From positions 1 to 64,000 of the forward strand of contig MWCY01000015.1 in assembly GCA_002070275.1 (NCBI GenBank): a DNA stretch of 64,000 bases, read 5' to 3'. This document shows, piece after piece, positions 1 to 64,000 of this stretch (positions are counted from its first letter, which is position 1; the number at the start of each line of letters is the position of its first letter). A model generated the notes under the pieces. That model had not been told where the DNA came from. It worked only from the letters and a program-made list of their open reading frames with translations, and ran no database searches. The translations under genes and the position numbers were made by a program. The stretch comes from Candidatus Hydrogenedentes bacterium ADurb.Bin170 (GTDB taxonomy: Bacteria; Hydrogenedentota; Hydrogenedentia; Hydrogenedentales; CAITNO01).

Positions 1-538
1 CCGCATTGGCACACAAGCGGGTCATGACGAAGGCAGTCACTCAAATCCACTGCGGAAATATGCCCTGCGACATACCTCCCAAAAACATAGTCCTCACCTG
101 CCTCTTGCCAATACGGAGACTGGCGTTCCCAGGCTGGCGGATTTTATGTTTTAAGTCAAAGCATTTTGGTGTGAAACCCATATAAGTCTCCGGTATAAAT
201 TCGTGTTTACTCGTTGTTCTTCCCTTGCCAATGCGGAGAGTGGCGTTCCCGGGAGAGGCGATGACGGCTTTATACGCCAGGCGCCGCCGTCCACTGTGTC
301 CACTCTGTCCACTGATTTTGGTGTGGCATGGCGGAGAAAAACAGGGACTTTAATCTGCAAATTTCACTACAAGCATCCTATGGCTTTTGTCGGCGGTGCG
401 GGCATCTCCACATTACAAAACCGCCCGTGGAACATACAAAGCGCAGGAATACCTGCCGGATGCATTTGCCGCATTCCCCGGATATTTCCTATAATAGTGG
501 GCTGTTTAGTTTGCTTTCTTTTAACGGGAGAATACTGT
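1..538. repeat. Interspersed repeat fragments upstream of the helicase-associated gene
   Basis: This stretch holds no convincing gene. Bases 1-80 are a diverged inverted copy of about 8670-8745, and 150-185 is an inverted relative of about 8086-8130. The block around 223-250 (a 'ccaatgcgg..tggcgttccc' core) recurs at about 8268 and 8735. A 9-bp repeat lies at 289-315. Open frames here are translated repeats. The downstream reading frame is open through part of the block, but its only good ribosome binding site is just before 539. Confidence 0.75.
289..315. repeat. 9-bp tandem repeat (gtccactgt-like), three units
   Basis: Three consecutive 9-bp units of the form gtccactNN. The complement (gtggacaNN) recurs at 8027-8053 and 9374-9400, and further arrays lie at 43208-43225 and 43388-43423. 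At this locus and at 8027 and 9374 it sits next to a 'cca(c)accaaa' or 'tttggtgtgg' block, so it appears to be a component of a dispersed composite repeat. Confidence 0.8.
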
Positions 539-2392
539 ATGCGCCATGGCACGAACCTTCTTGCCTCAATGGAAGGGATGAGTCGCACCGCATTTTTAAT
601 CGTGCAGGAACTGTCTCAGGCGGGGCGTTCCGGGCTGACGCCTGCGCTGCTGGCGAAAAAACTCGAAATACCTCAGGAGGAAGTGGAGTATTTCGTGGAT
701 GTGCATCACGGTGTGATGTATACCAATCTGACCCGCATCTGTCTCAGTTCGGGGGGGCTTGGACTTGCCAGACGTGTTCAGGGCGGGCTAGCCAGCCGTG
801 GCGACGCCTCTTTTCTTCTTGAGCATGTCCGGGCGCTGGGCGATGCTGCCCTGCAGCGGCTGGAAGAGCGCCTGGGTCTTGACGGCAGCGCATCCAAAAC
901 TGCGCTAGCCCTTGCCGTGCTGCATCTTCTTTATAAAACGCCTGCCACCATTGAAACCCACATTCGGACAGGCGCCTATTCTCCTCTTGCCAGATCGGTT
1001 TTTCAGAGGCTGCTTGAATCAGATACCGGCAGTATTCGCATGGAAACGCTGCGCCGTGAGTTTGCGGCGGGCAGCACTGCGCTGGAAGCCGCGCTTCAGG
1101 AGTTGATCAGCGACTATGTTCTTTTCGAAAAGTTCCGTTTTGATGACGAAGGCTTTCTCTATCGAAGCTTCAGCCTGCTTCAGGAACTTCGGGATTTTTT
1201 ATTTTCAGGCAATGACGAACGTCCCGCTGCGGCAGACATGCCGCCTCCGCACAAAGGCGTGATTGAAGAACAGCGCAGTGAAGGCATGTGCTTCACGGAT
1301 CTGCTCGGCCGTATTACCGCTGCCATAGCAGCGCGGCCCTGCCGCATCCGCAAGGGCAGCACTTCTCTCGATTCCGATGCGGCGCTTTTCAAGGAAGACC
1401 GGGCGCGGCTGGAAGAGATCATTTCCGAAGACCACGACCCGCCGCTGAGAGCTTTTATGGACGCTGCCTATCAGCTTGGGTGGATCAAAAACACAGATAA
1501 CCTCTGCGTCGTGTGTGACGTGGCGCCGCTGCTGGAATTCAGTCTCCTGGAAAGACATCGGCTTGTGGTTCGCAGGCTGACCGGTGGGCAGCATGCTTCC
1601 GACTATGGGTTGCTGATCCGTGCATCTGCCACCCTGCAGCCGGAGCAGTGGTACAGCATCCATGACTTTGCCCGCTTTGCCCTGTCGCAGGATGACAGCA
1701 CCGGGACGTATGCACTGCGACGGACTGATACGGGCTACGCCTATGTGGCGCCGCAGCCCGCCCGAATGCGTTATGAAACGCTGTGCCGCCTCCTGTCGCA
1801 GCATCTGACCTGGCTGGGCCTGGTCGAGCGGTGCTATTGTGACGGCGAAGCCTGTTTCCGTGTCAGCGCATTGGGGCGCCGTCTTTTTTCGGATCCCCCG
1901 TCCGCCGGTCATGCGGAAGGCTACAGCGTCTCTTCGGGCACGCTTGTTGTCCAGCCTAATTTTGAAATTATGGCGGCGCTGGAGCAGATGGATCCGCTTC
2001 GGACAATCCCACTGCATATTTTTGCGGAGACAGACGGAAAAGGATCTGTAGGGGTGTTTCGACTGACACGGGAGCGGTTTATGCGGGCATTGCAGCAGGG
2101 GCATGATCCGGCGGCTTTTCTTGCTTTTCTCAAAGAGAACAGCCGCAGCCCTCTTCCGGAGAATGTTGTAATCACGCTGGAGGACTGGCTCAGGTCGGCG
2201 AAGCGAATCAGGCTGAGAACCTATCATGTGATAGAATCGGACGACCCGATGGTCATTGCGGAGCTGGCGCATCACCGGAAATGGAACGGTCATTTTACGG
2301 CAGTCAATGAAAAGAAGCTTCTCCGGTATGAAGGGCTGACCCGTCAGGCACTAGAAGAAGAATTGGAAAAGGACGGGTATATCATTCGATGA
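539..2392 (+). CDS. Helicase-associated (XPB/Ssl2 N-terminal-like) protein
   Basis: A 617-residue soluble protein. An N-terminal segment (about residues 15-60) resembles a winged-helix unit. The C-terminal part (about 468-560, starting 'LVVQPNFEI') matches the 'helicase conserved C-terminal / XPB-Ssl2 N-terminal' family (Helicase_C_3 type). No Walker motifs are present, so it is not itself a helicase, and no XPB-like helicase gene lies beside it. The frame is open back to 203, but that extension translates repeat DNA. I chose ATG 539 because a gggag ribosome binding site precedes it. The role is probably DNA-related; this is inference from the family. Confidence 0.7.
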   Translation: MRHGTNLLASMEGMSRTAFLIVQELSQAGRSGLTPALLAKKLEIPQEEVEYFVDVHHGVMYTNLTRICLSSGGLGLARRVQGGLASRGDASFLLEHVRALGDAALQRLEERLGLDGSASKTALALAVLHLLYKTPATIETHIRTGAYSPLARSVFQRLLESDTGSIRMETLRREFAAGSTALEAALQELISDYVLFEKFRFDDEGFLYRSFSLLQELRDFLFSGNDERPAAADMPPPHKGVIEEQRSEGMCFTDLLGRITAAIAARPCRIRKGSTSLDSDAALFKEDRARLEEIISEDHDPPLRAFMDAAYQLGWIKNTDNLCVVCDVAPLLEFSLLERHRLVVRRLTGGQHASDYGLLIRASATLQPEQWYSIHDFARFALSQDDSTGTYALRRTDTGYAYVAPQPARMRYETLCRLLSQHLTWLGLVERCYCDGEACFRVSALGRRLFSDPPSAGHAEGYSVSSGTLVVQPNFEIMAALEQMDPLRTIPLHIFAETDGKGSVGVFRLTRERFMRALQQGHDPAAFLAFLKENSRSPLPENVVITLEDWLRSAKRIRLRTYHVIESDDPMVIAELAHHRKWNGHFTAVNEKKLLRYEGLTRQALEEELEKDGYIIR

Positions 2393-2438
2393 AAAACAGG
2401 CATCGGGCCCTTCATCGGGTCTGCGGCAGAGGTATCTC

Positions 2439-3176
2439 ATGACACGATTCGGACAGGCGCTGAGCGTGCTGAAGACGCATAAAGCATTGTCACTGACATA
2501 CTGCTTTTGCGCCGTACTGCTGCTCGCCCTTTTTCGCACCGGGCTTATTGCGGTCGGGCAGCAGGGCGGGAAAGGAGCCGCATCCAGTCTGGACGCTCTT
2601 GCGGGCGTGGGCGTGATGGTGCTTTTCGTGCTTGCCTACAGCATGATGCAGGCGTGGTTTTACGGACGGCTCGGTGCAGGGGCAGGCGGAACGCTGTGGC
2701 GCTGGCAGGGCACTGTGGAAACGCTGAAGCGTTATGTCATGCCCTGGCTGCTGCTGAATCTGCTTTCCCTGACCTTTGCCGATCTGACGCACCGTGCGGC
2801 GCTGGCGGGTAATACACAGGCTGCCGGGTTTTTCGAAAGTCTTACGCTGTGCTGGCATCTCATTTCCATGCCTGCCGGGGTCTGCATTCTTTTTTACAGG
2901 GGGCTTGTCTGGCGCGAGCTGCATGAAGCGCTGGTGCCTCTTTTCCGTTTTCCCGGTGCACTGATTCTGCCCATGGCACTTGCCTTTCTTCAGTATCTGC
3001 ACAGCGGCGTACAGGCTGCATTTGTTGACGAGACTGCTTCCGGGATGCTGCTGCTCTGTGCCGTAACGGATATTCCCCAGGTGATACTGGATCTGATTAT
3101 TTTTGTGCTGTATTGGCGCATCTGTATGGATGACTGTCTGACGCCCCGGGAAGAAGACGACGACTATGAATTTTAA
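2439..3176 (+). CDS. Multi-pass membrane protein of unknown function
   Basis: A 245-residue protein with about five or six hydrophobic segments (roughly residues 15-38, 53-73, 96-112, 133-155, 168-190, 207-228) and an acidic C-terminus ending in Glu and Asp residues. I do not recognise a family. It starts 46 bases after the helicase-associated gene on the same strand and may be co-transcribed with it. It converges on the TPR gene with a 22-base gap. Confidence 0.65.
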   Translation: MTRFGQALSVLKTHKALSLTYCFCAVLLLALFRTGLIAVGQQGGKGAASSLDALAGVGVMVLFVLAYSMMQAWFYGRLGAGAGGTLWRWQGTVETLKRYVMPWLLLNLLSLTFADLTHRAALAGNTQAAGFFESLTLCWHLISMPAGVCILFYRGLVWRELHEALVPLFRFPGALILPMALAFLQYLHSGVQAAFVDETASGMLLLCAVTDIPQVILDLIIFVLYWRICMDDCLTPREEDDDYEF

Positions 3177-3198
3177 CGGAGGCACCCGGCGCCCCGAT

Positions 3199-4374
3199 TC
3201 AGGGTGCGGGCTGCGGCAGTGGCGTGCCTGTTAGTTCGGCAATGCGTCGTTCAGCCAAAGCTGCCTGCTGCGAGCCGGGCTGCAGTGCTGCAATGACGGA
3301 CCAGGTTTCCACCGCCCCCTGATAATCCTGCATCTGTGTCTGTGTGTCGGCGAGGCGGATGAGGAAGGCAGGGTTTTGCGGCTGCTTTTCCAGCGCCGCC
3401 TGGTAGTGGGATAAGGCGGACGGATAATCCCCCATGTTCCGGTAGATATCGCCCATTCTCCGCTGATAGCTGGCATCTTCCGGAAAGTCTTCGGACAGCC
3501 TGCCGTACTCGGCAAGCGCGCCTTCCAGATCGCCCTGGCGACGCTGGTACCCTGCCCAGTCTTTGCGTGCCTCTTCGGAATCCGGAGCGGCACCCATCCA
3601 CCCGCTGAGCACACGTCCCTCTTCACCTGTGTCGTCCATCTGGCGGTAGAGCCGGGCGATCTGCCCGTACTGATCAATCCTGTCGGGCCGCTTCTCGCTT
3701 TCGGCCAGATAGCCCCGTGCCGCTTCGTAATTCCCCTGGCGCATGCTGACATCTGCCAGCCCGATGAGCGATTCCGTATTGTTCGGCATGGCGCGCGACC
3801 ATTCCGCAAAAGTTTCCATTTCCTGATCTATCTGCCCTGTTTTCTTGTACAGATGGGCAAGTTCTCGCCAGGCATTGCTGTTTTTCCCGGACAACGCCAG
3901 ACTCTGCCGGAGCAGAGATTCCGCCTGCTGGTAGCTGCCCCGGCGCATGAGTGTCTGCGCCTGATCCACCAGCGCTTCCGCCTGTTTCTCCTGCCCGGCT
4001 GCCCCTTTGTCTTCCCGCTTGTTTTTCTCGGTTCGGTCTGTCGGTTTTTTATTTTTACTGTTGTCCTTTTGTGGAGCGGCGGCACCGCCTTTTCCCGGCA
4101 GTTCCTGTTTTACGCTGTTGTTTGCGGGGGACTGGCTTGTCGGAGCGGGATCTACCGCCGGCTGCTGAACGTCCCCGGATACCACCTCCGCTTCCGGCTC
4201 ATCGACGCTATGACCTGCAGCGGCCGCATTTTTATGCACACTGTGCGCAGCGGCTTTTTCCGGTCTGTGTTCCGGCAAAGTCTCGTGAGGCGCTGAGAAA
4301 TGGTGCCGGAACACGAGCATGGACCCGACAGCGGCCAGCGCAGCGAAAAGAAGGATATATTTCAGTTTTTCCAT
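3199..4374 (-). CDS. Membrane-anchored TPR-repeat protein
   Basis: A 391-residue protein. It has an N-terminal hydrophobic anchor (residues about 4-22), then a low-complexity linker rich in Ala, Pro, Lys and Glu (about 30-130). Tandem TPR units follow (about 135-385), with typical spacing such as 'ALVDQAQTLMRRGSYQQAESLLRQ' broken into 34-residue periods. TPR arrays bind partner proteins, here probably on the periplasmic side. The frame is open to 4491, but ATG 4374 is preferred because it has an AGGA site and begins directly with the anchor. A promoter overlaps the glmS terminator upstream. Confidence 0.75.
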   Translation of the reverse strand: MEKLKYILLFAALAAVGSMLVFRHHFSAPHETLPEHRPEKAAAHSVHKNAAAAGHSVDEPEAEVVSGDVQQPAVDPAPTSQSPANNSVKQELPGKGGAAAPQKDNSKNKKPTDRTEKNKREDKGAAGQEKQAEALVDQAQTLMRRGSYQQAESLLRQSLALSGKNSNAWRELAHLYKKTGQIDQEMETFAEWSRAMPNNTESLIGLADVSMRQGNYEAARGYLAESEKRPDRIDQYGQIARLYRQMDDTGEEGRVLSGWMGAAPDSEEARKDWAGYQRRQGDLEGALAEYGRLSEDFPEDASYQRRMGDIYRNMGDYPSALSHYQAALEKQPQNPAFLIRLADTQTQMQDYQGAVETWSVIAALQPGSQQAALAERRIAELTGTPLPQPAP

Positions 4375-4431
4375 AAGGCAGATCCTGTTCCGGAATAACG
4401 GGACGGAAGAGGCTTTAAACACAGCAGTTCC

Positions 4432-4461
4432 ATTATAAAAAGAAACAGCGCCGACACCCAA
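4432..4461 (-). promoter_or_regulatory. Predicted sigma70 promoter of the TPR gene, inside the glmS terminator
   Basis: Read on the minus strand: TTGGGT (4456-4461), an 18-bp spacer and a perfect TATAAT (4432-4437), about 57 bases upstream of the TPR start. The -35 lies in the loop of the glmS terminator hairpin and the -10 overlaps the end of its T-run. Confidence 0.5.
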
Positions 4462-4476
4462 AATGATACCGGCGCT
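4437..4476 (-). terminator. Rho-independent terminator of glmS
   Basis: A 7-bp perfect GC-rich stem (4447-4453 with 4470-4476) followed on the minus strand by a short spacer and a T-rich tract at 4437-4445, 28 bases after the glmS stop codon. Confidence 0.85.
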
Positions 4477-4503
4477 GCCCTCAAAAGACATCAGAAAGCG
4501 GTT

Positions 4504-6333
4504 TTATTCGACAATAACGCTCTTGGCGAGGTTGCGGGGCTGATCCACATCGCATCCTCGGTTCACCGCCACATAATAGGCGAAAAGCTGCAGTGGCAGC
4601 GCCACCAGAATGGGCGAGAAGGGTTCGTAGCATTCGGGGATATAGAGCACATCGTCGCTGTATGCCTGAATTGCCGTGTCGCCTTCTGTCGCAATACTGA
4701 TTACAAGACCGGCACGCGCTTTGATCGACTGAATATTCGATACCATTTTGTCGTAGATGTTGCCCTTTGGCGCCACACAGATCACCGGCATCTCATTGGT
4801 GACCAGTGCGATGGGGCCGTGTTTGAGTTCTCCTGCCGGGTAGGCCTCCGCATGGATATAGCTCACTTCCTTCAGTTTCAGCGAGCCTTCCAGTGCGCTG
4901 GGATAGTTGTAGTCTCTGCCCAGGAAAAACGCACTCTGGGCATCCCGGTATTTCTGCTTGCCTGCAAGCGCTTTGATCGGTTCCTGATTATTCAGCACCA
5001 GCTGCATTTTGTCGGGCAGGGTACGCAGTTCCGCTATCATATCTTTTGCCTGATCCTTCGTCATGGTGCCGCGGATCCGGGCCAGCCAGATGGTGAGCAG
5101 TGCGAAGGCGGTCACCTGGGTGGTATACGCCTTGGTGGAGGCGATACTCACTTCAGGGCCTGCCTGAAGATAGATGACGCCGTTCGATTCGCGGGCGACA
5201 CTGGAGCCCACGGTGTTGACTACCGCCAGAATACGGGCGCCCTGACTTTTCGCCAGTCGCACCGCTTCCATGGTATCCGCCGTTTCGCCGCTCTGGGATA
5301 CGGGAATCACAATGGCATTTTTTTCCACAATAGGATCACGGTAGCGGTATTCGGAGGCAAGATCCAGTTCCACGGGGATTTCGGCAAAGCGTTCAATCAG
5401 GTACTTGCCCACCATGCCCGCATGCCAGGAAGTGCCGCAGGCGACAATGGTAATACGCGGACAGGCTTTGATATCCGCTTCGCTGATATTAATGTCCGAC
5501 AGATTCACGTCGCTGGCATCATCGCTGATTCTGCCGCGCAGGGTATTGCGGATCACTTCAGGCTGCTGGTGGATTTCTTTCAGCATGAAATGCGGGAAGC
5601 CGTCTTTTTCCGCCGCTGAATCGTCCCAGTCCACATGCACCACTTCGTGCTGTACCGGATTGCCGTCCAAATCCTCCACTTTGATGCCATCACGGCGCAC
5701 TTCACAGATCTGCCCGTGATCCAGATACACCACATCGCGTGTATATTTGATGATGGCGGAAACATCGGAACCCATGAAGGCTTCGTTATCACCAACGCCC
5801 ACAACGACCGGGCTGCCCTGCCGTGCGACAATCAGCACGTCCGGATTGTGCCTGGATACGACCCCGAGCGCCCAGGCGCCTTTGGCACAGCGCAGCGCCT
5901 GCTGCACCGCCTTGAAGAGATTGCCCTGATAGTACTTGCGGATCAGGTGCGCCAGTGTTTCCGAATCGGTCTGGCTGCGGAAAGCGACGCCTTCCTGCTG
6001 CAGTGACGTGCGCAGTTCCTGATAGTTTTCAATAATGCCGTTGTGGACAACAGCGATTTCGTTCAGTGCGTCAAAGTGGGGGTGGGCGTTGGTTTCATTA
6101 GGTACGCCGTGGGTTGCCCAGCGCGCGTGACCGATGCCCAGATGCCCCGTGACCGGCTGCGCCGCCAGCTTGGCTTCCAGATTCTCCAACTTGCCCAGGC
6201 TTTTTACAGCGGTTACACCCTCATCGTTCACCACGGCAACGCCGGCGGAATCGTGGCCTTTGATACGGTAAAGCCCTGCCACCAGGACTTCAACAGGATT
6301 CTTGTCGCCAATGTATCCGACTACTCCGGACAT
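4504..6333 (-). CDS. glmS: Glutamine--fructose-6-phosphate aminotransferase with Cys1 replaced by Ser
   Basis: A 609-residue homologue of GlmS, which makes glucosamine-6-phosphate for peptidoglycan and LPS. The N-terminal glutaminase-type domain (about 1-225) begins MSGVVGYIG. The usual catalytic cysteine at position 2 is serine (TCC, 6328-6330). The normally conserved 'EYRGYDSAG' is shortened to 'IKGHDSAG'. Other glutaminase residues remain: RWATHG, HNGII, and the Asp in SQTDSET. Both SIS isomerase domains (about 285-420 and 455-600) look intact, with CGTSWHAG, SQSGETADT and the terminal LAKSVIVE bearing the Schiff-base lysine. ATG 6333 has an AAGGAG site. Isomerase and ammonia use look possible; glutaminase activity is doubtful. 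Confidence 0.93.
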   Translation of the reverse strand: MSGVVGYIGDKNPVEVLVAGLYRIKGHDSAGVAVVNDEGVTAVKSLGKLENLEAKLAAQPVTGHLGIGHARWATHGVPNETNAHPHFDALNEIAVVHNGIIENYQELRTSLQQEGVAFRSQTDSETLAHLIRKYYQGNLFKAVQQALRCAKGAWALGVVSRHNPDVLIVARQGSPVVVGVGDNEAFMGSDVSAIIKYTRDVVYLDHGQICEVRRDGIKVEDLDGNPVQHEVVHVDWDDSAAEKDGFPHFMLKEIHQQPEVIRNTLRGRISDDASDVNLSDINISEADIKACPRITIVACGTSWHAGMVGKYLIERFAEIPVELDLASEYRYRDPIVEKNAIVIPVSQSGETADTMEAVRLAKSQGARILAVVNTVGSSVARESNGVIYLQAGPEVSIASTKAYTTQVTAFALLTIWLARIRGTMTKDQAKDMIAELRTLPDKMQLVLNNQEPIKALAGKQKYRDAQSAFFLGRDYNYPSALEGSLKLKEVSYIHAEAYPAGELKHGPIALVTNEMPVICVAPKGNIYDKMVSNIQSIKARAGLVISIATEGDTAIQAYSDDVLYIPECYEPFSPILVALPLQLFAYYVAVNRGCDVDQPRNLAKSVIVE

Positions 6334-6395
6334 AGACTGTCTCCTTTCAGCTTCGTTAATCATGAATACTGCCGCAGCGGGCAGACGGAACTTTT

Positions 6396-6433
6396 AAAAA
6401 AAGGCGGCTCGCACCCGGTAGACGCAAGCCGCC
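6396..6433 (-). terminator. Rho-independent terminator of the aldolase gene
   Basis: A stem of about 10 bp (6403-6412 with 6424-6433, one mismatch) followed on the minus strand by seven T residues (6396-6402). It lies 31 bases after the aldolase stop and separates that unit from glmS. Confidence 0.9.
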
Positions 6434-6464
6434 GCATATCGTCAAGTGTGAAAATAAATACGGA

Positions 6465-7505
6465 CTATTTCTTGTAGATCTCGATCATGTCCTGCAGCGT
6501 CAACGGGGTGTAATCCGTGGCGTGACCGGCCTGGCCGAAGGCTTTCATGCGTGCCACATACACTTCATAAGCGGCTTCGCGGGCGGGCTTCAGATAGTCG
6601 CGCGGGTCGAATTTCGACGGAGACTCCACGAAGACCTTGCGGATGGCGCCCGTAATGGCGAGGCGGCTGTCCGTGTCCACGTTGATTTTGCGTACGCCAT
6701 GACGGATACCGTCCTGAATCTGCTCCACGGGAATGCCGAAGGCATCGGGCATGTTGCCGCCGTACTGGTTTATGATGTCGACCAGTTCTTTCGGAACCGA
6801 GCTGGAGCCGTGCATGACCATGTGACAGTTGGGCATACGGTCGTGGATTTCGTGAATGCGCTCCATGGCAAGAGTCGGCGGAAGCATCTCGCCTGTAACC
6901 GGATCTTTTCTGCCCGATTTATAGGCGCCGTGGCTCGTGCCGATGGCAACGGCGAGGGCGTCGAGCTGTGTTTTGGCAACGAAGTCTTCCGCCTGTGCCG
7001 GATCCGTCAGGTGATCCTGCACTTCCGCTTCGCTGAGCCCCGCACCGTGACCGTCTTCTATTCCGCCCAGACAGCCCAGTTCACCTTCAACCGTCACACC
7101 CAGAGGATGGGCATATTCAACGACGTCGCAGGTCACTTTCACGTTCTGTTCATAGCTGTTCGGCGTCTTGCCGTCTTCGGAAAGAGAGCCGTCCATCATG
7201 ACGGAGGTGAAGCCCAGCGCAATCGCTTCTTTGCAGGTTGCGAGGCTGTTGCCATGGTCAAGATGCATGGCGACAGGAATATGCGGATATTCTTCTGCTG
7301 CCGCTTCCATCAGCTTTTTCAGGTAAATCATTTTGCTGTATTTCAGCGCACCGCGGCTCGCCTGAATAATCACAGGGCTGTGCGTATCGTTCGCAGCCTG
7401 CATGATGGCCTGAATCTGTTCCATGTTGTTGACGTTGAACGCACCAACACCGTACCCGCCCTTGGCGGCTTCATCCAAAATCTGGCGCATGGGTACTAAT
7501 GGCAT
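6465..7505 (-). CDS. fba: Class II fructose-bisphosphate aldolase
   Basis: A 346-residue cytoplasmic enzyme that interconverts fructose-1,6-bisphosphate with dihydroxyacetone phosphate and glyceraldehyde-3-phosphate. It shows the zinc-binding HLDHGN motif (about residue 85), the VEGELG segment, GTSHGAYK, MHGSSSVP and the phosphate-binding NVDTDSR. Length and C-terminus resemble the CbbA/Calvin-cycle-type subfamily of class II aldolases. ATG 7505 follows an AAGGAGAG site; the longer open frame to 7586 lacks support. It is transcribed alone from the edge of the repeat block. Confidence 0.93.
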   Translation of the reverse strand: MPLVPMRQILDEAAKGGYGVGAFNVNNMEQIQAIMQAANDTHSPVIIQASRGALKYSKMIYLKKLMEAAAEEYPHIPVAMHLDHGNSLATCKEAIALGFTSVMMDGSLSEDGKTPNSYEQNVKVTCDVVEYAHPLGVTVEGELGCLGGIEDGHGAGLSEAEVQDHLTDPAQAEDFVAKTQLDALAVAIGTSHGAYKSGRKDPVTGEMLPPTLAMERIHEIHDRMPNCHMVMHGSSSVPKELVDIINQYGGNMPDAFGIPVEQIQDGIRHGVRKINVDTDSRLAITGAIRKVFVESPSKFDPRDYLKPAREAAYEVYVARMKAFGQAGHATDYTPLTLQDMIEIYKK

Positions 7506-7894
7506 TACACTTCTCTCCTTTTGAGTTATGCAGTAAGGTTCAGCCGGGCAGTCGATTAGCGCTCTCCGCCGGATGGCGCAGCGCACGAAACTGCTGGTCG
7601 GGATCGCATGCCCCGCTCAGAAATGAAATAAGAGAATCGCAGAAAGACGATCAACTTTAAACAAAAGTTTTTATCTCTCTGTATAAAGTCTACAGGATTT
7701 TACTGTTGCAGTTCAAATGCGGGTCTTCATTGGCCCTAGAGCGGAAGGAAGGGGAGAGGAGACAGAAAAGCGTGCCGGCAGAGATAAAAAGAGCCCTCTT
7801 ATGCCCTCTCTGTCCACTCTCTTTGTGTGGCTTCTAGCTCTTTTAAATAAAAGCAGTCCTTGCCCTGATTAAGATTCCTGCCTGCGCAGGAATG

Positions 7895-7967
7895 ACGCCG
7901 GGGGGTGGACGTAATGGCGACGTGCGCAGAGACGTCGGAGGGTGGACGTGACGGCGACGTGCGCAGG
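7895..7967. repeat. Two-unit copy of the 37/40-bp tandem repeat
   Basis: Two units beginning acgccgg (7895) and acgtcgg (7932), 37 bp apart, of the same family as the six-unit array at 9088-9312. They directly follow a REP-like palindrome and precede the 9-bp array at 8027. Confidence 0.8.
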
Positions 7968-8026
7968 AATCTTAATTCGGGTATGGGCGCCTTTGCTTCA
8001 CAGGACTGCATTCCACACCAAAGTGA

Positions 8027-8053
8027 GTGGACACGGTGGACACGGTGGACTGT
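8027..8053. repeat. 9-bp tandem repeat (gtggacacg), three units
   Basis: Two perfect gtggacacg units and a diverged third unit. This is the complement of the array at 289-315 and homologous to 9374-9400. Confidence 0.8.
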
Positions 8054-8255
8054 GCATTCGGTGTATGGCCTTAGCCTTATTTCCTACCTGAGACTTATAT
8101 GGGTTCCGCACCAAAATGCTCTGGCTCAAAACATACTATCCGCCCGCCTGAGAACACCAATCGACCTATTGGCAGGGGCGTGTGTGGTCTGTGATGTTGT
8201 GTGTATGTCGCGGGACGTATTTCCGATACAGATCCGAGTTTCAGTCTTCTTCATG

Positions 8256-9094
8256 ACCCGCTTGTGTGCCAATGCGGAGATTGGCGTTCCCAGGGGAAGA
8301 ACTGCCTTTCCTCGTCATTCCTCCTCTTCCCCCCGTCATTTCCACACTTCCCGTCATTCCTGCCTTTCCCCCGTCATTCCTGCCTTTCCCCCGTCATTCC
8401 TGCCTTTCCCCCGTCATTCCTGCGAAGGCAGGAATCTTAATCAGGGCATGGGCGCCTTTGATTTCATATCGCCCTGATCCACACCAAAGACTGAAGGACA
8501 CACAACTCGCCACATTTCCCGTATGAGATATGTCTTGACGGTATTCCCGCGTAGTTTTCGACTACGGTACGTCCCTCATAAAGAGCAACTCGCGTTAAGA
8601 TTCCTGCCTGCGCAGGAATGACGCCGGGGGGTGGACGTGACGGCGGCGTGTACAGGGATGACGGAGGGAGTATGTCGCAGGGCATATTTCCGCAGCGGAT
8701 CTGAGGGACTGCTTTCGTCATAACCCGCTTGTGTGCCAATGCGGAGATTGGCGTTCCCAGGGGAAGAACTGCCTTTCCTCGTCATTCCTCCTCTTCCCCC
8801 CGTCATTTCCACACTTCCCGTCATTCCTGCCTTTCCCCCGTCATTCCTGCCTTTCCCCCGTCATTCCTGCCTTTCCCCCGTCATTCCTGCGAAGGCAGGA
8901 ATCTTAATCAGGGCATGGGCGCCTTTGATTTCATATCGCCCTGATCCACACCAAAGACTGAAGGACACACAACTCGCCACATTTCCCGTATGAGATATGT
9001 CTTGACGGTATTCCCGCGTAGTTTTCGACTACGGTACGTCCCTCATAAAGAGCAACTCGCGTTAAGATTCCTGCCTGCGCAGGAATGACGCCGG
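8256..9094. repeat. Direct duplication: 372-bp exact repeat at a 467-bp offset
   Basis: Bases 8256-8627 and 8723-9094 appear identical by eye, including three internal 20-bp sub-units based on 'tgcctttcccccgtcattcc' in each copy. The offset is 467 bp throughout. The intervening 95 bases begin and end in diverged repeat sequence. The lack of differences suggests a recent duplication. Confidence 0.85.
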
Positions 9095-9312
9095 AGGGTG
9101 GACGTAATGGCGACGTGCGCAGAGACGCCGGGGGGTGGACGTAATGGCGACGTGCGCAGGAATGACGCCGGAGGGTGGACGTAATGGCGACGTGCGCAGG
9201 AATGACGCCGGAGGGTGGACGTAACGGCGGTGTGTGCAGAGACGCCGGAGGGTGGACGTAATGGCGACGTGCGCAGAGACGCCGGAGGGTGGACGTAACG
9301 GCGGTGTGTGCA
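9088..9312. repeat. Six-unit minisatellite with alternating 37- and 40-bp periods
   Basis: Units beginning 'acgccgg' start at 9088, 9125, 9165, 9205, 9242 and 9279, giving spacings of 37, 40, 40, 37 and 37. Length variants differ by joining through 'aga' or 'ggaatg'. Sequence variants carry either 'aatggcgacgtgcgc' or 'aacggcggtgtgtgc'. Units abut directly with no unique spacers, so this is not a CRISPR array. Confidence 0.85.
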
Positions 9313-9373
9313 GGAATCTTAATTCGGGTATGGGCGCCTTTGCTCCGCAGGACTGCGTTCCACACCAAAGTGA

Positions 9374-9400
9374 GTGGACAGAGTGGGCACAGTGGACTGT
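9374..9400. repeat. 9-bp tandem repeat (gtggacaga-like), three units
   Basis: Three diverged units, gtggacaga, gtgggcaca and gtggactgt, in the same position of the composite element as the array at 8027-8053. Confidence 0.7.
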
Positions 9401-9892
9401 GCATTCGGTGTATATCCTCAGCCTTATTTCCTACCTGAGACTTATATGGGTTCCGCACCAAAATGCTCTGGCTCAAAACATACTATCCGCCAGCCTGGGA
9501 ACGCCAATCTCTGTATTGGCAGGGGCGTGTGTGGTCTGTGATGTTGTGTGTATGTCGCGGGACGTATTTCCGATACAGATCCGAGTGACTGTCTTCTTCA
9601 TGACCCGTTTGTGTCGCAATGGGTCGCTTGGCGTTTCTGAACGTTCCGCAGGGCGCTCTAAAACATGCAGCGACTTTATTTAAGAGAAAAGGCTCTCTGG
9701 CATGTATTAAAGAGAAAAGTGTATCTGTTTCCTGTTGAAGTGGCCGCTCTGCTTGCTTTAAGCCCCGGTTCTGTGCTATCTTTTTCTTCTCAGGCAGAGC
9801 CTTCCCAAGGATGAGTTGTGCCTGTTGCTTGATGTGCCCTATCCGGGTCTTTTCTTTTTACAGCCCTGATTTACAAGAAAGATAGAACAAAC

Positions 9893-10627
9893 ATGTCCAC
9901 ACGCAAACCATTTGTAGCCGGCAATTGGAAAATGAATAATTTTGTCGCCGACGCTGTCAGTCTGGCAGAAGGTCTTAAAGCGCTGGTATCGGGCGTGGAC
10001 ACGGTAGATATTGCTGTTTGTCCGACCTATACGTCTCTGTATGCTGTCGGCAAGGTGCTTGCCGGATCCACGATTCAGCTGGGAGCACAGGATGCCTATG
10101 TGAAGGCAAGCGGTGCTTATACCGGCGAAATTTCGCCGCAGATGCTGCAGGATGTGGGCTGCACGTGGACAATCATCGGTCACAGCGAACGTCGCCATAT
10201 TCTGGGCGAAAGCGATGAATTTCTCAATGAAAAGCTGCGCTTTGCGCTGGCGAGCGGTCTGAAAGTCATGTTCTGCATCGGCGAGCTGCTGGAAGAGCGT
10301 AAAGGCGGCACCATGGAAGCGGTGCTTGAACGCCAGACCACGAAGGGACTGGACGGCCTGAGCGCTGATGTGGCGGCGGGCGTGGTGATTGCTTATGAAC
10401 CTGTCTGGGCGGACCAGGCGGAAGACGCCCACATTTTTGTGCGCGGTGTTGTTGAAAAAATGTTCGGCAAAGACTGTGCCGACCGGGTGCGTATTCAATA
10501 CGGTGGCAGCGTGAAGGCCGACAATGCGGCGGAACTCATTGCCCGTGAACATATTGACGGTTTCCTCGTGGGCGGAGCGGCCTTGAAAGCAGACAGTTTT
10601 GCCGCCATTATCAACGCCTGCAAATAA
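9893..10627 (+). CDS. tpiA: Triosephosphate isomerase lacking catalytic loop 6
   Basis: A 244-residue homologue of TpiA, which interconverts dihydroxyacetone phosphate and glyceraldehyde-3-phosphate. The catalytic set is present: N11 and K13 in NWKMN, H97 in GHSERR and E169 in YEPVW. Phosphate-site motifs YGGSV and VGGAAL are also kept. After EPVWA, however, the expected IGTGK-type flexible lid and the next few residues are absent. The chain runs directly into DQAEDAHIF, about nine residues short in frame (junction near 10412). The N- and C-termini are otherwise full length. The upstream ribosome binding site is weak. secG follows 71 bases later. Confidence 0.93.
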   Translation: MSTRKPFVAGNWKMNNFVADAVSLAEGLKALVSGVDTVDIAVCPTYTSLYAVGKVLAGSTIQLGAQDAYVKASGAYTGEISPQMLQDVGCTWTIIGHSERRHILGESDEFLNEKLRFALASGLKVMFCIGELLEERKGGTMEAVLERQTTKGLDGLSADVAAGVVIAYEPVWADQAEDAHIFVRGVVEKMFGKDCADRVRIQYGGSVKADNAAELIAREHIDGFLVGGAALKADSFAAIINACK

Positions 10628-10698
10628 CAGAATCAGAACCCCGGCACTATTCCGGTACCGGGCGGCCCATGAGCCAACTTCGCAAGGGAATGAACAGC

Positions 10699-11289
10699 AT
10701 GTTAAGTATTATCTTCAGCCTGAATACACTCTGGTGGTTGATCCTCCTCCTTTATATTCCGGCGTGTTTTGCTCTGATCATTATCGTGCTTCTTCAAAAA
10801 GGGAAGGGGCAGGGTCTGGCGGGTGCCTTTGGTATGGGCGGCGGCATGGATACGATTTTCGGTCCCCGTTCCTCCAAAAGCCTGCCTCAGAAAATAACCT
10901 ATGCCGGTGCGGCCGTGTTTATGGTTCTTGCCCTTGTCATGTCCATCCTGTCCGGAAAGGTCGGGAAAGCGGCAGCCCCCGAACTTGCTGAAGCACCGGT
11001 TCAGGCGTCTCTTGATGCGCTGTTTGATGGCAGCGCAGCAGAGGCCCCTGCGGATGCCTCGGAGGCCGCTGGCGGTATCACAGAAGTGACGGTGAATCCG
11101 GATACGCCTGCTGAAGGCGCTGTGGCAGCTCCGACGGAGACTGCTGAGGAAGCGGCAGCAGCAGAAGCGCCTGCGGAAGCAGCGGCCGAAACAGCACCTG
11201 CAGCGGCGGCAACAGCAGAAGCGCCTGCGGAGGCAGCAGTTGAAGAGGCTGGCGATAAAGAAGAAGCGGGCGGCGGGCAGGCTGAATAA
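10699..11289 (+). CDS. secG: Preprotein translocase subunit SecG with long Ala/Glu-rich tail
   Basis: A 196-residue protein. The first 80 or so residues are a normal SecG: two membrane helices (about 4-25 and 54-74) around the QKGKGQGLAGAFG loop, which assists SecYEG during export. The rest is a low-complexity tail of Ala, Glu, Pro and Thr (about 90-196), unusual for a protein that is often below 100 residues. ATG 10699 has an AAGGGA site; upstream in-frame starts at 10669 and 10690 lack one. It lies downstream of tpiA and is closed by a terminator. Confidence 0.88.
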   Translation: MLSIIFSLNTLWWLILLLYIPACFALIIIVLLQKGKGQGLAGAFGMGGGMDTIFGPRSSKSLPQKITYAGAAVFMVLALVMSILSGKVGKAAAPELAEAPVQASLDALFDGSAAEAPADASEAAGGITEVTVNPDTPAEGAVAAPTETAEEAAAAEAPAEAAAETAPAAAATAEAPAEAAVEEAGDKEEAGGGQAE

Positions 11290-11327
11290 TCTGTTCCCCC
11301 GCGCTTAAGCATTCAATACTGATCTGT

Positions 11328-11365
11328 ACAGCCCAAGGCATTTTACGCTTTGGGCTGTCTTTTAT
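11328..11365 (+). terminator. Rho-independent terminator after secG
   Basis: A perfect 9-10-bp stem (11328-11336 with 11349-11358) followed by cttttat, 39 bases after the secG stop. It ends the tpiA-secG unit. Confidence 0.85.
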
Positions 11366-11449
11366 AGCACGGCATTCCGGATTACAGTCAGGTATTTTCT
11401 GCTGACAGACGGAAGCAGGCAGGGCAGCTGCTGACTGGAGCACACAGCG

Positions 11450-12703
11450 ATGGATAAAATGGTAATCAGGGGCGGCAACCCTTTACAGGGATCGGTGCAT
11501 GTGCGTGGCGCCAAAAATGCAGCCCTTCCCCTTATGGCGGCGTCGATTCTGGCGGAGACACCGCTCACGCTGCACAACGTTCCTTGTCTTCATGACGTTT
11601 TTTCCATGGACAAGTTGCTGGCATCGATGGGCGTGTACAGTGAATTTACCGGACGCTATATGATTCTGGACAGCAGGGGGATTGTCACTCCTGAAGCGCC
11701 GTACGATCTGGTTCGGAAAATGCGTGCCTCCTTTTTTGTGCTGGGCCCGCTGGTGGCGCGTTTCGGCAGAGCGCGGGTTTCGTTGCCCGGCGGATGTGCC
11801 ATCGGAACACGGCCTGTCGATATCCACCTGAAGGGGCTTGAGGCACTGGGCTGCCGGATAGAGCTTGACGAGGGCTATGTTGTTGCCGAGGGCAAGCTGA
11901 CGGGCGCTTCCTTCGCACTGGATTTTCCCAGTGTCGGCGCCACTGAAACGCTCATGATGGCGGCGACCCGCGCCGAAGGATTGACCCGCCTGTATAACGT
12001 TGCGCGGGAACCTGAAATTGAAGACCTTGCCGCTTGCCTGAACGCCATGGGAGCCCAGATTTCCGGTGCAGGCTCGGATATGATCACGATTGTGGGCGTG
12101 GACAGTCTCAAAGGTGCCGAGCACGAAGTCATCCCCGACCGGATAGAGGCGGGCACTTTTCTGATTGCCGGTGTGGCGACGCACGGTGATGTAACGGTGC
12201 TGAATGCCCGGGCGGATCACCTGCCCGGATTCATAGAAAAACTCCGGGAGATCGGTGCGCAAGTGGATGTGCAGCAGGATCGCATCCGTGCGTCAGCGGC
12301 TAATGGTTATCGTGCGGCGGATATAACCACCCGGCCCTATCCCGGCTTTCCCACCGATCTTCAGGCGCAGACCATGGCATTGCTGACCTGTGCCGAGGGC
12401 GCCAGTATGATCAAAGAAACTGTTTTTGAAAACCGGTTCATGCAGGTTGCAGAACTGAACCGCATGGGTGCCGAGATTGATGTGGACGGGAGCACGGCGC
12501 TGGTGCGGGGGGTCCCCACTCTTATGGGTGCGCCGGTGATGGCAAGCGATCTGCGTGCCAGTGCAGCGCTGGTGATAGCGGGGCTTATGGCGCCGAAAGG
12601 TGAAACGGCAGTGCAGCGGGTTTATCATATTGATCGCGGATACGAGCGCATAGAAGAGCGGCTTGCAGCACTGGGCGCCGATATTGAACGTCGGCGGAAC
12701 TGA
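11450..12703 (+). CDS. murA: UDP-N-acetylglucosamine 1-carboxyvinyltransferase
   Basis: A 417-residue cytoplasmic enzyme transferring enolpyruvate from PEP to UDP-GlcNAc, the first committed step of peptidoglycan synthesis. Visible family hallmarks are GAKNAALP near residue 22, the PEP/fosfomycin-reactive cysteine in [12 protein letters not shown] (about 117), [22 protein letters not shown] and [11 protein letters not shown]. Length is normal. Keeping the cysteine predicts ordinary fosfomycin-type chemistry. It begins a unit with hisD (12-base gap) and hisC. Confidence 0.96.
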
Positions 12704-12715
12704 CAGAGATACGGT

Positions 12716-14050
12716 ATGGAGCAAGAACCGATTATGAAATTTTTTGATATCCAGTCTCAGGCAGATCTGGAGCAGGTACAACAGTTTATAGTGGACAGTG
12801 CGGATCGGTCTTCCGTGGAAGATTCGGCGGAAGAGCGGCGCAGAAATGTGCAGACACTGATTGACGACGTGCGTCGCCGGGGTGATGCGGCCGTGGCAGA
12901 ATTTACACGGCGCTTTGATCATGTTGATCTGGAGCCGTCTCAGTTTGAATTGACGGAAGAGGACATTGACAGGGCGTGGGACGCTGTGCCCCGACCGGTC
13001 ATCGCCATGCTTGAGCGCGCCCATGAAAACATCCGCAGCTTTCATGCCAAGCATTTGAGAGGATCCTGGGAAGAACATTTGCCCGATGGCTCCATGTACG
13101 GTCAGCGCCTGACCCCGGTGGAAAATGCGGGTGTTTATGTGCCCGGTGGCAAGGCCTTTTATCCTTCATCCGTACTGATGAATATTGCTCCCGCCCGTGT
13201 TGCCGGGGTCAGCGAGATTGTAATGGTGTCACCGCCCAGCTGTGAAGGCTCCATCCATCCCGCAGTCGTTGCTGCAGCCCGTATTGCCGGCGCAACCCGT
13301 ATCTTCCGTGTCGGCGGAGCTCAGGCAATTGCCGCTCTGGCCTACGGTACAGAGCATATTCCGCAGGTGGTCAAGATTACCGGTCCCGGAAATGCCTACG
13401 TCACTGCCGCCAAAGCACTGGTGCGGGGCATTGTGGACATTGACAGCGAAGCAGGTCCCTCCGAGGTGGTCGTTATTGCCGACAAAACCGCCAATCCGCA
13501 CCATGTGGCGGCGGAACTGCTGGCACAGGCTGAGCATGATGAAGAGGCGCTCTGCTTATTATTCACCACGTCCCGGGAAGTCGCGGAAAAGACCCTCGCC
13601 CGTATAGAAGATCGGATGCAGGTGCTGTCCCGCGCCCCCATAATCAGGGAATCGCTGTCCCGTTTCGGAGCCGTGGTGGTTACGCCTGATCTGGAAACGG
13701 CAGTTGCCCTGACCAATCTCTGTGCGCCGGAACACCTGAGTGTGCAGACTGAATATGCGCCCCGGGTTGCGGATAAGGTGACCCATGCGGGTGCGATCAT
13801 GCTGGGCGCCATGACGCCTGTGGCTGTCGGTGATTACTATGCGGGGCCCAATCATATTCTGCCTACCATGCGTCGGGCGCGGTACAGCTCGCCGCTGTCT
13901 GCGGAAGATTTCCGCAAAGTGACCAATGTCATGTTTTTCTCCAAGGAACGGCTCAACCGTGATGCTCATGATATTGAGGAAATGGCACGACTGGAAGGAC
14001 TGGAAGCCCATGCCGAATCGGTGGCAGTGCGGATAAAGGATGTTAATTGA
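12716..14050 (+). CDS. hisD: Histidinol dehydrogenase
   Basis: A 444-residue enzyme oxidising histidinol to histidine in two NAD-dependent steps. Motifs include VPGGKAFYPSSVLMN, FRVGGAQAIAALAYGT, KITGPGNAYV, the zinc-site Q-AEHD segment, APEHL with the catalytic histidine, GDYYAGPNHILPT and the C-terminal EAHAESV. The start could be ATG 12716 or ATG 12734; neither has a strong ribosome binding site. The stop codon overlaps a possible TTG start of hisC. Confidence 0.95.
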   Translation: MEQEPIMKFFDIQSQADLEQVQQFIVDSADRSSVEDSAEERRRNVQTLIDDVRRRGDAAVAEFTRRFDHVDLEPSQFELTEEDIDRAWDAVPRPVIAMLERAHENIRSFHAKHLRGSWEEHLPDGSMYGQRLTPVENAGVYVPGGKAFYPSSVLMNIAPARVAGVSEIVMVSPPSCEGSIHPAVVAAARIAGATRIFRVGGAQAIAALAYGTEHIPQVVKITGPGNAYVTAAKALVRGIVDIDSEAGPSEVVVIADKTANPHHVAAELLAQAEHDEEALCLLFTTSREVAEKTLARIEDRMQVLSRAPIIRESLSRFGAVVVTPDLETAVALTNLCAPEHLSVQTEYAPRVADKVTHAGAIMLGAMTPVAVGDYYAGPNHILPTMRRARYSSPLSAEDFRKVTNVMFFSKERLNRDAHDIEEMARLEGLEAHAESVAVRIKDVN

Positions 14051-14052
14051 CC

Positions 14053-15105
14053 ATGCGTTTCGGTCGAAAAATTTATGAAAGTGTGGAAGGCTATACGCCC
14101 GGCGAACAGCCCCGGGAACCCGGTATTATCAAACTCAATACCAATGAAAACCCCTATCCGCCGTCGCCACGGGTGATCGAAGCGCTTCAGGCACTTACTG
14201 CAGATAGAGCGCGCCGTTATCCGGATCCGCTTGCTTCGGCGCTGTGTCGTGCCTGTGCAGGTGTTTACAATCTGCCGGGTGAGGACTGGCTTGTTGCGGG
14301 AAATGGTATGGACGAACTGCTGGCGCTGGCGCTGCGTGCATTTGTCGACCCCGGGGATACGGTGCTTGCCCTTTATCCTACCTATACGCTGTATGAAGTG
14401 CTTTGCCAGATCCACGACTGCAGGCTGCAGTATATCGAACTTAACGACGAATGGCTTCCGCCTGAATCTTTTTACAAGGAAAAGGGGCGCCTCTGTTTTC
14501 TTACCCGGCCCAATGCACCGACGGGCGTGGCGATGCCCCGGGCGGATGTGGAACGCTTCTGTGCCCAGTTTCCGGGGATTGTGGTGATTGACGAGGCCTA
14601 TGTGGACTTCTGCGATGATCACTGCATGGATTTTCCGCAGCGTTTTGACAACGTCATTGTCATGCGCACTTTTTCAAAGTCCTACAGTCTTGCCGGGATG
14701 CGCATCGGTATCGCTGCTGCCCAGCCGCCCCTGATCCGTGAGTTCATGAAGATCAAAGACTCCTACAATATGAATGCCTGGAGTCAGGCGGCAGCGTTGG
14801 CGGCCGTTGAAGATCAGGCGTATATGCGCAGCTGTGCGGCCAAGGTAAGGGCGACACGGGAACGGCTTCGCGAGGCGCTGATCGGGCTGGGTTTCCGGGT
14901 GCCTCCGGCGCAGACCAATTTTCTGCTGGCGCGTTGGGAGGGAAGTCCGTCGGCGTCGGCCATTTTTGAAAAATTGCGCCGGGAACACCGCATTCTTGTG
15001 CGCTATTTTAACTATCGGCGCCTGGATACCGCCCTTCGGATAACGATCGGAACCGATGAGGAATGCGACGCCCTGGTGGATGCATTGTCCGCAATCCTCC
15101 GTTAA
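14053..15105 (+). CDS. hisC: Histidinol-phosphate aminotransferase
   Basis: A 350-residue fold-type I PLP enzyme converting imidazole-acetol phosphate to histidinol phosphate, the step before histidinol phosphatase and HisD. It shows KLNTNENPYPPSP, GNGMDELL, DEAYVDF, the PLP lysine in TFSKSYSLAGMRIG and the substrate arginine region LRITIGT. The conserved NPNNPTG appears as RPNAPTG. ATG 14053 is used; TTG 14047, overlapping the hisD stop, has better spacing to an AAGGA and is a real alternative. No other his genes are in the window. Confidence 0.93.
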   Translation: MRFGRKIYESVEGYTPGEQPREPGIIKLNTNENPYPPSPRVIEALQALTADRARRYPDPLASALCRACAGVYNLPGEDWLVAGNGMDELLALALRAFVDPGDTVLALYPTYTLYEVLCQIHDCRLQYIELNDEWLPPESFYKEKGRLCFLTRPNAPTGVAMPRADVERFCAQFPGIVVIDEAYVDFCDDHCMDFPQRFDNVIVMRTFSKSYSLAGMRIGIAAAQPPLIREFMKIKDSYNMNAWSQAAALAAVEDQAYMRSCAAKVRATRERLREALIGLGFRVPPAQTNFLLARWEGSPSASAIFEKLRREHRILVRYFNYRRLDTALRITIGTDEECDALVDALSAILR

Positions 15106-15144
15106 ATCATCAAAGTTTTTTCGGACACAAAGTTTTTTTTCGGA

Positions 15145-15173
15145 TTGTCTTCTGAAAAAGTATGTGTTATCAT
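15145..15173 (+). promoter_or_regulatory. Predicted sigma70 promoter of the SGNH/Ig surface protein
   Basis: TTGTCT (15145-15150), a 17-bp spacer and TATCAT (15168-15173). The implied leader is about 85 bases before ATG 15267, which has an AAGGAG site. Confidence 0.5.
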
Positions 15174-15266
15174 AAACAGTGCATTACGTTCATTATAGCA
15201 GGTGCATAAGTGGTTGGATGTCACACCACCGACATGCGCTTCAGGTATTAAAAGGAGTGTTTTCAT

Positions 15267-17558
15267 ATGTGTACATCTGGTATCTGTAAAGGGAGAGCTG
15301 TGATTTCCCTGCTTGTTGCGGTTGTTCTGATCGGCTGCTTTTCCGCTTCCGCTTTGACGGATCCTGTACCGAGGATTCTTTTTGTAGGCGACAGCTGGAC
15401 GACCTTCATGCTGGCGTTCAAATCCTTCCGCTCGGTCTTTGCTGAGGATCCCGAACTTGTCCGCTGGGTTGAAGTTGGCAACCGTACGGCGGAAGCGGGC
15501 GGTCGTGTCTGGGAAATGCTCGAACGTCCGTATCTTTCCATTGTGACGGAGGAGCTGATGCGTTACCCCAATGTGGACGTGGTAGTAATCACGCTGGGCG
15601 GCAACGATCTTCTGCGGGGACTCAAAGGCGGCAATCCGAGCAATCCCACTCAGAAAGTGAGCATTAAAGACTGTTTTAATCGACCGGAGTTTTCCGGCGA
15701 CCCCGATGCCTGCCTTCAGAATCTGGCTGATGAACTGGAAGAGCAGATCAGCATTGTGGTGGATCATATTCTGTCGGTTCGCCCGGATATCCGTGTGGCG
15801 ATCCTCAGTTACGACTACGCAGCCCGTGCACCCCGTCCCGGCGACAACTTCACGATCGAACAGCAGCACAATGCCTTTGTTGCCGCCGATCTGGGAAAAT
15901 ATGCGGTAGCCCTTGCCCGTGACCGGGTCGAATATGTCAATAACTACGGTCTTATGCAGTATATCTATGGTGTTCCGGAAGCGGAGCCGCCCATTGCGCC
16001 CGGCGTTGCACCTTATCCTTGTGATACACCGGATCCCGGCACCTGCGCCTTCTGGCCCGGCGGCTATCCCCAGTATCTTGCGCCACTGGAAAGCTACATT
16101 GATCAGGACATCCACCTGACTGCCGAAGGCTATAGGCATGTGGCACAGCGTGCTGTGGATATGTTTATCGGCGAATGGCTGAGCTATCCCAAAGCGCTGG
16201 AAATCAAGCCGCTCCAGAATAAAGCAATCTATCAGTTTGACGTGACCTTCTCTCATCCGGTGAACGGTGTGGATCTGAGCGATTTTGAAGTCTTTATCAA
16301 GGACAAGGCCGGTCTCAAGGCAATGGATGTCATTAACGTGGTGCAGGCCGATGCCGAAGGGATTGTCTACACGGTGACGGTCGACATGGACGGCAGCGAA
16401 CAGGTCGCTTATATTCGCGTGCTGGATGATGACTCGATTACCCGTAAGGATACGGGTGTTGCGCTGGGCGGTCCCGGTGCCGGCAACGGCTTCTTCGAAT
16501 ACAACGGACTTTATGAATTCCAGGATATGATTGCAGCAGCCGATGACGATTTCAGAGGCGCCTTGAATTATCTTTATATGGCGTCTCAGGCTTATGAGCA
16601 TATGCTGGGTGAATTCGGCTTCAGCTTTAATCCCGATCTGCTCGATGCGAACGGCGATCTCCTGAAAGATGGAAGTCTCAGTGATCCTTATGTGATCCCG
16701 GGCAATGGCATGCTGGATCTCTGGGAATTCATGGTTATTGATGCCATTTTGAAACGCCCGAACCTTGATCTCAGCGCTACGGGCGGTGTAACCCATGCGG
16801 CTATTAAGCATGCCTGGGAGGAGCAGATTGCTTCCATTCAGGAGGCATTGGGCGGCATCGGAGGTCTGGCGGATATTATCTTCCCCGGAATGGATACCAT
16901 GCTTGCCGGTTTCCAGATGCTTGGTGATAAAGATTCCAACTTTCTGGTTACAACATTAGTGATGCTTCTGGGAGATATTGAAGAATTCCCCACCAATATG
17001 AATCCCGGCGCGTTGCTGTCTTATGATCCTGTCGAGCCCGATCTGGAAGTCTTTCCCAAGCATTGGCTTGCTTCCAACGGCGATGCTGATGGGGACGGCT
17101 GGAACAACCTGAAAGAATATGTCTATTTCGCACCGGACGGATTAACTGCTTATATCAATGCAGTTCTGGATCCTGCTGCGCAGCCTAATCTGGGCGGAGG
17201 CTCCTATGAGGAAGGTGACTTTGTGCGCATCGGCATGTTTGACCGCTGCAAATATAATTCTACTTTCCAGTGGTATAAAGACGGTGTGCTTCTTGTTGAC
17301 GAGCCCGGAAAAATAACGGGCACCAACGCAAGAGCGCTCAATCTTCATTCCGTGGGTCCTGAAGATGCGGGCGCATATACCTGCGAATATATTCAGCCGA
17401 AAACGCAAGGCGTCTATCCTTCTGCCGTCTACGGTCCCATCCAGGTGACCGTTACCGAGGAACGCGAGATGCCTGCTACCGGCGGTCTTGGTCTGGCGAT
17501 CCTTCTGGCACTTGGTACGGTCGGCGGTACTGCTGTTCTGCGCAAAAAGCAGAAATAG
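15267..17558 (+). CDS. Secreted SGNH hydrolase with Ig-like domains and C-terminal anchor signal
   Basis: A 763-residue modular surface protein. A signal sequence (about 1-29) contains LIGC, so it could be a lipoprotein or a signal peptidase I substrate. The SGNH/GDSL esterase domain (about 36-310) has GDSW (S43), LGGND near 113 and the Asp-x-His of QDIHLTAEGY near 283. A beta-sandwich of the 'LDDDSI..LGGPGAGNG' type follows (about 320-415). EF-hand/dockerin-like turns (NGD.., DADGDGWNNLKEY) and an Ig-like domain with FQWYKDGVLL come next. The tail is MPATG, a hydrophobic helix and RKKQK, like a sortase/exosortase sorting signal. The substrate is unknown; carbohydrate or peptidoglycan esters are plausible. 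Confidence 0.8.
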   Translation: MCTSGICKGRAVISLLVAVVLIGCFSASALTDPVPRILFVGDSWTTFMLAFKSFRSVFAEDPELVRWVEVGNRTAEAGGRVWEMLERPYLSIVTEELMRYPNVDVVVITLGGNDLLRGLKGGNPSNPTQKVSIKDCFNRPEFSGDPDACLQNLADELEEQISIVVDHILSVRPDIRVAILSYDYAARAPRPGDNFTIEQQHNAFVAADLGKYAVALARDRVEYVNNYGLMQYIYGVPEAEPPIAPGVAPYPCDTPDPGTCAFWPGGYPQYLAPLESYIDQDIHLTAEGYRHVAQRAVDMFIGEWLSYPKALEIKPLQNKAIYQFDVTFSHPVNGVDLSDFEVFIKDKAGLKAMDVINVVQADAEGIVYTVTVDMDGSEQVAYIRVLDDDSITRKDTGVALGGPGAGNGFFEYNGLYEFQDMIAAADDDFRGALNYLYMASQAYEHMLGEFGFSFNPDLLDANGDLLKDGSLSDPYVIPGNGMLDLWEFMVIDAILKRPNLDLSATGGVTHAAIKHAWEEQIASIQEALGGIGGLADIIFPGMDTMLAGFQMLGDKDSNFLVTTLVMLLGDIEEFPTNMNPGALLSYDPVEPDLEVFPKHWLASNGDADGDGWNNLKEYVYFAPDGLTAYINAVLDPAAQPNLGGGSYEEGDFVRIGMFDRCKYNSTFQWYKDGVLLVDEPGKITGTNARALNLHSVGPEDAGAYTCEYIQPKTQGVYPSAVYGPIQVTVTEEREMPATGGLGLAILLALGTVGGTAVLRKKQK

Positions 17559-17583
17559 GCTGCCGGGCTGCATTTGAAATCCC

Positions 17584-17620
17584 GCCGCCCTGTTCATTGA
17601 GCGGGGCGGCTTTTTTATTT
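17584..17620 (+). terminator. Rho-independent terminator after the SGNH/Ig gene
   Basis: A GC-rich stem (17584-17590 with 17604-17610) followed by six T residues, 25 bases after the stop. Confidence 0.9.
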
Positions 17621-17808
17621 CCGGAAAGCGCTTTAAAAAGCGTTGCGTCGGGCTTTGGAGCCTTGTTCTTTAGTATGATAGACTTTCCGGACTGAATTAA
17701 GGCGGTGATTTTTCGAAAGAACGCCGAAGTTTTGTCCTTATTCTCTTACATGTAGTTCCGGACATCTTCGTAACGTCCGCGAACAATGGTATGAACCAAG
17801 GAGTGGTT

Positions 17809-19395
17809 ATGCATACAGAAATGCGTTTGATAGACTTGATTGTACTTTTGATTTATTTTATTGCCATGGCAGGGATGGGTCCCTATTTTGCCCGGCGCAA
17901 CAAGACGACAGAGAATTATTTTCTGGGCGGCAGATCCTTTCCCGGCTGGCTTATCGGTCTGTCCATGTTTGCCACGTCCATCAGTTCCATTACCTTTGTG
18001 GCGTATCCGGCAGACGCTTATAAAACGGCATACCTTCGTTTTATGCTGTGTCTGACCCTGCCTTTGGGAATTTTTCTGGCCTCGAAGATTTTCCTTCCCT
18101 TTTACCGGCGCGCCCGGGTAACCTCCGCTTTTGAATATCTGGAGGTTCGTTTCGGTGCGGGCACACGTTCCTATGCGGCCGTTGTGTTTCTGATCACGCA
18201 GGTTGCCCGGCTGGGCCTGGTGCTGTATCTGGTTGCCATTCTTGTGCAGGAGATGACCGGTCTGAGTGCGGGGTGGTGCATTCTCATCGGGGGTATTGTT
18301 ACTTCCTTTTATACGATCACTGGTGGTATTGAAGCGGTGATCTGGACAGATTTTTTCCAGTCTTTTCTCCTGTGGTTTGGCGGCTTCGCAATTCTTGCAG
18401 TCGCCGTATCTCAAATCGATGGCGGTTTTGCCACCGTTTTCAAGGTGGCGGCTGAAGACAGCAAGTTCATGCTGGGTGATCTGAATGCGGCGGGTGAACT
18501 GGTGAAAGCGCCCTGGGGCTTCAGTCTCACAGAAAAGACGGTGCTCATGATGCTTGTGGTCGGTTTGAATAACTGGCTGACAGAGTACAGCAGCAACCAG
18601 AACGTGATTCAGAAATATGTGGCAACGAAGAATCCAAAAGAAGCGACACAGGCCATCTGGATCTGCTGCCTGTGCAGTCTGCCGACCTGGTTCTTTTTCA
18701 TGTTCATCGGCACTGCGCTCTATGTGTACTTTAAACTGAATCCGGATCCGGCAGCGCAGGCCATGTTGTTGGGCACAGACGGTGCGCGGGCCGATGCCAT
18801 CGTTCCTTATTTTGTGGTGCAGAAACTTCCTGCAGGGCTTTCCGGTCTCGTCATTGCAGGAGTGCTCGCCGCTGCCATGTCCTCCCTTTCTTCAAGTATC
18901 AATGCGATTTCAGCGGTGAGCATTGTCGATATCTACAAACGGCATCTGGCGAAAAACCGCAGTGAAAAACACTACATGAACATGGCACGCATTATTTCGC
19001 TGGTTGCCTCGCTGCTGATGCTTGCCTTTGCTTTCATGCTGCTGAGTGTGACGGAAAAGACGCTGCAGGATACGGCAACAAAGATCACCGCCATTCTCGG
19101 TGGCGGTCTGTTGGGTCTGTACTGCCTCGGGTTCCTGACGAAGCGCGGCGACGGCAGAGCGGTCTTTTCCGGAATCGTTTTTGTACTTGCTTTCAGCACC
19201 TGGGTGACCCTGACTGAGGCAAAACTAATCCCCAAATTCCTGCCCTTCGAAACGTACTATGCCGGGCTTGTAGGCAACGTTCTTTTCTTTGCAATCGGCT
19301 ATCTGCTGGCAGCGGCATTTTTCAAGCCCCGCCGTGATCTGACAAATCTCACCATCTGGACTCAGACAGATGACTGGAAAGCGTTGAATGATTAA
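17809..19395 (+). CDS. Sodium:solute symporter (SSS family)
   Basis: A 528-residue inner-membrane protein with about 13-14 hydrophobic helices. It shows the SSS N-terminal pattern: a first helix, then RRNKTTENYFLGGRSFPGW, then FATSISSITFVAYPADAY. TITGGIEAVIWTDFFQ matches the conserved helix-6 region. Such transporters couple sodium entry to uptake of sugars, amino acids or sialic-acid-like compounds. Position upstream of a sugar-phosphate-isomerase-like protein and an oxidoreductase suggests a carbohydrate substrate (inference). ATG 17809 follows AAGGAG; the in-frame ATG 17791 has no site. Confidence 0.88.
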   Translation: MHTEMRLIDLIVLLIYFIAMAGMGPYFARRNKTTENYFLGGRSFPGWLIGLSMFATSISSITFVAYPADAYKTAYLRFMLCLTLPLGIFLASKIFLPFYRRARVTSAFEYLEVRFGAGTRSYAAVVFLITQVARLGLVLYLVAILVQEMTGLSAGWCILIGGIVTSFYTITGGIEAVIWTDFFQSFLLWFGGFAILAVAVSQIDGGFATVFKVAAEDSKFMLGDLNAAGELVKAPWGFSLTEKTVLMMLVVGLNNWLTEYSSNQNVIQKYVATKNPKEATQAIWICCLCSLPTWFFFMFIGTALYVYFKLNPDPAAQAMLLGTDGARADAIVPYFVVQKLPAGLSGLVIAGVLAAAMSSLSSSINAISAVSIVDIYKRHLAKNRSEKHYMNMARIISLVASLLMLAFAFMLLSVTEKTLQDTATKITAILGGGLLGLYCLGFLTKRGDGRAVFSGIVFVLAFSTWVTLTEAKLIPKFLPFETYYAGLVGNVLFFAIGYLLAAAFFKPRRDLTNLTIWTQTDDWKALND

Positions 19396-19460
19396 AAGGC
19401 TTTGCGAACGTGCGGCAGCGCGTCCGGAATGAAGCATGTGCTTACGGAGGAGGCTTCATA

Positions 19461-20345
19461 ATGAAACTTTCACGTCGTTCGTTTCTGCATACGGGTCTTT
19501 GTGGCGCAGGTGCCCTGTGGCTTGCCTCGTCCCGCCTGTCTCAGGCAGCCGTACAGTTCAAGATGAGCGCCTGCGACTGGTCTCTGGGCGTGAGCTGCGA
19601 TCCGGCCGGGCTGGATCTGGCGTTATCGCTGGGTCTGGACGGGCTGGAGATTTCGGCGGCTGACGGTGCGGCGGATCAGTTGAAAATTGCGGATCCTTCC
19701 TACCGGCAGCAGTACAAAGAGGCTATGGAACGGACAGGGCTTTCCGTATCTTCTGTGGCGATGGGTCTTTTGAATGATTATCCTTTTGCCACAGATGACA
19801 GGGCAGGAGCCTGGCTGGAACAGACAATAGACGGCACCGCTGATCTGGGCGCAAAAGTGATTCTCCTGGCCTTTTTCAGCAAGGGCGATTTGCTGCAGTC
19901 CAAAGGCTGGCTCAGCAAGGGCGGTGATCTGAAGGCAAGAGAAGTGGATGCCGTTGTGGAGCGGGTGAAAGCTGCGGTGCCCCGGGCGGAGAAAGCCGGC
20001 GTCATCCTGGGGCTGGAGAACACGCTTTCAGCGGCGCAGAACCTTGCCATTCTCGACCGTATTCAGAGCGATGCGGTGAAGGTGTATTACGATGTGGGGA
20101 ATTCCACCTACAGCGGGTATGATATTGCCCGGGAAATCAGAGAGCTGGACGACCGGATCTGCCAGATTCATTTCAAAGACGGCGGTTTTGTGCTGGGCGA
20201 AGGTAAAGTGGATATGAAAGCCGTTGCGGATGCTATGACGGCGATTGATTATCAGGGCTGGATCGTTCTGGAGACTGCTGTTCAGAAGAAGGATCGGGAC
20301 GCCAGTTTCCGCCAGAATGCGGCATTTGTACGAGGCATGTTTTAG
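19461..20345 (+). CDS. Tat-exported xylose-isomerase-like TIM-barrel protein
   Basis: A 294-residue protein with a twin-arginine signal (SRRSFLHTGLCGAGA). It is followed by a sugar phosphate isomerase/epimerase domain (AP endonuclease family 2 fold). Metal-ligand-type motifs are visible: GLENTLS, VYYDVGNSTY, IHFKDGG and the final Glu in VLETAV. Family members isomerise or epimerise sugars and their keto derivatives. ATG 19461 has a GGAGGAGG-like site. It lies 65 bases after the symporter and 27 before the Gfo/Idh/MocA gene, so the three probably form one sugar-use operon. Confidence 0.85.
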   Translation: MKLSRRSFLHTGLCGAGALWLASSRLSQAAVQFKMSACDWSLGVSCDPAGLDLALSLGLDGLEISAADGAADQLKIADPSYRQQYKEAMERTGLSVSSVAMGLLNDYPFATDDRAGAWLEQTIDGTADLGAKVILLAFFSKGDLLQSKGWLSKGGDLKAREVDAVVERVKAAVPRAEKAGVILGLENTLSAAQNLAILDRIQSDAVKVYYDVGNSTYSGYDIAREIRELDDRICQIHFKDGGFVLGEGKVDMKAVADAMTAIDYQGWIVLETAVQKKDRDASFRQNAAFVRGMF

Positions 20346-20372
20346 ATAAAATTTTTCACAAGGAGCGGGATT

Positions 20373-21623
20373 ATGTCATCTTCGAAGGACAACATGATGA
20401 AACGCCGAAGCTTTCTTCAGGCGGCAGCAACAACAGCAGCGGCTTTTACCGTGCTTCCGGCAGGGGCGGTGCGCGGGCTTGAAGCGAACAGCAAACTGCA
20501 GATCGGGATTATCGGGTGCGGTATGCGCGGTCCCTGGATCGGCGAGTTTTTTGAAAGGCATGCTGATTCCAAAGTTGTGGCGCTGCACGACTATTTTCAG
20601 GATCGCGTTGATGAGGCCGGGGTGAAGCTGAGCGTATCTTCCCAGAGCCGGTACATCGGATTGAACGGCTATCAGGCAATGCTGGCCGATCCCTCCGTTG
20701 ATGCCGTTGCGATTGAAAGCCCGCCCTATTTTCACCCGGATCAGGCTGTGGCAACGCTGGCAGCCGGGAAGCATCTCTTTCTTGCGAAGCCCATTGCCGT
20801 CGACGTGCCCGGATGCCTCGCCATCAAGGATGCCGCCGCCCGCGCCAATGGCAAATTGAGTGCCTGGGTCGATTTCCAGACCCGTGCAACAGAGGCTTTC
20901 CAGGGTGCCGCCCAGCGACTCCACGAAGGACATATCGGCGAGCCGGTCTGCGGGCAGTTCCACTATTACAGTATGCCTATGCCCATGGTCTGTAAAGACG
21001 ACAGCTCGGCGCCCGGCCGCCTGCGCAACTGGGTCTTTGATATTGCGCTGTCGGGCGATATTATTGTGGAACAGAACATCCACGTTCTGGACGTCGCCAA
21101 CTGGTATCTGCAGGGGCATCCGATCAAAGTGCGTGGCAAGGGCGGCAGAAAAGCACGCACGTACTGCGGCGACTGCCGGGATCATTTCCTGATGACATAC
21201 ACCTATCCCAATGATGTACTGGTCGAGTTCAGCTCGGGTCAGTTCACCTATGGCTTCAGTGATCTGTGCATGCGTGTTTTCTGCACACTGGGTACTGTTG
21301 ACTCCCATTACGGCGGAGACGTGAGCGTCCGAGGCAAGAGTTTCAGCTGGGACGGCGGAAGGACCAATACCATTTATGAGGATGGTGCTATTGCCAACGT
21401 GAAGCGGTTTGCGGACAGTATCCGAAACGGCCAGCCGATCAACAACGTGGATGAATCCGCCAACAGCAATCTGGCGAGCATCCTCGGGCGCATGGCTGCC
21501 GATTCAGGCGAAGAGGTGACCTGGGACGAAATGATTGCAAAAGGAGAACGGGTGGATGCGCATCTGGAGCTTCCGGAAGACGGGCCTTTCCATGTGCGTG
21601 AACGACCGACGTATGCACCCTGA
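20373..21623 (+). CDS. Tat-exported Gfo/Idh/MocA-family oxidoreductase
   Basis: A 416-residue protein with a twin-arginine signal (KRRSFLQAAATTAAA). It has an NAD(P)-binding Rossmann start (IGIIGCGMRG, about residue 45) and a FLAKPIAVD segment equivalent to the EKP catalytic lysine motif. A C-terminal alpha/beta substrate domain with DIALSGDIIVEQNIHVLD follows. Exported members typically use a prefolded, tightly bound nucleotide and act on sugars outside the cytoplasm. The start follows an AAGGAG site. It closes the symporter operon. Confidence 0.87.
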   Translation: MSSSKDNMMKRRSFLQAAATTAAAFTVLPAGAVRGLEANSKLQIGIIGCGMRGPWIGEFFERHADSKVVALHDYFQDRVDEAGVKLSVSSQSRYIGLNGYQAMLADPSVDAVAIESPPYFHPDQAVATLAAGKHLFLAKPIAVDVPGCLAIKDAAARANGKLSAWVDFQTRATEAFQGAAQRLHEGHIGEPVCGQFHYYSMPMPMVCKDDSSAPGRLRNWVFDIALSGDIIVEQNIHVLDVANWYLQGHPIKVRGKGGRKARTYCGDCRDHFLMTYTYPNDVLVEFSSGQFTYGFSDLCMRVFCTLGTVDSHYGGDVSVRGKSFSWDGGRTNTIYEDGAIANVKRFADSIRNGQPINNVDESANSNLASILGRMAADSGEEVTWDEMIAKGERVDAHLELPEDGPFHVRERPTYAP

Positions 21624-21649
21624 TCGCTGCTGACGGACAAATAACATGC

Positions 21650-21694
21650 TGCCCGGTCGTCCAGGAATTAACGGTTCGGCCGGGCACTTTTTTT
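21650..21694 (+). terminator. Rho-independent terminator of the symporter operon
   Basis: A 7-bp stem, TGCCCGG (21650-21656) with CCGGGCA (21680-21686), and a run of T residues at 21688-21694. It overlaps the 3' end of the convergent metal-transport permease gene. Confidence 0.75.
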
Positions 21695-22552
21695 CTTTGC
21701 GCCCTGATGCTGTAGTTTATGGCGGATCAGAGAAAAAACGGCTGCCGAAAAATAAGCCGCCCCTGCAATGAGGATAATGGTGGGGCCTGCAGGAAGATCG
21801 GGCTTGTAACTGAGTGTGAGTCCGGCAAAGCAGAAGAGGGCGCACAGACCTGATGCCCACGCCATCATCTGCATGAGGGATCCGGCAAACCGGCCGGAAA
21901 GCGCGGCGGGCAGCGTAAGCAGAGCAATGACCAGAACAATGCCCACAATCATGGACAGGGCGACTACGGTGAGTGCTGTGAGGCCGAGGAGGAGGATGTA
22001 GAAAAATCCGGCATTGATGTTTCGGGTGCGGGCGAATTCCTCATCAAAACAAACCGCCTGAAACTCGTCGTACCACCGCACCGCAAGCAGCAGGATAATG
22101 ACATCAAGTCCCAGAAGAAAATAGAGGTGGTGCCGGGTGACCAGCAGGATGTTTCCAAAGAGGTAGCCCATGAGATCGCCCGTATAGCCGGGCGTAATAT
22201 AGATGAAAAGCACACCCGCCGCCATGCCCATGGACCACATGGCGCTGATGGCGGAGTCTTCCCGTTCTTTACTGTAAAGAGATACCCAGCCGATAATGGC
22301 GGCAGCGCCCAGTGCGGCAATCATGGCGCCGTAAATGGGGTGAAATGCTGTCCAGCCGTATACGGTCTGCAGATAACGGGCGGCGCCCATGCCGCCGAGC
22401 ACACAGTGGGCAACGCCGGCAGCGATGTAGGTGATGCGGCGCACGACCACATAGCTGCCCACCACGCCGCAAGCCACGCTGACAAGAAGTGCAGCCAGCA
22501 CGGCGTTCTGTGCCAGTGGCTGAGAAAGTGCCGCCTGCCAGAACTCAAGCAT
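21668..22552 (-). CDS. Metal ABC transporter permease (ZnuB/MntB type)
   Basis: A 294-residue inner-membrane protein with about eight hydrophobic helices, typical of the ABC-3 family that forms the channel for zinc or manganese. It shows the VVVRRITYIAAGVAHCVLGG region and the late VALSMIVGIVLVIALLTLPAALSG helix pair of the family. ATG 22552 overlaps the ATPase stop and has a GGAGGG site. It is last in a three-gene importer operon. Confidence 0.9.
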   Translation of the reverse strand: MLEFWQAALSQPLAQNAVLAALLVSVACGVVGSYVVVRRITYIAAGVAHCVLGGMGAARYLQTVYGWTAFHPIYGAMIAALGAAAIIGWVSLYSKEREDSAISAMWSMGMAAGVLFIYITPGYTGDLMGYLFGNILLVTRHHLYFLLGLDVIILLLAVRWYDEFQAVCFDEEFARTRNINAGFFYILLLGLTALTVVALSMIVGIVLVIALLTLPAALSGRFAGSLMQMMAWASGLCALFCFAGLTLSYKPDLPAGPTIILIAGAAYFSAAVFSLIRHKLQHQGAKKKSARPNR

Positions 22553-23297
22553 GATTCTGCCCTCCGGCATCTTCAGTGCTCCCGTTCGGCGGTGACATGC
22601 CCGTGATATGGCGCATCAGTGTCTCATCCATCCGCTGCGTGGGCGGGTGAATATGGACGGTGCGGTTCACGCAGTACACATGGTCGAGAAAGCGCATGGC
22701 GACCTGCGGGTAATGGGTGACGAGCAGGATGGTCATCTTGCCTTTAAGCTTGTCGAGAATATCCAGAATCATATCTTCCGCAGCGATATCCACATTCGAA
22801 GTCGGTTCGTCGAGGAGCAGCACTTCAGGCTGTGAGACCAGTGCCCGGGCGATGAGCGTGCGCTGACGCTGGCCGCCGGACAGGCTGCTGAACCAGCGAT
22901 TTGCGAGTCCATCCAGTCCCACCGCTTCCAGCGCGTTCATGACCCGTTCCCGTGTTTCTTTCCTCTTCCGGAAAGGTCCCGGGTTGCCTGCACCGAGACA
23001 GCCCATCCGGGCGACATCGAAAACGTGGACGGGAAAGAGGGGATCAAAAAGAGAGCTCTGGGGCACATAGCCCATGGAAAGGCGCGCATCCCCCGGCGGC
23101 ATGCCGAGAACCTGCACAGAACCTGTCACCGGGCGTACCAGTCCGAGGATCAGTTTAAAGAGCGTGCTTTTGCCGCCGCCGTTGGGACCGACTATGGTGA
23201 CCAGCTGCCCCTGCCGGATCTGCATGGTTACGTTTTCCAGAGCGCAGAAAGAACCGTAGTTTACGGTGGCGCGGTCTATGTGGATGGCTGTGCTCAT
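22545..23297 (-). CDS. Metal ABC transporter ATP-binding protein (ZnuC type)
   Basis: A 250-residue ATPase with Walker A GPNGGGKST (about residue 37), Q-loop YVPQSS, signature LSGGQRQR, Walker B VLLLDEPTS and the switch histidine in LVTHY. It powers the adjacent permease. The start is uncertain: ATG 23297 gives a standard N-terminus, while an in-frame TTG at 23333 would abut the binding-protein stop. The gene overlaps the permease by 8 bases. Confidence 0.92.
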   Translation of the reverse strand: MSTAIHIDRATVNYGSFCALENVTMQIRQGQLVTIVGPNGGGKSTLFKLILGLVRPVTGSVQVLGMPPGDARLSMGYVPQSSLFDPLFPVHVFDVARMGCLGAGNPGPFRKRKETRERVMNALEAVGLDGLANRWFSSLSGGQRQRTLIARALVSQPEVLLLDEPTSNVDIAAEDMILDILDKLKGKMTILLVTHYPQVAMRFLDHVYCVNRTVHIHPPTQRMDETLMRHITGMSPPNGSTEDAGGQNHA

Positions 23298-23333
23298 GGC
23301 GCTATTATGGCTTTCATTGCCGTTATCTGTCAA

Positions 23334-24305
23334 TCAGCCCGGGTAAGAATCGCTCCGGTGCAGTCCCCCGGCGATGGCACGGCCAATAGCCCGCATCGAT
23401 TCAGGATAATCGTACAGAAGATTATCCAGAGTGACCATTTCAACGCCTGCGCTGCGGGCAACGGCGGTCAGTTCCGCCACATTAAACTGGGGCTGGGTGA
23501 AGATAGCGGTTGCGCCGCTCTGCCTGATATCATCGATAAGCGCATAGAGTCGCTGGGCACCGGGACTTTTGCCTTCAAACTCGACCGCCTGCTGGAGTAA
23601 TCCGTAACGGTCGGCAAAATATCCGAAAGCAGGGTGATACACAAAAAAAGTTCTGCCCCGATAAGGATCGAGCAGGCCGGACAGCTCGGCATGCAGGCTG
23701 TCGAGGGTATTTTCAAGCCCCTGAAGATTTTGACGCAGCGCGGCTTCCTGTTCCGGAAGTTTAGAAAGCAGCGCATGAAAAACTGTGTGTGCCTGAATTT
23801 TCACACGGAGCGGATCAAGCCAGATGTGGGGATCCTCATTGCCGTGCTCATGCTCATGCTCGTGTTCGTGTTCGTGTTCGTCCGCGTCGTCATGATGATG
23901 AGCACTGAGTGTCAGCATCGGTACGTTGTTTCGGGTATCCGCAATCACCAGTTTCGGAAACGTGCTGTGCAGTCTGTCCACCAAAGCCCCTTCAAAAGGC
24001 ATGCCGATGCGGAAGTAGAGTGCCGCCTTGCCCAGGGCGTCCATCTGACGGGGCGTAATCTGGTAGGTTTCCGGCGAATGATGAGGAGGTGCCAGCACTT
24101 CCACCTGAACCAGTGCGCCACCGATCTGGTCAACAATCCACGCCTGAGGCACGATGCTTACAATCACCTTGACAGGCAGGCTGCTCCCGACGGAATCCGG
24201 TGCGGCCGTTCCGTCGTTTTGGCTGGAACCACCGCATCCGGCCATCAGTACTGCTATGACCGAAACTGCCAAAAAACGCTGTGTCACTTTCAGATATTGA
24301 TTCAT
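23334..24305 (-). CDS. znuA: Zinc/manganese-binding lipoprotein (ZnuA type)
   Basis: A 323-residue periplasmic solute-binding protein. A lipoprotein signal with VLMAGC (cysteine about 24) leads into the cluster A-I metal-binding fold with PPHHSPETY. A His-rich flexible loop (about 140-157, alternating His-Glu) follows, then EDPHIWLDP. The loop and histidine ligands favour zinc over manganese. It heads the importer operon, about 287 bases from the divergent protease gene. I could not find a clear Zur-type box. Confidence 0.9.
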   Translation of the reverse strand: MNQYLKVTQRFLAVSVIAVLMAGCGGSSQNDGTAAPDSVGSSLPVKVIVSIVPQAWIVDQIGGALVQVEVLAPPHHSPETYQITPRQMDALGKAALYFRIGMPFEGALVDRLHSTFPKLVIADTRNNVPMLTLSAHHHDDADEHEHEHEHEHEHGNEDPHIWLDPLRVKIQAHTVFHALLSKLPEQEAALRQNLQGLENTLDSLHAELSGLLDPYRGRTFFVYHPAFGYFADRYGLLQQAVEFEGKSPGAQRLYALIDDIRQSGATAIFTQPQFNVAELTAVARSAGVEMVTLDNLLYDYPESMRAIGRAIAGGLHRSDSYPG

Positions 24306-24508
24306 ACAGTCACGATATCCGGTTTTTGTATGTTTTATCCTGTCGCTTCGCCCTCACTCCTCTCCGAGAGCAATATACACCTTTCTTCCAACAGATGTAA
24401 ACACTTAGTTCTGCAGATTTCATTCCATTTTTTACAAAAAGAGGACAGTACTAAAAAAAAGAACTGCAGCGCGCGCCAGTAAGGTTCTGCGACCAAAAAC
24501 GAAATCTG

Positions 24509-24517
24509 TGATACAAT
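24509..24517 (+). promoter_or_regulatory. Extended -10 element before the protease gene
   Basis: TG-A-TACAAT (24509-24517) forms an extended -10 without a clear -35. The predicted start of transcription would place the hairpin at 24530-24560 in the leader. Confidence 0.35.
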
Positions 24518-24529
24518 TTTACTACTACC

Positions 24530-24560
24530 CGCCGAGGGAGACACAGGTGTCTACCCGGCG
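24530..24560 (+). other. Leader stem-loop upstream of the protease gene
   Basis: An inverted repeat built on agacac-ag-gtgtct extends through GGG/CCC and CGCC/GGCG arms with a small internal mismatch. No T-run follows, so it is not a terminator. It lies between the promoter and the AGGAG site of the gene at 24593 and may stabilise or control the mRNA. Confidence 0.5.
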
Positions 24561-24592
24561 CAGCACAAGATCATCTTCCAGGAGTGCTTACC

Positions 24593-26359
24593 ATGAAGAG
24601 AAGGTCTATTGTCACAGTTTCCCTCAGCCTTGTCGTATTGATGTCAGGCGCCGCCTTTGCCGCTCCTTTTGCTCTGGCTCCTGTTGATCCAGCCTTTGAG
24701 AGGTGGAGCCTGGAGAAAACACTGGATCCGGGAGAAAACGCCACAGGTTATGTGCCGTCACCCGTTCGCTTTCATCATACCCCGCAGCCTTCCCTGAAAG
24801 GTACTCTTCCTGTCCGCTTTGATCTTCGGGATCTGAATGCCCTTACAGCGGTCAAGCATCAGTGGCAGTGCGGCGCCTGCTGGAGCTTTGCCGCCTGCGG
24901 TGTGCTGGAGGCGAATCTGAGACGGGCAACAGGTGCTGTATGGGATTTTTCCGAGAATCATATGAAGAATACCCACGGTTTTCTGCTCGGTCCCTGCATG
25001 GGCGGCAACAACTATATCAGCATGGCGTATCTGAGCCGCTGGACGGGGCCTCTGCTGGAAAGCGACGATCCGTATAACCCTTCAACGATTGTGCCGCCGC
25101 TGGAAGGTGCTGTCCGCCAGAAATTGCTGCTGCGGGGCGTACATTTTACGCTGGATGAAAGCGGTGCGGAACGGATTAAAAATTACATATACGAGACAGG
25201 AGCGCTTTCCGCCACCATGATGTGGCGGGACGCTGATTATAACAGTGTTTCCCGCAGCTATTATTATTCGGGCGGGCAGGGTGCCACGGGCCACATGGTG
25301 ATGCTTGTGGGCTGGGATGATCAGATGGTGATTCCCGGCGCGCCCGGCGCAGGTGCCTGGATCTGCAAAAACAGCTGGGGTCATTACTGGGGTGATCAGG
25401 GATTTTTCTACATCTCCTATTATGACACTGCTTTTCTTGACGATGCTGCCGGTTTCGATACCCTGGCAAACCCCAATGCCTATGGCACCCTATATTACTA
25501 TGATCCCTTCGGATTGACCGGCTTTGCAGGTTCGGGGGCGCAGCTGGATGTTTACGGGGCAAATGTCTTTCATGCCGTTCAGGAAGAGTCCATTGTGGCG
25601 GTGGGCACCTATGCGGTGAGCGACAATCTTTCCTATACGGTCAGCGTGATACGCGGAGGTATGGTGAATGGTGTGCCGGGCGCGCCTGCGGTCTCTGTCA
25701 GCGGGGTTTTTGAAACAGCAGGCTATTATGTTGTGCCCTTGCCGACCAGTGTCGAACTGGCAGAGAATGAAACGTTTACCGTGCTGGTTCGGTACAATTC
25801 GCCGGATTTTGACTTTCCCATGCCTCTGGAGCGGCCTATCGCCCAGTTCTGCGCAGCCACAGCGGCGCCCGGTCAAAGTTATATCAGTGAAGACGGGCTT
25901 GTTTTTACGGACTTGCCCGGTATGGGCGCCGGATGGGCGAACAGCAATGTTTGCATTAAAGCGGTGGCAGCCTATAAGGAGCAGGAAGTGCCTGTTCCGT
26001 CTGTGCATATTGTGGGGCGGCCCAAAGTTGAAACAGGGCAGCTTGCTGTCCTGCATGCGGTAACTGCCCACCTGGCGGAGCCCATGACTTTTTCCTGGTA
26101 TAAAGACGGTGTGCTTCTGCCCGGAGCCGAGTTCCGGGATTACACGATACCTTCTGTAAGTGCTGCTGATTCAGGCAGCTATGTGGTGCAGGTGAGCGAT
26201 GATTCTCAGGGCGTTTTCAACAGTCCGCCCTTTGTGCTGGAAGTGCTGGAAGAAGGGAGCCTGCCTGTCGCCGGTGCGCCTGCGCTTCTGCTGCTTGTGC
26301 TTCTTCTCACGCTGGCGGGCGCGTTTCTTTTCTTGAACCGGCTCTCTTCTATAAAATAG
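24593..26359 (+). CDS. Secreted papain-family (C1) cysteine protease with Ig domain and anchor signal
   Basis: A 588-residue secreted protein. A signal peptide (1-24) and a short pro-region precede the C1A domain. The active site is complete: Q90 and C96 in QWQCGACWSF, H234 in GATGHMVMLVGW and N260 in CKNSWGHYWG. A lectin-like beta domain (about 300-460) is followed by an Ig-like domain with FSWYKDGVLL, then LPVAG, a hydrophobic helix and a basic end. The last module matches that of the 15267 SGNH protein. ATG 24593 has AGGAG at good spacing; GTG 24584 is in frame but less likely. It probably acts at the cell surface. Confidence 0.88.
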   Translation: MKRRSIVTVSLSLVVLMSGAAFAAPFALAPVDPAFERWSLEKTLDPGENATGYVPSPVRFHHTPQPSLKGTLPVRFDLRDLNALTAVKHQWQCGACWSFAACGVLEANLRRATGAVWDFSENHMKNTHGFLLGPCMGGNNYISMAYLSRWTGPLLESDDPYNPSTIVPPLEGAVRQKLLLRGVHFTLDESGAERIKNYIYETGALSATMMWRDADYNSVSRSYYYSGGQGATGHMVMLVGWDDQMVIPGAPGAGAWICKNSWGHYWGDQGFFYISYYDTAFLDDAAGFDTLANPNAYGTLYYYDPFGLTGFAGSGAQLDVYGANVFHAVQEESIVAVGTYAVSDNLSYTVSVIRGGMVNGVPGAPAVSVSGVFETAGYYVVPLPTSVELAENETFTVLVRYNSPDFDFPMPLERPIAQFCAATAAPGQSYISEDGLVFTDLPGMGAGWANSNVCIKAVAAYKEQEVPVPSVHIVGRPKVETGQLAVLHAVTAHLAEPMTFSWYKDGVLLPGAEFRDYTIPSVSAADSGSYVVQVSDDSQGVFNSPPFVLEVLEEGSLPVAGAPALLLLVLLLTLAGAFLFLNRLSSIK

Positions 26360-26430
26360 GCGCACTAAGGTGTCGCTGATGCGGGTGGCACTGTACCGGG
26401 CATCCCGGCGATGCCTGAGGAAAGGCGCTT

Positions 26431-27363
26431 ATGAACAGATCGGGATTTTTAAGGACGGTCTTTGTCCTTCTGGCGGTGTTTTGTCTGCTCCATGGGGGGC
26501 AGCTGCAGGCGGAAGAACGTATTCTGCTGATAGGGGACAGCTGGGCTCAGGGCATCTGGATGGCCGGTTTGCTGGATAAAGCGCTGGCAGAAGCGGGCTT
26601 TCCGGAAATGACTGCCATCGGGGAAAGCTGCGCTCTGGGAGGCACCCGGGCGGATCAATGGAACAAGCCGGAGTACCGCGAAAAAATTCTGGATGCGCTG
26701 GCGCTGTCGCCCACGGTGGATATGATCCATCTGATCATTGGCGGTAACGATGTGCTGAAGCGTATCCGTGACACAAATGTATTTACCGCCTGGTCGGAGA
26801 AAAAGAGGGACAAGGAATGGGATCTGATTGCCGCAGATATACGGGATCTGGTGGAATTCTGCCTGTCGATTGAACAGGTCAAATGTGTAGGGCTTGCCGG
26901 TTACGATTACCTGAATGCATCGACGGCGAAGGAAGCGCTCGGGATGCTCGGTCAGAACTTTGATTTTGGCGGCATGTCCCAGGAGCAGGTGAATGCCTGC
27001 ATGATTGCGCTGGAAAAGAGAAAAAAAGATCTTGCCGCCTCTATTAAAGGCTGTGTGTACATTCACAATTTCGGGCTGCTGCAACATCATTTTAACGACC
27101 CCGAAGGGACGCCTCTGCCCGGTGCGCCTCCTGAGTATGTATCCTTTCCGGGCGGTGATCCGGCCCGGCCCATGCCGGATGCGGCATTTACTAAAGTGAG
27201 TTTCGGCGGCCGTGAATTTGCCGGTGACGGCATCCATCCCGGGGAAGAGGCGCACATGGTCATGCTTCGGAATGGGATGCAGTGCTGCTATGTCCCTTAT
27301 TTAAGGAGCCTGACGGAAAAACAGGCAACAGCAGAACATGATGACAGATCCGGGGGGAACTGA
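26431..27363 (+). CDS. Secreted SGNH/GDSL hydrolase
   Basis: A 310-residue protein with a signal peptide (about 1-27) and one SGNH domain: IGDSW (S37), IIGGND near 105 and DGIHPGEEAH near 270. It resembles the catalytic domain of the 15267 protein, including 'HNFGLLQ' against 'NNYGLMQ' and a following Pro-rich loop, but lacks the Ig and anchor modules. It starts 71 bases after the protease with a GAGGAAAGG site and overlaps the next gene. Substrate unknown. Confidence 0.85.
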   Translation: MNRSGFLRTVFVLLAVFCLLHGGQLQAEERILLIGDSWAQGIWMAGLLDKALAEAGFPEMTAIGESCALGGTRADQWNKPEYREKILDALALSPTVDMIHLIIGGNDVLKRIRDTNVFTAWSEKKRDKEWDLIAADIRDLVEFCLSIEQVKCVGLAGYDYLNASTAKEALGMLGQNFDFGGMSQEQVNACMIALEKRKKDLAASIKGCVYIHNFGLLQHHFNDPEGTPLPGAPPEYVSFPGGDPARPMPDAAFTKVSFGGREFAGDGIHPGEEAHMVMLRNGMQCCYVPYLRSLTEKQATAEHDDRSGGN

Positions 27364-29353
27364 TGTGGCTGCTTTATGGTTGTCTTCTCTGGAATGGACG
27401 CTGTCGGGCTGGCGCCCTTTTGCCTGGAAGCTGGGAAAAACAGCCCCGGAGCCCAATCCGCTGTGCCCGGACATTTTGCCTGTTCCGGTACGATTTCCCA
27501 TGTCAGTCCAGCAGGCACTGCTGGAAGCAGGCATCATTCCGGACTGGAACAAGGGGATGAACTCGCTTCTGTGCGAATGGGTGGAGCATCGTCATTGGGA
27601 ATACAGCAGTCGCCTGCGTCTTTCGCCTTCCGAATACGGTGACAAGGTATTTCTTGATGCACCCGGGCTGGATTATTCAGGCTGGATTCTCATTGACGGG
27701 GAGGAAGTCGTCCGTTTTTCATCTACTATGAGTGCACACCGGATCGACCTCGGAGCGGCGCTGCTGGACGGAACAGAGCACGAATTGAGCATAATTTTTG
27801 AAGAGCCGCCCCGGGAACAGGGTCAGATGGGGTATACCTCCAGATCCCGCTTTTTCAAGTCCCGCTACAATTACGGATGGGATTGGTGTCCCCGAATTGT
27901 TCCTATAGGACCCTGGCTTGATGCCTGTATACCGGACAGATTGGAGAGTCGGAAGCCGGATTTTTATGTCAGCGCCCGCCTGGAGGAGGATTTCCGTCAC
28001 GGTACGGTGGAAGTCCGCCTGATGTTGCCTGATGCTGCAGAAGAGCGCAGCTTTCGTCTGTCCCTCTCTGACGGCACTGCCCTGCTTGGAGAAAAGTCGT
28101 TTTGTCTCAAAAGGGGAGGCGCACAAAAGATACAGCTGACCCGGCTTCCGGTGGAAGCGTGGTGGCCCAACGGTTTTTCCGGACAAAAGCGCTATACACT
28201 GACGATTGAAGAAATAGACGGGTCGGGCACTGTGCTGTGGGCCGGGCACAGGCGTGCGGGTTTCAAACATATTGACTGGCTCCCGTGCGAAGGCGCACCT
28301 GACGGCGCCGATCCGTGGCTATGCTGTGTGAACGGCGCACCGATTTTTTTGCAGGGCGCCAACTGGGTTCCTCCCCGAGCGGTTTACCACGACGCACAGC
28401 GGGAGCACTATGCAACGCTCATCCGCCTGTACAAGGATATGGGTGTTAACCTGCTGCGTGTATGGGGCGGCGGCATACTGGAAAAGGAAGTCTTTTACGA
28501 TCTTTGTGATGAGGCTGGTATTCTGGTGTGGCAGGAGATGCCTTTATCATCGTCCGGCATAGAGAATTGTCCGCCTGAAGACAGCGAAGCGATACAGACG
28601 CTGCAGAAAATTGCTTCGAATTATGTGCGGCTGCGGGGGCATCATGTGTCTCTGCTGCTGTGGAGCGGCGGCAACGAACTCACCTGGGGCAGTCCCGACA
28701 ATCCTTTCGGGGAAAGGCCGGTCGATATGCGTCATCCGGCTATTCACGCGCTGAAAGTACATCTGGAGCAGCTGGATCCCGGGCGGCGCTTTGTTGCCAC
28801 TTCTCCGACAGGTCCCCAGTTTTATGCACATCCTGAGAACTACGGCAAGGGCCTTCATCACGATATACACGGTCCCTGGGGTCTGAGCCGATTCGAGAGG
28901 GCAGATTTCGGGGACAGCCTGGACGTCTGGAAACAATATTGGGCGGAGGACGATTCTTTATTCCGATCTGAGGCGGGCATGCCCGGCGCCGCCAGTCTGG
29001 AATGCCTGGAGCAGTTTGCGCCACTCGGTGAATCCTGGCCCTTTTCTGAAGGCTACTGGCGGCATACTGCATCCTGGTGGACTCAAGAAAGGCTGTACCG
29101 GGCGGTGGTGCAGGATGGCATCGACACGGCAGCCCGCTATGTGGCTGTGACGCAGGATGCCCAGGCACAGGCCTATGCAATTGCGGCAAAGGCATGCAAA
29201 AGCCGATTCCCTCAATGTGGCGGCTTTGTGGTGTGGATGGGTCACGACTGTTTTCCCTGCCCTGCGAACAATTCGCTGATTGATTATCTCTGCACACCTA
29301 AAGCGGCATACAAATCACTGCAGGCGATTTTTCTGGCGCCGCCGGGTGCCTAG
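27338..29353 (+). CDS. Glycoside hydrolase family 2 beta-mannosidase-like enzyme
   Basis: A 671-residue protein without a signal peptide, so probably cytoplasmic. It has the GH2 order: jelly-roll sugar-binding domain (about 30-200, with SRYNYGWDWCPRI typical of beta-mannosidases), an Ig-like domain, and a TIM barrel from about 335. The acid/base E447 is in SGGNELTWG and the nucleophile E545 in RSEAGMPG. It is shorter than usual (often above 800 residues) and lacks most of the C-terminal beta domains. ATG 27338 overlaps the SGNH gene by 26 bases and has no good site; GTG 27365 behind a G-rich tract is an alternative. It probably trims mannosides taken into the cell. Confidence 0.88.
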   Translation: MMTDPGGTDVAALWLSSLEWTLSGWRPFAWKLGKTAPEPNPLCPDILPVPVRFPMSVQQALLEAGIIPDWNKGMNSLLCEWVEHRHWEYSSRLRLSPSEYGDKVFLDAPGLDYSGWILIDGEEVVRFSSTMSAHRIDLGAALLDGTEHELSIIFEEPPREQGQMGYTSRSRFFKSRYNYGWDWCPRIVPIGPWLDACIPDRLESRKPDFYVSARLEEDFRHGTVEVRLMLPDAAEERSFRLSLSDGTALLGEKSFCLKRGGAQKIQLTRLPVEAWWPNGFSGQKRYTLTIEEIDGSGTVLWAGHRRAGFKHIDWLPCEGAPDGADPWLCCVNGAPIFLQGANWVPPRAVYHDAQREHYATLIRLYKDMGVNLLRVWGGGILEKEVFYDLCDEAGILVWQEMPLSSSGIENCPPEDSEAIQTLQKIASNYVRLRGHHVSLLLWSGGNELTWGSPDNPFGERPVDMRHPAIHALKVHLEQLDPGRRFVATSPTGPQFYAHPENYGKGLHHDIHGPWGLSRFERADFGDSLDVWKQYWAEDDSLFRSEAGMPGAASLECLEQFAPLGESWPFSEGYWRHTASWWTQERLYRAVVQDGIDTAARYVAVTQDAQAQAYAIAAKACKSRFPQCGGFVVWMGHDCFPCPANNSLIDYLCTPKAAYKSLQAIFLAPPGA

Positions 29354-29564
29354 TCGCTTACTTTTGTCTCCCTTTCGATTATTTAGTATACTTTCTCTTC
29401 GCACACGCCAATAAAACTGTAAAAATACGACTTTTCGTTTTCAGAACAAATACTGCCCTTTTGAAACTATTGTGCGATTGTAGGGGTCTTTAAGAATGCT
29501 GGAGAGGGTTCGTGTAGGGTACATGGATCTCTGTTGTCAACCAAAACACTACAGGAGTTTGATT

Positions 29565-29993
29565 ATGAAAGTACTGCTGAAGGGAATGTTTGTCGGTCTT
29601 TTTGTGCTTGCGCTTACAGCGGGCTGCGCCAGTGTGGGCTCGAAAGTGTCTGATCAGGATTTAATTAAGGATCTTGTGAATCAGTTGAAAGTCGCTCTGG
29701 AGAATAAAGATATTGACGGTATTATGAATACTTTTTCCGATGATTTTTATCATCCGGAAGTGGGCGGCAAGGAAGAGGGCAAAGAGATGCTGCAGATGGC
29801 ACTTGATGCGGGCTATGCGGACAACGGCGAAGTTTTCGTAGACGATATGGAAATCGAGCTGAAGGACGACGGCACCGCAACGGTATATCCGATCGATCTT
29901 TCCGCCGATCCGGGATCCATCAGCATTGAGCTGCTCGTGAAAAAGGAAGCCGCCGGATGGCGTATTCTTGAAGTGCGCCCTGACGGCATGTAA
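29565..29993 (+). CDS. Small lipoprotein with NTF2/SnoaL-like fold
   Basis: A 142-residue protein with a lipoprotein signal ending LTAGC (cysteine about 21). The mature part has the pattern of an NTF2-like cone: helices with 'LVNQLKVALENKDIDGIMNTFSDDFYHP' split by loops, then strands. Such domains bind small ligands or form dimers; the function here is unknown. ATG 29565 has an ACAGGAG site and a strong terminator follows. It appears to be a single-gene unit. Confidence 0.75.
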   Translation: MKVLLKGMFVGLFVLALTAGCASVGSKVSDQDLIKDLVNQLKVALENKDIDGIMNTFSDDFYHPEVGGKEEGKEMLQMALDAGYADNGEVFVDDMEIELKDDGTATVYPIDLSADPGSISIELLVKKEAAGWRILEVRPDGM

Positions 29994-30018
29994 TCGCTTA
30001 TCTTCTGCTGTTTCTTGT

Positions 30019-30049
30019 GCCCCGGTCTTGAAAGGCCGGGGCTTTTTTA
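30019..30049 (+). terminator. Rho-independent terminator after the small lipoprotein gene
   Basis: Stem GCCCCGG (30019-30025) with CCGGGGC (30035-30041) and six T residues, 25 bases after the stop. Confidence 0.92.
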
Positions 30050-30092
30050 TGGGCCTTGGTGCAGAAATACCTGAGTGCCGCCCGGCGGCCCG

Positions 30093-31073
30093 TTATTTAT
30101 CTGTTCCGCTCAGGAAGCGTCGGACTTCTTCCAGAACATCGTCTCTGCCCTGCCATTTTTTGCAGACCAGGCGCATATCGAGGGTGTAGGAGGTGCCGGG
30201 TTCACAGTCGGGAATAATCATTTGGAAATCCCAGGCGGGGTTGGTGTCATCCCCTTTTTCTGTAGCGCCAGCCCCGGACGGAGAATGAGCGAATCGAATC
30301 AACGGCCCGGGTTGAAAGATATAAATGAGCACCTGCTCCCTGATGCGGCCGTAAAAGAAGGGGACGGCATAGCGCAGGGGTGAGATCGCCGTGAACAGGG
30401 TTTTTTCCGTACCCTGAAAAGCAATATTCACGCGGTCGTTTTCGCTGCATACAGTGCTGTCTCTGTTATGCTCCTGTGTACAGAATTGAATCCAGCGCGG
30501 GCTTTCCAGTGAGGAGCCATCACCCAGAAAATAAATGCTTTTGTCTTCCGGTGCATTCATGTAGGAAGCCCAGAAAATACCGAGCAAACCGCCTGCCAGA
30601 TCGGAGCGGTGGGGTGTGCAGCTGAAGTGCATGTCGATATAATGAGGTGCTGTGGCCGTGAAGCGGGTACGGCTTTCCACGCCGAATACGGGCGTAACAG
30701 GCTGGTATAGCTCTGCGGTGTGCTCATCGATGCGTGTGAACTGCATGGCGGCACGTCGGGGCTCAAAAAAGACGGAGCCGGGCTCCGTTACCGGAAGCGC
30801 ATCAAAGTAATGTTCCAGATTCAGTCCTGAAAAAAGCGGAACGAACACATTTTGTCCGTCTCCTGAAGGAAGGAGTGAGAAGATGCCGTTGTACCCGCGC
30901 ATGTGCGGATCAGCGGCTGTGTTGTCGCCGATGGTGCACTGAAAGCCCGGCAGTGTGAAAGTGCCGTAATGCGCCTCCATTTCATCATCAGCCCCGGCAT
31001 TTACAGGGTGAACTGCCGCCAATGTGCCCCAGAGGATCAGCCCTGCCAGGAGCATGTATAAGCGGAGAGTCAT
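30093..31073 (-). CDS. Secreted protein of unknown function next to a GH5 glycosidase
   Basis: A 326-residue protein with a signal peptide (about 1-25, ending VNA-GADD). The remainder is beta-rich with many aromatics. I see a 'FFEPRRAAMQFTRID' segment, 'SRTRFTATAPHYIDMHFSC' and a C-terminal 'RLVCKKWQGRDDVLEEVRRFL'. The strand pattern could suit a beta-sandwich sugar-binding or lyase-like domain, but I do not recognise the family. It starts 28 bases after the GH5 gene and is probably co-transcribed, which hints at polysaccharide handling. The frame is open to 31370, but ATG 31073 has an AAGGAAAAG site and a clean signal. Confidence 0.7.
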   Translation of the reverse strand: MTLRLYMLLAGLILWGTLAAVHPVNAGADDEMEAHYGTFTLPGFQCTIGDNTAADPHMRGYNGIFSLLPSGDGQNVFVPLFSGLNLEHYFDALPVTEPGSVFFEPRRAAMQFTRIDEHTAELYQPVTPVFGVESRTRFTATAPHYIDMHFSCTPHRSDLAGGLLGIFWASYMNAPEDKSIYFLGDGSSLESPRWIQFCTQEHNRDSTVCSENDRVNIAFQGTEKTLFTAISPLRYAVPFFYGRIREQVLIYIFQPGPLIRFAHSPSGAGATEKGDDTNPAWDFQMIIPDCEPGTSYTLDMRLVCKKWQGRDDVLEEVRRFLSGTDK

Positions 31074-31101
31074 TTCTTTTCCTTTCTGAAAATCCGATAG
31101 A

Positions 31102-32190
31102 TTAGAGATAACGCTGCAGCAGCGAGAGCATGGCGCGATCCAGCTGGTGCCCGTTCCACGCTTCATACGCCACATCGCTGCGCCCGCTGTCCAGAATACC
31201 GAAGGCGCCCCTGAAATTCCAAAGTGCCCAGCCCCAGCCCGCTTCTTTCCACAGCTCCAGGCAGTCCTGCATCCAGGCGAGGGTGACGCTGTGCGGTGTC
31301 TGATTGAAGGCGCCGAATTCGCCCACCATGACGGGCATGCCTTTTTCTTCCGCTGCCTTCCAGGGGGCAATCTGTTTTTCTTTCAGCCAGCTTTTATCCA
31401 TGAGCGTTTCTTTTTTCCTGAGCGGATAGGAGGGCAAAGGAAACTGATCGGCGCCCTGCACCCAGGATGCGTGATAATGAGTCAGCTCGAAGGGCTCGTA
31501 GCCCCGTGTGGAAGCGGCAATCCCGAGCGGCATCAGTTCATCGGGCTGCACTTTGCCGTAGAGTCTGCCGTCGCAGATGATCAGTCGGTTCGCATCCTCG
31601 TTTCGGATTGCCTGGACAAGAGCTTCAATTACGGCATAATGTTTTTTTGCGGTTACCAGAGCAGGTTCATTCAGCAGGTTAAAACTGAGGCGGTCATTGG
31701 GGATCCCGGCATAACGCCGGGCAAAATGCCGCCAGTGAAGGGCACAGGTTTCCAGGGCTTCCCGGTCGTCCCAAAGATTCTTTTCTTCGCCGGGCTGAGC
31801 CACTGTATACCCCGGTGCACGATGGAAATTAATGCAGACATGGATATTGTAGCGCTCGCCGAATTGCACCGCTTCGTCAATTTCCCGGAGCACCTCCTCT
31901 TTCAGTTCCGTCCAGTCGTCCGGATCGGTCCAGTGCCGGTAGTCCATGGGCAGGCGCACAAAATTGAAGCCCGTTTCCTGAATCCAGGCAAAGTCTTTTT
32001 CCTCAAAGGCGCCGCAATGGGGCATCATAAATTTTTCGAGCAGATTGAAGCCGTGCCAGAGCGGCAGTGGTGCCTGTTTTCCGGAATGCAGGAGGGACTC
32101 CGCCGGTGCATAAAGAGCAGTACCTGCAAGGGCCGCGGTACTCAGCCCCAGAAAATGCCTTCGTGTCATGGATAGTGCGCCAAGGTTCAT
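31102..32190 (-). CDS. Tat-exported glycoside hydrolase family 5 (cellulase-like)
   Basis: A 362-residue secreted enzyme. A twin-arginine signal (MTRRHFLGLSTAALAG) precedes a GH5 TIM barrel starting LWHGFNLLEKF. The acid/base E175 is in FNLLNEP and the nucleophile E291 in VMVGEFGAF. Other barrel markers are FVRLPMDY and INFHRAPG. Family members cleave beta-1,4 or beta-1,3 glucans, mannans or related chains; the exact substrate cannot be read from sequence. ATG 32190 follows an AAGGAA site; the longer frame to 32382 is unsupported. Confidence 0.9.
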   Translation of the reverse strand: MNLGALSMTRRHFLGLSTAALAGTALYAPAESLLHSGKQAPLPLWHGFNLLEKFMMPHCGAFEEKDFAWIQETGFNFVRLPMDYRHWTDPDDWTELKEEVLREIDEAVQFGERYNIHVCINFHRAPGYTVAQPGEEKNLWDDREALETCALHWRHFARRYAGIPNDRLSFNLLNEPALVTAKKHYAVIEALVQAIRNEDANRLIICDGRLYGKVQPDELMPLGIAASTRGYEPFELTHYHASWVQGADQFPLPSYPLRKKETLMDKSWLKEKQIAPWKAAEEKGMPVMVGEFGAFNQTPHSVTLAWMQDCLELWKEAGWGWALWNFRGAFGILDSGRSDVAYEAWNGHQLDRAMLSLLQRYL

Positions 32191-32442
32191 GTTGTATTCC
32201 TTCAATGAAGTGGGGCGTCGTTGAAAATCTGTGTGTGCAGGGTAATGCGCTCCGTGCCTGTCATGATAGCACGATGTTTTCGTTTTGTGAAACCGGGATT
32301 CGGCTTTGTTTTCAGTTGCATATCCTTCAGGATTACAGTCATAATGATAGACGATAAAGATTTTCGCCCGGTCAGCGGGCACTCAACCTGCCGCACTGAT
32401 CGCTGAGATCCGGAAAACATTCAACCCCGAGGAGGATTTTGT

Positions 32443-33375
32443 ATGCGTAAGAAAAGTATTGTTGCGCCCGACTGGTGGGATTATACGACGCTGGATGATG
32501 AGCTGCTGAATGATGTGGCGAATCTGACGGAAAAAGATCTGTTTCAGTTGTCCCGGGACGGATTCAAAGTTGTGTTTCATGATTCTCTCGAATCCTTCTA
32601 TCTGGCTGAAGCGCTTCAGTATATCGAAGCCTGGAAAAGTTCCACGCCCGACAATCCGGCAGGGGTCTGCGGTCCCATCGGCCCCACCGAACAGCTTCCT
32701 CTGGTTGCCATGCTGGTGAACGAATTGAACATTAATCTGTCGAAGCTGGGCGCGCAGTTCTGGGGCATGGATGAATGGGTGAAGGATGGCAAAACGCTCC
32801 CGGCGGAGCACCCGCTTTCCTTTCAGAAGGCGAATCTGGATTTGTGTTTTAACCTGATGCGACCTGAGCTGCGTCCCCGCCCGGAAGCCATCCATTACCC
32901 TATAGGTGATTTTGCCGCTTTCAGCAAGTCCTTTGATGATATGCGCTGTCTGGTCATGCAGGGCGGTCAGGGAGATGTGAAGCACTGGGCGTTCAACGAC
33001 CCCATGAAGCGGGAAGGCGTCTGGGCGGATGCGCCGCCTTCTCCTGAAGAGTACCTGAAGCTGGGTACCCGGGTCGTGGATTTGCATCCCATGACGATCA
33101 TGCAGAATGCGCGGACGTCTGGCGGCGGTCGCCTGTCGGAAATTCCGAATCAGGCCACGACGGTCGGTCCGGCTGAAACCTGGAAAGCGGAGAAGGTATC
33201 GATCTGGCAGGCGGGCAATCATGACAATCCCTTCGGGATGCGCCTGACCGCTTTCATGATCAGCAAAGGGCTGGCGGACTCGGCTGTGCCGATGAGCCTT
33301 CTGGCACTGCACCCCAATGTGGAATTTCATTATTACCGCAAGGCGATAGGCAGCTGCGGCATTGAGATGCACTGA
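32443..33375 (+). CDS. NagB-like glucosamine-6-phosphate isomerase family protein
   Basis: A 310-residue cytoplasmic protein of the NagB/RpiA/CoA-transferase-like sugar phosphate isomerase group. The signature usually read as 'GxDGHIAFNEP' appears as [11 protein letters not shown] (about residue 187), keeping the histidine but altering the preceding Asp-Gly. It is longer than classical NagB (about 260), as in divergent environmental homologues. A standard GAGGA site precedes the start. It leads a six-gene run to 37648. Amino-sugar catabolism is likely but not certain. Confidence 0.72.
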
Positions 33376-33386
33376 CGGATCCGGCG

Positions 33387-34151
33387 ATGCGTCTTGTAGA
33401 TGTGCACTGTCATCTTGACAGTCCGGCTTTTGAGCGCCGTCTTCACGATCTGCTGGAGACGGCGCGCTCAGCCGGAGTCTGTGCGTGGATCAGTGCTGCA
33501 ATCCACCCGTCCGGCTGGGAGGCTGTCCGGATGCTGTCCCGGTGCCATGCCGGGGTTTATCATGCACTGGGCGTGCATCCCTGGTACTGCTCCGACGACA
33601 GCCTTCCTCTGATCCCGTCTCTGGCATCTCAGGCGTCAGAAGCGGTGGCAATTGGTGAAATAGGGCTGGACAGCAAACGACCGGTATTTCCCCTGGAGCG
33701 CCAGCTGTCTGTCTTTAGCCGCCAACTGGGCATTGCCCGGGAACTGAAGCTTCCGGTGATCCTGCATTGCCGGGGTGCTTTTAATGAGATGCTGCAGCTT
33801 TTCCGAAAGGAAGGGGCACCGGCGGGCGGAATCCTGCATAATTTTTCGGGCGGCCCGGAGCTCGCGAAGGCATTTATGGACTACGGTCTCGCTTTCAGTC
33901 TGGGGGGCGTGCTTACCTGGCGCAACAGTGCCCGGCGCACGCTTCTGCTGAAGGAGATTTATCCGCACAGCCTGCTTCTGGAAACCGATGCGCCGGACAT
34001 TCCGCCTGTTGAAGCACGGGGCACCGTGAATTCACCGGCAAATATTCTATACAATCTGAAAGCGGCTTCCGAACTGCTGGATGTGCCGGCGGAAGAGATT
34101 GCCGCTTTCAGCACAGCCAATGCCGGGCGTATTTTCGGCATAGCGCTTTAA
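33387..34151 (+). CDS. TatD-family metal-dependent hydrolase
   Basis: A 254-residue amidohydrolase-fold protein. Metal ligands are visible: the HCH motif (DVHCHLD, about residue 5), the Glu in GEIGLD, His in ILHCRG, His in ILHNFSG and Asp in ETDAPD. TatD-type proteins are DNases or exonucleases involved in DNA repair and quality control. It starts 11 bases after the NagB-like gene and ends 11 bases before the GDPD gene. Confidence 0.9.
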   Translation: MRLVDVHCHLDSPAFERRLHDLLETARSAGVCAWISAAIHPSGWEAVRMLSRCHAGVYHALGVHPWYCSDDSLPLIPSLASQASEAVAIGEIGLDSKRPVFPLERQLSVFSRQLGIARELKLPVILHCRGAFNEMLQLFRKEGAPAGGILHNFSGGPELAKAFMDYGLAFSLGGVLTWRNSARRTLLLKEIYPHSLLLETDAPDIPPVEARGTVNSPANILYNLKAASELLDVPAEEIAAFSTANAGRIFGIAL

Positions 34152-34162
34152 AGGATTCTCCT

Positions 34163-34996
34163 ATGACTGTTCTGACTCTGCTTGTGACTCTGGCCGCAGC
34201 TGCCGGGCAGCTGGCTGATCCGTTTCCGGGACCGCCCCGGCACGGACTTGTCTATGTGATCGCCCATCGTGGTGTTCATGACGGCATTCCGGAAAATACG
34301 GTGGCTGCCTACAAAAAGGCGATTGAGCTGGGAGTCGATTATGTGGAGATTGACGTCCGGGAAACGAAGGACGGGCAGCTGGTCAGCGTGCATAATGCCA
34401 CGGTGGACGCCTATACAGAAGATGCAAAAGGACCGGTAAAAGACTTTACGCTGGCAGAACTTCAGGCAATGGATATAGGCAGCCGGGTCGGTGATGAATG
34501 GAAAGACGAGCGCATCCCTACAGTGGACGCTATTCTGGAGGCGTGCAGCGGTAATGTGTCAATTTATCTGGATTTCAAGCAGGCGCCGCTGGAGGAGGTT
34601 GTCGACAAGCTGCGGGCGAAGGGGCTTGCGGAAAGTACTGTATGGTATGCAGGTGGAGGTCCGCTCAGGGCGCTGAACAAGGTCTGCCCGGAATGCCATC
34701 CCATGCCGGAAGCGGGCTCCGGAGAAAATCTCGACAGGCTGCTGCAGCTTCACAGACCGCGCGTGGTTGCATCCACCTGGGGTGCAGCGACCAGAGAGAT
34801 GGTTGACCGCTGCCATGCGGAAGGCGTACTTGTATTTGTTGATGACGGAGGACCGGACACCTGGCAAACCCTTTTTGAGTGGGGCGTGGACGGCATTCAG
34901 ACCGATCATGCGGCAGAACTGATTGAAGCGGTCAAAGCGTATACAGCTTCGGCGAAAAAAGAAGAAGATTCCGGCGGGGTTGCCGGAGCGCCATGA
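34163..34996 (+). CDS. Glycerophosphodiester phosphodiesterase
   Basis: A 277-residue TIM-barrel enzyme cleaving glycerophosphodiesters to glycerol-3-phosphate and an alcohol. It shows AHRGVHDGIPENT (about residue 35), VDYVEIDVRETKDG and a VHNAT segment in place of the more common HDxxL. The C-terminal GVDGIQTDHA closes the barrel. A short hydrophobic N-terminus may be a signal peptide. The start has an AAGGA site and the gene overlaps the GT2 gene by four bases. Confidence 0.87.
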   Translation: MTVLTLLVTLAAAAGQLADPFPGPPRHGLVYVIAHRGVHDGIPENTVAAYKKAIELGVDYVEIDVRETKDGQLVSVHNATVDAYTEDAKGPVKDFTLAELQAMDIGSRVGDEWKDERIPTVDAILEACSGNVSIYLDFKQAPLEEVVDKLRAKGLAESTVWYAGGGPLRALNKVCPECHPMPEAGSGENLDRLLQLHRPRVVASTWGAATREMVDRCHAEGVLVFVDDGGPDTWQTLFEWGVDGIQTDHAAELIEAVKAYTASAKKEEDSGGVAGAP

Positions 34997-35871
34997 AGCC
35001 GCGGCTGTCTGTCGTTGTTCCGTCGTATCTGCCGGATCCGGTGCTGCTGCGCAAGTTGTATGATTCACTGCAGGCACAGGATTTTACCGACTTTGAACTT
35101 CTGATCGTTGACGACGGTTCGCCCGACCTTTCCGCCTATGATTTTCCGGAGGATGCGCGGGCCCGGCTTATCCGTCAGGAAAAAAATGCCGGTCCTGCTG
35201 CGGCACGGAACCGGGGCGCGGCTGAAGCCCGGTCTGATCATCTGTTTTTTACGGATACAGACTGTGAGCTTGCCGGGGGAACCCTTGCCGCCGCTTCCGC
35301 CGCTCTGCAGAAGGACGACATTCTTTCAGGAAATACCCGCACCGCAGTGAAGACAAGGATCGGTAGAGCCATTGCTCTGCTGGGCTTTCCCGGCGGTGGC
35401 ATCCTCGGGTTTGACCGGGTGTGGCGGGTGGACAAAGACGGGTACACCAGGAGTTTCAGCAGCTGCAACCTTGCTGTAACCCGGGAGCGGTTTTTTGCGT
35501 TGGGCGGATTTGATGAGAGTTTTCCGCTTCCGGGCGGGGAAGATACGGTGCTGGCGGCTCAGGCATGTGCGGCAGGTTTTCGTATACGTTATGTGCCTGA
35601 GATGCTTGTGTATCATGTGGAAAAAAGCACACTGGGCAGTTTTTTCCGGTGGCAGCTGATCCGGGGCCGCGGCAACTGGCATATCAAAAAACGCCTGCCG
35701 TCCGTGGGCGGTTATCTGCGGCTTCGCGTCTGGACATTCAGCAACAGTCTGAAAGCGGCAGGGATCCTGTATGCCGTGCCGGTGCTGCTGCTCATCGTGA
35801 TTTCTGTAGTGTTGCAGGTGACGGGCATGATCCTTGAAAAAAGACGGATGAAAAAAGACGGTTCCCCGTAA
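34993..35871 (+). CDS. Family 2 glycosyltransferase with C-terminal membrane helix
   Basis: A 292-residue protein. The GT-A domain (about 5-210) has SVVVPSYLPD, IVDDGSPD, GPAAARNRGA, the metal-binding DTDCELAG and a GGEDTVLA acid-base region. A membrane helix lies near 255-280, with a basic end facing the cytoplasm. It probably transfers sugars from nucleotide donors to a lipid or surface glycan. It is translationally coupled to the GDPD gene (ATGA overlap). Confidence 0.88.
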   Translation: MKPRLSVVVPSYLPDPVLLRKLYDSLQAQDFTDFELLIVDDGSPDLSAYDFPEDARARLIRQEKNAGPAAARNRGAAEARSDHLFFTDTDCELAGGTLAAASAALQKDDILSGNTRTAVKTRIGRAIALLGFPGGGILGFDRVWRVDKDGYTRSFSSCNLAVTRERFFALGGFDESFPLPGGEDTVLAAQACAAGFRIRYVPEMLVYHVEKSTLGSFFRWQLIRGRGNWHIKKRLPSVGGYLRLRVWTFSNSLKAAGILYAVPVLLLIVISVVLQVTGMILEKRRMKKDGSP

Positions 35872-35933
35872 GATATAATACAGTCAGGATCTGTTGAGTG
35901 TTTTCATTCAAAAGGCGGAAAAGAAAGTATTAT

Positions 35934-37043
35934 ATGCAAAAAAATGTTCCGATTGTTCTGGTGCTGGTTCTTTTTCTCCTTGGCGGTGCAGCCAGCGGAG
36001 CGCCTGCACGCGAAACGCCTCTGATACGGTGGCCAGCTGTGGCGGGTGTGAACTATTCGTCAGATCCGGAAACACTTCTCTCGACTCTTGTGAATTTCCG
36101 GATGCAGGCGGATGTTCCTGAAATCAATAACCGTCTGGTGGCGATTATCGCATCGCCCGGCCCCTACGGGCTTGCGGGTAAAACCACCGCCCACGCTTTC
36201 AAGTCTCTGCAGCCCGGACAGTACGGGCGCGTGGTGATACTGGCACCGGGGCATGGTCCGGGATTTGAAAACTGTTCCATTCCGGCAGTAGATATATTCT
36301 TGACGCCCCTCGGACCTGTGCCTCTCGACGGTGCCGCCATACGAACGCTCATGTACTCGCCCCTCTTTCAAATGCATCAGATTCGCTATGACGGTGCTAA
36401 GCCTCATGAGCGTCTGCACGAGTACGAGTTTGCAATTGAATCCATGCTGCCCTACCTGCAGGAACGGCTTCTGGAGTTTAAACTGGTACCCGTGCTGGTC
36501 GGCGATTTGCGTGACCCGCAGGGGAAAACCACGGAAAACACCATGGCGGCTTTTGCCAACGCCATTAAACCCATTGTGGATGAACGGACGCTGATTGTCG
36601 TGGCAAGCAGTATTACCCACTATGGCGAAGAGTACAAAAATACGCCTTTCACGGAAAACATCGAAGACAACATTGCCCATCTTGACCGGCAGGCCTTTGA
36701 AGAGATTCTGTCGCTGAATCTGACAGGTTTCCGCGCCTATCTGAAAAGAAGCAAAAACGTGATTGACGGTCAGGACTGCATCCAGATTCTGATGCAGATG
36801 CTTCCGCCTCATACTCAGGCACGTCTGCTCGCCTACACGACTTCAGGCGCTGTCAGCGGAAACTGGAAGTCCTCCGTCAGTTACGGCAGCTTTGTGTTTC
36901 ATGATCTGGATGCCCCGGCACTTTCTGCCCGCCCGGACCAGGTGCGCCCTCTGATTCTTCGCAAGCCTGAAAAGACGGCGGCATCTGCAGGCGAAGCTCC
37001 GCCGGCGGGAGGGCAGGGAAAAACGGATACAGCGGTACCGTAA
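35934..37043 (+). CDS. Exported MEMO-like protein (AmmeMemoRadiSam system B homologue)
   Basis: A 369-residue protein with an N-terminal signal peptide (about 1-24), then a MEMO1-like domain related to extradiol dioxygenases. Recognisable parts are VVILAPGHGP, TPLGPVPLDG, LPYLQ, LVPVLVGD and VVASSITHY. The usual first histidine motif (PHAGY) reads SPGPYG, and the EHSLE histidine is replaced in EYEFAIE, so the metal site looks changed. Export is unusual because typical members are cytoplasmic. GTG 35898 is an alternative start. AMMECR1 follows 14 bases later. Confidence 0.82.
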   Translation: MQKNVPIVLVLVLFLLGGAASGAPARETPLIRWPAVAGVNYSSDPETLLSTLVNFRMQADVPEINNRLVAIIASPGPYGLAGKTTAHAFKSLQPGQYGRVVILAPGHGPGFENCSIPAVDIFLTPLGPVPLDGAAIRTLMYSPLFQMHQIRYDGAKPHERLHEYEFAIESMLPYLQERLLEFKLVPVLVGDLRDPQGKTTENTMAAFANAIKPIVDERTLIVVASSITHYGEEYKNTPFTENIEDNIAHLDRQAFEEILSLNLTGFRAYLKRSKNVIDGQDCIQILMQMLPPHTQARLLAYTTSGAVSGNWKSSVSYGSFVFHDLDAPALSARPDQVRPLILRKPEKTAASAGEAPPAGGQGKTDTAVP

Positions 37044-37057
37044 ATCAGGAGCCGGAC

Positions 37058-37648
37058 ATGGAAGAAAAAGAGATTCAGCTCACCCCGGATGAAAAAAGTC
37101 TCCTGCTGCGTATTGCCCGGGAATCTGTACAGGCGTATCTGGAGGAGGGCGTTTCTCCGGCAATGGACACTTATCCGCTGACCCCTCTGTTAAAACAAAA
37201 GATGGGCGTTTTTGTTACGCTGCGCTGTGCGGGGGCATTGCGCGGCTGCATCGGGCATATTTTTGCGCAGAAAGGGCTCGCGCAAACAGTGGCGGTCAAT
37301 GCCGTCAATGCCGGGTTTTACGATTCCCGCTTTGCACCGCTTCGTCCCGAGGAGCTGGAGGCGCTGCGTTTTGAGGTGTCTGTGCTGCTTCCCGCCGAGG
37401 AGGAGAGTCCTTTTATTCCTGTGAATGATCCCGGCGAAATCTGCATCGGACGGGACGGTCTCTATCTGGAGCACCCGGAAGGCCGTGGGCTTCTTTTGCC
37501 GCAGGTGCCGGTGGAGCAGGGCTGGAATGGCACCGCATTTCTGGAAGGGATTTGCCGGAAAGCGGGCGTTCATGCCGGAGGCTGGCAGGATCCTGGTGCC
37601 CGGCTCTGGCGGTTTCGCGCGTGTGTGTTCGGTGAATCAGAGGACTGA
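37058..37648 (+). CDS. AMMECR1-family protein (AmmeMemoRadiSam system A)
   Basis: A 196-residue soluble protein with the family's core GALRGCIGHI (about residue 60), FYDSRFAPLRPEEL, LEVSVL-like 'RFEVSVLLP', and GRGLLLPQVP. AMMECR1, MEMO and a radical SAM enzyme often occur as a three-gene set of uncertain biochemical role. Here only A and B are adjacent. The start follows an AGGAG site. It ends the operon and converges on the lipase-like gene with a 12-base gap. Confidence 0.93.
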   Translation: MEEKEIQLTPDEKSLLLRIARESVQAYLEEGVSPAMDTYPLTPLLKQKMGVFVTLRCAGALRGCIGHIFAQKGLAQTVAVNAVNAGFYDSRFAPLRPEELEALRFEVSVLLPAEEESPFIPVNDPGEICIGRDGLYLEHPEGRGLLLPQVPVEQGWNGTAFLEGICRKAGVHAGGWQDPGARLWRFRACVFGESED

Positions 37649-37660
37649 CCGGGCGGTGCA

Positions 37661-38503
37661 TCAGACTGACTGCAGCCGTGCGCTGATCCAGTCGATAACA
37701 GTCTGCATGTAGCGTTCTTTATCAAGATCATTGTAGATCTCGTGATACGCATCTTCAAAGAGTTTCAGTTCCTTGTCGGCGGCACCGGCTTTTTCGAAGA
37801 GCGCTTTGCTTCCTGAAGGACCGACGATACGGTCGCAGCAGCCGTGAATGACCAGCATCGGCACGGTGATCCGGGGCATTTCTTTTTCAATGATGCGGAT
37901 GGTCCTATGAAACTCCCGTGCCGTGTGCGCAGCCACTTTACCGTGATAGCTCAGCGGATCCGCATCCGTCCTCCGCTGTACTTCAGGATCCCGGCTGAGC
38001 CCTGAATTGTCAACCTGGCTGACGGGCATCCAGGGGGCGAGTGCGGCAACATACGGAGTGAGCGCAATCAGGGCGGCGGGCACCTCATCACTGAAAGCGA
38101 GGAAGGGGCTGCTGAAAATCAGACCACGGACATCAGGCTGTCGGGTTGAAGCCCAGCGAGCCAGTACCATGCCGCCCATGCTGTGCCCGAAGACAAAAAG
38201 CGGAGCGGAGGGATCGCTGTCTTCCGTAACGCGTTTCAGAAAGATATCCAGATCATCCGGCAGCTCGTCGAAACGGGCAACATAGCCGCGTCTGCCCGGT
38301 GATCTGCCGTGTCCGCGCTGGTCGTAGGCATAGGTTGCCATGCCCGTGTTCTGAAACTGTTCCATGACCCAGCTGTAGCGGGCGCAATGGTCGCCGTAGC
38401 CGTGCAGTACGATCACGCGCGCCCGGGGCGGGGATGGTGTAAGGAGATGCCGTTCAAACAATTTGATACCCGGGGCAACTTCAAACCAGCCTTCCTGAAA
38501 CAT
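37661..38503 (-). CDS. Alpha/beta hydrolase of the monoacylglycerol lipase type
   Basis: A 280-residue serine hydrolase without a signal peptide. It has VLHGYGDHCARY, YDQRGHGRSPG, the nucleophile elbow GHSMGG (serine about 120), the acid Asp in IHGCCDRIV and the catalytic His in DAYHEIYND. The length and RGHGxS motif match lysophospholipase/monoglyceride lipase-like enzymes. It is 12 bases downstream of the large repeat protein gene on the same strand. Confidence 0.9.
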   Translation of the reverse strand: MFQEGWFEVAPGIKLFERHLLTPSPPRARVIVLHGYGDHCARYSWVMEQFQNTGMATYAYDQRGHGRSPGRRGYVARFDELPDDLDIFLKRVTEDSDPSAPLFVFGHSMGGMVLARWASTRQPDVRGLIFSSPFLAFSDEVPAALIALTPYVAALAPWMPVSQVDNSGLSRDPEVQRRTDADPLSYHGKVAAHTAREFHRTIRIIEKEMPRITVPMLVIHGCCDRIVGPSGSKALFEKAGAADKELKLFEDAYHEIYNDLDKERYMQTVIDWISARLQSV

Positions 38504-38515
38504 GGGGAGTCCTTT

Positions 38516-41374
38516 CTACAGCGCCGTATCAGCAGCAGCTGATGCGCACCTGTTGTTCTGCCAGCACAGCACCAGCGGCGGCGGCAGTACATAATCACGA
38601 AACACGCCGGTGATTTCCATTCTGCTGATACCGGGCTGAATGGTAAACCGGTATTTTCCCATGCGGGAAAGCAGCTCTCCCGCACCGGTATACCAGCCGT
38701 CAAAGTGATATTCTGTGTTGACTCTGATAGCCTGCAGTGTGATTGTCATGTTTTCCGCAAGCCGGTACACACCGGGCGGGGGGCTGATCTGCCCGGCACC
38801 ATTGCCATCAAGAAGAACGGTGAGTACGGCGCCTCTGGATCCGGTCTGCAGCCCGACTGTTTTGTCTCTGTCCAGACAAAGCATTTTGTCTGTATAAACA
38901 GCATCCTGGTCCATATCGCCCGTCCATCCGCCGAAGTATGCATCATCGGACAGGATGGCAGTGAGAGGAATTTGTGCGTTTTTGGCGAAGTGATACAATC
39001 CCGGATCAAAGTCTCTGATGACTGACAAAGACGAGCCTTCAGTACGCAGCACTGTCAGGCGGACATGCTCTGTTTCTTCTGCCGGTGCAAAGCGTGCGGT
39101 GATTACTTTGTCTCCGTCCATGATCAGATTCCGGACCGGATCGGGGCTGAGCAGATCTCCTTCCCATCCGATGAAAACCAGATTGGAATTCGCAGGCGGT
39201 ATGGCCATAAGGGGCACTGCTTCTCCGTTTGTGCGACCGCTCAGCCCGGGAGGCGGAAAGAGCTTCGGGGCATGCATGCCGTCAGGGAGATCCAGCCGGA
39301 TATCGAGCTGCCAGTCGGCAGGGGCAAACCGCGCGGTAAGCGCTTTATCCTGATCCATCAGAACAAGAATCTTCGGCTGGGCAGGCAGTGCGTTTGCAGG
39401 AAGATCTCCTTCCCAGCACAGAAACACAGCGTCCGGATCCGGCGTCGCATGCAGCTGCACATAGGTGCCTTCTTCAAACTGTTCTATACCCTGCCAGTCC
39501 CGGTCGATGTGCCCTTTGCCTTCGGCAGTGAGCTGAAGCGAATACAGAGGCAGTCCGAAGACGGCGGTGATGCCGTCGTCTTCTTCAAGCACTACGCGCA
39601 GTAAGGGGTTCTCGGACAGGATTCCTTTTTTAAAAGAGCGCCAGTAGTGGAAGATCAGCCCTTCCGGCGGTTTGGCGATGAAATCGGCAGGGGTACCGAC
39701 CAGTACAGTATAGTCGCCGGGTGCCGGGATGATTTCAGCTTCAGGGTGCGTCGAGGCGAGGTGCAGAGAGCACGCCCCTCTGCCGAAAACCGCAGATGCA
39801 TGCATGCCCTCTTCAGCGGTTACAGTCAGGGAAGGTGTAATGGCGACCTGCTCTTCACCGCTTTCGCGGGTGATTTTCCAGCCGCCGAAAAAACGCTCCG
39901 CTGCAGGCACAGCCTGAAGGGTGAGCTGCGTTCCGGCAGGGATGTGATAGCGCCCCGGTGCCGGGGTAAGCGTCCCCGGAGAGCCTTTTTCTTTTTCGAC
40001 AGAAAGAGAGACCAGATTGTGCCGGGTGAAACATGCCCGGACTTTCCGGCTGGCGGTCATGGGCAGATGCAGCAGCCTTTGCGTTCTGTCGGCACCTTCC
40101 GGAAGATCGCCTTCCCATCGGAGAAAAGCAATGTCGAGATCGGATATCCAGCAGGCTTCCAGCGACTGAATATCCTTCTCCTGTCCGGTGAATCCGTAAA
40201 GGCCCGGCATGGGCTTTAGCGCACCTGCAGGAAGCATGGCGGGCTCTCCGTCAATTTCTGCTTCCAGATCAAGAAAGCACTGCGCCGGTACAAAGTGCGC
40301 GGTAAGGGATGCGTCCGCCGTCACCGGCAGGGTAAGGAGAGCGTCGTGACTGATGCCGTCATGGGCCGTGCCCGACCAGCCCGCAAAGGCACTTTCATGA
40401 TTAAGCGTTCGTGCTTCCAGCGTGAGTGTGCTTCCGTAAAGGGCGTGCAGTACCGGCGGACAGGGCGAGGCGCCGGAAAAAACCAGACCTGCTGTCGGCG
40501 GCGGAGAATCTACACAGACCTGAATCCGTTTTTCAAGGGGTTCAAAAACAGCCCGGTATGTTTTATTCTCGTTAACCCGGAAGGAAAAATCAGCCCAGCG
40601 CGGATTTTCTGAGGCCAGAACGATCTGTCCTTTTTCGTCTTCTATGCGGGATAAATGCCACCCTTCTTCAGCGGCGGCGCGAAGAGTCACTTCCGTGCCT
40701 GCTGCCAGAGGATACGTCCCGACGGGGACGCCGTACCAGCCCTGCCCTTCTGTTTCCAGTGTGATGAGCGCGCCGCTGCGGTAGAACCAGGCAATGGCGG
40801 TAAGGTTTCTTTCAGTGGGGAGTGTACAGGTCGGAAAGGGTTCCCGGCGGGCCGAGGTGCTTTCGCCAGCACCGGTATCTTCGGGGAGTATCTCCCATCC
40901 GCCGAAAAAGCTTCCCTTATCAGGCAGAGCGGTAAACGCCTCCGGCCAGTCGTTGCGGAATACCCAACTGCCCGGGGCGGGGTCTGTGGTGCCCGATCCC
41001 GGCCCGGCGCATTGTATGGTCACTTTCTGAAAGGAGACACCCGGCGGCGGCGTATCGGAAAAGATCGCTGTAATGCTGCGTTCTCTGCCTTTCATTTCCA
41101 CGGTGATTTCCGGGCTGGTGCTTGAGATGGTGCCTGCCCATTCACGGAACCCCAGTCCGGTACCGGGCAAAGGCCGTGCGAGAAGATTCGCATGATAATC
41201 ACGTCCCACATGGAGCGTTTTTACGGGTGGCAGAACGCTGCCTTTTCCCTGGATATGAATATGGAGGCGTTTGAAGTCGTTGGGCAGCAGGAGGACGAAA
41301 GTGAGGAAGATGACAGCAAAAATAGCCAGCCTTTTGAAAAAGGTGAATATTTTCTTCAAAAGCGGGTGTGCCAT
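38516..41374 (-). CDS. Large membrane-anchored protein of tandem InlB-type B-repeats
   Basis: A 952-residue protein with a short cytoplasmic N-terminus and one hydrophobic segment (about 13-31). The rest is about a dozen divergent 65-80-residue units. Units typically carry 'GxGxxxPxPGxY', then 'FxxWxGD' and end 'K.V.A.F' (for example FIGWEGDL, FLCWEGDL, FGGWTGDM). This is the 'divergent InlB B-repeat' beta-grasp-like pattern seen in surface proteins. No enzyme domain or C-terminal anchor is visible. It may be an adhesin or an extended envelope stalk. The ribosome binding site is weak. Confidence 0.82.
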   Translation of the reverse strand: MAHPLLKKIFTFFKRLAIFAVIFLTFVLLLPNDFKRLHIHIQGKGSVLPPVKTLHVGRDYHANLLARPLPGTGLGFREWAGTISSTSPEITVEMKGRERSITAIFSDTPPPGVSFQKVTIQCAGPGSGTTDPAPGSWVFRNDWPEAFTALPDKGSFFGGWEILPEDTGAGESTSARREPFPTCTLPTERNLTAIAWFYRSGALITLETEGQGWYGVPVGTYPLAAGTEVTLRAAAEEGWHLSRIEDEKGQIVLASENPRWADFSFRVNENKTYRAVFEPLEKRIQVCVDSPPPTAGLVFSGASPCPPVLHALYGSTLTLEARTLNHESAFAGWSGTAHDGISHDALLTLPVTADASLTAHFVPAQCFLDLEAEIDGEPAMLPAGALKPMPGLYGFTGQEKDIQSLEACWISDLDIAFLRWEGDLPEGADRTQRLLHLPMTASRKVRACFTRHNLVSLSVEKEKGSPGTLTPAPGRYHIPAGTQLTLQAVPAAERFFGGWKITRESGEEQVAITPSLTVTAEEGMHASAVFGRGACSLHLASTHPEAEIIPAPGDYTVLVGTPADFIAKPPEGLIFHYWRSFKKGILSENPLLRVVLEEDDGITAVFGLPLYSLQLTAEGKGHIDRDWQGIEQFEEGTYVQLHATPDPDAVFLCWEGDLPANALPAQPKILVLMDQDKALTARFAPADWQLDIRLDLPDGMHAPKLFPPPGLSGRTNGEAVPLMAIPPANSNLVFIGWEGDLLSPDPVRNLIMDGDKVITARFAPAEETEHVRLTVLRTEGSSLSVIRDFDPGLYHFAKNAQIPLTAILSDDAYFGGWTGDMDQDAVYTDKMLCLDRDKTVGLQTGSRGAVLTVLLDGNGAGQISPPPGVYRLAENMTITLQAIRVNTEYHFDGWYTGAGELLSRMGKYRFTIQPGISRMEITGVFRDYVLPPPLVLCWQNNRCASAAADTAL

Positions 41375-41496
41375 AAGAACGTTGTCATCCGGTTCAGAAA
41401 AGATAATTACGGAACTGCTGCGTGCAGCGTATCATTTTCCACTATTGGAAGGAAGGAAATCCATCAGAGGGCGGATACGGCTTTCCGGGAAAAGCC

Positions 41497-42003
41497 TTAT
41501 TTTTGAGACGCTGCCAGACCCGATGCTTCCAGCGCCAGAAAACGCTCCTTCCACGGGAGGCCGTAATAATAGCCGCCGAGAGTACCGGAAGCGCTGAGCA
41601 CCCGGTGGCAGGGGACGACCAGGCAAATGGGATTCACGCCCAGAGCCGATCCGGTGGCGCGTGCCGCCCCGGGATGCCCGATGCGCTGTGCAAGTGTGCC
41701 GTAGGTGGAGGTGCCCCCGTAAGGGATGCGGTATGCTTCCCGCCATACTTTCTGCTGGAAGGGGGTGCCGCCGGACATATCGAGAGGAATCGCATCGAAC
41801 TGAACGGGTGTGGCGCTGAAATAGTCGGCGAGGAGCCGGTGCAGTGTTTTGTCCCAGGAAGCTTTGCGTGCTTTATCGACTGCTGCAGGCATCTGTTTTT
41901 CATCGGGAACCAGAGACAGCCGCTTCAATCCGGCTTCTGAGAAAAAACCGCAGAAAGCGCCTCCGACAAAGCGGAAGCAGAAGTTTGTGCATGTCTCTGT
42001 CAT
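41497..42003 (-). CDS. ogt: Methylated-DNA--protein-cysteine methyltransferase
   Basis: A 168-residue suicide enzyme that moves methyl groups from O6-methylguanine to its own cysteine. The active-site motif is VVPCHRVL with C132, preceded by TPFQQKVW and the helix-turn-helix recognition segment RATGSALGVNP. ATG 42003 follows an AGGAG site. The gene begins 26 bases after the RNase P RNA on the same strand, separated by that RNA's T-rich end. The longer frame to 42090 reads into the RNA gene and is rejected. Confidence 0.94.
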   Translation of the reverse strand: MTETCTNFCFRFVGGAFCGFFSEAGLKRLSLVPDEKQMPAAVDKARKASWDKTLHRLLADYFSATPVQFDAIPLDMSGGTPFQQKVWREAYRIPYGGTSTYGTLAQRIGHPGAARATGSALGVNPICLVVPCHRVLSASGTLGGYYYGLPWKERFLALEASGLAASQK

Positions 42004-42028
42004 TCCGATGCTCCTGAGATAAAAAAAA

Positions 42029-42383
42029 GAAGCGGGCCTGTAAGCCGGGTTCTGTCCGAAACGCTTGCGCATCTCTGAACGGTCATTCATCTGGGACGCA
42101 TGTCACCATGCGCCTCTAGCGTCCTACCCGGGACCGGTGCGGGCAACACCATGGGTCCCCTATTTGGACTTGCTCCGGACGGGGTTTGGCAAGCCGCCGT
42201 GTCACCACGACGCTGGTGCGCTCTTACCGCACCTTTTCACCATTGCCTCCGAAGAGGCTGTGTATTTTCTGTTCCACTTTCCGTCGGATCACTCCGCCTT
42301 CGCGTTACGAAGCGTCCTGCCCTGTGGAGCCCGGACTTTCCTCGACACGGCAAACCGTGCCGCGACCGTTCGGCCCGCTTATC
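42029..42383 (-). ncRNA. rnpB: RNase P RNA, bacterial type A
   Basis: Read on the minus strand, the 5' part contains the invariant GAGGAAAGTCCGGGCTC segment. The cruciform core ACAGAAAATAC, GGTAAGAGCGCACC and AGATGAATGACC follow. The 3' part contains GGACAGAACCCGGCTTAC. The two ends pair (agcgggcc with ggcccgct) to form helix P1, and a T-run at 42021-42028 follows, so P1 doubles as terminator. The size of about 350 nt is normal for the ribozyme that matures tRNA 5' ends. Open frames over this interval are spurious. Confidence 0.97.
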
Positions 42384-42388
42384 CATTA

Positions 42389-42418
42389 AGTGTACCGCAT
42401 GTTCCGTTAAAAAGTCTA
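42389..42418 (-). promoter_or_regulatory. Predicted rnpB promoter
   Basis: On the minus strand: TAGACT (42413-42418), an 18-bp spacer and TACACT (42389-42394), placing the start about seven bases before the P1 helix. Confidence 0.4.
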
Positions 42419-42583
42419 TGTGATTTCAGAAAAGGTGTCGTAACTCTTTAGAAATGTCCCGTTTCTTGTTTGTTATCCCGCTGTTGTCCCGTCCATGCAT
42501 TGAACTGATGCCTGTTCCAGAACAAGTTGGGGGCATGCGCCTGTTTGTCCGGCGGATAACCGTATTTGCGAAGAATGCGGTAC

Positions 42584-43180
42584 TCATGCTTTCTTCCTTC
42601 CGGTCTGGCGGGTACGGTAGAGGCGTTCCGAGAATCCGCTCTCCTGCTCAAAGGCGGCGGCTTGCGATGCCATCTGACGATCGAGCAACACCGATGCCAC
42701 CTTTATCAGAACCAATGCGGCATTTGCCGAATACCCGGAATAGATGGACTCCAGAGACCGGATGGACGGCTCTTCCTGCCTGTCGTTTGTAGAAATCTCC
42801 TTAACCCAGACCGCCATCTCATCTGCCGTCATGCATCGCCGGGCAACCAGCGCTTGTCGTCGCGGATCGTCCGGCTGCCACAGAGCAAGATTGCGTTGCC
42901 GTAAAAAGTCTTCATAATCCAGCCGCAGTTCTTCCAGGCTTGCCTTGGCAACATTTGTCAATTTCAGTTCCATCTTTTTCGATGTGCCGCTTGCCATGCT
43001 TCCTTCGGCGATATTCTGTATGCCTGACCGCGCCGCCTGCACCATTTGGTCGTGGGTGCGGCTGCGCTTGTTGATATAGCGATCACAGAAACGGATAGTC
43101 ACATCATAGACCAGCTGCGCCACCTGAAAACTCTTCAATTTGCGGTATCCGCCCTGCTTGGGGATAAGGCTGTCGGTCAT
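42584..43180 (-). CDS. Four-helix-bundle protein with suffix domain
   Basis: A 198-residue helical protein. The first 105 or so residues match the 23S rRNA intervening-sequence/four-helix-bundle family (YRKLKSFQVAQLVYDVT.., QMVQAARSGIQNIAEGSM, LEELRLDYEDFLR). The second half (about 110-198, ending SGFSERLYRTRQ) resembles the extension described as a four-helix-bundle suffix domain. The biochemical role is unknown; small relatives can bind nucleic acids. Its upstream flank contains the 9-bp repeats found in the fba-tpiA block. The start has a GGAGG site at rather long spacing. Confidence 0.82.
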   Translation of the reverse strand: MTDSLIPKQGGYRKLKSFQVAQLVYDVTIRFCDRYINKRSRTHDQMVQAARSGIQNIAEGSMASGTSKKMELKLTNVAKASLEELRLDYEDFLRQRNLALWQPDDPRRQALVARRCMTADEMAVWVKEISTNDRQEEPSIRSLESIYSGYSANAALVLIKVASVLLDRQMASQAAAFEQESGFSERLYRTRQTGRKKA

Positions 43181-43628
43181 TGTGGTGTGTCCTCCGGAGT
43201 TGGAAGAGTGGACAGAGCGGACCGGGGATGCTTCAGAGATCGCTCAAAAAAAGAAACGGACCCTGGCTCGCGATATCCTGTCTTTTCTCTTCTGAATACC
43301 ATAAACATATTATGACTTATGAATAAGCATAGTACCAAGACATTCCATCAAGTACACTGCTTTATCTGAAAATATTTTGCAATCGGTGTCCACTGTATCC
43401 ACTTTGTCCACGCTGTCCACTGCCTTTCACCTGCACCATCCGCTCTACAATACGCTCCGTATCAGATATACGCCGCTCACCCGAGATCAGCTTGGGGAGG
43501 AGGGTATCGCGTGATCCTTTCGGGTTGTCAACCGCGGAACAGGCATTGAAAAATGTTCTCTTTCTTGCTTTCGAATTCCATCCTCCTTCATACTTTGTTT
43601 TTCCAGTACAGAAAGAAAGGATTATTTC
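43181..43628. repeat. Divergent intergenic region with 9-bp repeats
   Basis: This 450-base gap between divergent genes has no credible coding sequence. It holds two units of a 9-bp repeat at 43208-43225 (gtggacaga, gcggaccgg) and a four-unit array at 43388-43423. The segment 43260-43370 is AT-richer and probably carries the promoters; I could not fix them. Confidence 0.6.
43388..43423. repeat. 9-bp tandem repeat, four units
   Basis: Units gtccactgt, atccacttt, gtccacgct and gtccactgc. The same motif family as 289-315 and, on the other strand, 8027-8053 and 9374-9400. Confidence 0.8.
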
Positions 43629-44603
43629 ATGTTTAAAACGCGGATCACAGAAATGGTTCAGGTGCAGCATCCCGTACTGATGGGCGGTATGCAGTGGCTT
43701 GCCCGGGCGGAGCTTGTGTCGGCAGTGGCGAATGCGGGCGGGCTTGCGTTTATTACCGCTGTATCTTTCCGTTCCGTAGAAGAGCTGCGTGAGGAGATCA
43801 GGAAAACCCGGGATCTTACGGACAAGCCTTTCGGTGTCAATATCTCCATGCTGCCTGTGCTGATGCCGGGCGATCTTACCGATGCCTATATGGATCTTGT
43901 CTGTGAAGAAGAGATCCCGGTAGTGGAGACGGCGGGCCGCAGTCCGGAGAAATACGTGGAGCAGCTGCACAGCGCCGGTGTGAAGCTCTTTCACAAAGTG
44001 CCTGCCGTGCGTTTTGCAAAGAAAGCGGAATCCATCGGGGCGGATGCAGTCATCATTGTCGGATTCGAGTGCGGGGGTCATCCGGGGATGGATGATGTCC
44101 CCTCTCTGATTCTTGTTCCCGAGGCGGCTGATGCGCTGCAGATACCTGTCATCGCCGCCGGCGGATTCTGTGACGGCAGAGGGCTTGTGGCTGCGCTGGC
44201 GCTGGGTGCGGAAGGTGTGCTGATGGGCACGCGCTTTATGGCATCCTGTGAAAGTCCCATGCACAACAACTTTAAAGAGTGGATGGTGAATGCGGAGGTG
44301 ACGGATACGATGGTAGTGGAGCGTTCCATCCGCAATGCTGCCCGGATTATGAAAAACGAGGCGGCACGCATTGTAGCGCGCATGGAAGCGGAGGGTGCGA
44401 CTCTGGAAGACCTGCTTCCGGTGATTGCGGGGCGTGTGGGCCGTGAAGCGTATCTGAGCGGCGATCTTGACCGGGGCACCATCGCCTGCGGTCAGGCAGT
44501 GGGCCGTATCCGTGAAATCAAGCCTGTGGCGGAGATTATGGACGATATTCTTTCCGAGGCAAAAGCAGTCGTGGAGCGCCTGAACGGTCTGTGCGGCAGG
44601 TGA
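43629..44603 (+). CDS. Nitronate monooxygenase-family FMN oxidoreductase
   Basis: A 324-residue TIM-barrel flavoprotein. It shows QHPVLMGGMQWLARAELVSAVANAGGLAFI at the N-terminus, then ECGGHPGMDD (about residue 150), and the FMN-phosphate region IAAGGFCDGRGLVAALALGAEGVLMGTRF. The histidine in GGHPG is the usual catalytic base of nitronate monooxygenases; FabK-type enoyl reductases share the fold. Start ATG 43629 has an AAAGGA site. It is a single gene converging on the GT2 gene. The reaction (nitronate oxidation or enoyl reduction) cannot be settled here. Confidence 0.86.
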   Translation: MFKTRITEMVQVQHPVLMGGMQWLARAELVSAVANAGGLAFITAVSFRSVEELREEIRKTRDLTDKPFGVNISMLPVLMPGDLTDAYMDLVCEEEIPVVETAGRSPEKYVEQLHSAGVKLFHKVPAVRFAKKAESIGADAVIIVGFECGGHPGMDDVPSLILVPEAADALQIPVIAAGGFCDGRGLVAALALGAEGVLMGTRFMASCESPMHNNFKEWMVNAEVTDTMVVERSIRNAARIMKNEAARIVARMEAEGATLEDLLPVIAGRVGREAYLSGDLDRGTIACGQAVGRIREIKPVAEIMDDILSEAKAVVERLNGLCGR

Positions 44604-44609
44604 AGCGGC

Positions 44610-45335
44610 TCAATCGTACCTGCCTGTCCGGCTGTTTTTCAGGATGACGAAGAGGTCGAGGAACATTCTTGCGGCGTCGGACATGGGATTGACTTTTGAC
44701 TGGGGGCTGTTGTACCAGTTCACAGGCAGCTCGCTGATGCGCAGTCCATGGCGTGCGGCGATGTAGAGCAGTTCCGCATCAAAGCCGAATCCGTCAATGG
44801 TCTGCCGGGAGAAGCAAATCTGAGCGGCCTCTTTCGTGAAGCCTTTGAATCCGCATTGGGTATCGGCATAGGCGGTGAGTCCGAGCAGACGGACAATACG
44901 GTTGAAGCATCTGCCCATAGTCATGCGGTACCACGCCTGGCGTTTGTGTATTTTGCTTTCCGGCAGCGCACGAGAGCCGATGAGTACTTCTGCCCGGCCC
45001 TCAAAAAGATCGTCGCACCGAAGCAGCTCTTCTACAGGCGTAGCCGAGTCCGCATCATAAAAAAAACGAAAGTCCCCTTTGGCTTTATGCAGCATGCCCT
45101 GACGCACCGCCGCACCCTTGCCCCTGTTCTCCGGCAGTACCTCAAGTATGAGGGGGGTGGAGGCCTTCTTCTGAAAAGCCTCCACCTGCGCCCCGGTCTT
45201 ATCTGTACTTCCGTCATCGACAACGATTATTTCCGCATCGTAGGGCTGACGGCTGAAAAAGGCATCTGCTTTTTCCAGCGTCCCGGTGATGCGACTCTCT
45301 TCGTTGAATGCAGGGATAACGAGTGAAATGTGCAT
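44610..45335 (-). CDS. Family 2 glycosyltransferase, dolichyl/polyprenyl-phosphate glucosyltransferase-like
   Basis: A 241-residue GT-A protein with SLVIPAFNEESRI, IIVVDDGSTDKT, NRGKGAAVRQGM, FYDADSATP and the GFGFDAELLYIA region near residue 195. The pattern matches transferases that load glucose or mannose on polyprenyl phosphate. No membrane helix is obvious. ATG 45335 begins directly at the first strand; the open frame to 45587 is unsupported. It ends a minus-strand run with DUF1080 and a GH67-like gene. Confidence 0.88.
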   Translation of the reverse strand: MHISLVIPAFNEESRITGTLEKADAFFSRQPYDAEIIVVDDGSTDKTGAQVEAFQKKASTPLILEVLPENRGKGAAVRQGMLHKAKGDFRFFYDADSATPVEELLRCDDLFEGRAEVLIGSRALPESKIHKRQAWYRMTMGRCFNRIVRLLGLTAYADTQCGFKGFTKEAAQICFSRQTIDGFGFDAELLYIAARHGLRISELPVNWYNSPQSKVNPMSDAARMFLDLFVILKNSRTGRYD

Positions 45336-45372
45336 GTGCTTATCCGTAAGCGGGTGACACGTCCAAGAGCCG

Positions 45373-46374
45373 TCAGGATGCCGGTTTAAACCAGATGTTG
45401 CGGAAGCGCACAGGATCACGGTGATCCTGCAGCAGCAGCGGGCCTGAGGCAGATTCCTGATCGCTGATTCCGCCGGGTGTCGGTCCGGGCAATTCGATAT
45501 TGTCATGAATGACGATGCCGTTATGCAGGACATGGAGGCGTGCATTTTTTGTTTTGTTTCCGGCATCATCGAACTCGGCGGCTTCAAAGGTTATGTCGTA
45601 GGTCTGCCACTGCAGCGGCGGGAGCAGGGCATCGGTTCCGGGGGTTGCCAGAGAGTAGAGACCGCCGCAGTGGTTGTCTGCCGGCGGGAGCCCGAAGGTG
45701 TCCAGCACCTGAATTTCGTAGATGCCCAGCAGATAAACGCCGCTGTTGCCTCTTGCCTGTCCTCGTTTTTCAGGCGTGAAGGGGGTCATGAATTCGACAT
45801 GGTAGAGCCCGCTTCCGAAGTTTTCCAGTGTTTTCAGACTGCTTCCACAAACCTGCATCCCGCCGTCGTCCTGAATGTTCCAGACGCGGGGATGCCGTTC
45901 CCACTGATCGAGGTTGTTTCCGTCAAAAAGGACGCGTGCACCTTCGGGCGGCGCCATGCCCCGTGTAGGCGGTTCCAGAAAAACACGTTTCAATTCAAAG
46001 CTCAGCGACTCGGCGGAAGTCTTTTTTCCCGGTGACAGTGTTCCGGCCAGGGTTTCTTCTGCCGCCTGAGCCGTCAGTGTAAAATTTCCTCCCCAGGGAG
46101 CGACACGGATCGACTTACTGAAAGAAAGCTGCCCTTTTTTAACGTGGCTCCTGATCTCATCCCGTGAGAACTCGCCTTTTTCATCGCCGAGAAAAAGAAC
46201 GAGCGTGTAGTTGCCTTTTCCGTAAGCGACAATCTGTGCGCGTACGGTTTTGCCGGCGGCACCCGGGCTGGTGAAGGCGCCCTGATAGTTGCCCATGATG
46301 CCGTCATCATCGTCGGCATAAGAAAAAGAGGCTGTTAACAGGAAGGTCAGAGCCAGGATCACAAAACGATGCAT
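45373..46374 (-). CDS. Secreted DUF1080 (3-keto-disaccharide hydrolase family) protein
   Basis: A 333-residue protein with a signal peptide (about 1-20). A first beta domain (about 25-130) precedes the DUF1080 jelly roll, which starts ARVLFDGNNLDQWE and contains YHVEFMTPF, GNSGVYLLGIYEIQVLD, WQTYDITFEAAEF and the final RFRNIWFKP. Family members hydrolyse 3-keto-glycosides or bind glycans. The exported Gfo/Idh/MocA oxidoreductase at 20373 is of the kind that could supply keto sugars, but the link is inference. It lies 33 bases after the GH67-like gene. Confidence 0.9.
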   Translation of the reverse strand: MHRFVILALTFLLTASFSYADDDDGIMGNYQGAFTSPGAAGKTVRAQIVAYGKGNYTLVLFLGDEKGEFSRDEIRSHVKKGQLSFSKSIRVAPWGGNFTLTAQAAEETLAGTLSPGKKTSAESLSFELKRVFLEPPTRGMAPPEGARVLFDGNNLDQWERHPRVWNIQDDGGMQVCGSSLKTLENFGSGLYHVEFMTPFTPEKRGQARGNSGVYLLGIYEIQVLDTFGLPPADNHCGGLYSLATPGTDALLPPLQWQTYDITFEAAEFDDAGNKTKNARLHVLHNGIVIHDNIELPGPTPGGISDQESASGPLLLQDHRDPVRFRNIWFKPAS

Positions 46375-46407
46375 AAAAACACTCCTTGTAGTTGCTGTAT
46401 GGAAAAC

Positions 46408-48588
46408 TTAGTCGGAAAGGGACGCATGCAGCTGAACCAGAGGCTGCAGATACTGCACATTCATTTGAGCAACGACGCCCAGGTCATTCCGGTTTCGAAT
46501 TTCCTTGCTGTATATTTCTATTGCCTCGCCAGCCAGAGCAACCGCATCATTCAGGCGAAGAGCGGTGGCTGCCCGCGCAGCCGGTATGCCCTGCAGCGCG
46601 GCTGCCTGATAAATACCGTAGGATTCATTCAGTGCGATCATGGATTCCAGATAATGGAGACGCATGCGCAGGCGATTGAGGAGCAGCGCCGCCCAGTACT
46701 GACCCTGACTGTCCAGCCCCGGAATAATCTGGCCGATAAGCGCGACAGCGTCACGGTCGCTCTGCAGAAATGTCTGCTGTTCCGCTGCAATGGCTGCCGC
46801 CCGTTCCGCGGTATGGCGCCATTCCTCCGTGCTGAGCCCTTCCGCGGTATCCGGAAAGGGCGGGATGCCCAGCACAATCCAGCCTTCGCCCAGAGACATG
46901 GGCCGGTCATCAGAAGAAGTCGCAGGCGGTGTCAGCTCTGATTTGGCATCGGCTGTCATGTACAGATCAGCGAGCGGTGCGGAGTCCTGCCCGTACAGCC
47001 TGCTCACATAATCACGATAAAATTGCTCGGCGGTAAGCCCCGGATGCCAGGCAAAGTCCGCCATAAACCGGATATTGTGCTCGATGCCGGACAATTTCCA
47101 GCCCACGAGCGAAAGGGCTTCTATGCCGTAATCCAGGCATTGCCGGTAAATACGCTCCTGCCCTCCTGCACGCCACTGGGGAAACCACTGCTCACCGCTG
47201 TATTCCCACCAGTCAGTGACCCATACCGCCCTATTTTCTGCTGCAACAGCATAATAATCCAGCCCGCCGTCCAGACTTTGCTCCATAGAATAATTGTTGA
47301 TGGAGGAGAAGCGGATGCCTGCCGGAAAGTCGGGATGAATGCCGGGAAAGAGATGTTGCAGAAACCAGCCGCCCGCAACGGATGTCGCCTGTTCTTCGGG
47401 GGTCATGCTGTCGCAGAGCTGCTTGAGCAGCCAGGCATAATCGATGTCACCCCGATAGTTGTCCTGAGAGGTCCAGTGCGCCTGCGCTTCACGCATGGCA
47501 GCGGCACCTTCTTCCTGGCCGACGGCTGCCCCGCGTACACCCTGTCCTTCGCTCTGCCAGAAACAGTAGAAATCAGCGTCCGGATAGGTCTCTTTGAGGG
47601 AAAGATAGCGCTGGCGGGACAGTGCCAGATTCTCCGGCCTGAGCGGGTCCAGGCAATTTACGGAACCCTCCGGCTTCGCCGTAAAAAGAGGACTGCCCAC
47701 GGAAGGCTGCATAAGCTCCATACCGACAGCGGTGTGCATTCCCCTGTTTTTTGCATGGGCAAGAGCGTCGCGCATCATATCCTGCACGGCGTGCGCCTGT
47801 GCAGCGGGGCTTCCTGCATGATCGATATAACACTGTGCACCGAAGGCGATTACATCGCCGAAAGCGGCTTTTCCGACTGCGTTTGCGGTGGGGAAGATGT
47901 CAACAGGCATACCGAGATAACGGGGCTCGGCTGTTGTGCCGTCAATGGTTTCCGTGAAAAAAGCACTGCCGGGGTAGAAATGAAACTGAAGAAAATTCAG
48001 TTTAAGCCTGGCTGCCCGGTCGATAAGCTGTCTGTAATCTTCCGGGTTGTATCCGGCAATGCCGCAGATATAGGCATCCCAGGGGAGGAGACCGCGGAAT
48101 TTGACGGCAGGTTTTTCTGTCAGATCCAGTGTCTTGAGCGTAAAAGGAAGGGGAGCCGGAAGCCGTTCTCCGCTGATCTGAAAATAGGCGCCGTAAGCTT
48201 CAAGAAAAGCATAGGTGCCATAAAGCACGCCCTGAGGTGCCGGGGCGGCAATAAAGAGCTGGTTTTCCAGATTTTTCAGGGTATACCCCTGGTCGGAGAG
48301 TGCGCCTTCCGGAAGGACGAGCTGTCCGGCAGCAACGGCATCGGCAATGGCTGTATTGCTGTCCGGCGTGCCCAGTCTGATAACAACGTCCGGTGCCGTT
48401 CCTTCGGGAACTTCTGTCACCAGTTTTGTGGTGAACATTTTTGCAAAATAGTCCTGAATTTCCGTCGATGCATAGGTATACAGAACACCGGTATTGTCGC
48501 CGTCATCAAGGAAGACAAAGGATCCTGCATCATCGGCAGACACAGAGCCGCAAAGAATGAGGAGAGTAAGGGGAAGAAAGTAGCGCAT
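46408..48588 (-). CDS. Secreted alpha-glucuronidase-like (GH67-related) glycosidase
   Basis: A 726-residue protein with a signal peptide (about 1-18). The N-terminal alpha/beta domain (about 20-145, with VVIRLGTPDSN and GVLYGTYAFLEAYGAYF) is typical of GH67-type and related hydrolases. A TIM-barrel region follows, with KFRGLLPWDAY, RLKLNFLQFHFYPG, HTAVGMELMQPSVGS and FWQSEGQG. A helical C-terminal domain (about 560-726) ends it. I could not assign catalytic residues with confidence, so a broader 'alpha-glucuronidase family' label is safest. It acts outside the cytoplasm on a glycan. ATG 48588 has a GGAG site. Confidence 0.75.
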   Translation of the reverse strand: MRYFLPLTLLILCGSVSADDAGSFVFLDDGDNTGVLYTYASTEIQDYFAKMFTTKLVTEVPEGTAPDVVIRLGTPDSNTAIADAVAAGQLVLPEGALSDQGYTLKNLENQLFIAAPAPQGVLYGTYAFLEAYGAYFQISGERLPAPLPFTLKTLDLTEKPAVKFRGLLPWDAYICGIAGYNPEDYRQLIDRAARLKLNFLQFHFYPGSAFFTETIDGTTAEPRYLGMPVDIFPTANAVGKAAFGDVIAFGAQCYIDHAGSPAAQAHAVQDMMRDALAHAKNRGMHTAVGMELMQPSVGSPLFTAKPEGSVNCLDPLRPENLALSRQRYLSLKETYPDADFYCFWQSEGQGVRGAAVGQEEGAAAMREAQAHWTSQDNYRGDIDYAWLLKQLCDSMTPEEQATSVAGGWFLQHLFPGIHPDFPAGIRFSSINNYSMEQSLDGGLDYYAVAAENRAVWVTDWWEYSGEQWFPQWRAGGQERIYRQCLDYGIEALSLVGWKLSGIEHNIRFMADFAWHPGLTAEQFYRDYVSRLYGQDSAPLADLYMTADAKSELTPPATSSDDRPMSLGEGWIVLGIPPFPDTAEGLSTEEWRHTAERAAAIAAEQQTFLQSDRDAVALIGQIIPGLDSQGQYWAALLLNRLRMRLHYLESMIALNESYGIYQAAALQGIPAARAATALRLNDAVALAGEAIEIYSKEIRNRNDLGVVAQMNVQYLQPLVQLHASLSD

Positions 48589-48685
48589 CAGAATTCTCCA
48601 TGAAAACACTACTATCATACTCTGCCCGCCGGAGGATATTCTAGTAGCGTAAGCAAGTGGGGAGCGGAAAGTATTTTACGTGTGC

Positions 48686-49630
48686 TCAGATTTTTCCGCG
48701 GTAGTAATCAATGACGACAGCGGCGACAATGATGCCGCCTGTTACGAGCCGTTTGACCGGTTCCTGTGCGCCCATCTGGATGAGGCCGCTTTCCAGCACA
48801 GCGATAATGATTACGCCGAAAAGGGTGTTGATGACGGAGCCGCGACCGCCCATGAGGCTGGTGCCGCCGATTACGACTGCAGCAATGGCCTGCAGCTCGT
48901 ATCCGCTGCCTGCATTGGGGTCAGCGGCGGTGAGACGGGAGCAGTAAATGACAGCTGCCAGAGCGGATAAAGTGCTGCACAAGGCGTAGACGGCGACTTT
49001 TGCTTTGCCAATGGGGATGCCGGAGAGCCGCGCCGCTTCTTCATTGCCGCCAATGGCGTACAGACTTCGACCGAAAGGCGTGTAGGTCAACACCAGTTGA
49101 CCTGTAATTACGGTGATCATGGCTACGAGAAAGGGCAGGGAGAGACCGAGAAGGCTCCACCGGCTGATCCAGTCCATGCCTGCTCCGATATACTGCGTTT
49201 TTGAGCCGGTCACCAGATAAGCGCCGCCCCGTGCCGCCTCCAGCATGCCCAGAGTAACGATGAAAGCGGGCAGCTGCCAGCGGATTACAAAAAGACCGTT
49301 AAGCACGCCACAGAGGGCTCCGGTACCCAGACAGAGGAGCACGGCGACGGGAAGCGGCAGCTGCCAGCGAACCATGGCAAGCCCCAGTACGGCACCGCTC
49401 AGCGCCAGCACGGAACCGACGGACAGATCTATGCCGCCAATGATGAGGACAAATGTCATACCTGTTGCGAGGATGACGGCATCGGGGATCTGGTTGGCTA
49501 TGGTGCGGAAGGTGGTCCAGGTAAAGAAATAATCGGTTGAGAGCGCAAAGAGTGTAACGAGCAGACCCAGTACCAATGCCAGACCTGCGTAATTTACCAG
49601 CGCTCTCAGCAGCTGTCGTCCCTGTATCAT
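48686..49630 (-). CDS. Sugar ABC transporter permease (RbsC type)
   Basis: A 314-residue inner-membrane protein with about nine hydrophobic helices. It has the family's VLIIGGIDLSVGS, the cytoplasmic coupling segment YAIGGNEEAARLSGI and IAAVVIGGTSLMGGRGS. It would import ribose, xylose, galactose or a related sugar with the adjacent binding protein, whose gene it overlaps by four bases. No RbsA-type ATPase gene is next to it in this window. Confidence 0.92.
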   Translation of the reverse strand: MIQGRQLLRALVNYAGLALVLGLLVTLFALSTDYFFTWTTFRTIANQIPDAVILATGMTFVLIIGGIDLSVGSVLALSGAVLGLAMVRWQLPLPVAVLLCLGTGALCGVLNGLFVIRWQLPAFIVTLGMLEAARGGAYLVTGSKTQYIGAGMDWISRWSLLGLSLPFLVAMITVITGQLVLTYTPFGRSLYAIGGNEEAARLSGIPIGKAKVAVYALCSTLSALAAVIYCSRLTAADPNAGSGYELQAIAAVVIGGTSLMGGRGSVINTLFGVIIIAVLESGLIQMGAQEPVKRLVTGGIIVAAVVIDYYRGKI

Positions 49631-50595
49631 GATGCGAGTGCTTCCGCTGTCACAAGCTCCACCGGGGTTTCCATATCTTCCGGTGTTGCTTTTGTTTTAA
49701 GCACTTCCAGTGCGGCTTCAATACCGAAAACAGCAAGCCGGTCTGCATGCTGCGTAACGGTAGCAAGAAGTTCGCCTTTTTTAACCAGGTCAACGGCGGC
49801 GGAGATGGCGTCAAATCCGATAACAGGAATTCCCTGCAGTTTTCCGGCGGAACGCAAGGCCGCAACAGCGCCCAGTGCCATGCTGTCGTTGGCACAGAGA
49901 AAGGCTTTAATATCCGGATGCTCGGTAATCAGGGCGGAGACGACCCGATGCGCCTTATCCATTTCCCAGTCGCCGACCTGAGAGGCGACGATGTTCATTC
50001 CTGCCTCTTTCATAGCAGCCTCGAAGCCCAGTCGCCGCTCAATTCCGTTGAAGGCGGAAGGCACTCCTTCGATAATGGCGACAGGATCGCCGGGCTGCAG
50101 GCGTGCAGCAAGATATTCGCCTGCAAGGCGTGCACCTTTGCGGTTGTCCGGTCCGACAAAGGGAATATGAACGCCGCGCTGTTTCATGATTTCGTCATCA
50201 AATTTGTTGTCGATGTTGATGACAATGATGCCTGCTTCCTGCGCACGCTGGCATACCTGAACCAGTGCTTTGGAATCGGCAGGTGCAATGACAATGGCAT
50301 CCACGTGACGCGCCATCATCTGCTCGACCAGCTGAATCTGCCTGTTGACGTCCAGTTCATCCTTAATGCCGTCTGCGAGAAGCACATATTGATCGGCATG
50401 GGCTGCCTGATGTGCCCGTGCGCCTTGCTCCATGGTCAGAAAGAACTCATTGGCGAGGGACTTCATGACCAGCGCAATGCGCAGTTTATCCGGCGCCTTG
50501 TCAGCGGTTTCGCCGGGGGCGGCGGCTTGTTTACCGCATCCTGTCACGATGATGCCAGCGACCATAACCAGAGAAAGAAGCAGCGTTTTTTTCAT
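49627..50595 (-). CDS. Sugar-binding lipoprotein (RbsB type)
   Basis: A 322-residue periplasmic binding protein. The lipoprotein signal ends IVTGC (cysteine about 20). The mature part shows IALVMKSLANEFFLTMEQGA, DAIVIAPADSKAL, GIIVINIDNKFDD, IEGVPSAFNGIERRLGF and FLCANDSMALGA, all typical of the D-ribose/xylose family. It heads the transporter pair, downstream of the phosphofructokinase terminator on the same strand. The upstream AGGAGG site is strong. Confidence 0.93.
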   Translation of the reverse strand: MKKTLLLSLVMVAGIIVTGCGKQAAAPGETADKAPDKLRIALVMKSLANEFFLTMEQGARAHQAAHADQYVLLADGIKDELDVNRQIQLVEQMMARHVDAIVIAPADSKALVQVCQRAQEAGIIVINIDNKFDDEIMKQRGVHIPFVGPDNRKGARLAGEYLAARLQPGDPVAIIEGVPSAFNGIERRLGFEAAMKEAGMNIVASQVGDWEMDKAHRVVSALITEHPDIKAFLCANDSMALGAVAALRSAGKLQGIPVIGFDAISAAVDLVKKGELLATVTQHADRLAVFGIEAALEVLKTKATPEDMETPVELVTAEALAS

Positions 50596-50664
50596 AAAAC
50601 CTCCTTTCTTCTAGCATAGCAATTAGCACCGGTTCAGCGCAATATGCTTTCCCGTTAAAAGAAC

Positions 50665-50708
50665 AAAAAAGCCGTTCCGGACTGTCTTGAAAAATAATCC
50701 GGAACGGC
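50665..50708 (-). terminator. Rho-independent terminator of the phosphofructokinase gene
   Basis: A perfect 11-bp stem (50671-50681 with 50698-50708) followed on the minus strand by TTTTTT (50665-50670). It lies just after the phosphofructokinase stop at 50731. Confidence 0.93.
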
Positions 50709-50730
50709 AGAAAAAAGGCGGTAAAGGCTG

Positions 50731-51942
50731 TTATTTTTTCAGAATTTTTTGCACAGCCGGTGCGTCAATGAGGGTTGCTTCAGTCAACGTCCCGACGAGA
50801 GGGCGCGCATACTTGATGAACGCTTCGGTGACATCGTTGCCGGCAGCGTTGATATATTCGTCAGGCATTTCAATGGAGTCCCGGGCAACGGTGTCAAGGG
50901 CTGTCAGGAAATAGGAAATGCTGTAGTTGCCTGCGCGTTTCATGGCGACAGAACCGCTCTTCTGCTGTCCGATCGCATAACGTACGCCCATTTCGCCGAC
51001 GGTACGGGCTTCGACCTGATCGACTTCGCTCACACAGCCCAGGAAGCTGCGCTGCAGATAGCCGAGTGTATCCGCCCGGACGCGGGAAATCTTTGCTTCG
51101 TCCTTGATATATTTTGCGAGATGATCGCCCAGTGCGCCGCTGCCGGAAAGCTGGACATTTCCGTGGGCATCCTTTTCTCCGCCGGTAAATTTGGCAGCAA
51201 TGGGTTTGCCTGTTTCATCGACAATACCTTCAGAAACGGCGATAACACAGCGCCCATATTTTGCGTACACGTTCTCGACGTCATTTTTAAAGCGTTCAAG
51301 ATTGAAAGTGCGCTCGGGCAGATAAATAAGATGGGGGCCGTCGTCCTCATATTTGCGTCCGAGTGCTGCTGCAGCAGTCAGGAACCCGGCATGACGGCCC
51401 ATGACCACACCGATATATACGCCGGGAAGGGCGCGGTTGTCCAGATCGGCACCGGCAAAAGCCTGGGCAACAAATTTGGCGGCTGAGCCGTAACCCGGGC
51501 AATGATCCGTTACTTTCAGGTCGTTGTCGATAGTTTTGGGCACATGGATGACGTGCATCTCATAACCGGCATTGCTTGCCTCTTTGCTGACAGTATTACA
51601 GCTGTCGGCACTGTCATTTCCGCCGCAATAGAAGAAATAGCGGATGTCGTGGGCTTTGCAGATTTCGAAGATTTTTTTGCAGTAGGCGGCGTCGGGTTTG
51701 TCACGGGTGGAATAGAGGCCGGATGAGGGAGATGCAGCGAAGGCTTCCAGATTGGCGGTAGGCACATCGGTCAGATCGAGAAAGTTTTCATTGATAATGC
51801 CGTTAACGCCGTGACGGGCACCGTAGATGCGGGTCACTTCCGGATATTTACGTGCTTCCAGGACGACGCCGACGACGCTCTGGTTGATGACCGCGGTCGG
51901 TCCGCCACCCTGCGCAACTAAAACTTTACCTGTTAATTTCAT
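50731..51942 (-). CDS. pfp: Phosphofructokinase, probably pyrophosphate-dependent
   Basis: A 403-residue cytoplasmic enzyme phosphorylating fructose-6-phosphate to fructose-1,6-bisphosphate. It shows AQGGGPTAVINQS, YCGGNDSADSC, HVPKTIDNDL, GVVMGRHAGF and VIAVSEGI. The GGND in place of the GGDG/GGDD variants, with its overall length, favours the group of PPi-using or mixed-specificity enzymes; donor choice is inference. Start ATG has an AGGAGG site. It forms its own unit with a strong terminator. Confidence 0.9.
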   Translation of the reverse strand: MKLTGKVLVAQGGGPTAVINQSVVGVVLEARKYPEVTRIYGARHGVNGIINENFLDLTDVPTANLEAFAASPSSGLYSTRDKPDAAYCKKIFEICKAHDIRYFFYCGGNDSADSCNTVSKEASNAGYEMHVIHVPKTIDNDLKVTDHCPGYGSAAKFVAQAFAGADLDNRALPGVYIGVVMGRHAGFLTAAAALGRKYEDDGPHLIYLPERTFNLERFKNDVENVYAKYGRCVIAVSEGIVDETGKPIAAKFTGGEKDAHGNVQLSGSGALGDHLAKYIKDEAKISRVRADTLGYLQRSFLGCVSEVDQVEARTVGEMGVRYAIGQQKSGSVAMKRAGNYSISYFLTALDTVARDSIEMPDEYINAAGNDVTEAFIKYARPLVGTLTEATLIDAPAVQKILKK

Positions 51943-52099
51943 GGCAACAACCTCCTGTTTTTGGGAATGGATATAGTCCTGCCCCTGTGAAAAGATAAGG
52001 GAAAAGTGAGAATAGGCAGTGGTTCAGTATATCATGATTGGCGTGAAAAAACAAAAAGAGCCGGATGGCATTTTATCGGCTGCAACGGTGTTTCCATTG

Positions 52100-52108
52100 T
52101 GCTACAAT
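52100..52108 (+). promoter_or_regulatory. Extended -10 element before the DUF4139 gene
   Basis: TG-C-TACAAT (52100-52108), about 44 bases before the start codon. A weak TGCAAC (52081-52086) could act as -35. Confidence 0.4.
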
Positions 52109-52151
52109 GAAAGCGGTGACGAATCAGCCCTAACAAATCAAGGAGACGAGC

Positions 52152-53615
52152 ATGAAAGCGCCCCATATTATTCTCTTCCTTTTCACTGCATTGATTCTGT
52201 CCGGCGTATCAGCGGAGGCACAGGCTTCAGATTCGCTGAAACTGTCGGATCCTGTGGCGGAGAAGGTCGCAAGCGGGCAGACCACGCTGTCCGATCAGAC
52301 CGATGTTGCCATCACGATCTACAATAACGATCGGGCGCTTATCCGTGACCGCCGGAAAATTCGTCTTCTTCCGGGGGAAGCAGCGCTTCGTTTCATGGAT
52401 GTTGCTTCAACGATCCTTCCGGAAACAGTGAGTCTTCGTTCGTTGAACGATCCGGGCGCTTTGAAAATACTTGAACAGAATTATGAATATGACCTGATGA
52501 GCCCTGACAAGCTGATGGAAAAATATGTGGGACGCAATGTTACCCTGATCAACAAGAACACGGATTACAGTTTTTATGAGCAGCCCGCGAAACTGCTGAG
52601 CGTAAATAACGGACCCGTGTATGAGGTGGACGGCAAGATTTATCTGGGTCATCCGGGCGTGGTGGTGCTGCCGGAAATTCCGGAGGCGCTTATTGCCAAG
52701 CCCACGCTGGTGTGGCTCCTCTCCAATGATGCTACAGACCATGAGGTGGAGGCAAGTTATCTTGCCGGCGGCATCAGCTGGCGTGCAGATTATGTGCTGA
52801 CTGTGGGCAAAGATGAAAAGACCATGGATCTTGAAGGATGGGTCACGCTCGACAACCAGTCCGGTGCTACCTACAACAATGCTCAGCTGAAACTGGTGGC
52901 AGGGGATGTCAACATTGCGGCTCCGGCACCGGTGATGTACAGAGAAGCCAAAGCCATGGATATGATGATGGCGGGTGCACCTCCTATGATGGAGGAGTCT
53001 TTTTCGGAATATCATTTGTATGCGCTGCAGCGCCGCACGACCATTAAAGAAAAGCAGACGAAGCAGGTAAGTCTTTTGAGCGGAAAAGGTATCAAGATCA
53101 GCAAAAAATATGAATTTCGCGGGAACCTCGCTTTTTACAGTTCCCGGCTGGATGCACAGAAAAACCAGAATGCGGATGCCTTTATTGTTTTTGAAAATAA
53201 AGAAGAAAACGGGCTGGGCATTCCGCTTCCTGCCGGAATCATGCGTGTGTATCAGCCCGACAGTTCGGGCATGCTTCAGTTTTCCGGCGAGGATCGGATC
53301 AGCCATACGCCCAAGAATGAAGAGGTCAGGCTGATTCTGGGGAAAGCTTTTGATGTGGTGGGTGACCGAACGCAGAAAGACTATAAGAATTTAGGCCCCA
53401 ATACACACGAAGTCGAATTTGAGCTGTCCATTCGCAACCGCAAAGATACAGCGATCCAGCTGGATGTTGTGGAGCCTATGCCCGGCGGAGACTGGCAGAT
53501 TCTGAAGCAGTCCCATGCTTTTGTGAAAAAAGATGCGCGGACAGCAGTGTTTACCGTTGATATCCCTGCCGACAGTGAAGTGACGGTGAATTATCGGGTT
53601 CGTGTGAGCTACTGA
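52152..53615 (+). CDS. Secreted DUF4139-domain protein
   Basis: A 487-residue protein with a signal peptide (about 1-25). The N-terminal half (NNDRALIRDRRKIRLLPGEAALRFMDVAS) and the C-terminal domain (SYLAGGISWRADYVLTV, LEGWVTLDNQSGATYNNAQLKLVAGDV) match DUF4139 proteins, beta-rich exported proteins of unknown role. A Met-rich loop (KAMDMMMAGAPPMMEE, about residue 275) sits inside. It is followed, 93 bases later, by the toroid-esterase fusion; joint transcription is possible. Confidence 0.88.
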   Translation: MKAPHIILFLFTALILSGVSAEAQASDSLKLSDPVAEKVASGQTTLSDQTDVAITIYNNDRALIRDRRKIRLLPGEAALRFMDVASTILPETVSLRSLNDPGALKILEQNYEYDLMSPDKLMEKYVGRNVTLINKNTDYSFYEQPAKLLSVNNGPVYEVDGKIYLGHPGVVVLPEIPEALIAKPTLVWLLSNDATDHEVEASYLAGGISWRADYVLTVGKDEKTMDLEGWVTLDNQSGATYNNAQLKLVAGDVNIAAPAPVMYREAKAMDMMMAGAPPMMEESFSEYHLYALQRRTTIKEKQTKQVSLLSGKGIKISKKYEFRGNLAFYSSRLDAQKNQNADAFIVFENKEENGLGIPLPAGIMRVYQPDSSGMLQFSGEDRISHTPKNEEVRLILGKAFDVVGDRTQKDYKNLGPNTHEVEFELSIRNRKDTAIQLDVVEPMPGGDWQILKQSHAFVKKDARTAVFTVDIPADSEVTVNYRVRVSY

Positions 53616-53708
53616 TAAGGCATCGCGGAAAAGAGACTCCTGTTTGTTGTGCGACCGCCTGCAGCGCATGATGATCTAAGCGGAAATACAGATAAAAGGA
53701 GAGACTTC

Positions 53709-56207
53709 GTGAGAACTCCTGTTCTGGTGCAGAAAAGGGCGTGGTTTTTTCTGCTGACAGTTCTGCTGTCACTGCATGCATCCGGCAGCCTGGAAGACAC
53801 TGTGTGGCAGCGTGCGGCTGAAAACGGAGAGATTGCCCGCGAGGCGCTGGTAAAGTCGCTTCGTTTTGTGCATGCCTGGCTGCAGACTGCCGACCCGGAG
53901 ACGGGGCTTATTCCGAGGAATCTCAAGGACTCGCCGTATTGGAATGCCAAAGATTCCGCTGCAGACAACTACCCCTTCATGGTGCTGACCACCTATTTCA
54001 CTGACCGCACCCTTTTTGACGGCAGAATGAAAACAATGCTTGAGACAGAGCAGCGCCTGTGCAACCGCCTCGGCAGGCTTCCCGATGACTGGCTCTTTGA
54101 GCCGCAGGGTTTTCGTGTGCAGGAGGTGCGGTCCGACGACCTCATTTTTGGTGCAAGTGAATATATGAAGGACGGGTTGATCCCGGTGACTGAGCTGCTG
54201 GGTCCCAGCCCGTGGTCGGAACGTATGTTGGGTATGCTGGAAGACCTGTGGGCATATGGAGCGGTGGAAACGGAAATCGGACGTCTGCCTTCCACGTCCC
54301 ATGAGGTGGCGGGGAATCTGCTTCAGCTGTGCAGCCGTATCTACTGGATGACGGGCGAGGAGATTCACCGCAGGCATGTGTTTCAGCTGGGCGACTACTT
54401 TTTCCTGCATCATCTTCCGACGGAAACAGAGCGCCTCCAGTTGGACGATCACGGCTGTGAAGTGATTAATGGACTGTCGGAGGCGTATTTTGTGGCGGCA
54501 AAGACCGATCCGGAAAAACATGCGCAGTGGCGCAAGCCGATGCACGCCATGCTTGACCGTATTCTGGAAACAGCCCGGGATGAAAATGGTCTGCTCTATG
54601 ACCTGATTAATCCGAAAACAGGCGAAATTAAAAGCCGGGAGCTGACGGATAACTGGGGGTACAATTATAATGCTTTTGCAGTTGTGGCAGAGGTGGATGG
54701 CGAAGAGCGGTATGCGGAGGCGGTGCGTCATGTGCTGAGCAATTTGCCTGCCGTGAAAGACTACCGATGGGAATACGGAAGTGCCGACGGTTATGCGGAT
54801 TCATTGGAGGGCGGACTCAATCTGCTGAATCGTTATCCTGTAGCCGAGGCGGCGGAATGGGCGGATTATACGGCGCGAATTCTGCTGGACAAGCCGCGGG
54901 ATACAGGCATTGTTGAAGGATGGCACGGCGACGGTAATTTTGCACGCACTGCACTGATGTATGCTTTCTGGAAAAGCCAGGGCGCCTGGCTGCATCCGTG
55001 GCGCAATGATCTGCGTCTGGGTGCTGTGTCGCCGGAACCGGGAACGTGGTGCTTTCATATTGCTTCAGACTGGCACTGGCAGGGCGCAGTAAACTTTGAC
55101 CTGCCCCGGCATGCGGTCTATCTGCACATGCCCGAAGATTATCCCCGCCTCAATCAGTTTCCGGAATGGTTCGTGATCCGGGAAGATCAGCAGTATGCCC
55201 TGCAGGTGGATGATAATCCGGTGCTGTACCTGCGCGGGAAAGACCTGTCTTCTCTGCCGCTCCGGCTGACCGGGGACAAGCCGCGCCGGATCATTCTCCG
55301 GGAAAACGCCGCGGCCCCTGCTGCGCCGCCCGTACCGACAGAATCCGTTCAGTCGTTTACAGAATGGCAGCAGGAAACACGCAAAGCCCTTTTTGAAGTG
55401 CTGCGTATTACCGATCTGACGGAGGGTTCCGGGCTTCCGCTTGAGGCAGCGCCGGAGGTGCGTACGGAAAAGGACGGATTTGTGCTTTGTGAGGTGGAGA
55501 TTCAGGGACTGCCGGGGTATCGCCTGCCTGCCGTGCTGGGACTGCCTGCCGGGGAGGGACCGTTTCCCGCAGTTGTCTGTATTCACGGGCACGGTGACAC
55601 GCGCTATTCTGTTTTTGAAGAAAAACCGGAGTCGGCATACAAAGGGATAGGTGCCCGGCTGGCAAAGGCGGGCTATGTTACGATGGCTGTGGATGTGGGC
55701 GGCCATGAAGCGCTGGAAGTGAGCCGGGAGCTCATGGGTGAGCGCTTGTGGAATTTGATGCGCTGCGTTGATTACCTGACTTCTCTCAAAGTGGTGGATC
55801 CGAAGCGTATAGGCTGCGCCGGACTTTCTCTGGGCGGCGAGATGTCCTTGTGGCTTGCCGCTACGGATACGCGTATCCGTGCGGCGGTAAGCGGCGGCTT
55901 TCTGACATTGATGGATCAGATGGAACAGAACCACTGTATGTGCTGGAAATTTCCCGGGCTGCGGTCGCTGGTCGACTATCCGGGCCTGGCATCGCTGGCA
56001 GCGCCCCGTTCCCTGCAGTTTCAAAACGGTATGAAAGAGCCGGATAACCAGTTTCCGCCCTGGCTTGCCCGCCTTGCCTTCCGGCAGATTCAACCGGCTT
56101 ATGCCTGTCTGGATGCTTCGGACAGACTCTTTCTGCATGTACACCCGGGTGGCCATGAACTGGATTACTACGGGTTGCTCCGCTTTTTTGATACACATTT
56201 GAAATGA
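53709..56207 (+). CDS. Fusion of an alpha-toroid glycosidase-like domain and an acyl esterase
   Basis: An 832-residue protein. GTG 53709 has an AAGGAGAG site and starts with a hydrophobic segment that looks like a signal or anchor (about 8-25). Residues about 30-450 have the alternating helix pattern of an (alpha/alpha)6 toroid (KSLRFVHAWLQTADPETGLIPRN broken by loops, NWGYNYNAFAVVAE, DGYADSLEGGLNLLNRYP). Residues about 560-832 are an alpha/beta hydrolase of the acetyl-xylan-esterase/dienelactone type. That domain has CIHGHGDTRYS, MAVDVGGHEAL, the nucleophile motif GLSLGGE and the final His in HPGGHELDYY. It may remove both sugars and acyl groups from a polysaccharide; this is inference. Confidence 0.8.
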   Translation: MRTPVLVQKRAWFFLLTVLLSLHASGSLEDTVWQRAAENGEIAREALVKSLRFVHAWLQTADPETGLIPRNLKDSPYWNAKDSAADNYPFMVLTTYFTDRTLFDGRMKTMLETEQRLCNRLGRLPDDWLFEPQGFRVQEVRSDDLIFGASEYMKDGLIPVTELLGPSPWSERMLGMLEDLWAYGAVETEIGRLPSTSHEVAGNLLQLCSRIYWMTGEEIHRRHVFQLGDYFFLHHLPTETERLQLDDHGCEVINGLSEAYFVAAKTDPEKHAQWRKPMHAMLDRILETARDENGLLYDLINPKTGEIKSRELTDNWGYNYNAFAVVAEVDGEERYAEAVRHVLSNLPAVKDYRWEYGSADGYADSLEGGLNLLNRYPVAEAAEWADYTARILLDKPRDTGIVEGWHGDGNFARTALMYAFWKSQGAWLHPWRNDLRLGAVSPEPGTWCFHIASDWHWQGAVNFDLPRHAVYLHMPEDYPRLNQFPEWFVIREDQQYALQVDDNPVLYLRGKDLSSLPLRLTGDKPRRIILRENAAAPAAPPVPTESVQSFTEWQQETRKALFEVLRITDLTEGSGLPLEAAPEVRTEKDGFVLCEVEIQGLPGYRLPAVLGLPAGEGPFPAVVCIHGHGDTRYSVFEEKPESAYKGIGARLAKAGYVTMAVDVGGHEALEVSRELMGERLWNLMRCVDYLTSLKVVDPKRIGCAGLSLGGEMSLWLAATDTRIRAAVSGGFLTLMDQMEQNHCMCWKFPGLRSLVDYPGLASLAAPRSLQFQNGMKEPDNQFPPWLARLAFRQIQPAYACLDASDRLFLHVHPGGHELDYYGLLRFFDTHLK

Positions 56208-56236
56208 ATTACGGGGGCTTCATCAAAGGAGGAGTT

Positions 56237-56839
56237 ATGATTGAACGTATTGATCATGTTGCTGTGGCTGTAAAAGATCACGATGCCGCCCTGCAGTTTT
56301 TTCGGGATGTGCTGGGAGCGGTTCCCGGCGAGAAATTTAAAGCCTCCGACAGAAATTTTTACTGGCAGACGCTGGCGTTGGGTGATCTGTCCCGCCTGGA
56401 GCTGATTTCTCCATCAGGCCCGGACAGCTTTCTTGATGGATTTCTGGCGAAAAAGGATGGCGGAGTTCATCATATAACGCTTCAGACGCCGAATCTTGAG
56501 GCAATGCTTAAAAAACTGGAAGCGCACGGTGTTCCTTACTTTGGCAAACATGCCTATCCCGATGGAAGCTGGAAGGAAGTCTTCGTTCATCCGAAGGACG
56601 CCTTCGGGGTGCTCGTGCAAATCTCGGAATTTGACGCGGAATACTGGATGGTGCCGGACGCTAAAATGCCGGAAGGCGTGCGTTTTCAAGTAGCGGCTGA
56701 AGAAAAGGGAGTTACGTTGACTTTTGCTCACCCGGGTGGGGGGAAAGTCTGTGTGGAGTGCAGCAGAGAAGAAGTAAAAGCGCTGGCAGAGCAAATCGAG
56801 AAAGCACTGGCAGGTAAAAATAAAAAAGCAGATGAATGA
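56237..56839 (+). CDS. VOC-superfamily (glyoxalase-fold) protein, methylmalonyl-CoA epimerase-like
   Basis: A 200-residue soluble protein. Its first 130 residues form a vicinal-oxygen-chelate module: IERIDHVAVAVKDHDAALQFFRDVLG, LELISPSG, GVHHITLQTPNLEAMLKKLEAHGV and a C-terminal FVHPKDAFGVLVQI. Metal ligands of the epimerase type (His near 6, His near 77, Glu/Gln near 125) are plausible. The last 60 residues are an extra tail ending in lysines, longer than classical epimerases. ATG 56237 follows AAAGGAGG. It is coupled closely to the toroid-esterase gene. Confidence 0.78.
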   Translation: MIERIDHVAVAVKDHDAALQFFRDVLGAVPGEKFKASDRNFYWQTLALGDLSRLELISPSGPDSFLDGFLAKKDGGVHHITLQTPNLEAMLKKLEAHGVPYFGKHAYPDGSWKEVFVHPKDAFGVLVQISEFDAEYWMVPDAKMPEGVRFQVAAEEKGVTLTFAHPGGGKVCVECSREEVKALAEQIEKALAGKNKKADE

Positions 56840-56858
56840 GAAAAAATCTCTTTAGGGC

Positions 56859-56887
56859 TTGACAAATAAGGTTGTGTGTGGTAAACT
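56859..56887 (+). promoter_or_regulatory. Strong sigma70 promoter of the RloAB-like pair
   Basis: A perfect -35 TTGACA (56859-56864), a 17-bp spacer and TAAACT (56882-56887), 39 bases before the ATPase start. Two direct tgtgtgtggt copies, 16 bp apart, flank the -10 and could be an operator. Confidence 0.6.
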
Positions 56888-56925
56888 GTGTGTGGTGATG
56901 AGATAAAGTCACGTAAGGAGGGCGT

Positions 56926-58260
56926 ATGCTCACAAGGTTTACCATAAATAATTGGCTTTCTTTTGCAGATACAGCAGAGTTGTCTATGTTGGCTACTCCT
57001 GAACGGCAACATAGCGAACGGGTTGCCCGAGTGAAGCCCTATGCGAAAGTCCTGCCTGTATCGGTCGTTTATGGGGGCAATGCTTCAGGGAAGACTAATT
57101 TTTTTAAGGCCCTTCATTTTGTTCAGCAATTTGTGGTGCAGGGGAGGCGGCCGGATAGCCCTATACCGGTAACGCCTTTTCTGCTTGATCAATTGAAGCG
57201 CCAGCAGCCCTCCCGTTTTACTGTTGAGTTGTTTGCGGAAGGTGCTTTTTATGAGTATGGATTTTCTGTGACCTGCACGGAAGTGCTGGAGGAGCATCTT
57301 GTTCGTATAGGCAATAAAACGGAAAAGCTGCTTTTTTCCAGGGAGCAGGGGCGCTATGAATTTGACCGGGCACTGCCGGAACAGAAGTATCTTGATTTCG
57401 TAGCGCGTGGAACCCGCCAGAACCAATTATTCCTCACAAACAGTGTTTTTCAAAACTTGAAGCATTTTCAGGCAGTTTACGAGTGGTTTAAGTCTCACCT
57501 GGAAATGATAGGACCTGACGGACGGTTCGCTGCTTTTGAACAGCGATTTGATCAAACAAAGATCTTCAGTGATCAGATGAATAGACTGCTCCAGCACCTG
57601 GATACCGGGATACGTCGTCTGGAGACAGAAGCAGTTGCCTTTGAAGATCTTCCCTTACCTGCCCCTGTCCAGGCGATGTTGCATGAGGAACTGCTGGAGG
57701 GCAAAACACTTCGTGTAGACGGTCCGATGAACAGCCGCTTTCTGCTTAGCCGCAAAGCAGGTGCGCTTAAAGCGGAGAAACTTTTTGGCTATCATGCTGC
57801 CGCTGGCGGGGAAGAGGTACGCTTTGAGCTTTCGCAGGAATCGGATGGCTCCCAGCGCCTGATAGACCTGCTGCCGGCTTTTGTGGATCTGCTGGCTGAG
57901 GCGAGCAGTAAAATATTTGTGATCGACGAAGTGGATCGCAGCCTTCACAGTCTGCTGACGCAAAAGCTGCTGGATTTATATTTGGCAAGCTGCACTGCCT
58001 TGACGCGCAAGCAACTTATCCTGACGACCCATGACCTGGGGTTGATGGATCAGCGGCTGCTGCGCCGCGATGAGATGTGGGTGACCGAACGGAATGACCG
58101 GGGAGAGTCCTCTCTGGTTTCTTTCAGCGAATTTAAAGATGTTCGTTACGACAAGGATATCAGGAAGAGTTATCTCCAGGGGCGGCTTGGAGGAGTGCCT
58201 GTGCTTGCCAGGGTCATGGAAGATCCCGCTGTTTACACAACCGGTGCGAGCGAAGACTGA
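56926..58260 (+). CDS. AAA-family ATPase, RloA/AAA_15-like
   Basis: A 444-residue ABC/SMC-type ATPase of the AAA_15/AAA_21 kind. It starts MLTRFTINNWLSFADTAEL and has Walker A YGGNASGKTN (about residue 50). A long insertion follows, then a signature-like SQESDGSQRL, Walker B IFVIDEVD and the switch TTHDLG. Such ATPases pair with a toxin or nuclease in phage-defence modules. Here the pair is with a RloB-like protein whose start touches this stop (TGATG). The DNA looks AT-richer than its flanks and the pair has its own promoter, suggesting acquisition as a unit. Confidence 0.87.
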   Translation: MLTRFTINNWLSFADTAELSMLATPERQHSERVARVKPYAKVLPVSVVYGGNASGKTNFFKALHFVQQFVVQGRRPDSPIPVTPFLLDQLKRQQPSRFTVELFAEGAFYEYGFSVTCTEVLEEHLVRIGNKTEKLLFSREQGRYEFDRALPEQKYLDFVARGTRQNQLFLTNSVFQNLKHFQAVYEWFKSHLEMIGPDGRFAAFEQRFDQTKIFSDQMNRLLQHLDTGIRRLETEAVAFEDLPLPAPVQAMLHEELLEGKTLRVDGPMNSRFLLSRKAGALKAEKLFGYHAAAGGEEVRFELSQESDGSQRLIDLLPAFVDLLAEASSKIFVIDEVDRSLHSLLTQKLLDLYLASCTALTRKQLILTTHDLGLMDQRLLRRDEMWVTERNDRGESSLVSFSEFKDVRYDKDIRKSYLQGRLGGVPVLARVMEDPAVYTTGASED

Positions 58261-58853
58261 TGGGACGCTTTCGTCGATCCTTTTCGCGTACCTACGGGCA
58301 GCGTTCTTACAAGAAGCTGTTTGTTATTGCAACGGAAGGGAAAAAAACGGAGCCGGCGTACTTTCGGATGCTGGCGGATTCGAGCAAACTTGTTAAAATT
58401 AAGTGCATAAAAGGAGATGCGAAAAGTGCACCGGGTTATGTGTTGAAGCGTATGGTGCTTTGCCTTCAGGAAGAAGATTTGCAGAAGGGCGATGAAGCGT
58501 GGATTGTCATTGACCAGGATCAGTGGGAGGAGCACCAGATGGAGACGCTTTTTGTCTGGGAAAAGGCAACTGAGAACCGGGGTATTGCCCTCAGTAATCC
58601 TAATTTTGAATACTGGCTGCTGCTTCATTTTGAGGAAGGGACTAAACTTGCTCATGCGGAAGACTGTTCCCGCCGTCTGAAAAAATACATACCCGGATAT
58701 GACAAAGGAATTGACCCGGGTCATTTTACATCCGAACAGGTCCGGCAGGCTGTAGAACGGGCAAGAGCGAGAACTAAAGGGAAGCCTGCTGCATGTTTTG
58801 GCAGTACATCTGTCTACAGGCTGGTTGAAAACATTTTAACCGCCCGGGATTAA
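58260..58853 (+). CDS. RloB-family protein, putative effector
   Basis: A 197-residue protein. It has a basic start (GRFRRSFSRTYGQRSYKK) and the RloB pattern LFVIATEGKKTEPAYF (about residue 20). WIVIDQDQWEEH (near 80) and SNPNFEYWLLLHFE (near 115) follow. The conserved Glu after the first strand and the Asp-x-Asp are like a TOPRIM-type metal site, so a nuclease role is plausible but unproven. RloA/RloB genes were first noted beside type I restriction loci. No restriction genes are visible here. One base overlaps the ATPase stop. Confidence 0.85.
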   Translation: MGRFRRSFSRTYGQRSYKKLFVIATEGKKTEPAYFRMLADSSKLVKIKCIKGDAKSAPGYVLKRMVLCLQEEDLQKGDEAWIVIDQDQWEEHQMETLFVWEKATENRGIALSNPNFEYWLLLHFEEGTKLAHAEDCSRRLKKYIPGYDKGIDPGHFTSEQVRQAVERARARTKGKPAACFGSTSVYRLVENILTARD

Positions 58854-58864
58854 GAGCGGTTTTT
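58838..58864 (+). terminator. Weak terminator after the RloB-like gene
   Basis: AACCGC (58838-58843) pairs with GCGGTT (58856-58861) and runs into TTTT. It overlaps the RloB stop codon. Confidence 0.45.
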
Positions 58865-59025
58865 CAACCCGAATGTCCCAACTGGACTAATTCTTTGCTG
58901 TGCGCAGCAGGTCTCCGACGGGTCAAGTTTGAAGCGCACAGCTGAATGTCTTAAGATAAAGCCATCGTTCTGTATTCTTGGTATCTGCCGTACGGTACGC
59001 TGCTTATTTATTCAGGAGAAAAATT

Positions 59026-60180
59026 ATGCGTTCAGTTTTTGTGTTTGGTGTTTGCTGTCTTGCCACGCTGACTTCTTTTGCCGCCCCCACTTTTGTTGCG
59101 CATAAAATCGGCAGCTACAGGGGCGAGGTATTGAATGTTGCCGATTTCAATAATGACGGGCTGCTGGATATCGTTGCGCTGCCGTGGATCTATCTTGCAC
59201 CTGATTTTAAAGGATACGAGATCTGCACAATCGAGGGCGAGGTGGACGAGGAAGGAAAAGGCTACCGCTGGGATTTTGTCAATGCGCCGGTAGATGTGGA
59301 CGGGGACGGATTGACAGATGTGGTGACAGCGTCCTGGTTCGGGATGAAAGCGGAATGGCTGCGCAATCCGGGCACTTTTGATACGCAGTGGGAACGTCAT
59401 CTTATTGTTGAAAACGGAAACTATGAATGCGGTGACTTATGCGACCTCGACGGTGACGGTAAATTAAATCAGGTTTTGCCGGCGGTTTTGAAAACGGTCT
59501 GGTATGAGCCGGGCATGAAAGACGGCAAACAGCAGATGCTCCGTTATGTCATTTCAGAAAAAGAAATGGAATTTGGCGTAGGGTACGGGGATATCAATGG
59601 TGACGGGCGTCCGGATGTGCTGCGCCCCTCCGCCTGGTTCGAGGCCCCGGAAAATCCGCGGGCTGATCCATGGATCGAGCATCCGCTGGCACTGGGCGGC
59701 AAAGAAGAAGGAACCTCCGGGCATACGGCGCCGATTCTGGTCTATGACGTCAATAATGACGGTCTTGCGGATATTATCAGTGCGATCGCCCACGATTACG
59801 GTATTTTCTGGTGGGAGCAGCAGCGTGACGGAGATGCAATCACGTGGAAAAGGCATCTGATTGATGACAGCTGGTCACAGCCGCACAGTCTGGCGCTGGC
59901 GGATCTGGACGGCGACGGGGATCTGGATCTGGTTGCCGGAAAACGCTTTATGGCGCACAATGGCGGAGACCCGGGCGCATTTGAGCCCCTGTGCGTATAT
60001 TGGTATGAGCTGGAACGGGCGCCCGCACCTGCCTGGAAGCGGCATGTCATTTCCTACGATGAAGGCATCGGCTCCGGCTTGAATATGATTGCGACCGATC
60101 TCGATGGTGACGGTGATGCGGATATCATCGTCACCGGGAAATGGGGCGGTCCGGTCTGGTTTGAAAACAAGCTGAAATAG
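59026..60180 (+). CDS. Secreted FG-GAP/VCBS-repeat protein
   Basis: A 384-residue protein with a signal peptide (about 1-20). At least six calcium-loop repeats of the type D-x-(D/N)-x-D-G-x-x-D are spread over it, for example DFNNDGLLDIV, DVDGDGLTDVV, DINGDGRPDVL, DVNNDGLADII, DLDGDGDLDLV and DLDGDGDADII. This is the FG-GAP/integrin-type beta-propeller pattern. No catalytic domain is seen. It probably binds a surface polymer or partner protein. The start has a CAGGAG site. It converges on the aconitase gene with a 6-base gap. Confidence 0.87.
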   Translation: MRSVFVFGVCCLATLTSFAAPTFVAHKIGSYRGEVLNVADFNNDGLLDIVALPWIYLAPDFKGYEICTIEGEVDEEGKGYRWDFVNAPVDVDGDGLTDVVTASWFGMKAEWLRNPGTFDTQWERHLIVENGNYECGDLCDLDGDGKLNQVLPAVLKTVWYEPGMKDGKQQMLRYVISEKEMEFGVGYGDINGDGRPDVLRPSAWFEAPENPRADPWIEHPLALGGKEEGTSGHTAPILVYDVNNDGLADIISAIAHDYGIFWWEQQRDGDAITWKRHLIDDSWSQPHSLALADLDGDGDLDLVAGKRFMAHNGGDPGAFEPLCVYWYELERAPAPAWKRHVISYDEGIGSGLNMIATDLDGDGDADIIVTGKWGGPVWFENKLK

Positions 60181-60186
60181 CGGTTT

Positions 60187-62448
60187 TTACTGCTGCGTCC
60201 GTATAAGATTCAGAGCACTTCCTGCCTGATACCAGGCGATCTGTGTTTCATTGTAGCTGTGATTGACCGGGAAGGACTCTTCCGATCCGTCGGCATGCTT
60301 CAGGGTAACGGTGAGGGGCACGCCCGGAGTAAAGCGGTCAAGACCGGTGATGCAGATCGTGTCATCTTCCCGGATTTTTTCGTAGTCGGCGGGATCACTG
60401 AAAGTCAGCGCCAGCATGCCCTGTTTTTTCAGATTTGTTTCGTGGATGCGCGCAAAGCTTCTGACCAGCACTGCCCGCACGCCCAGATGGCGCGGTTCCA
60501 TGGCGGCATGCTCGCGGGAGGAGCCCTCTCCGTAGTTTTCGTCGCCCACAACAAGTGACGGGATACCCGCCGCTTTGTATGCCCGTGCTGTTGCGGGTAC
60601 TTCTTCATAGGCTCCGGTGAGCTGATTTTTTACGGTATTGTTTTTGTCGTTAAAAGCGTTGGTCGCTCCGATGAGGCAATTATTGGAAATATTGTCGAGA
60701 TGCCCGCGGAAACGCAGCCAGGGCCCTGCCATGCTGATGTGATCGGTTGTGCATTTTCCCTTCGCTTTGATCAGCAGCTTCATGCCGCAGATGTCGCCGT
60801 GGTTCGGGGAAAAAGGTTCCAGCAGATGCAGCCTTTCCGAGTCCGGTTTCACCAGCACTTTTATGGCGGATCCGTCTTCTGGAGGGGCAACAAACCCGCT
60901 GTCTCCATCTGCAAAGCCCCGGGCAGGCAGCGCATCCCCCTGCGGCGGAGTCAGGCGAACCGCTTCACCGGCATTATTGACCAGCGTGTCTGTCGCCGGG
61001 TCAAAGTCGAGGCGGCCTGAAAGCGCCAGCGCCGTCACCATTTCGGGAGAGGCAACAAAGGCATGGGTTTTCGGATTGCCGTCGTTCCGTTTTGCAAAGT
61101 TTCTGTTGAAGGAAGTGACAATGGTGTTGGGTTCATCATCAGCGCCGTTCCGATGCCGTTTCCATTGTCCGATGCAGGGCCCGCAGGCGTTTGCCAGGAT
61201 AACCCCGCCAATAGCAGTGAAATCATCGAGAATGCCGTCTCTTTCCAGTGTGCTGCGAATGAGTTCCGAGCCCGGTGTAATAGTAAATTGGGCTTTGGCG
61301 GTTAACCCTTTTTCTTTTGCCTGCCGGGCAATACTGGCAGCTCTCGACATATCTTCATAGGAGGAATTGGTACAGGAACCGATGAGTCCGACCTCAACCT
61401 GCAAAGGCCAGCCACCTTCCTGCGCCGCCTTTTTCATTTCAGGTACCGGCGTGGCAAGATCCGGGGTGAAGGGACCGTTCAGATGAGGATGGAGCGTATC
61501 CAGGTCTATCTCGATAATACGGTCATAATAGGACTCAGGCGCCTGCAGCACTTCGGGATCAGGCCGAAGGCAGGATGCCGCGTTACGGGCGGCTTCCGCC
61601 ACTTCCCGGCGTCCTGTAGCTTCCAGATAAGCCGCCATGGACTCATCAAAGGGAAAGACTGATGTGGTCGCGCCGATTTCGGCACCCATATTGCAGACTG
61701 TGCCTTTTCCGGTGCAGGAAATGGAGGCAGTGCCTTCGCCGAAATATTCAATAATCGCGCCGGTGCCGCCCTTTACAGTCAGCTCACCCGCCACTTTCAG
61801 GATAATGTCTTTGGGAGAAGTCCATCCTTTCAGGGTTCCGGTGAGGCGTACGCCGATAATTTTCGGAAACTTCAGTTCCCAGGGCATGCCTGCCATGACA
61901 TCTACGGCATCAGCACCGCCAACGCCTATTGCCACCATACCGAGTCCGCCGGCATTGGGTGTATGCGAGTCTGTTCCGATCATCATACCCCCTGGAAATG
62001 CATAATTTTCCAGAACGATCTGGTGGATGATACCGGCGCCCGGTTTCCAGAAACCGATTCCGTAGCGGGCGGATACAGAAGCAAGAAAATTAAACACCTC
62101 TTCATTCATCTGCAGTGCCCGGAGCAGATCGGGGCCTGCGCCGTTTTCCGCCAGAATCAGGTGGTCGCAGTGCACCGTAGTTGGAACGGCGCTTTTTTCT
62201 TTCCCTGCCTGCATGAATTGGAGCAACGCCATTTGCGCTGTGGCGTCCTGCATGGCTACCCGATCCGGATCAAAGTCCACGTAGTCTTTGCCGCGCATGA
62301 ACGGCTGTTCCGGGAGCCCCACACTTAAATGAGCGTAGAGAATTTTTTCGGTAAAGGTCATGGGCCGGCGGAGTGCCTTGCGGGCAGCGGCTACCAGCTC
62401 CGGAAGTGATTTATAAAAACGCTGAATCATGGCAAGATCGAAAATCAT
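60187..62448 (-). CDS. acn: Aconitate hydratase, mitochondrial-like type
   Basis: A 753-residue enzyme converting citrate to isocitrate through cis-aconitate in the TCA or glyoxylate pathway. The [4Fe-4S] cysteines are in [11 protein letters not shown] and [11 protein letters not shown]. Other markers are [31 protein letters not shown] and [14 protein letters not shown]. Length and motif order match the mitochondrial aconitase group rather than AcnA or AcnB. ATG 62448 has an AAGGAA site; the frame to 62496 is unsupported. It lies 97 bases downstream of lexA. Confidence 0.94.
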
Positions 62449-62545
62449 GGCATTATTTCCTTTGTCAGGTTCCGGACATAGACCGACCGGGCGCATAAAG
62501 TACGGATTATTATTTAAGGGCGACTGTTCTGTTTACAAAGAAGAA

Positions 62546-63184
62546 TCAGAAGGCTGGCGCTGATGCTGTACCCAGATCGCGCTGCAGTGAAATTACTACG
62601 CCCTGCACGCTCACTTCTTCGGCAGGGAAGATCATGGGCTGCAGTGCCGCATTGGCGGGGCGCAGCTCGACAAAGCCGTTCTGCGGATAATAATACTTGA
62701 CTGTCGCTTCTTCTTCAACCAGAGCCACTACAATGTCTTTGGTGGCGGGCCGACGATCCCGGTCAACAACGATGATATCCCCTTCCAGAATATGGGCATC
62801 AATCATGCTATCCCCGGTAACGCGCAGGCAGAAAGCGTTTTTCCGTGCCAGACGTGGTGCCACGGGAATGTATTCCTCGATATTTTCCATGGCAAGCAGC
62901 GGATACCCGGCAGCAACACGCCCTATGAGAGGCAGCGCATCAGCATGGCGGCGAACCAGTCCGGCGGCGGCCTTGGGAGTCAGCCGGATGCTGCGCGCCT
63001 TGGAGCTGCGTTCGATGAATCCTTTACGTTCGAGTGTTTTCAGGTGATCAAAAACGCCATTGGTGGATACAATGCCGAAGCGCTGGCCGATTTCCTGAAT
63101 AGTAGGCGGGAAACCCAGTTTTTCAATGGACTCAGCGATAAAATTAAGAACGGCGGCCTGGCGAGGGGTGATTTCCTGAGCCAT
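62546..63184 (-). CDS. lexA: LexA repressor
   Basis: A 212-residue SOS regulator. The N-terminal winged helix (about 1-68, with PTIQEIGQRFGI and NGVFDHLKTLERKGF) binds operators. The self-cleavage bond is A92-G93 in VAAGYP. The catalytic serine is S126 in GDSMID and the base is K163 in EATVKYY. All elements needed for RecA-stimulated self-cleavage are present. A GAGGAT site precedes the start. Its promoter carries a 16-bp palindrome, consistent with autoregulation. Confidence 0.95.
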   Translation of the reverse strand: MAQEITPRQAAVLNFIAESIEKLGFPPTIQEIGQRFGIVSTNGVFDHLKTLERKGFIERSSKARSIRLTPKAAAGLVRRHADALPLIGRVAAGYPLLAMENIEEYIPVAPRLARKNAFCLRVTGDSMIDAHILEGDIIVVDRDRRPATKDIVVALVEEEATVKYYYPQNGFVELRPANAALQPMIFPAEEVSVQGVVISLQRDLGTASAPAF

Positions 63185-63204
63185 GACAAGATCCTCGTGT
63201 GTTG

Positions 63205-63220
63205 CTGAACGTTATTTCAG
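63205..63220 (-). promoter_or_regulatory. Putative LexA operator, CTGAA-N6-TTCAG
   Basis: A 16-bp palindrome with perfect 5-bp arms, covering the predicted lexA transcription start and touching the -10. It differs from the proteobacterial CTGT-N8-ACAG and the Gram-positive GAAC-N4-GTTC boxes, yet is similar in layout. Confidence 0.55.
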
Positions 63221-63248
63221 TATAGCGCAGCAAGGGTTTTCCTGTCAA
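63219..63248 (-). promoter_or_regulatory. lexA promoter
   Basis: On the minus strand: perfect -35 TTGACA (63243-63248), an 18-bp spacer and TATACT (63219-63224), 35 bases before the start codon. Confidence 0.7.
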
Positions 63249-63256
63249 CTCACGGG

Positions 63257-64000
63257 TCAGCTGAAAAAGACAGCCATGCGTGCCGGACATCCGTCACAGT
63301 TTTCCGAGACGACATGCAGGCTTTTTTCCACCCAACGCGGCCGTTTCGGATCGGTAACAACCTGTTTTAAGCGTTTGTCCAGAACATGCCCCAGATGATA
63401 ATTGGAGTTCCCTTCCACGACGCCACAGGTATAGAGGATGCCATGTTCATTGACGAAAATCATTCTGGTACCTCCCTTGCAGTGCGGCCGTTCTCCGGGC
63501 GGCTGAGGATTGGCAGTCCAGACGATAATCCCCTCATTTTCGGCAAGTTTTCGTGCGTCGGTCCACTCTTCACGGAGCAGGAGGCGGGTATTGTTTATAT
63601 CCAGCTGCTTGATCGCCTCCAGGTCTTCCGCACAAAGTCCCCCGTTTTTGGGATGAAGCCCGACAGTCATACCATAACTTTCTTGCGCCCACCGGCTCAG
63701 TTCCCATACATCGGGACAAAGGTGCAGCGGGTCTCCTACGGTGAGGATCAGCCAGTTGGCACCGAGCGTGGCGGACTCGTCCACCACATTAAGCCAGTCT
63801 TCGAGCGTAAGAGGGGCGATCGGATGGTCGGTGTCTTTGCTGTGGTTGCAGAACCCGGTGCGGGTGACGCATGCCCAGAGATACACCACTTGTTCGTCGC
63901 TTTTAATATAGGCCTCCTGAGAGCATTCTCTCATCCGCTGTATCAGACCTCGCGCTGTGCCGAATACCGCGCTGCCCGATACTCCCTCTTCGCGCGGTTC
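63257..64000 (-). CDS. Radical-SAM/SPASM-like protein with incomplete cluster motif, 5'-partial
   Basis: At least 247 residues; the frame stays open to the right edge, so the start lies outside the window. ATG 63934 is only an internal methionine. A strand with VYLWACVTRTGFCNH occupies the position where radical SAM enzymes have CxxxCxxC, but only two cysteines (six residues apart) are present. The following 'LILTVGDPLHLCPDVWELSRWAQ' and 'LHPKNGG' suit a radical SAM barrel. The C-terminus, with ILYTCGVVEGNSNYHLGHVLD and CDGCPARM, resembles a SPASM/twitch auxiliary cluster region. It may be a degenerate or variant maturase. It sits upstream of lexA, which has its own promoter. Confidence 0.65.
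   Translation of the reverse strand, partial: EPREEGVSGSAVFGTARGLIQRMRECSQEAYIKSDEQVVYLWACVTRTGFCNHSKDTDHPIAPLTLEDWLNVVDESATLGANWLILTVGDPLHLCPDVWELSRWAQESYGMTVGLHPKNGGLCAEDLEAIKQLDINNTRLLLREEWTDARKLAENEGIIVWTANPQPPGERPHCKGGTRMIFVNEHGILYTCGVVEGNSNYHLGHVLDKRLKQVVTDPKRPRWVEKSLHVVSENCDGCPARMAVFFS

Follow-up and report, generated by a model that had tools for sequence, protein, structure and literature searches.

The tpiA gene of the window, the whole 64,000-nucleotide stretch of DNA analysed here, encodes a triosephosphate isomerase (TIM) from which the “lid” (loop 6) is absent through an in-frame gap of 27 nt. Comparison at the sequence level indicates that this absence belongs to one genome, and a lidless TIM as an established enzyme lineage is excluded. 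Two origins are left for the absence, a gap of the assembly or a crippling deletion that is very recent. The leading explanation, given about an even chance, is a local loss of 27 nt in assembly or consensus, the living cell most probably having an ordinary lidded TIM. The window lies on contig C15 of a 3.5 Mb genome (164 contigs, 96% complete), the nearest relatives of which are MAGs of Hydrogenedentota.

The tpiA gene and its nine-residue gap

The gene is located at 9893..10627 on the forward strand, is present in a single copy and encodes 244 amino acids. Its product scores 170.3 bits against the curated profile TIGR00419 (cut-off 130.6) and 269 bits against PF00121 (cut-off 20.1), of which it is the sole match genome-wide, and the PDB sequence matches listed are TIMs only. 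At the junction the protein reads EPVWA followed directly by DQAEDAH, the reading frame containing VVIAYEPVWADQAEDAHIFVRG. At that place the TIM of the nearest genome, the same-genus sister Candidatus Hydrogenedens sp. AS10tlH2TH_339 (JAAYJV010000004.1, G001), reads EPVWA-IGTGETATP-DQAEDAH, and alignment of the two (locus L003/L119) requires one 27-nt in-frame gap. It should be noted that the gap (10409..10411, forward strand) can be set after position 10409 or 10410 equally well, one C being shared, and that the sister carries CATCGGCACGGGCGAAACAGCCACACC there, encoding IGTGETATP. The residues absent are 170-178 in chicken/yeast numbering. The tip of loop 6 in TIM is formed by 169-AIGTG-173, with hinges at 166-168 and 174-176 (PMC12874384). 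The window TIM loses the rest of this tip, the whole C-terminal hinge and two residues beyond, and the loop 6 lid of AIGTG with both hinges is not found in it. The N-terminal hinge and the catalytic Glu are retained at 10394..10411 (forward strand; TAT GAA CCT GTC TGG GCG, Y168 E169 P170 V171 W172 A173), and the start of helix α6 (DQAEDAHIFVRGVVEKMF, 10412..10465, forward strand) is fused directly to A173 in the AlphaFold2 model. The YGGS loop 7, partner of the absent lid, is intact at 10499..10510 on the same strand, the YGGS and GGAAL phosphate loops are both kept, and the catalytic residues N11 and K13 (loop 1), H97 and E99 (GHSERR) and E169 are all present. The original prediction, of about nine residues (27 bases) missing in frame after the catalytic Glu169 with the remaining active site kept, was borne out, the loss against the sister being exactly nine residues and 27 nt. 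The window and its source genome are 100% identical at the gap, so it is not a copying error in the window.

The sister TIM is 92% identical to the window TIM outside the gap, has the same start and is followed by secG and murA downstream; unlike the window TIM, it has the complete lid. When 88 distinct full-length TIMs were aligned, the loop positions I, G, T, G and A were invariant in the sequences other than the window TIM (87/87), which showed no further change at columns conserved at ≥90%. The lid is kept at every other locus with a readable motif. An intact-lid DNA pattern was found in 61 of 68 Hydrogenedentota genomes; the seven lacking it are the window genome, a genome of the same family with a contig break at the lid (G013), three members of genus g4 and two genomes that are incomplete, neither these two nor the g4 genomes having a detectable TIM. 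The short-junction DNA pattern occurs in 1/68 genomes of the phylum, namely the window genome. No second genome with the same short loop was observed among the 68, the same junction was not found on viral contigs, and a targeted literature search returned no report of a naturally lidless TIM by title or abstract. The presence of the full loop in all related genomes had been named originally as a refuting observation, and this is the outcome: all relatives with a readable gene keep the lid, which removes the reading of a lidless TIM that evolved as a settled trait.

Between the window and sister genes dN is 0.044 and dS 0.91 (dN/dS ~0.05), and the lineage-specific amino-acid changes of the two TIMs number 3 and 2, a balance comparable to those of murA, hisD and hisC. 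As read from these substitutions, the rest of tpiA is under strong purifying selection. A gene long useless or re-purposed would show more changes; the low dN/dS and the absence of any other lost conserved site thus point to a loss that is very recent compared with the age of the genus split, or that is not in the living cell. Gene decay was rejected, the other conserved sites being intact and dN/dS low.

Metabolic setting

A class II fructose-bisphosphate aldolase is encoded on the reverse strand at 6465..7586 (start probably near 7508; TIGR00167 309.9 bits, cut-off 215.6), and a diphosphate-dependent phosphofructokinase (PPi-PFK) on the same strand at 50731..51942 (NF010675 475.3 bits, cut-off 273). 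Phosphoglycerate kinase (PGK) and KDPG aldolase are also present in the window genome. The aldolase yields DHAP and GAP, which creates the need for TIM, and where PPi-PFK, this aldolase and PGK occur with no other TIM, such a need would be expected. A secG-like gene (10669..11289, forward strand; named from sequence and position) is the usual tpi neighbour in the relatives checked, and the gene order tpi-secG-murA-hisD is the same in the window genome and its relatives.

Another TIM had been suggested as a way out, and none was found in the window genome (96% complete) by profile or lid-pattern search. Methylglyoxal synthase (TIGR00160), the usual bypass, was found neither in the window genome nor in any of the 68 Hydrogenedentota genomes, and the sole glyoxalase-family gene found is methylmalonyl-CoA-epimerase-like. 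This gene, at 56204-56839, scores 86.7 bits against TIGR03081, below the cut-off of 114.95, and its product has a C-terminal extension of ~70 residues. E. coli without TIM displays serious growth defects, with DHAP diverted via methylglyoxal synthase (PMC13010800). With a single TIM and no methylglyoxal synthase bypass, a nearly dead TIM would be costly here. No TIM was detected by protein, profile or lid-pattern search in the three g4 genomes (G004, G009 and G014; 92, 82 and 82% complete), which belong to the same family, and this suggests a possible loss of tpiA across the whole genus. If that loss is true, the family may be able to do without TIM.

Origin of the gap

A loss during assembly would proceed as follows. 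The word coding for EPVWAIGTG is among the most conserved in tpiA, and different species of one community can share it. Short-read assemblers can meet such a shared word as an ambiguous repeat, and in the window assembly the flanks would have been joined without it. We infer that the junction is then absent from the DNA of the cell. Sharing of 21-mers computed over 45 distinct relatives places the EPVWAIGTG stretch among the most shared positions of tpiA (up to 33/990 pairs, gene mean 3.3). In G013, tpi is split exactly at the lid over contigs C396 (L231, ending in ...GTGATCGCCTA) and C446 (L232, beginning with ACCGCATCGCCC, also written ACCGCATCG); the contigs do not overlap, and ~33 nt for about YEPVWAIGTGE are missing between them, in a single case. 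MAG contigs can therefore lose the conserved loop-6 word, in G013 as a break and not as a seamless join, and the word is possibly special for assemblers; a single break in a second genome may also be due to chance.

The gap survey set 864 kb of the window genome against 1.0 Mb from the sister and covered 112 orthologous ORFs with 41,313 aligned residues. Apart from the TIM gap, no clean internal deletion of at least 5 residues was seen in a well-conserved stretch, and the only other clean gap comprises 4 residues in a Gly-rich repeat. Systematic in-frame deletions in the window assembly were rejected, the TIM gap being isolated among the 112 genes. An assembly loss is favoured by the restriction of the gap to one genome, by this isolation and by a gene that otherwise looks fully functional, all of which are shown, by a protein that appears fully constrained until very recently, or still, and by the need for TIM expected of such a metabolism. 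Against it, a seamless join needs junction-making reads or gap-closing, and graph ambiguity alone would give a break. Furthermore, the window is free of N, an exact repeat of 372 bp lying 1-2 kb upstream of tpiA is resolved and no comparable deletion occurs in other genes; the assembly of the window genome is generally good. That repeat lies within 7822-9541, between fba and tpi, where direct and inverted repeats form a nested block; the 372-bp copies are 467 bp apart and 300-bp copies 1347 bp apart, with arms TTAAGATTCCTGCCTGCGCAGGAATGACG. These repeats look like mobile or REP-type elements.

A real and very recent 27-bp deletion in the strain is a serious, if somewhat doubtful, alternative. 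It would give a near-null allele whose barrel folds while the phosphate-gripping lid is gone. Isomerisation should be 10^5-10^6 times slower, with the enediolate released to methylglyoxal, and the near-TIM-deficient cell would use substrates or routes without DHAP/GAP interconversion. A junction that is clean and in frame, on a contig of good quality elsewhere, and the barrel kept in the AlphaFold2 model (mean pLDDT 93.6, TM-score 0.96 to 4y96) agree with such an event. So does the engineered variant L6DM, in which the smaller removal of 170-173 decreases kcat/Km 10^6-fold and kcat 10^5-fold and favours the production of methylglyoxal (reviewed in PMC12874384, where Pompliano et al. 1990 is also cited for the flexible loop of TIM). 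The KDPG aldolase and the g4 genomes lacking a detectable TIM are likewise in keeping with a cell that may dispense with the enzyme. However, selection is not relaxed in the rest of tpiA, the methylglyoxal synthase bypass is absent, and tpiA knockouts of E. coli show the growth defects described above (PMC13010800). No direct repeat or strong hairpin that could promote the loss was found at the tpiA site. DNA fold z-scores at the deletion are 0.33 and 0.23, and microhomology, given the invariant residues, reaches at most 2 nt. A slippage hot spot is unsupported by these values.

It is unlikely that a natural TIM without loop 6 supports metabolism here, or that a free-living bacterium tolerates a near-dead TIM leaking methylglyoxal, within a wider loss of TIM in the family. 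A working lidless TIM, whose active site would be screened by other loops, by the dimer partner or by a binding protein and whose shortened loop would be adaptive, is very improbable. In its favour, none of the catalytic residues is lost, loops 7 and 8 remain and the predicted fold is intact, but no compensating change at conserved positions and no accelerated evolution are observed, no relative shares the trait (junction pattern in 1/68 genomes), and engineered lid deletions nearly abolish activity. Least credible of all, leaving aside a small remainder for other causes, is a second, normal TIM hidden in the 4% of the genome that is not assembled, with the window copy as a decaying paralogue: a 96% complete genome in 164 contigs leaves some room for it, but 53 of 55 genomes with a match have one TIM, the other two holding one gene in two pieces, and the window tpiA occupies the usual tpi-secG-murA-hisD position and is not decaying. 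Of the three ways out originally offered, a deletion artefact therefore remains, together with a recent loss, while the second TIM was not found and the lidless trait is unshared.

If the gap is an artefact, as in the preferred reading of an assembly loss, highly conserved active-site words can drop out of MAG assemblies, and a catalytic motif that is missing from only one MAG should not be taken for biology without reads. If the deletion were real and the enzyme worked, it would contradict several decades of studies that trace the catalytic power of TIM to the lid.

Predicted structure and comparison with known TIMs

AlphaFold insensitivity to such changes should be considered when the models are read. 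The window TIM was modelled with a mean pLDDT of 93.6 (48 sequences) and the sister TIM with 95.0 (47 sequences). In the window model the barrel is kept, with a strand at 165-168 and then a helix from 176, and in the sister model helix 6 runs from 182. Helix 6 is predicted to start at the third residue of DQAEDAH in the window and at the preceding Pro in the sister. Strand 6 and helix 6 are bridged in the window model by the unwound helix start, so the chain can physically close. The model suggests no more than that the fold can accommodate the gap.

Among solved structures, the TIM of Gemmata obscuriglobus (4y96) is the closest, with a TM-score of 0.96 and 49% identity in the structural alignment. 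The window TIM and 4y96 are alike in fold, in length outside loop 6, in the catalytic Lys, His and Glu, in the YGGS loop 7 and in the GG loop 8; unlike 4y96, the window TIM lacks residues 170-178 (IGTGETATP). In L6DM, as in the window TIM, Ala169 is followed directly by a residue from past the tip of the loop, and the phosphate contact of Gly171 is lost. L6DM is a laboratory construct with 4 residues gone, whereas 9 are gone from the window TIM, including the C-terminal hinge 174-176. Since L6DM is nearly inactive and the window deletion is larger, the window protein as written should be almost inactive, and by analogy its isomerase activity would be expected to be decreased 10^5-fold or more.
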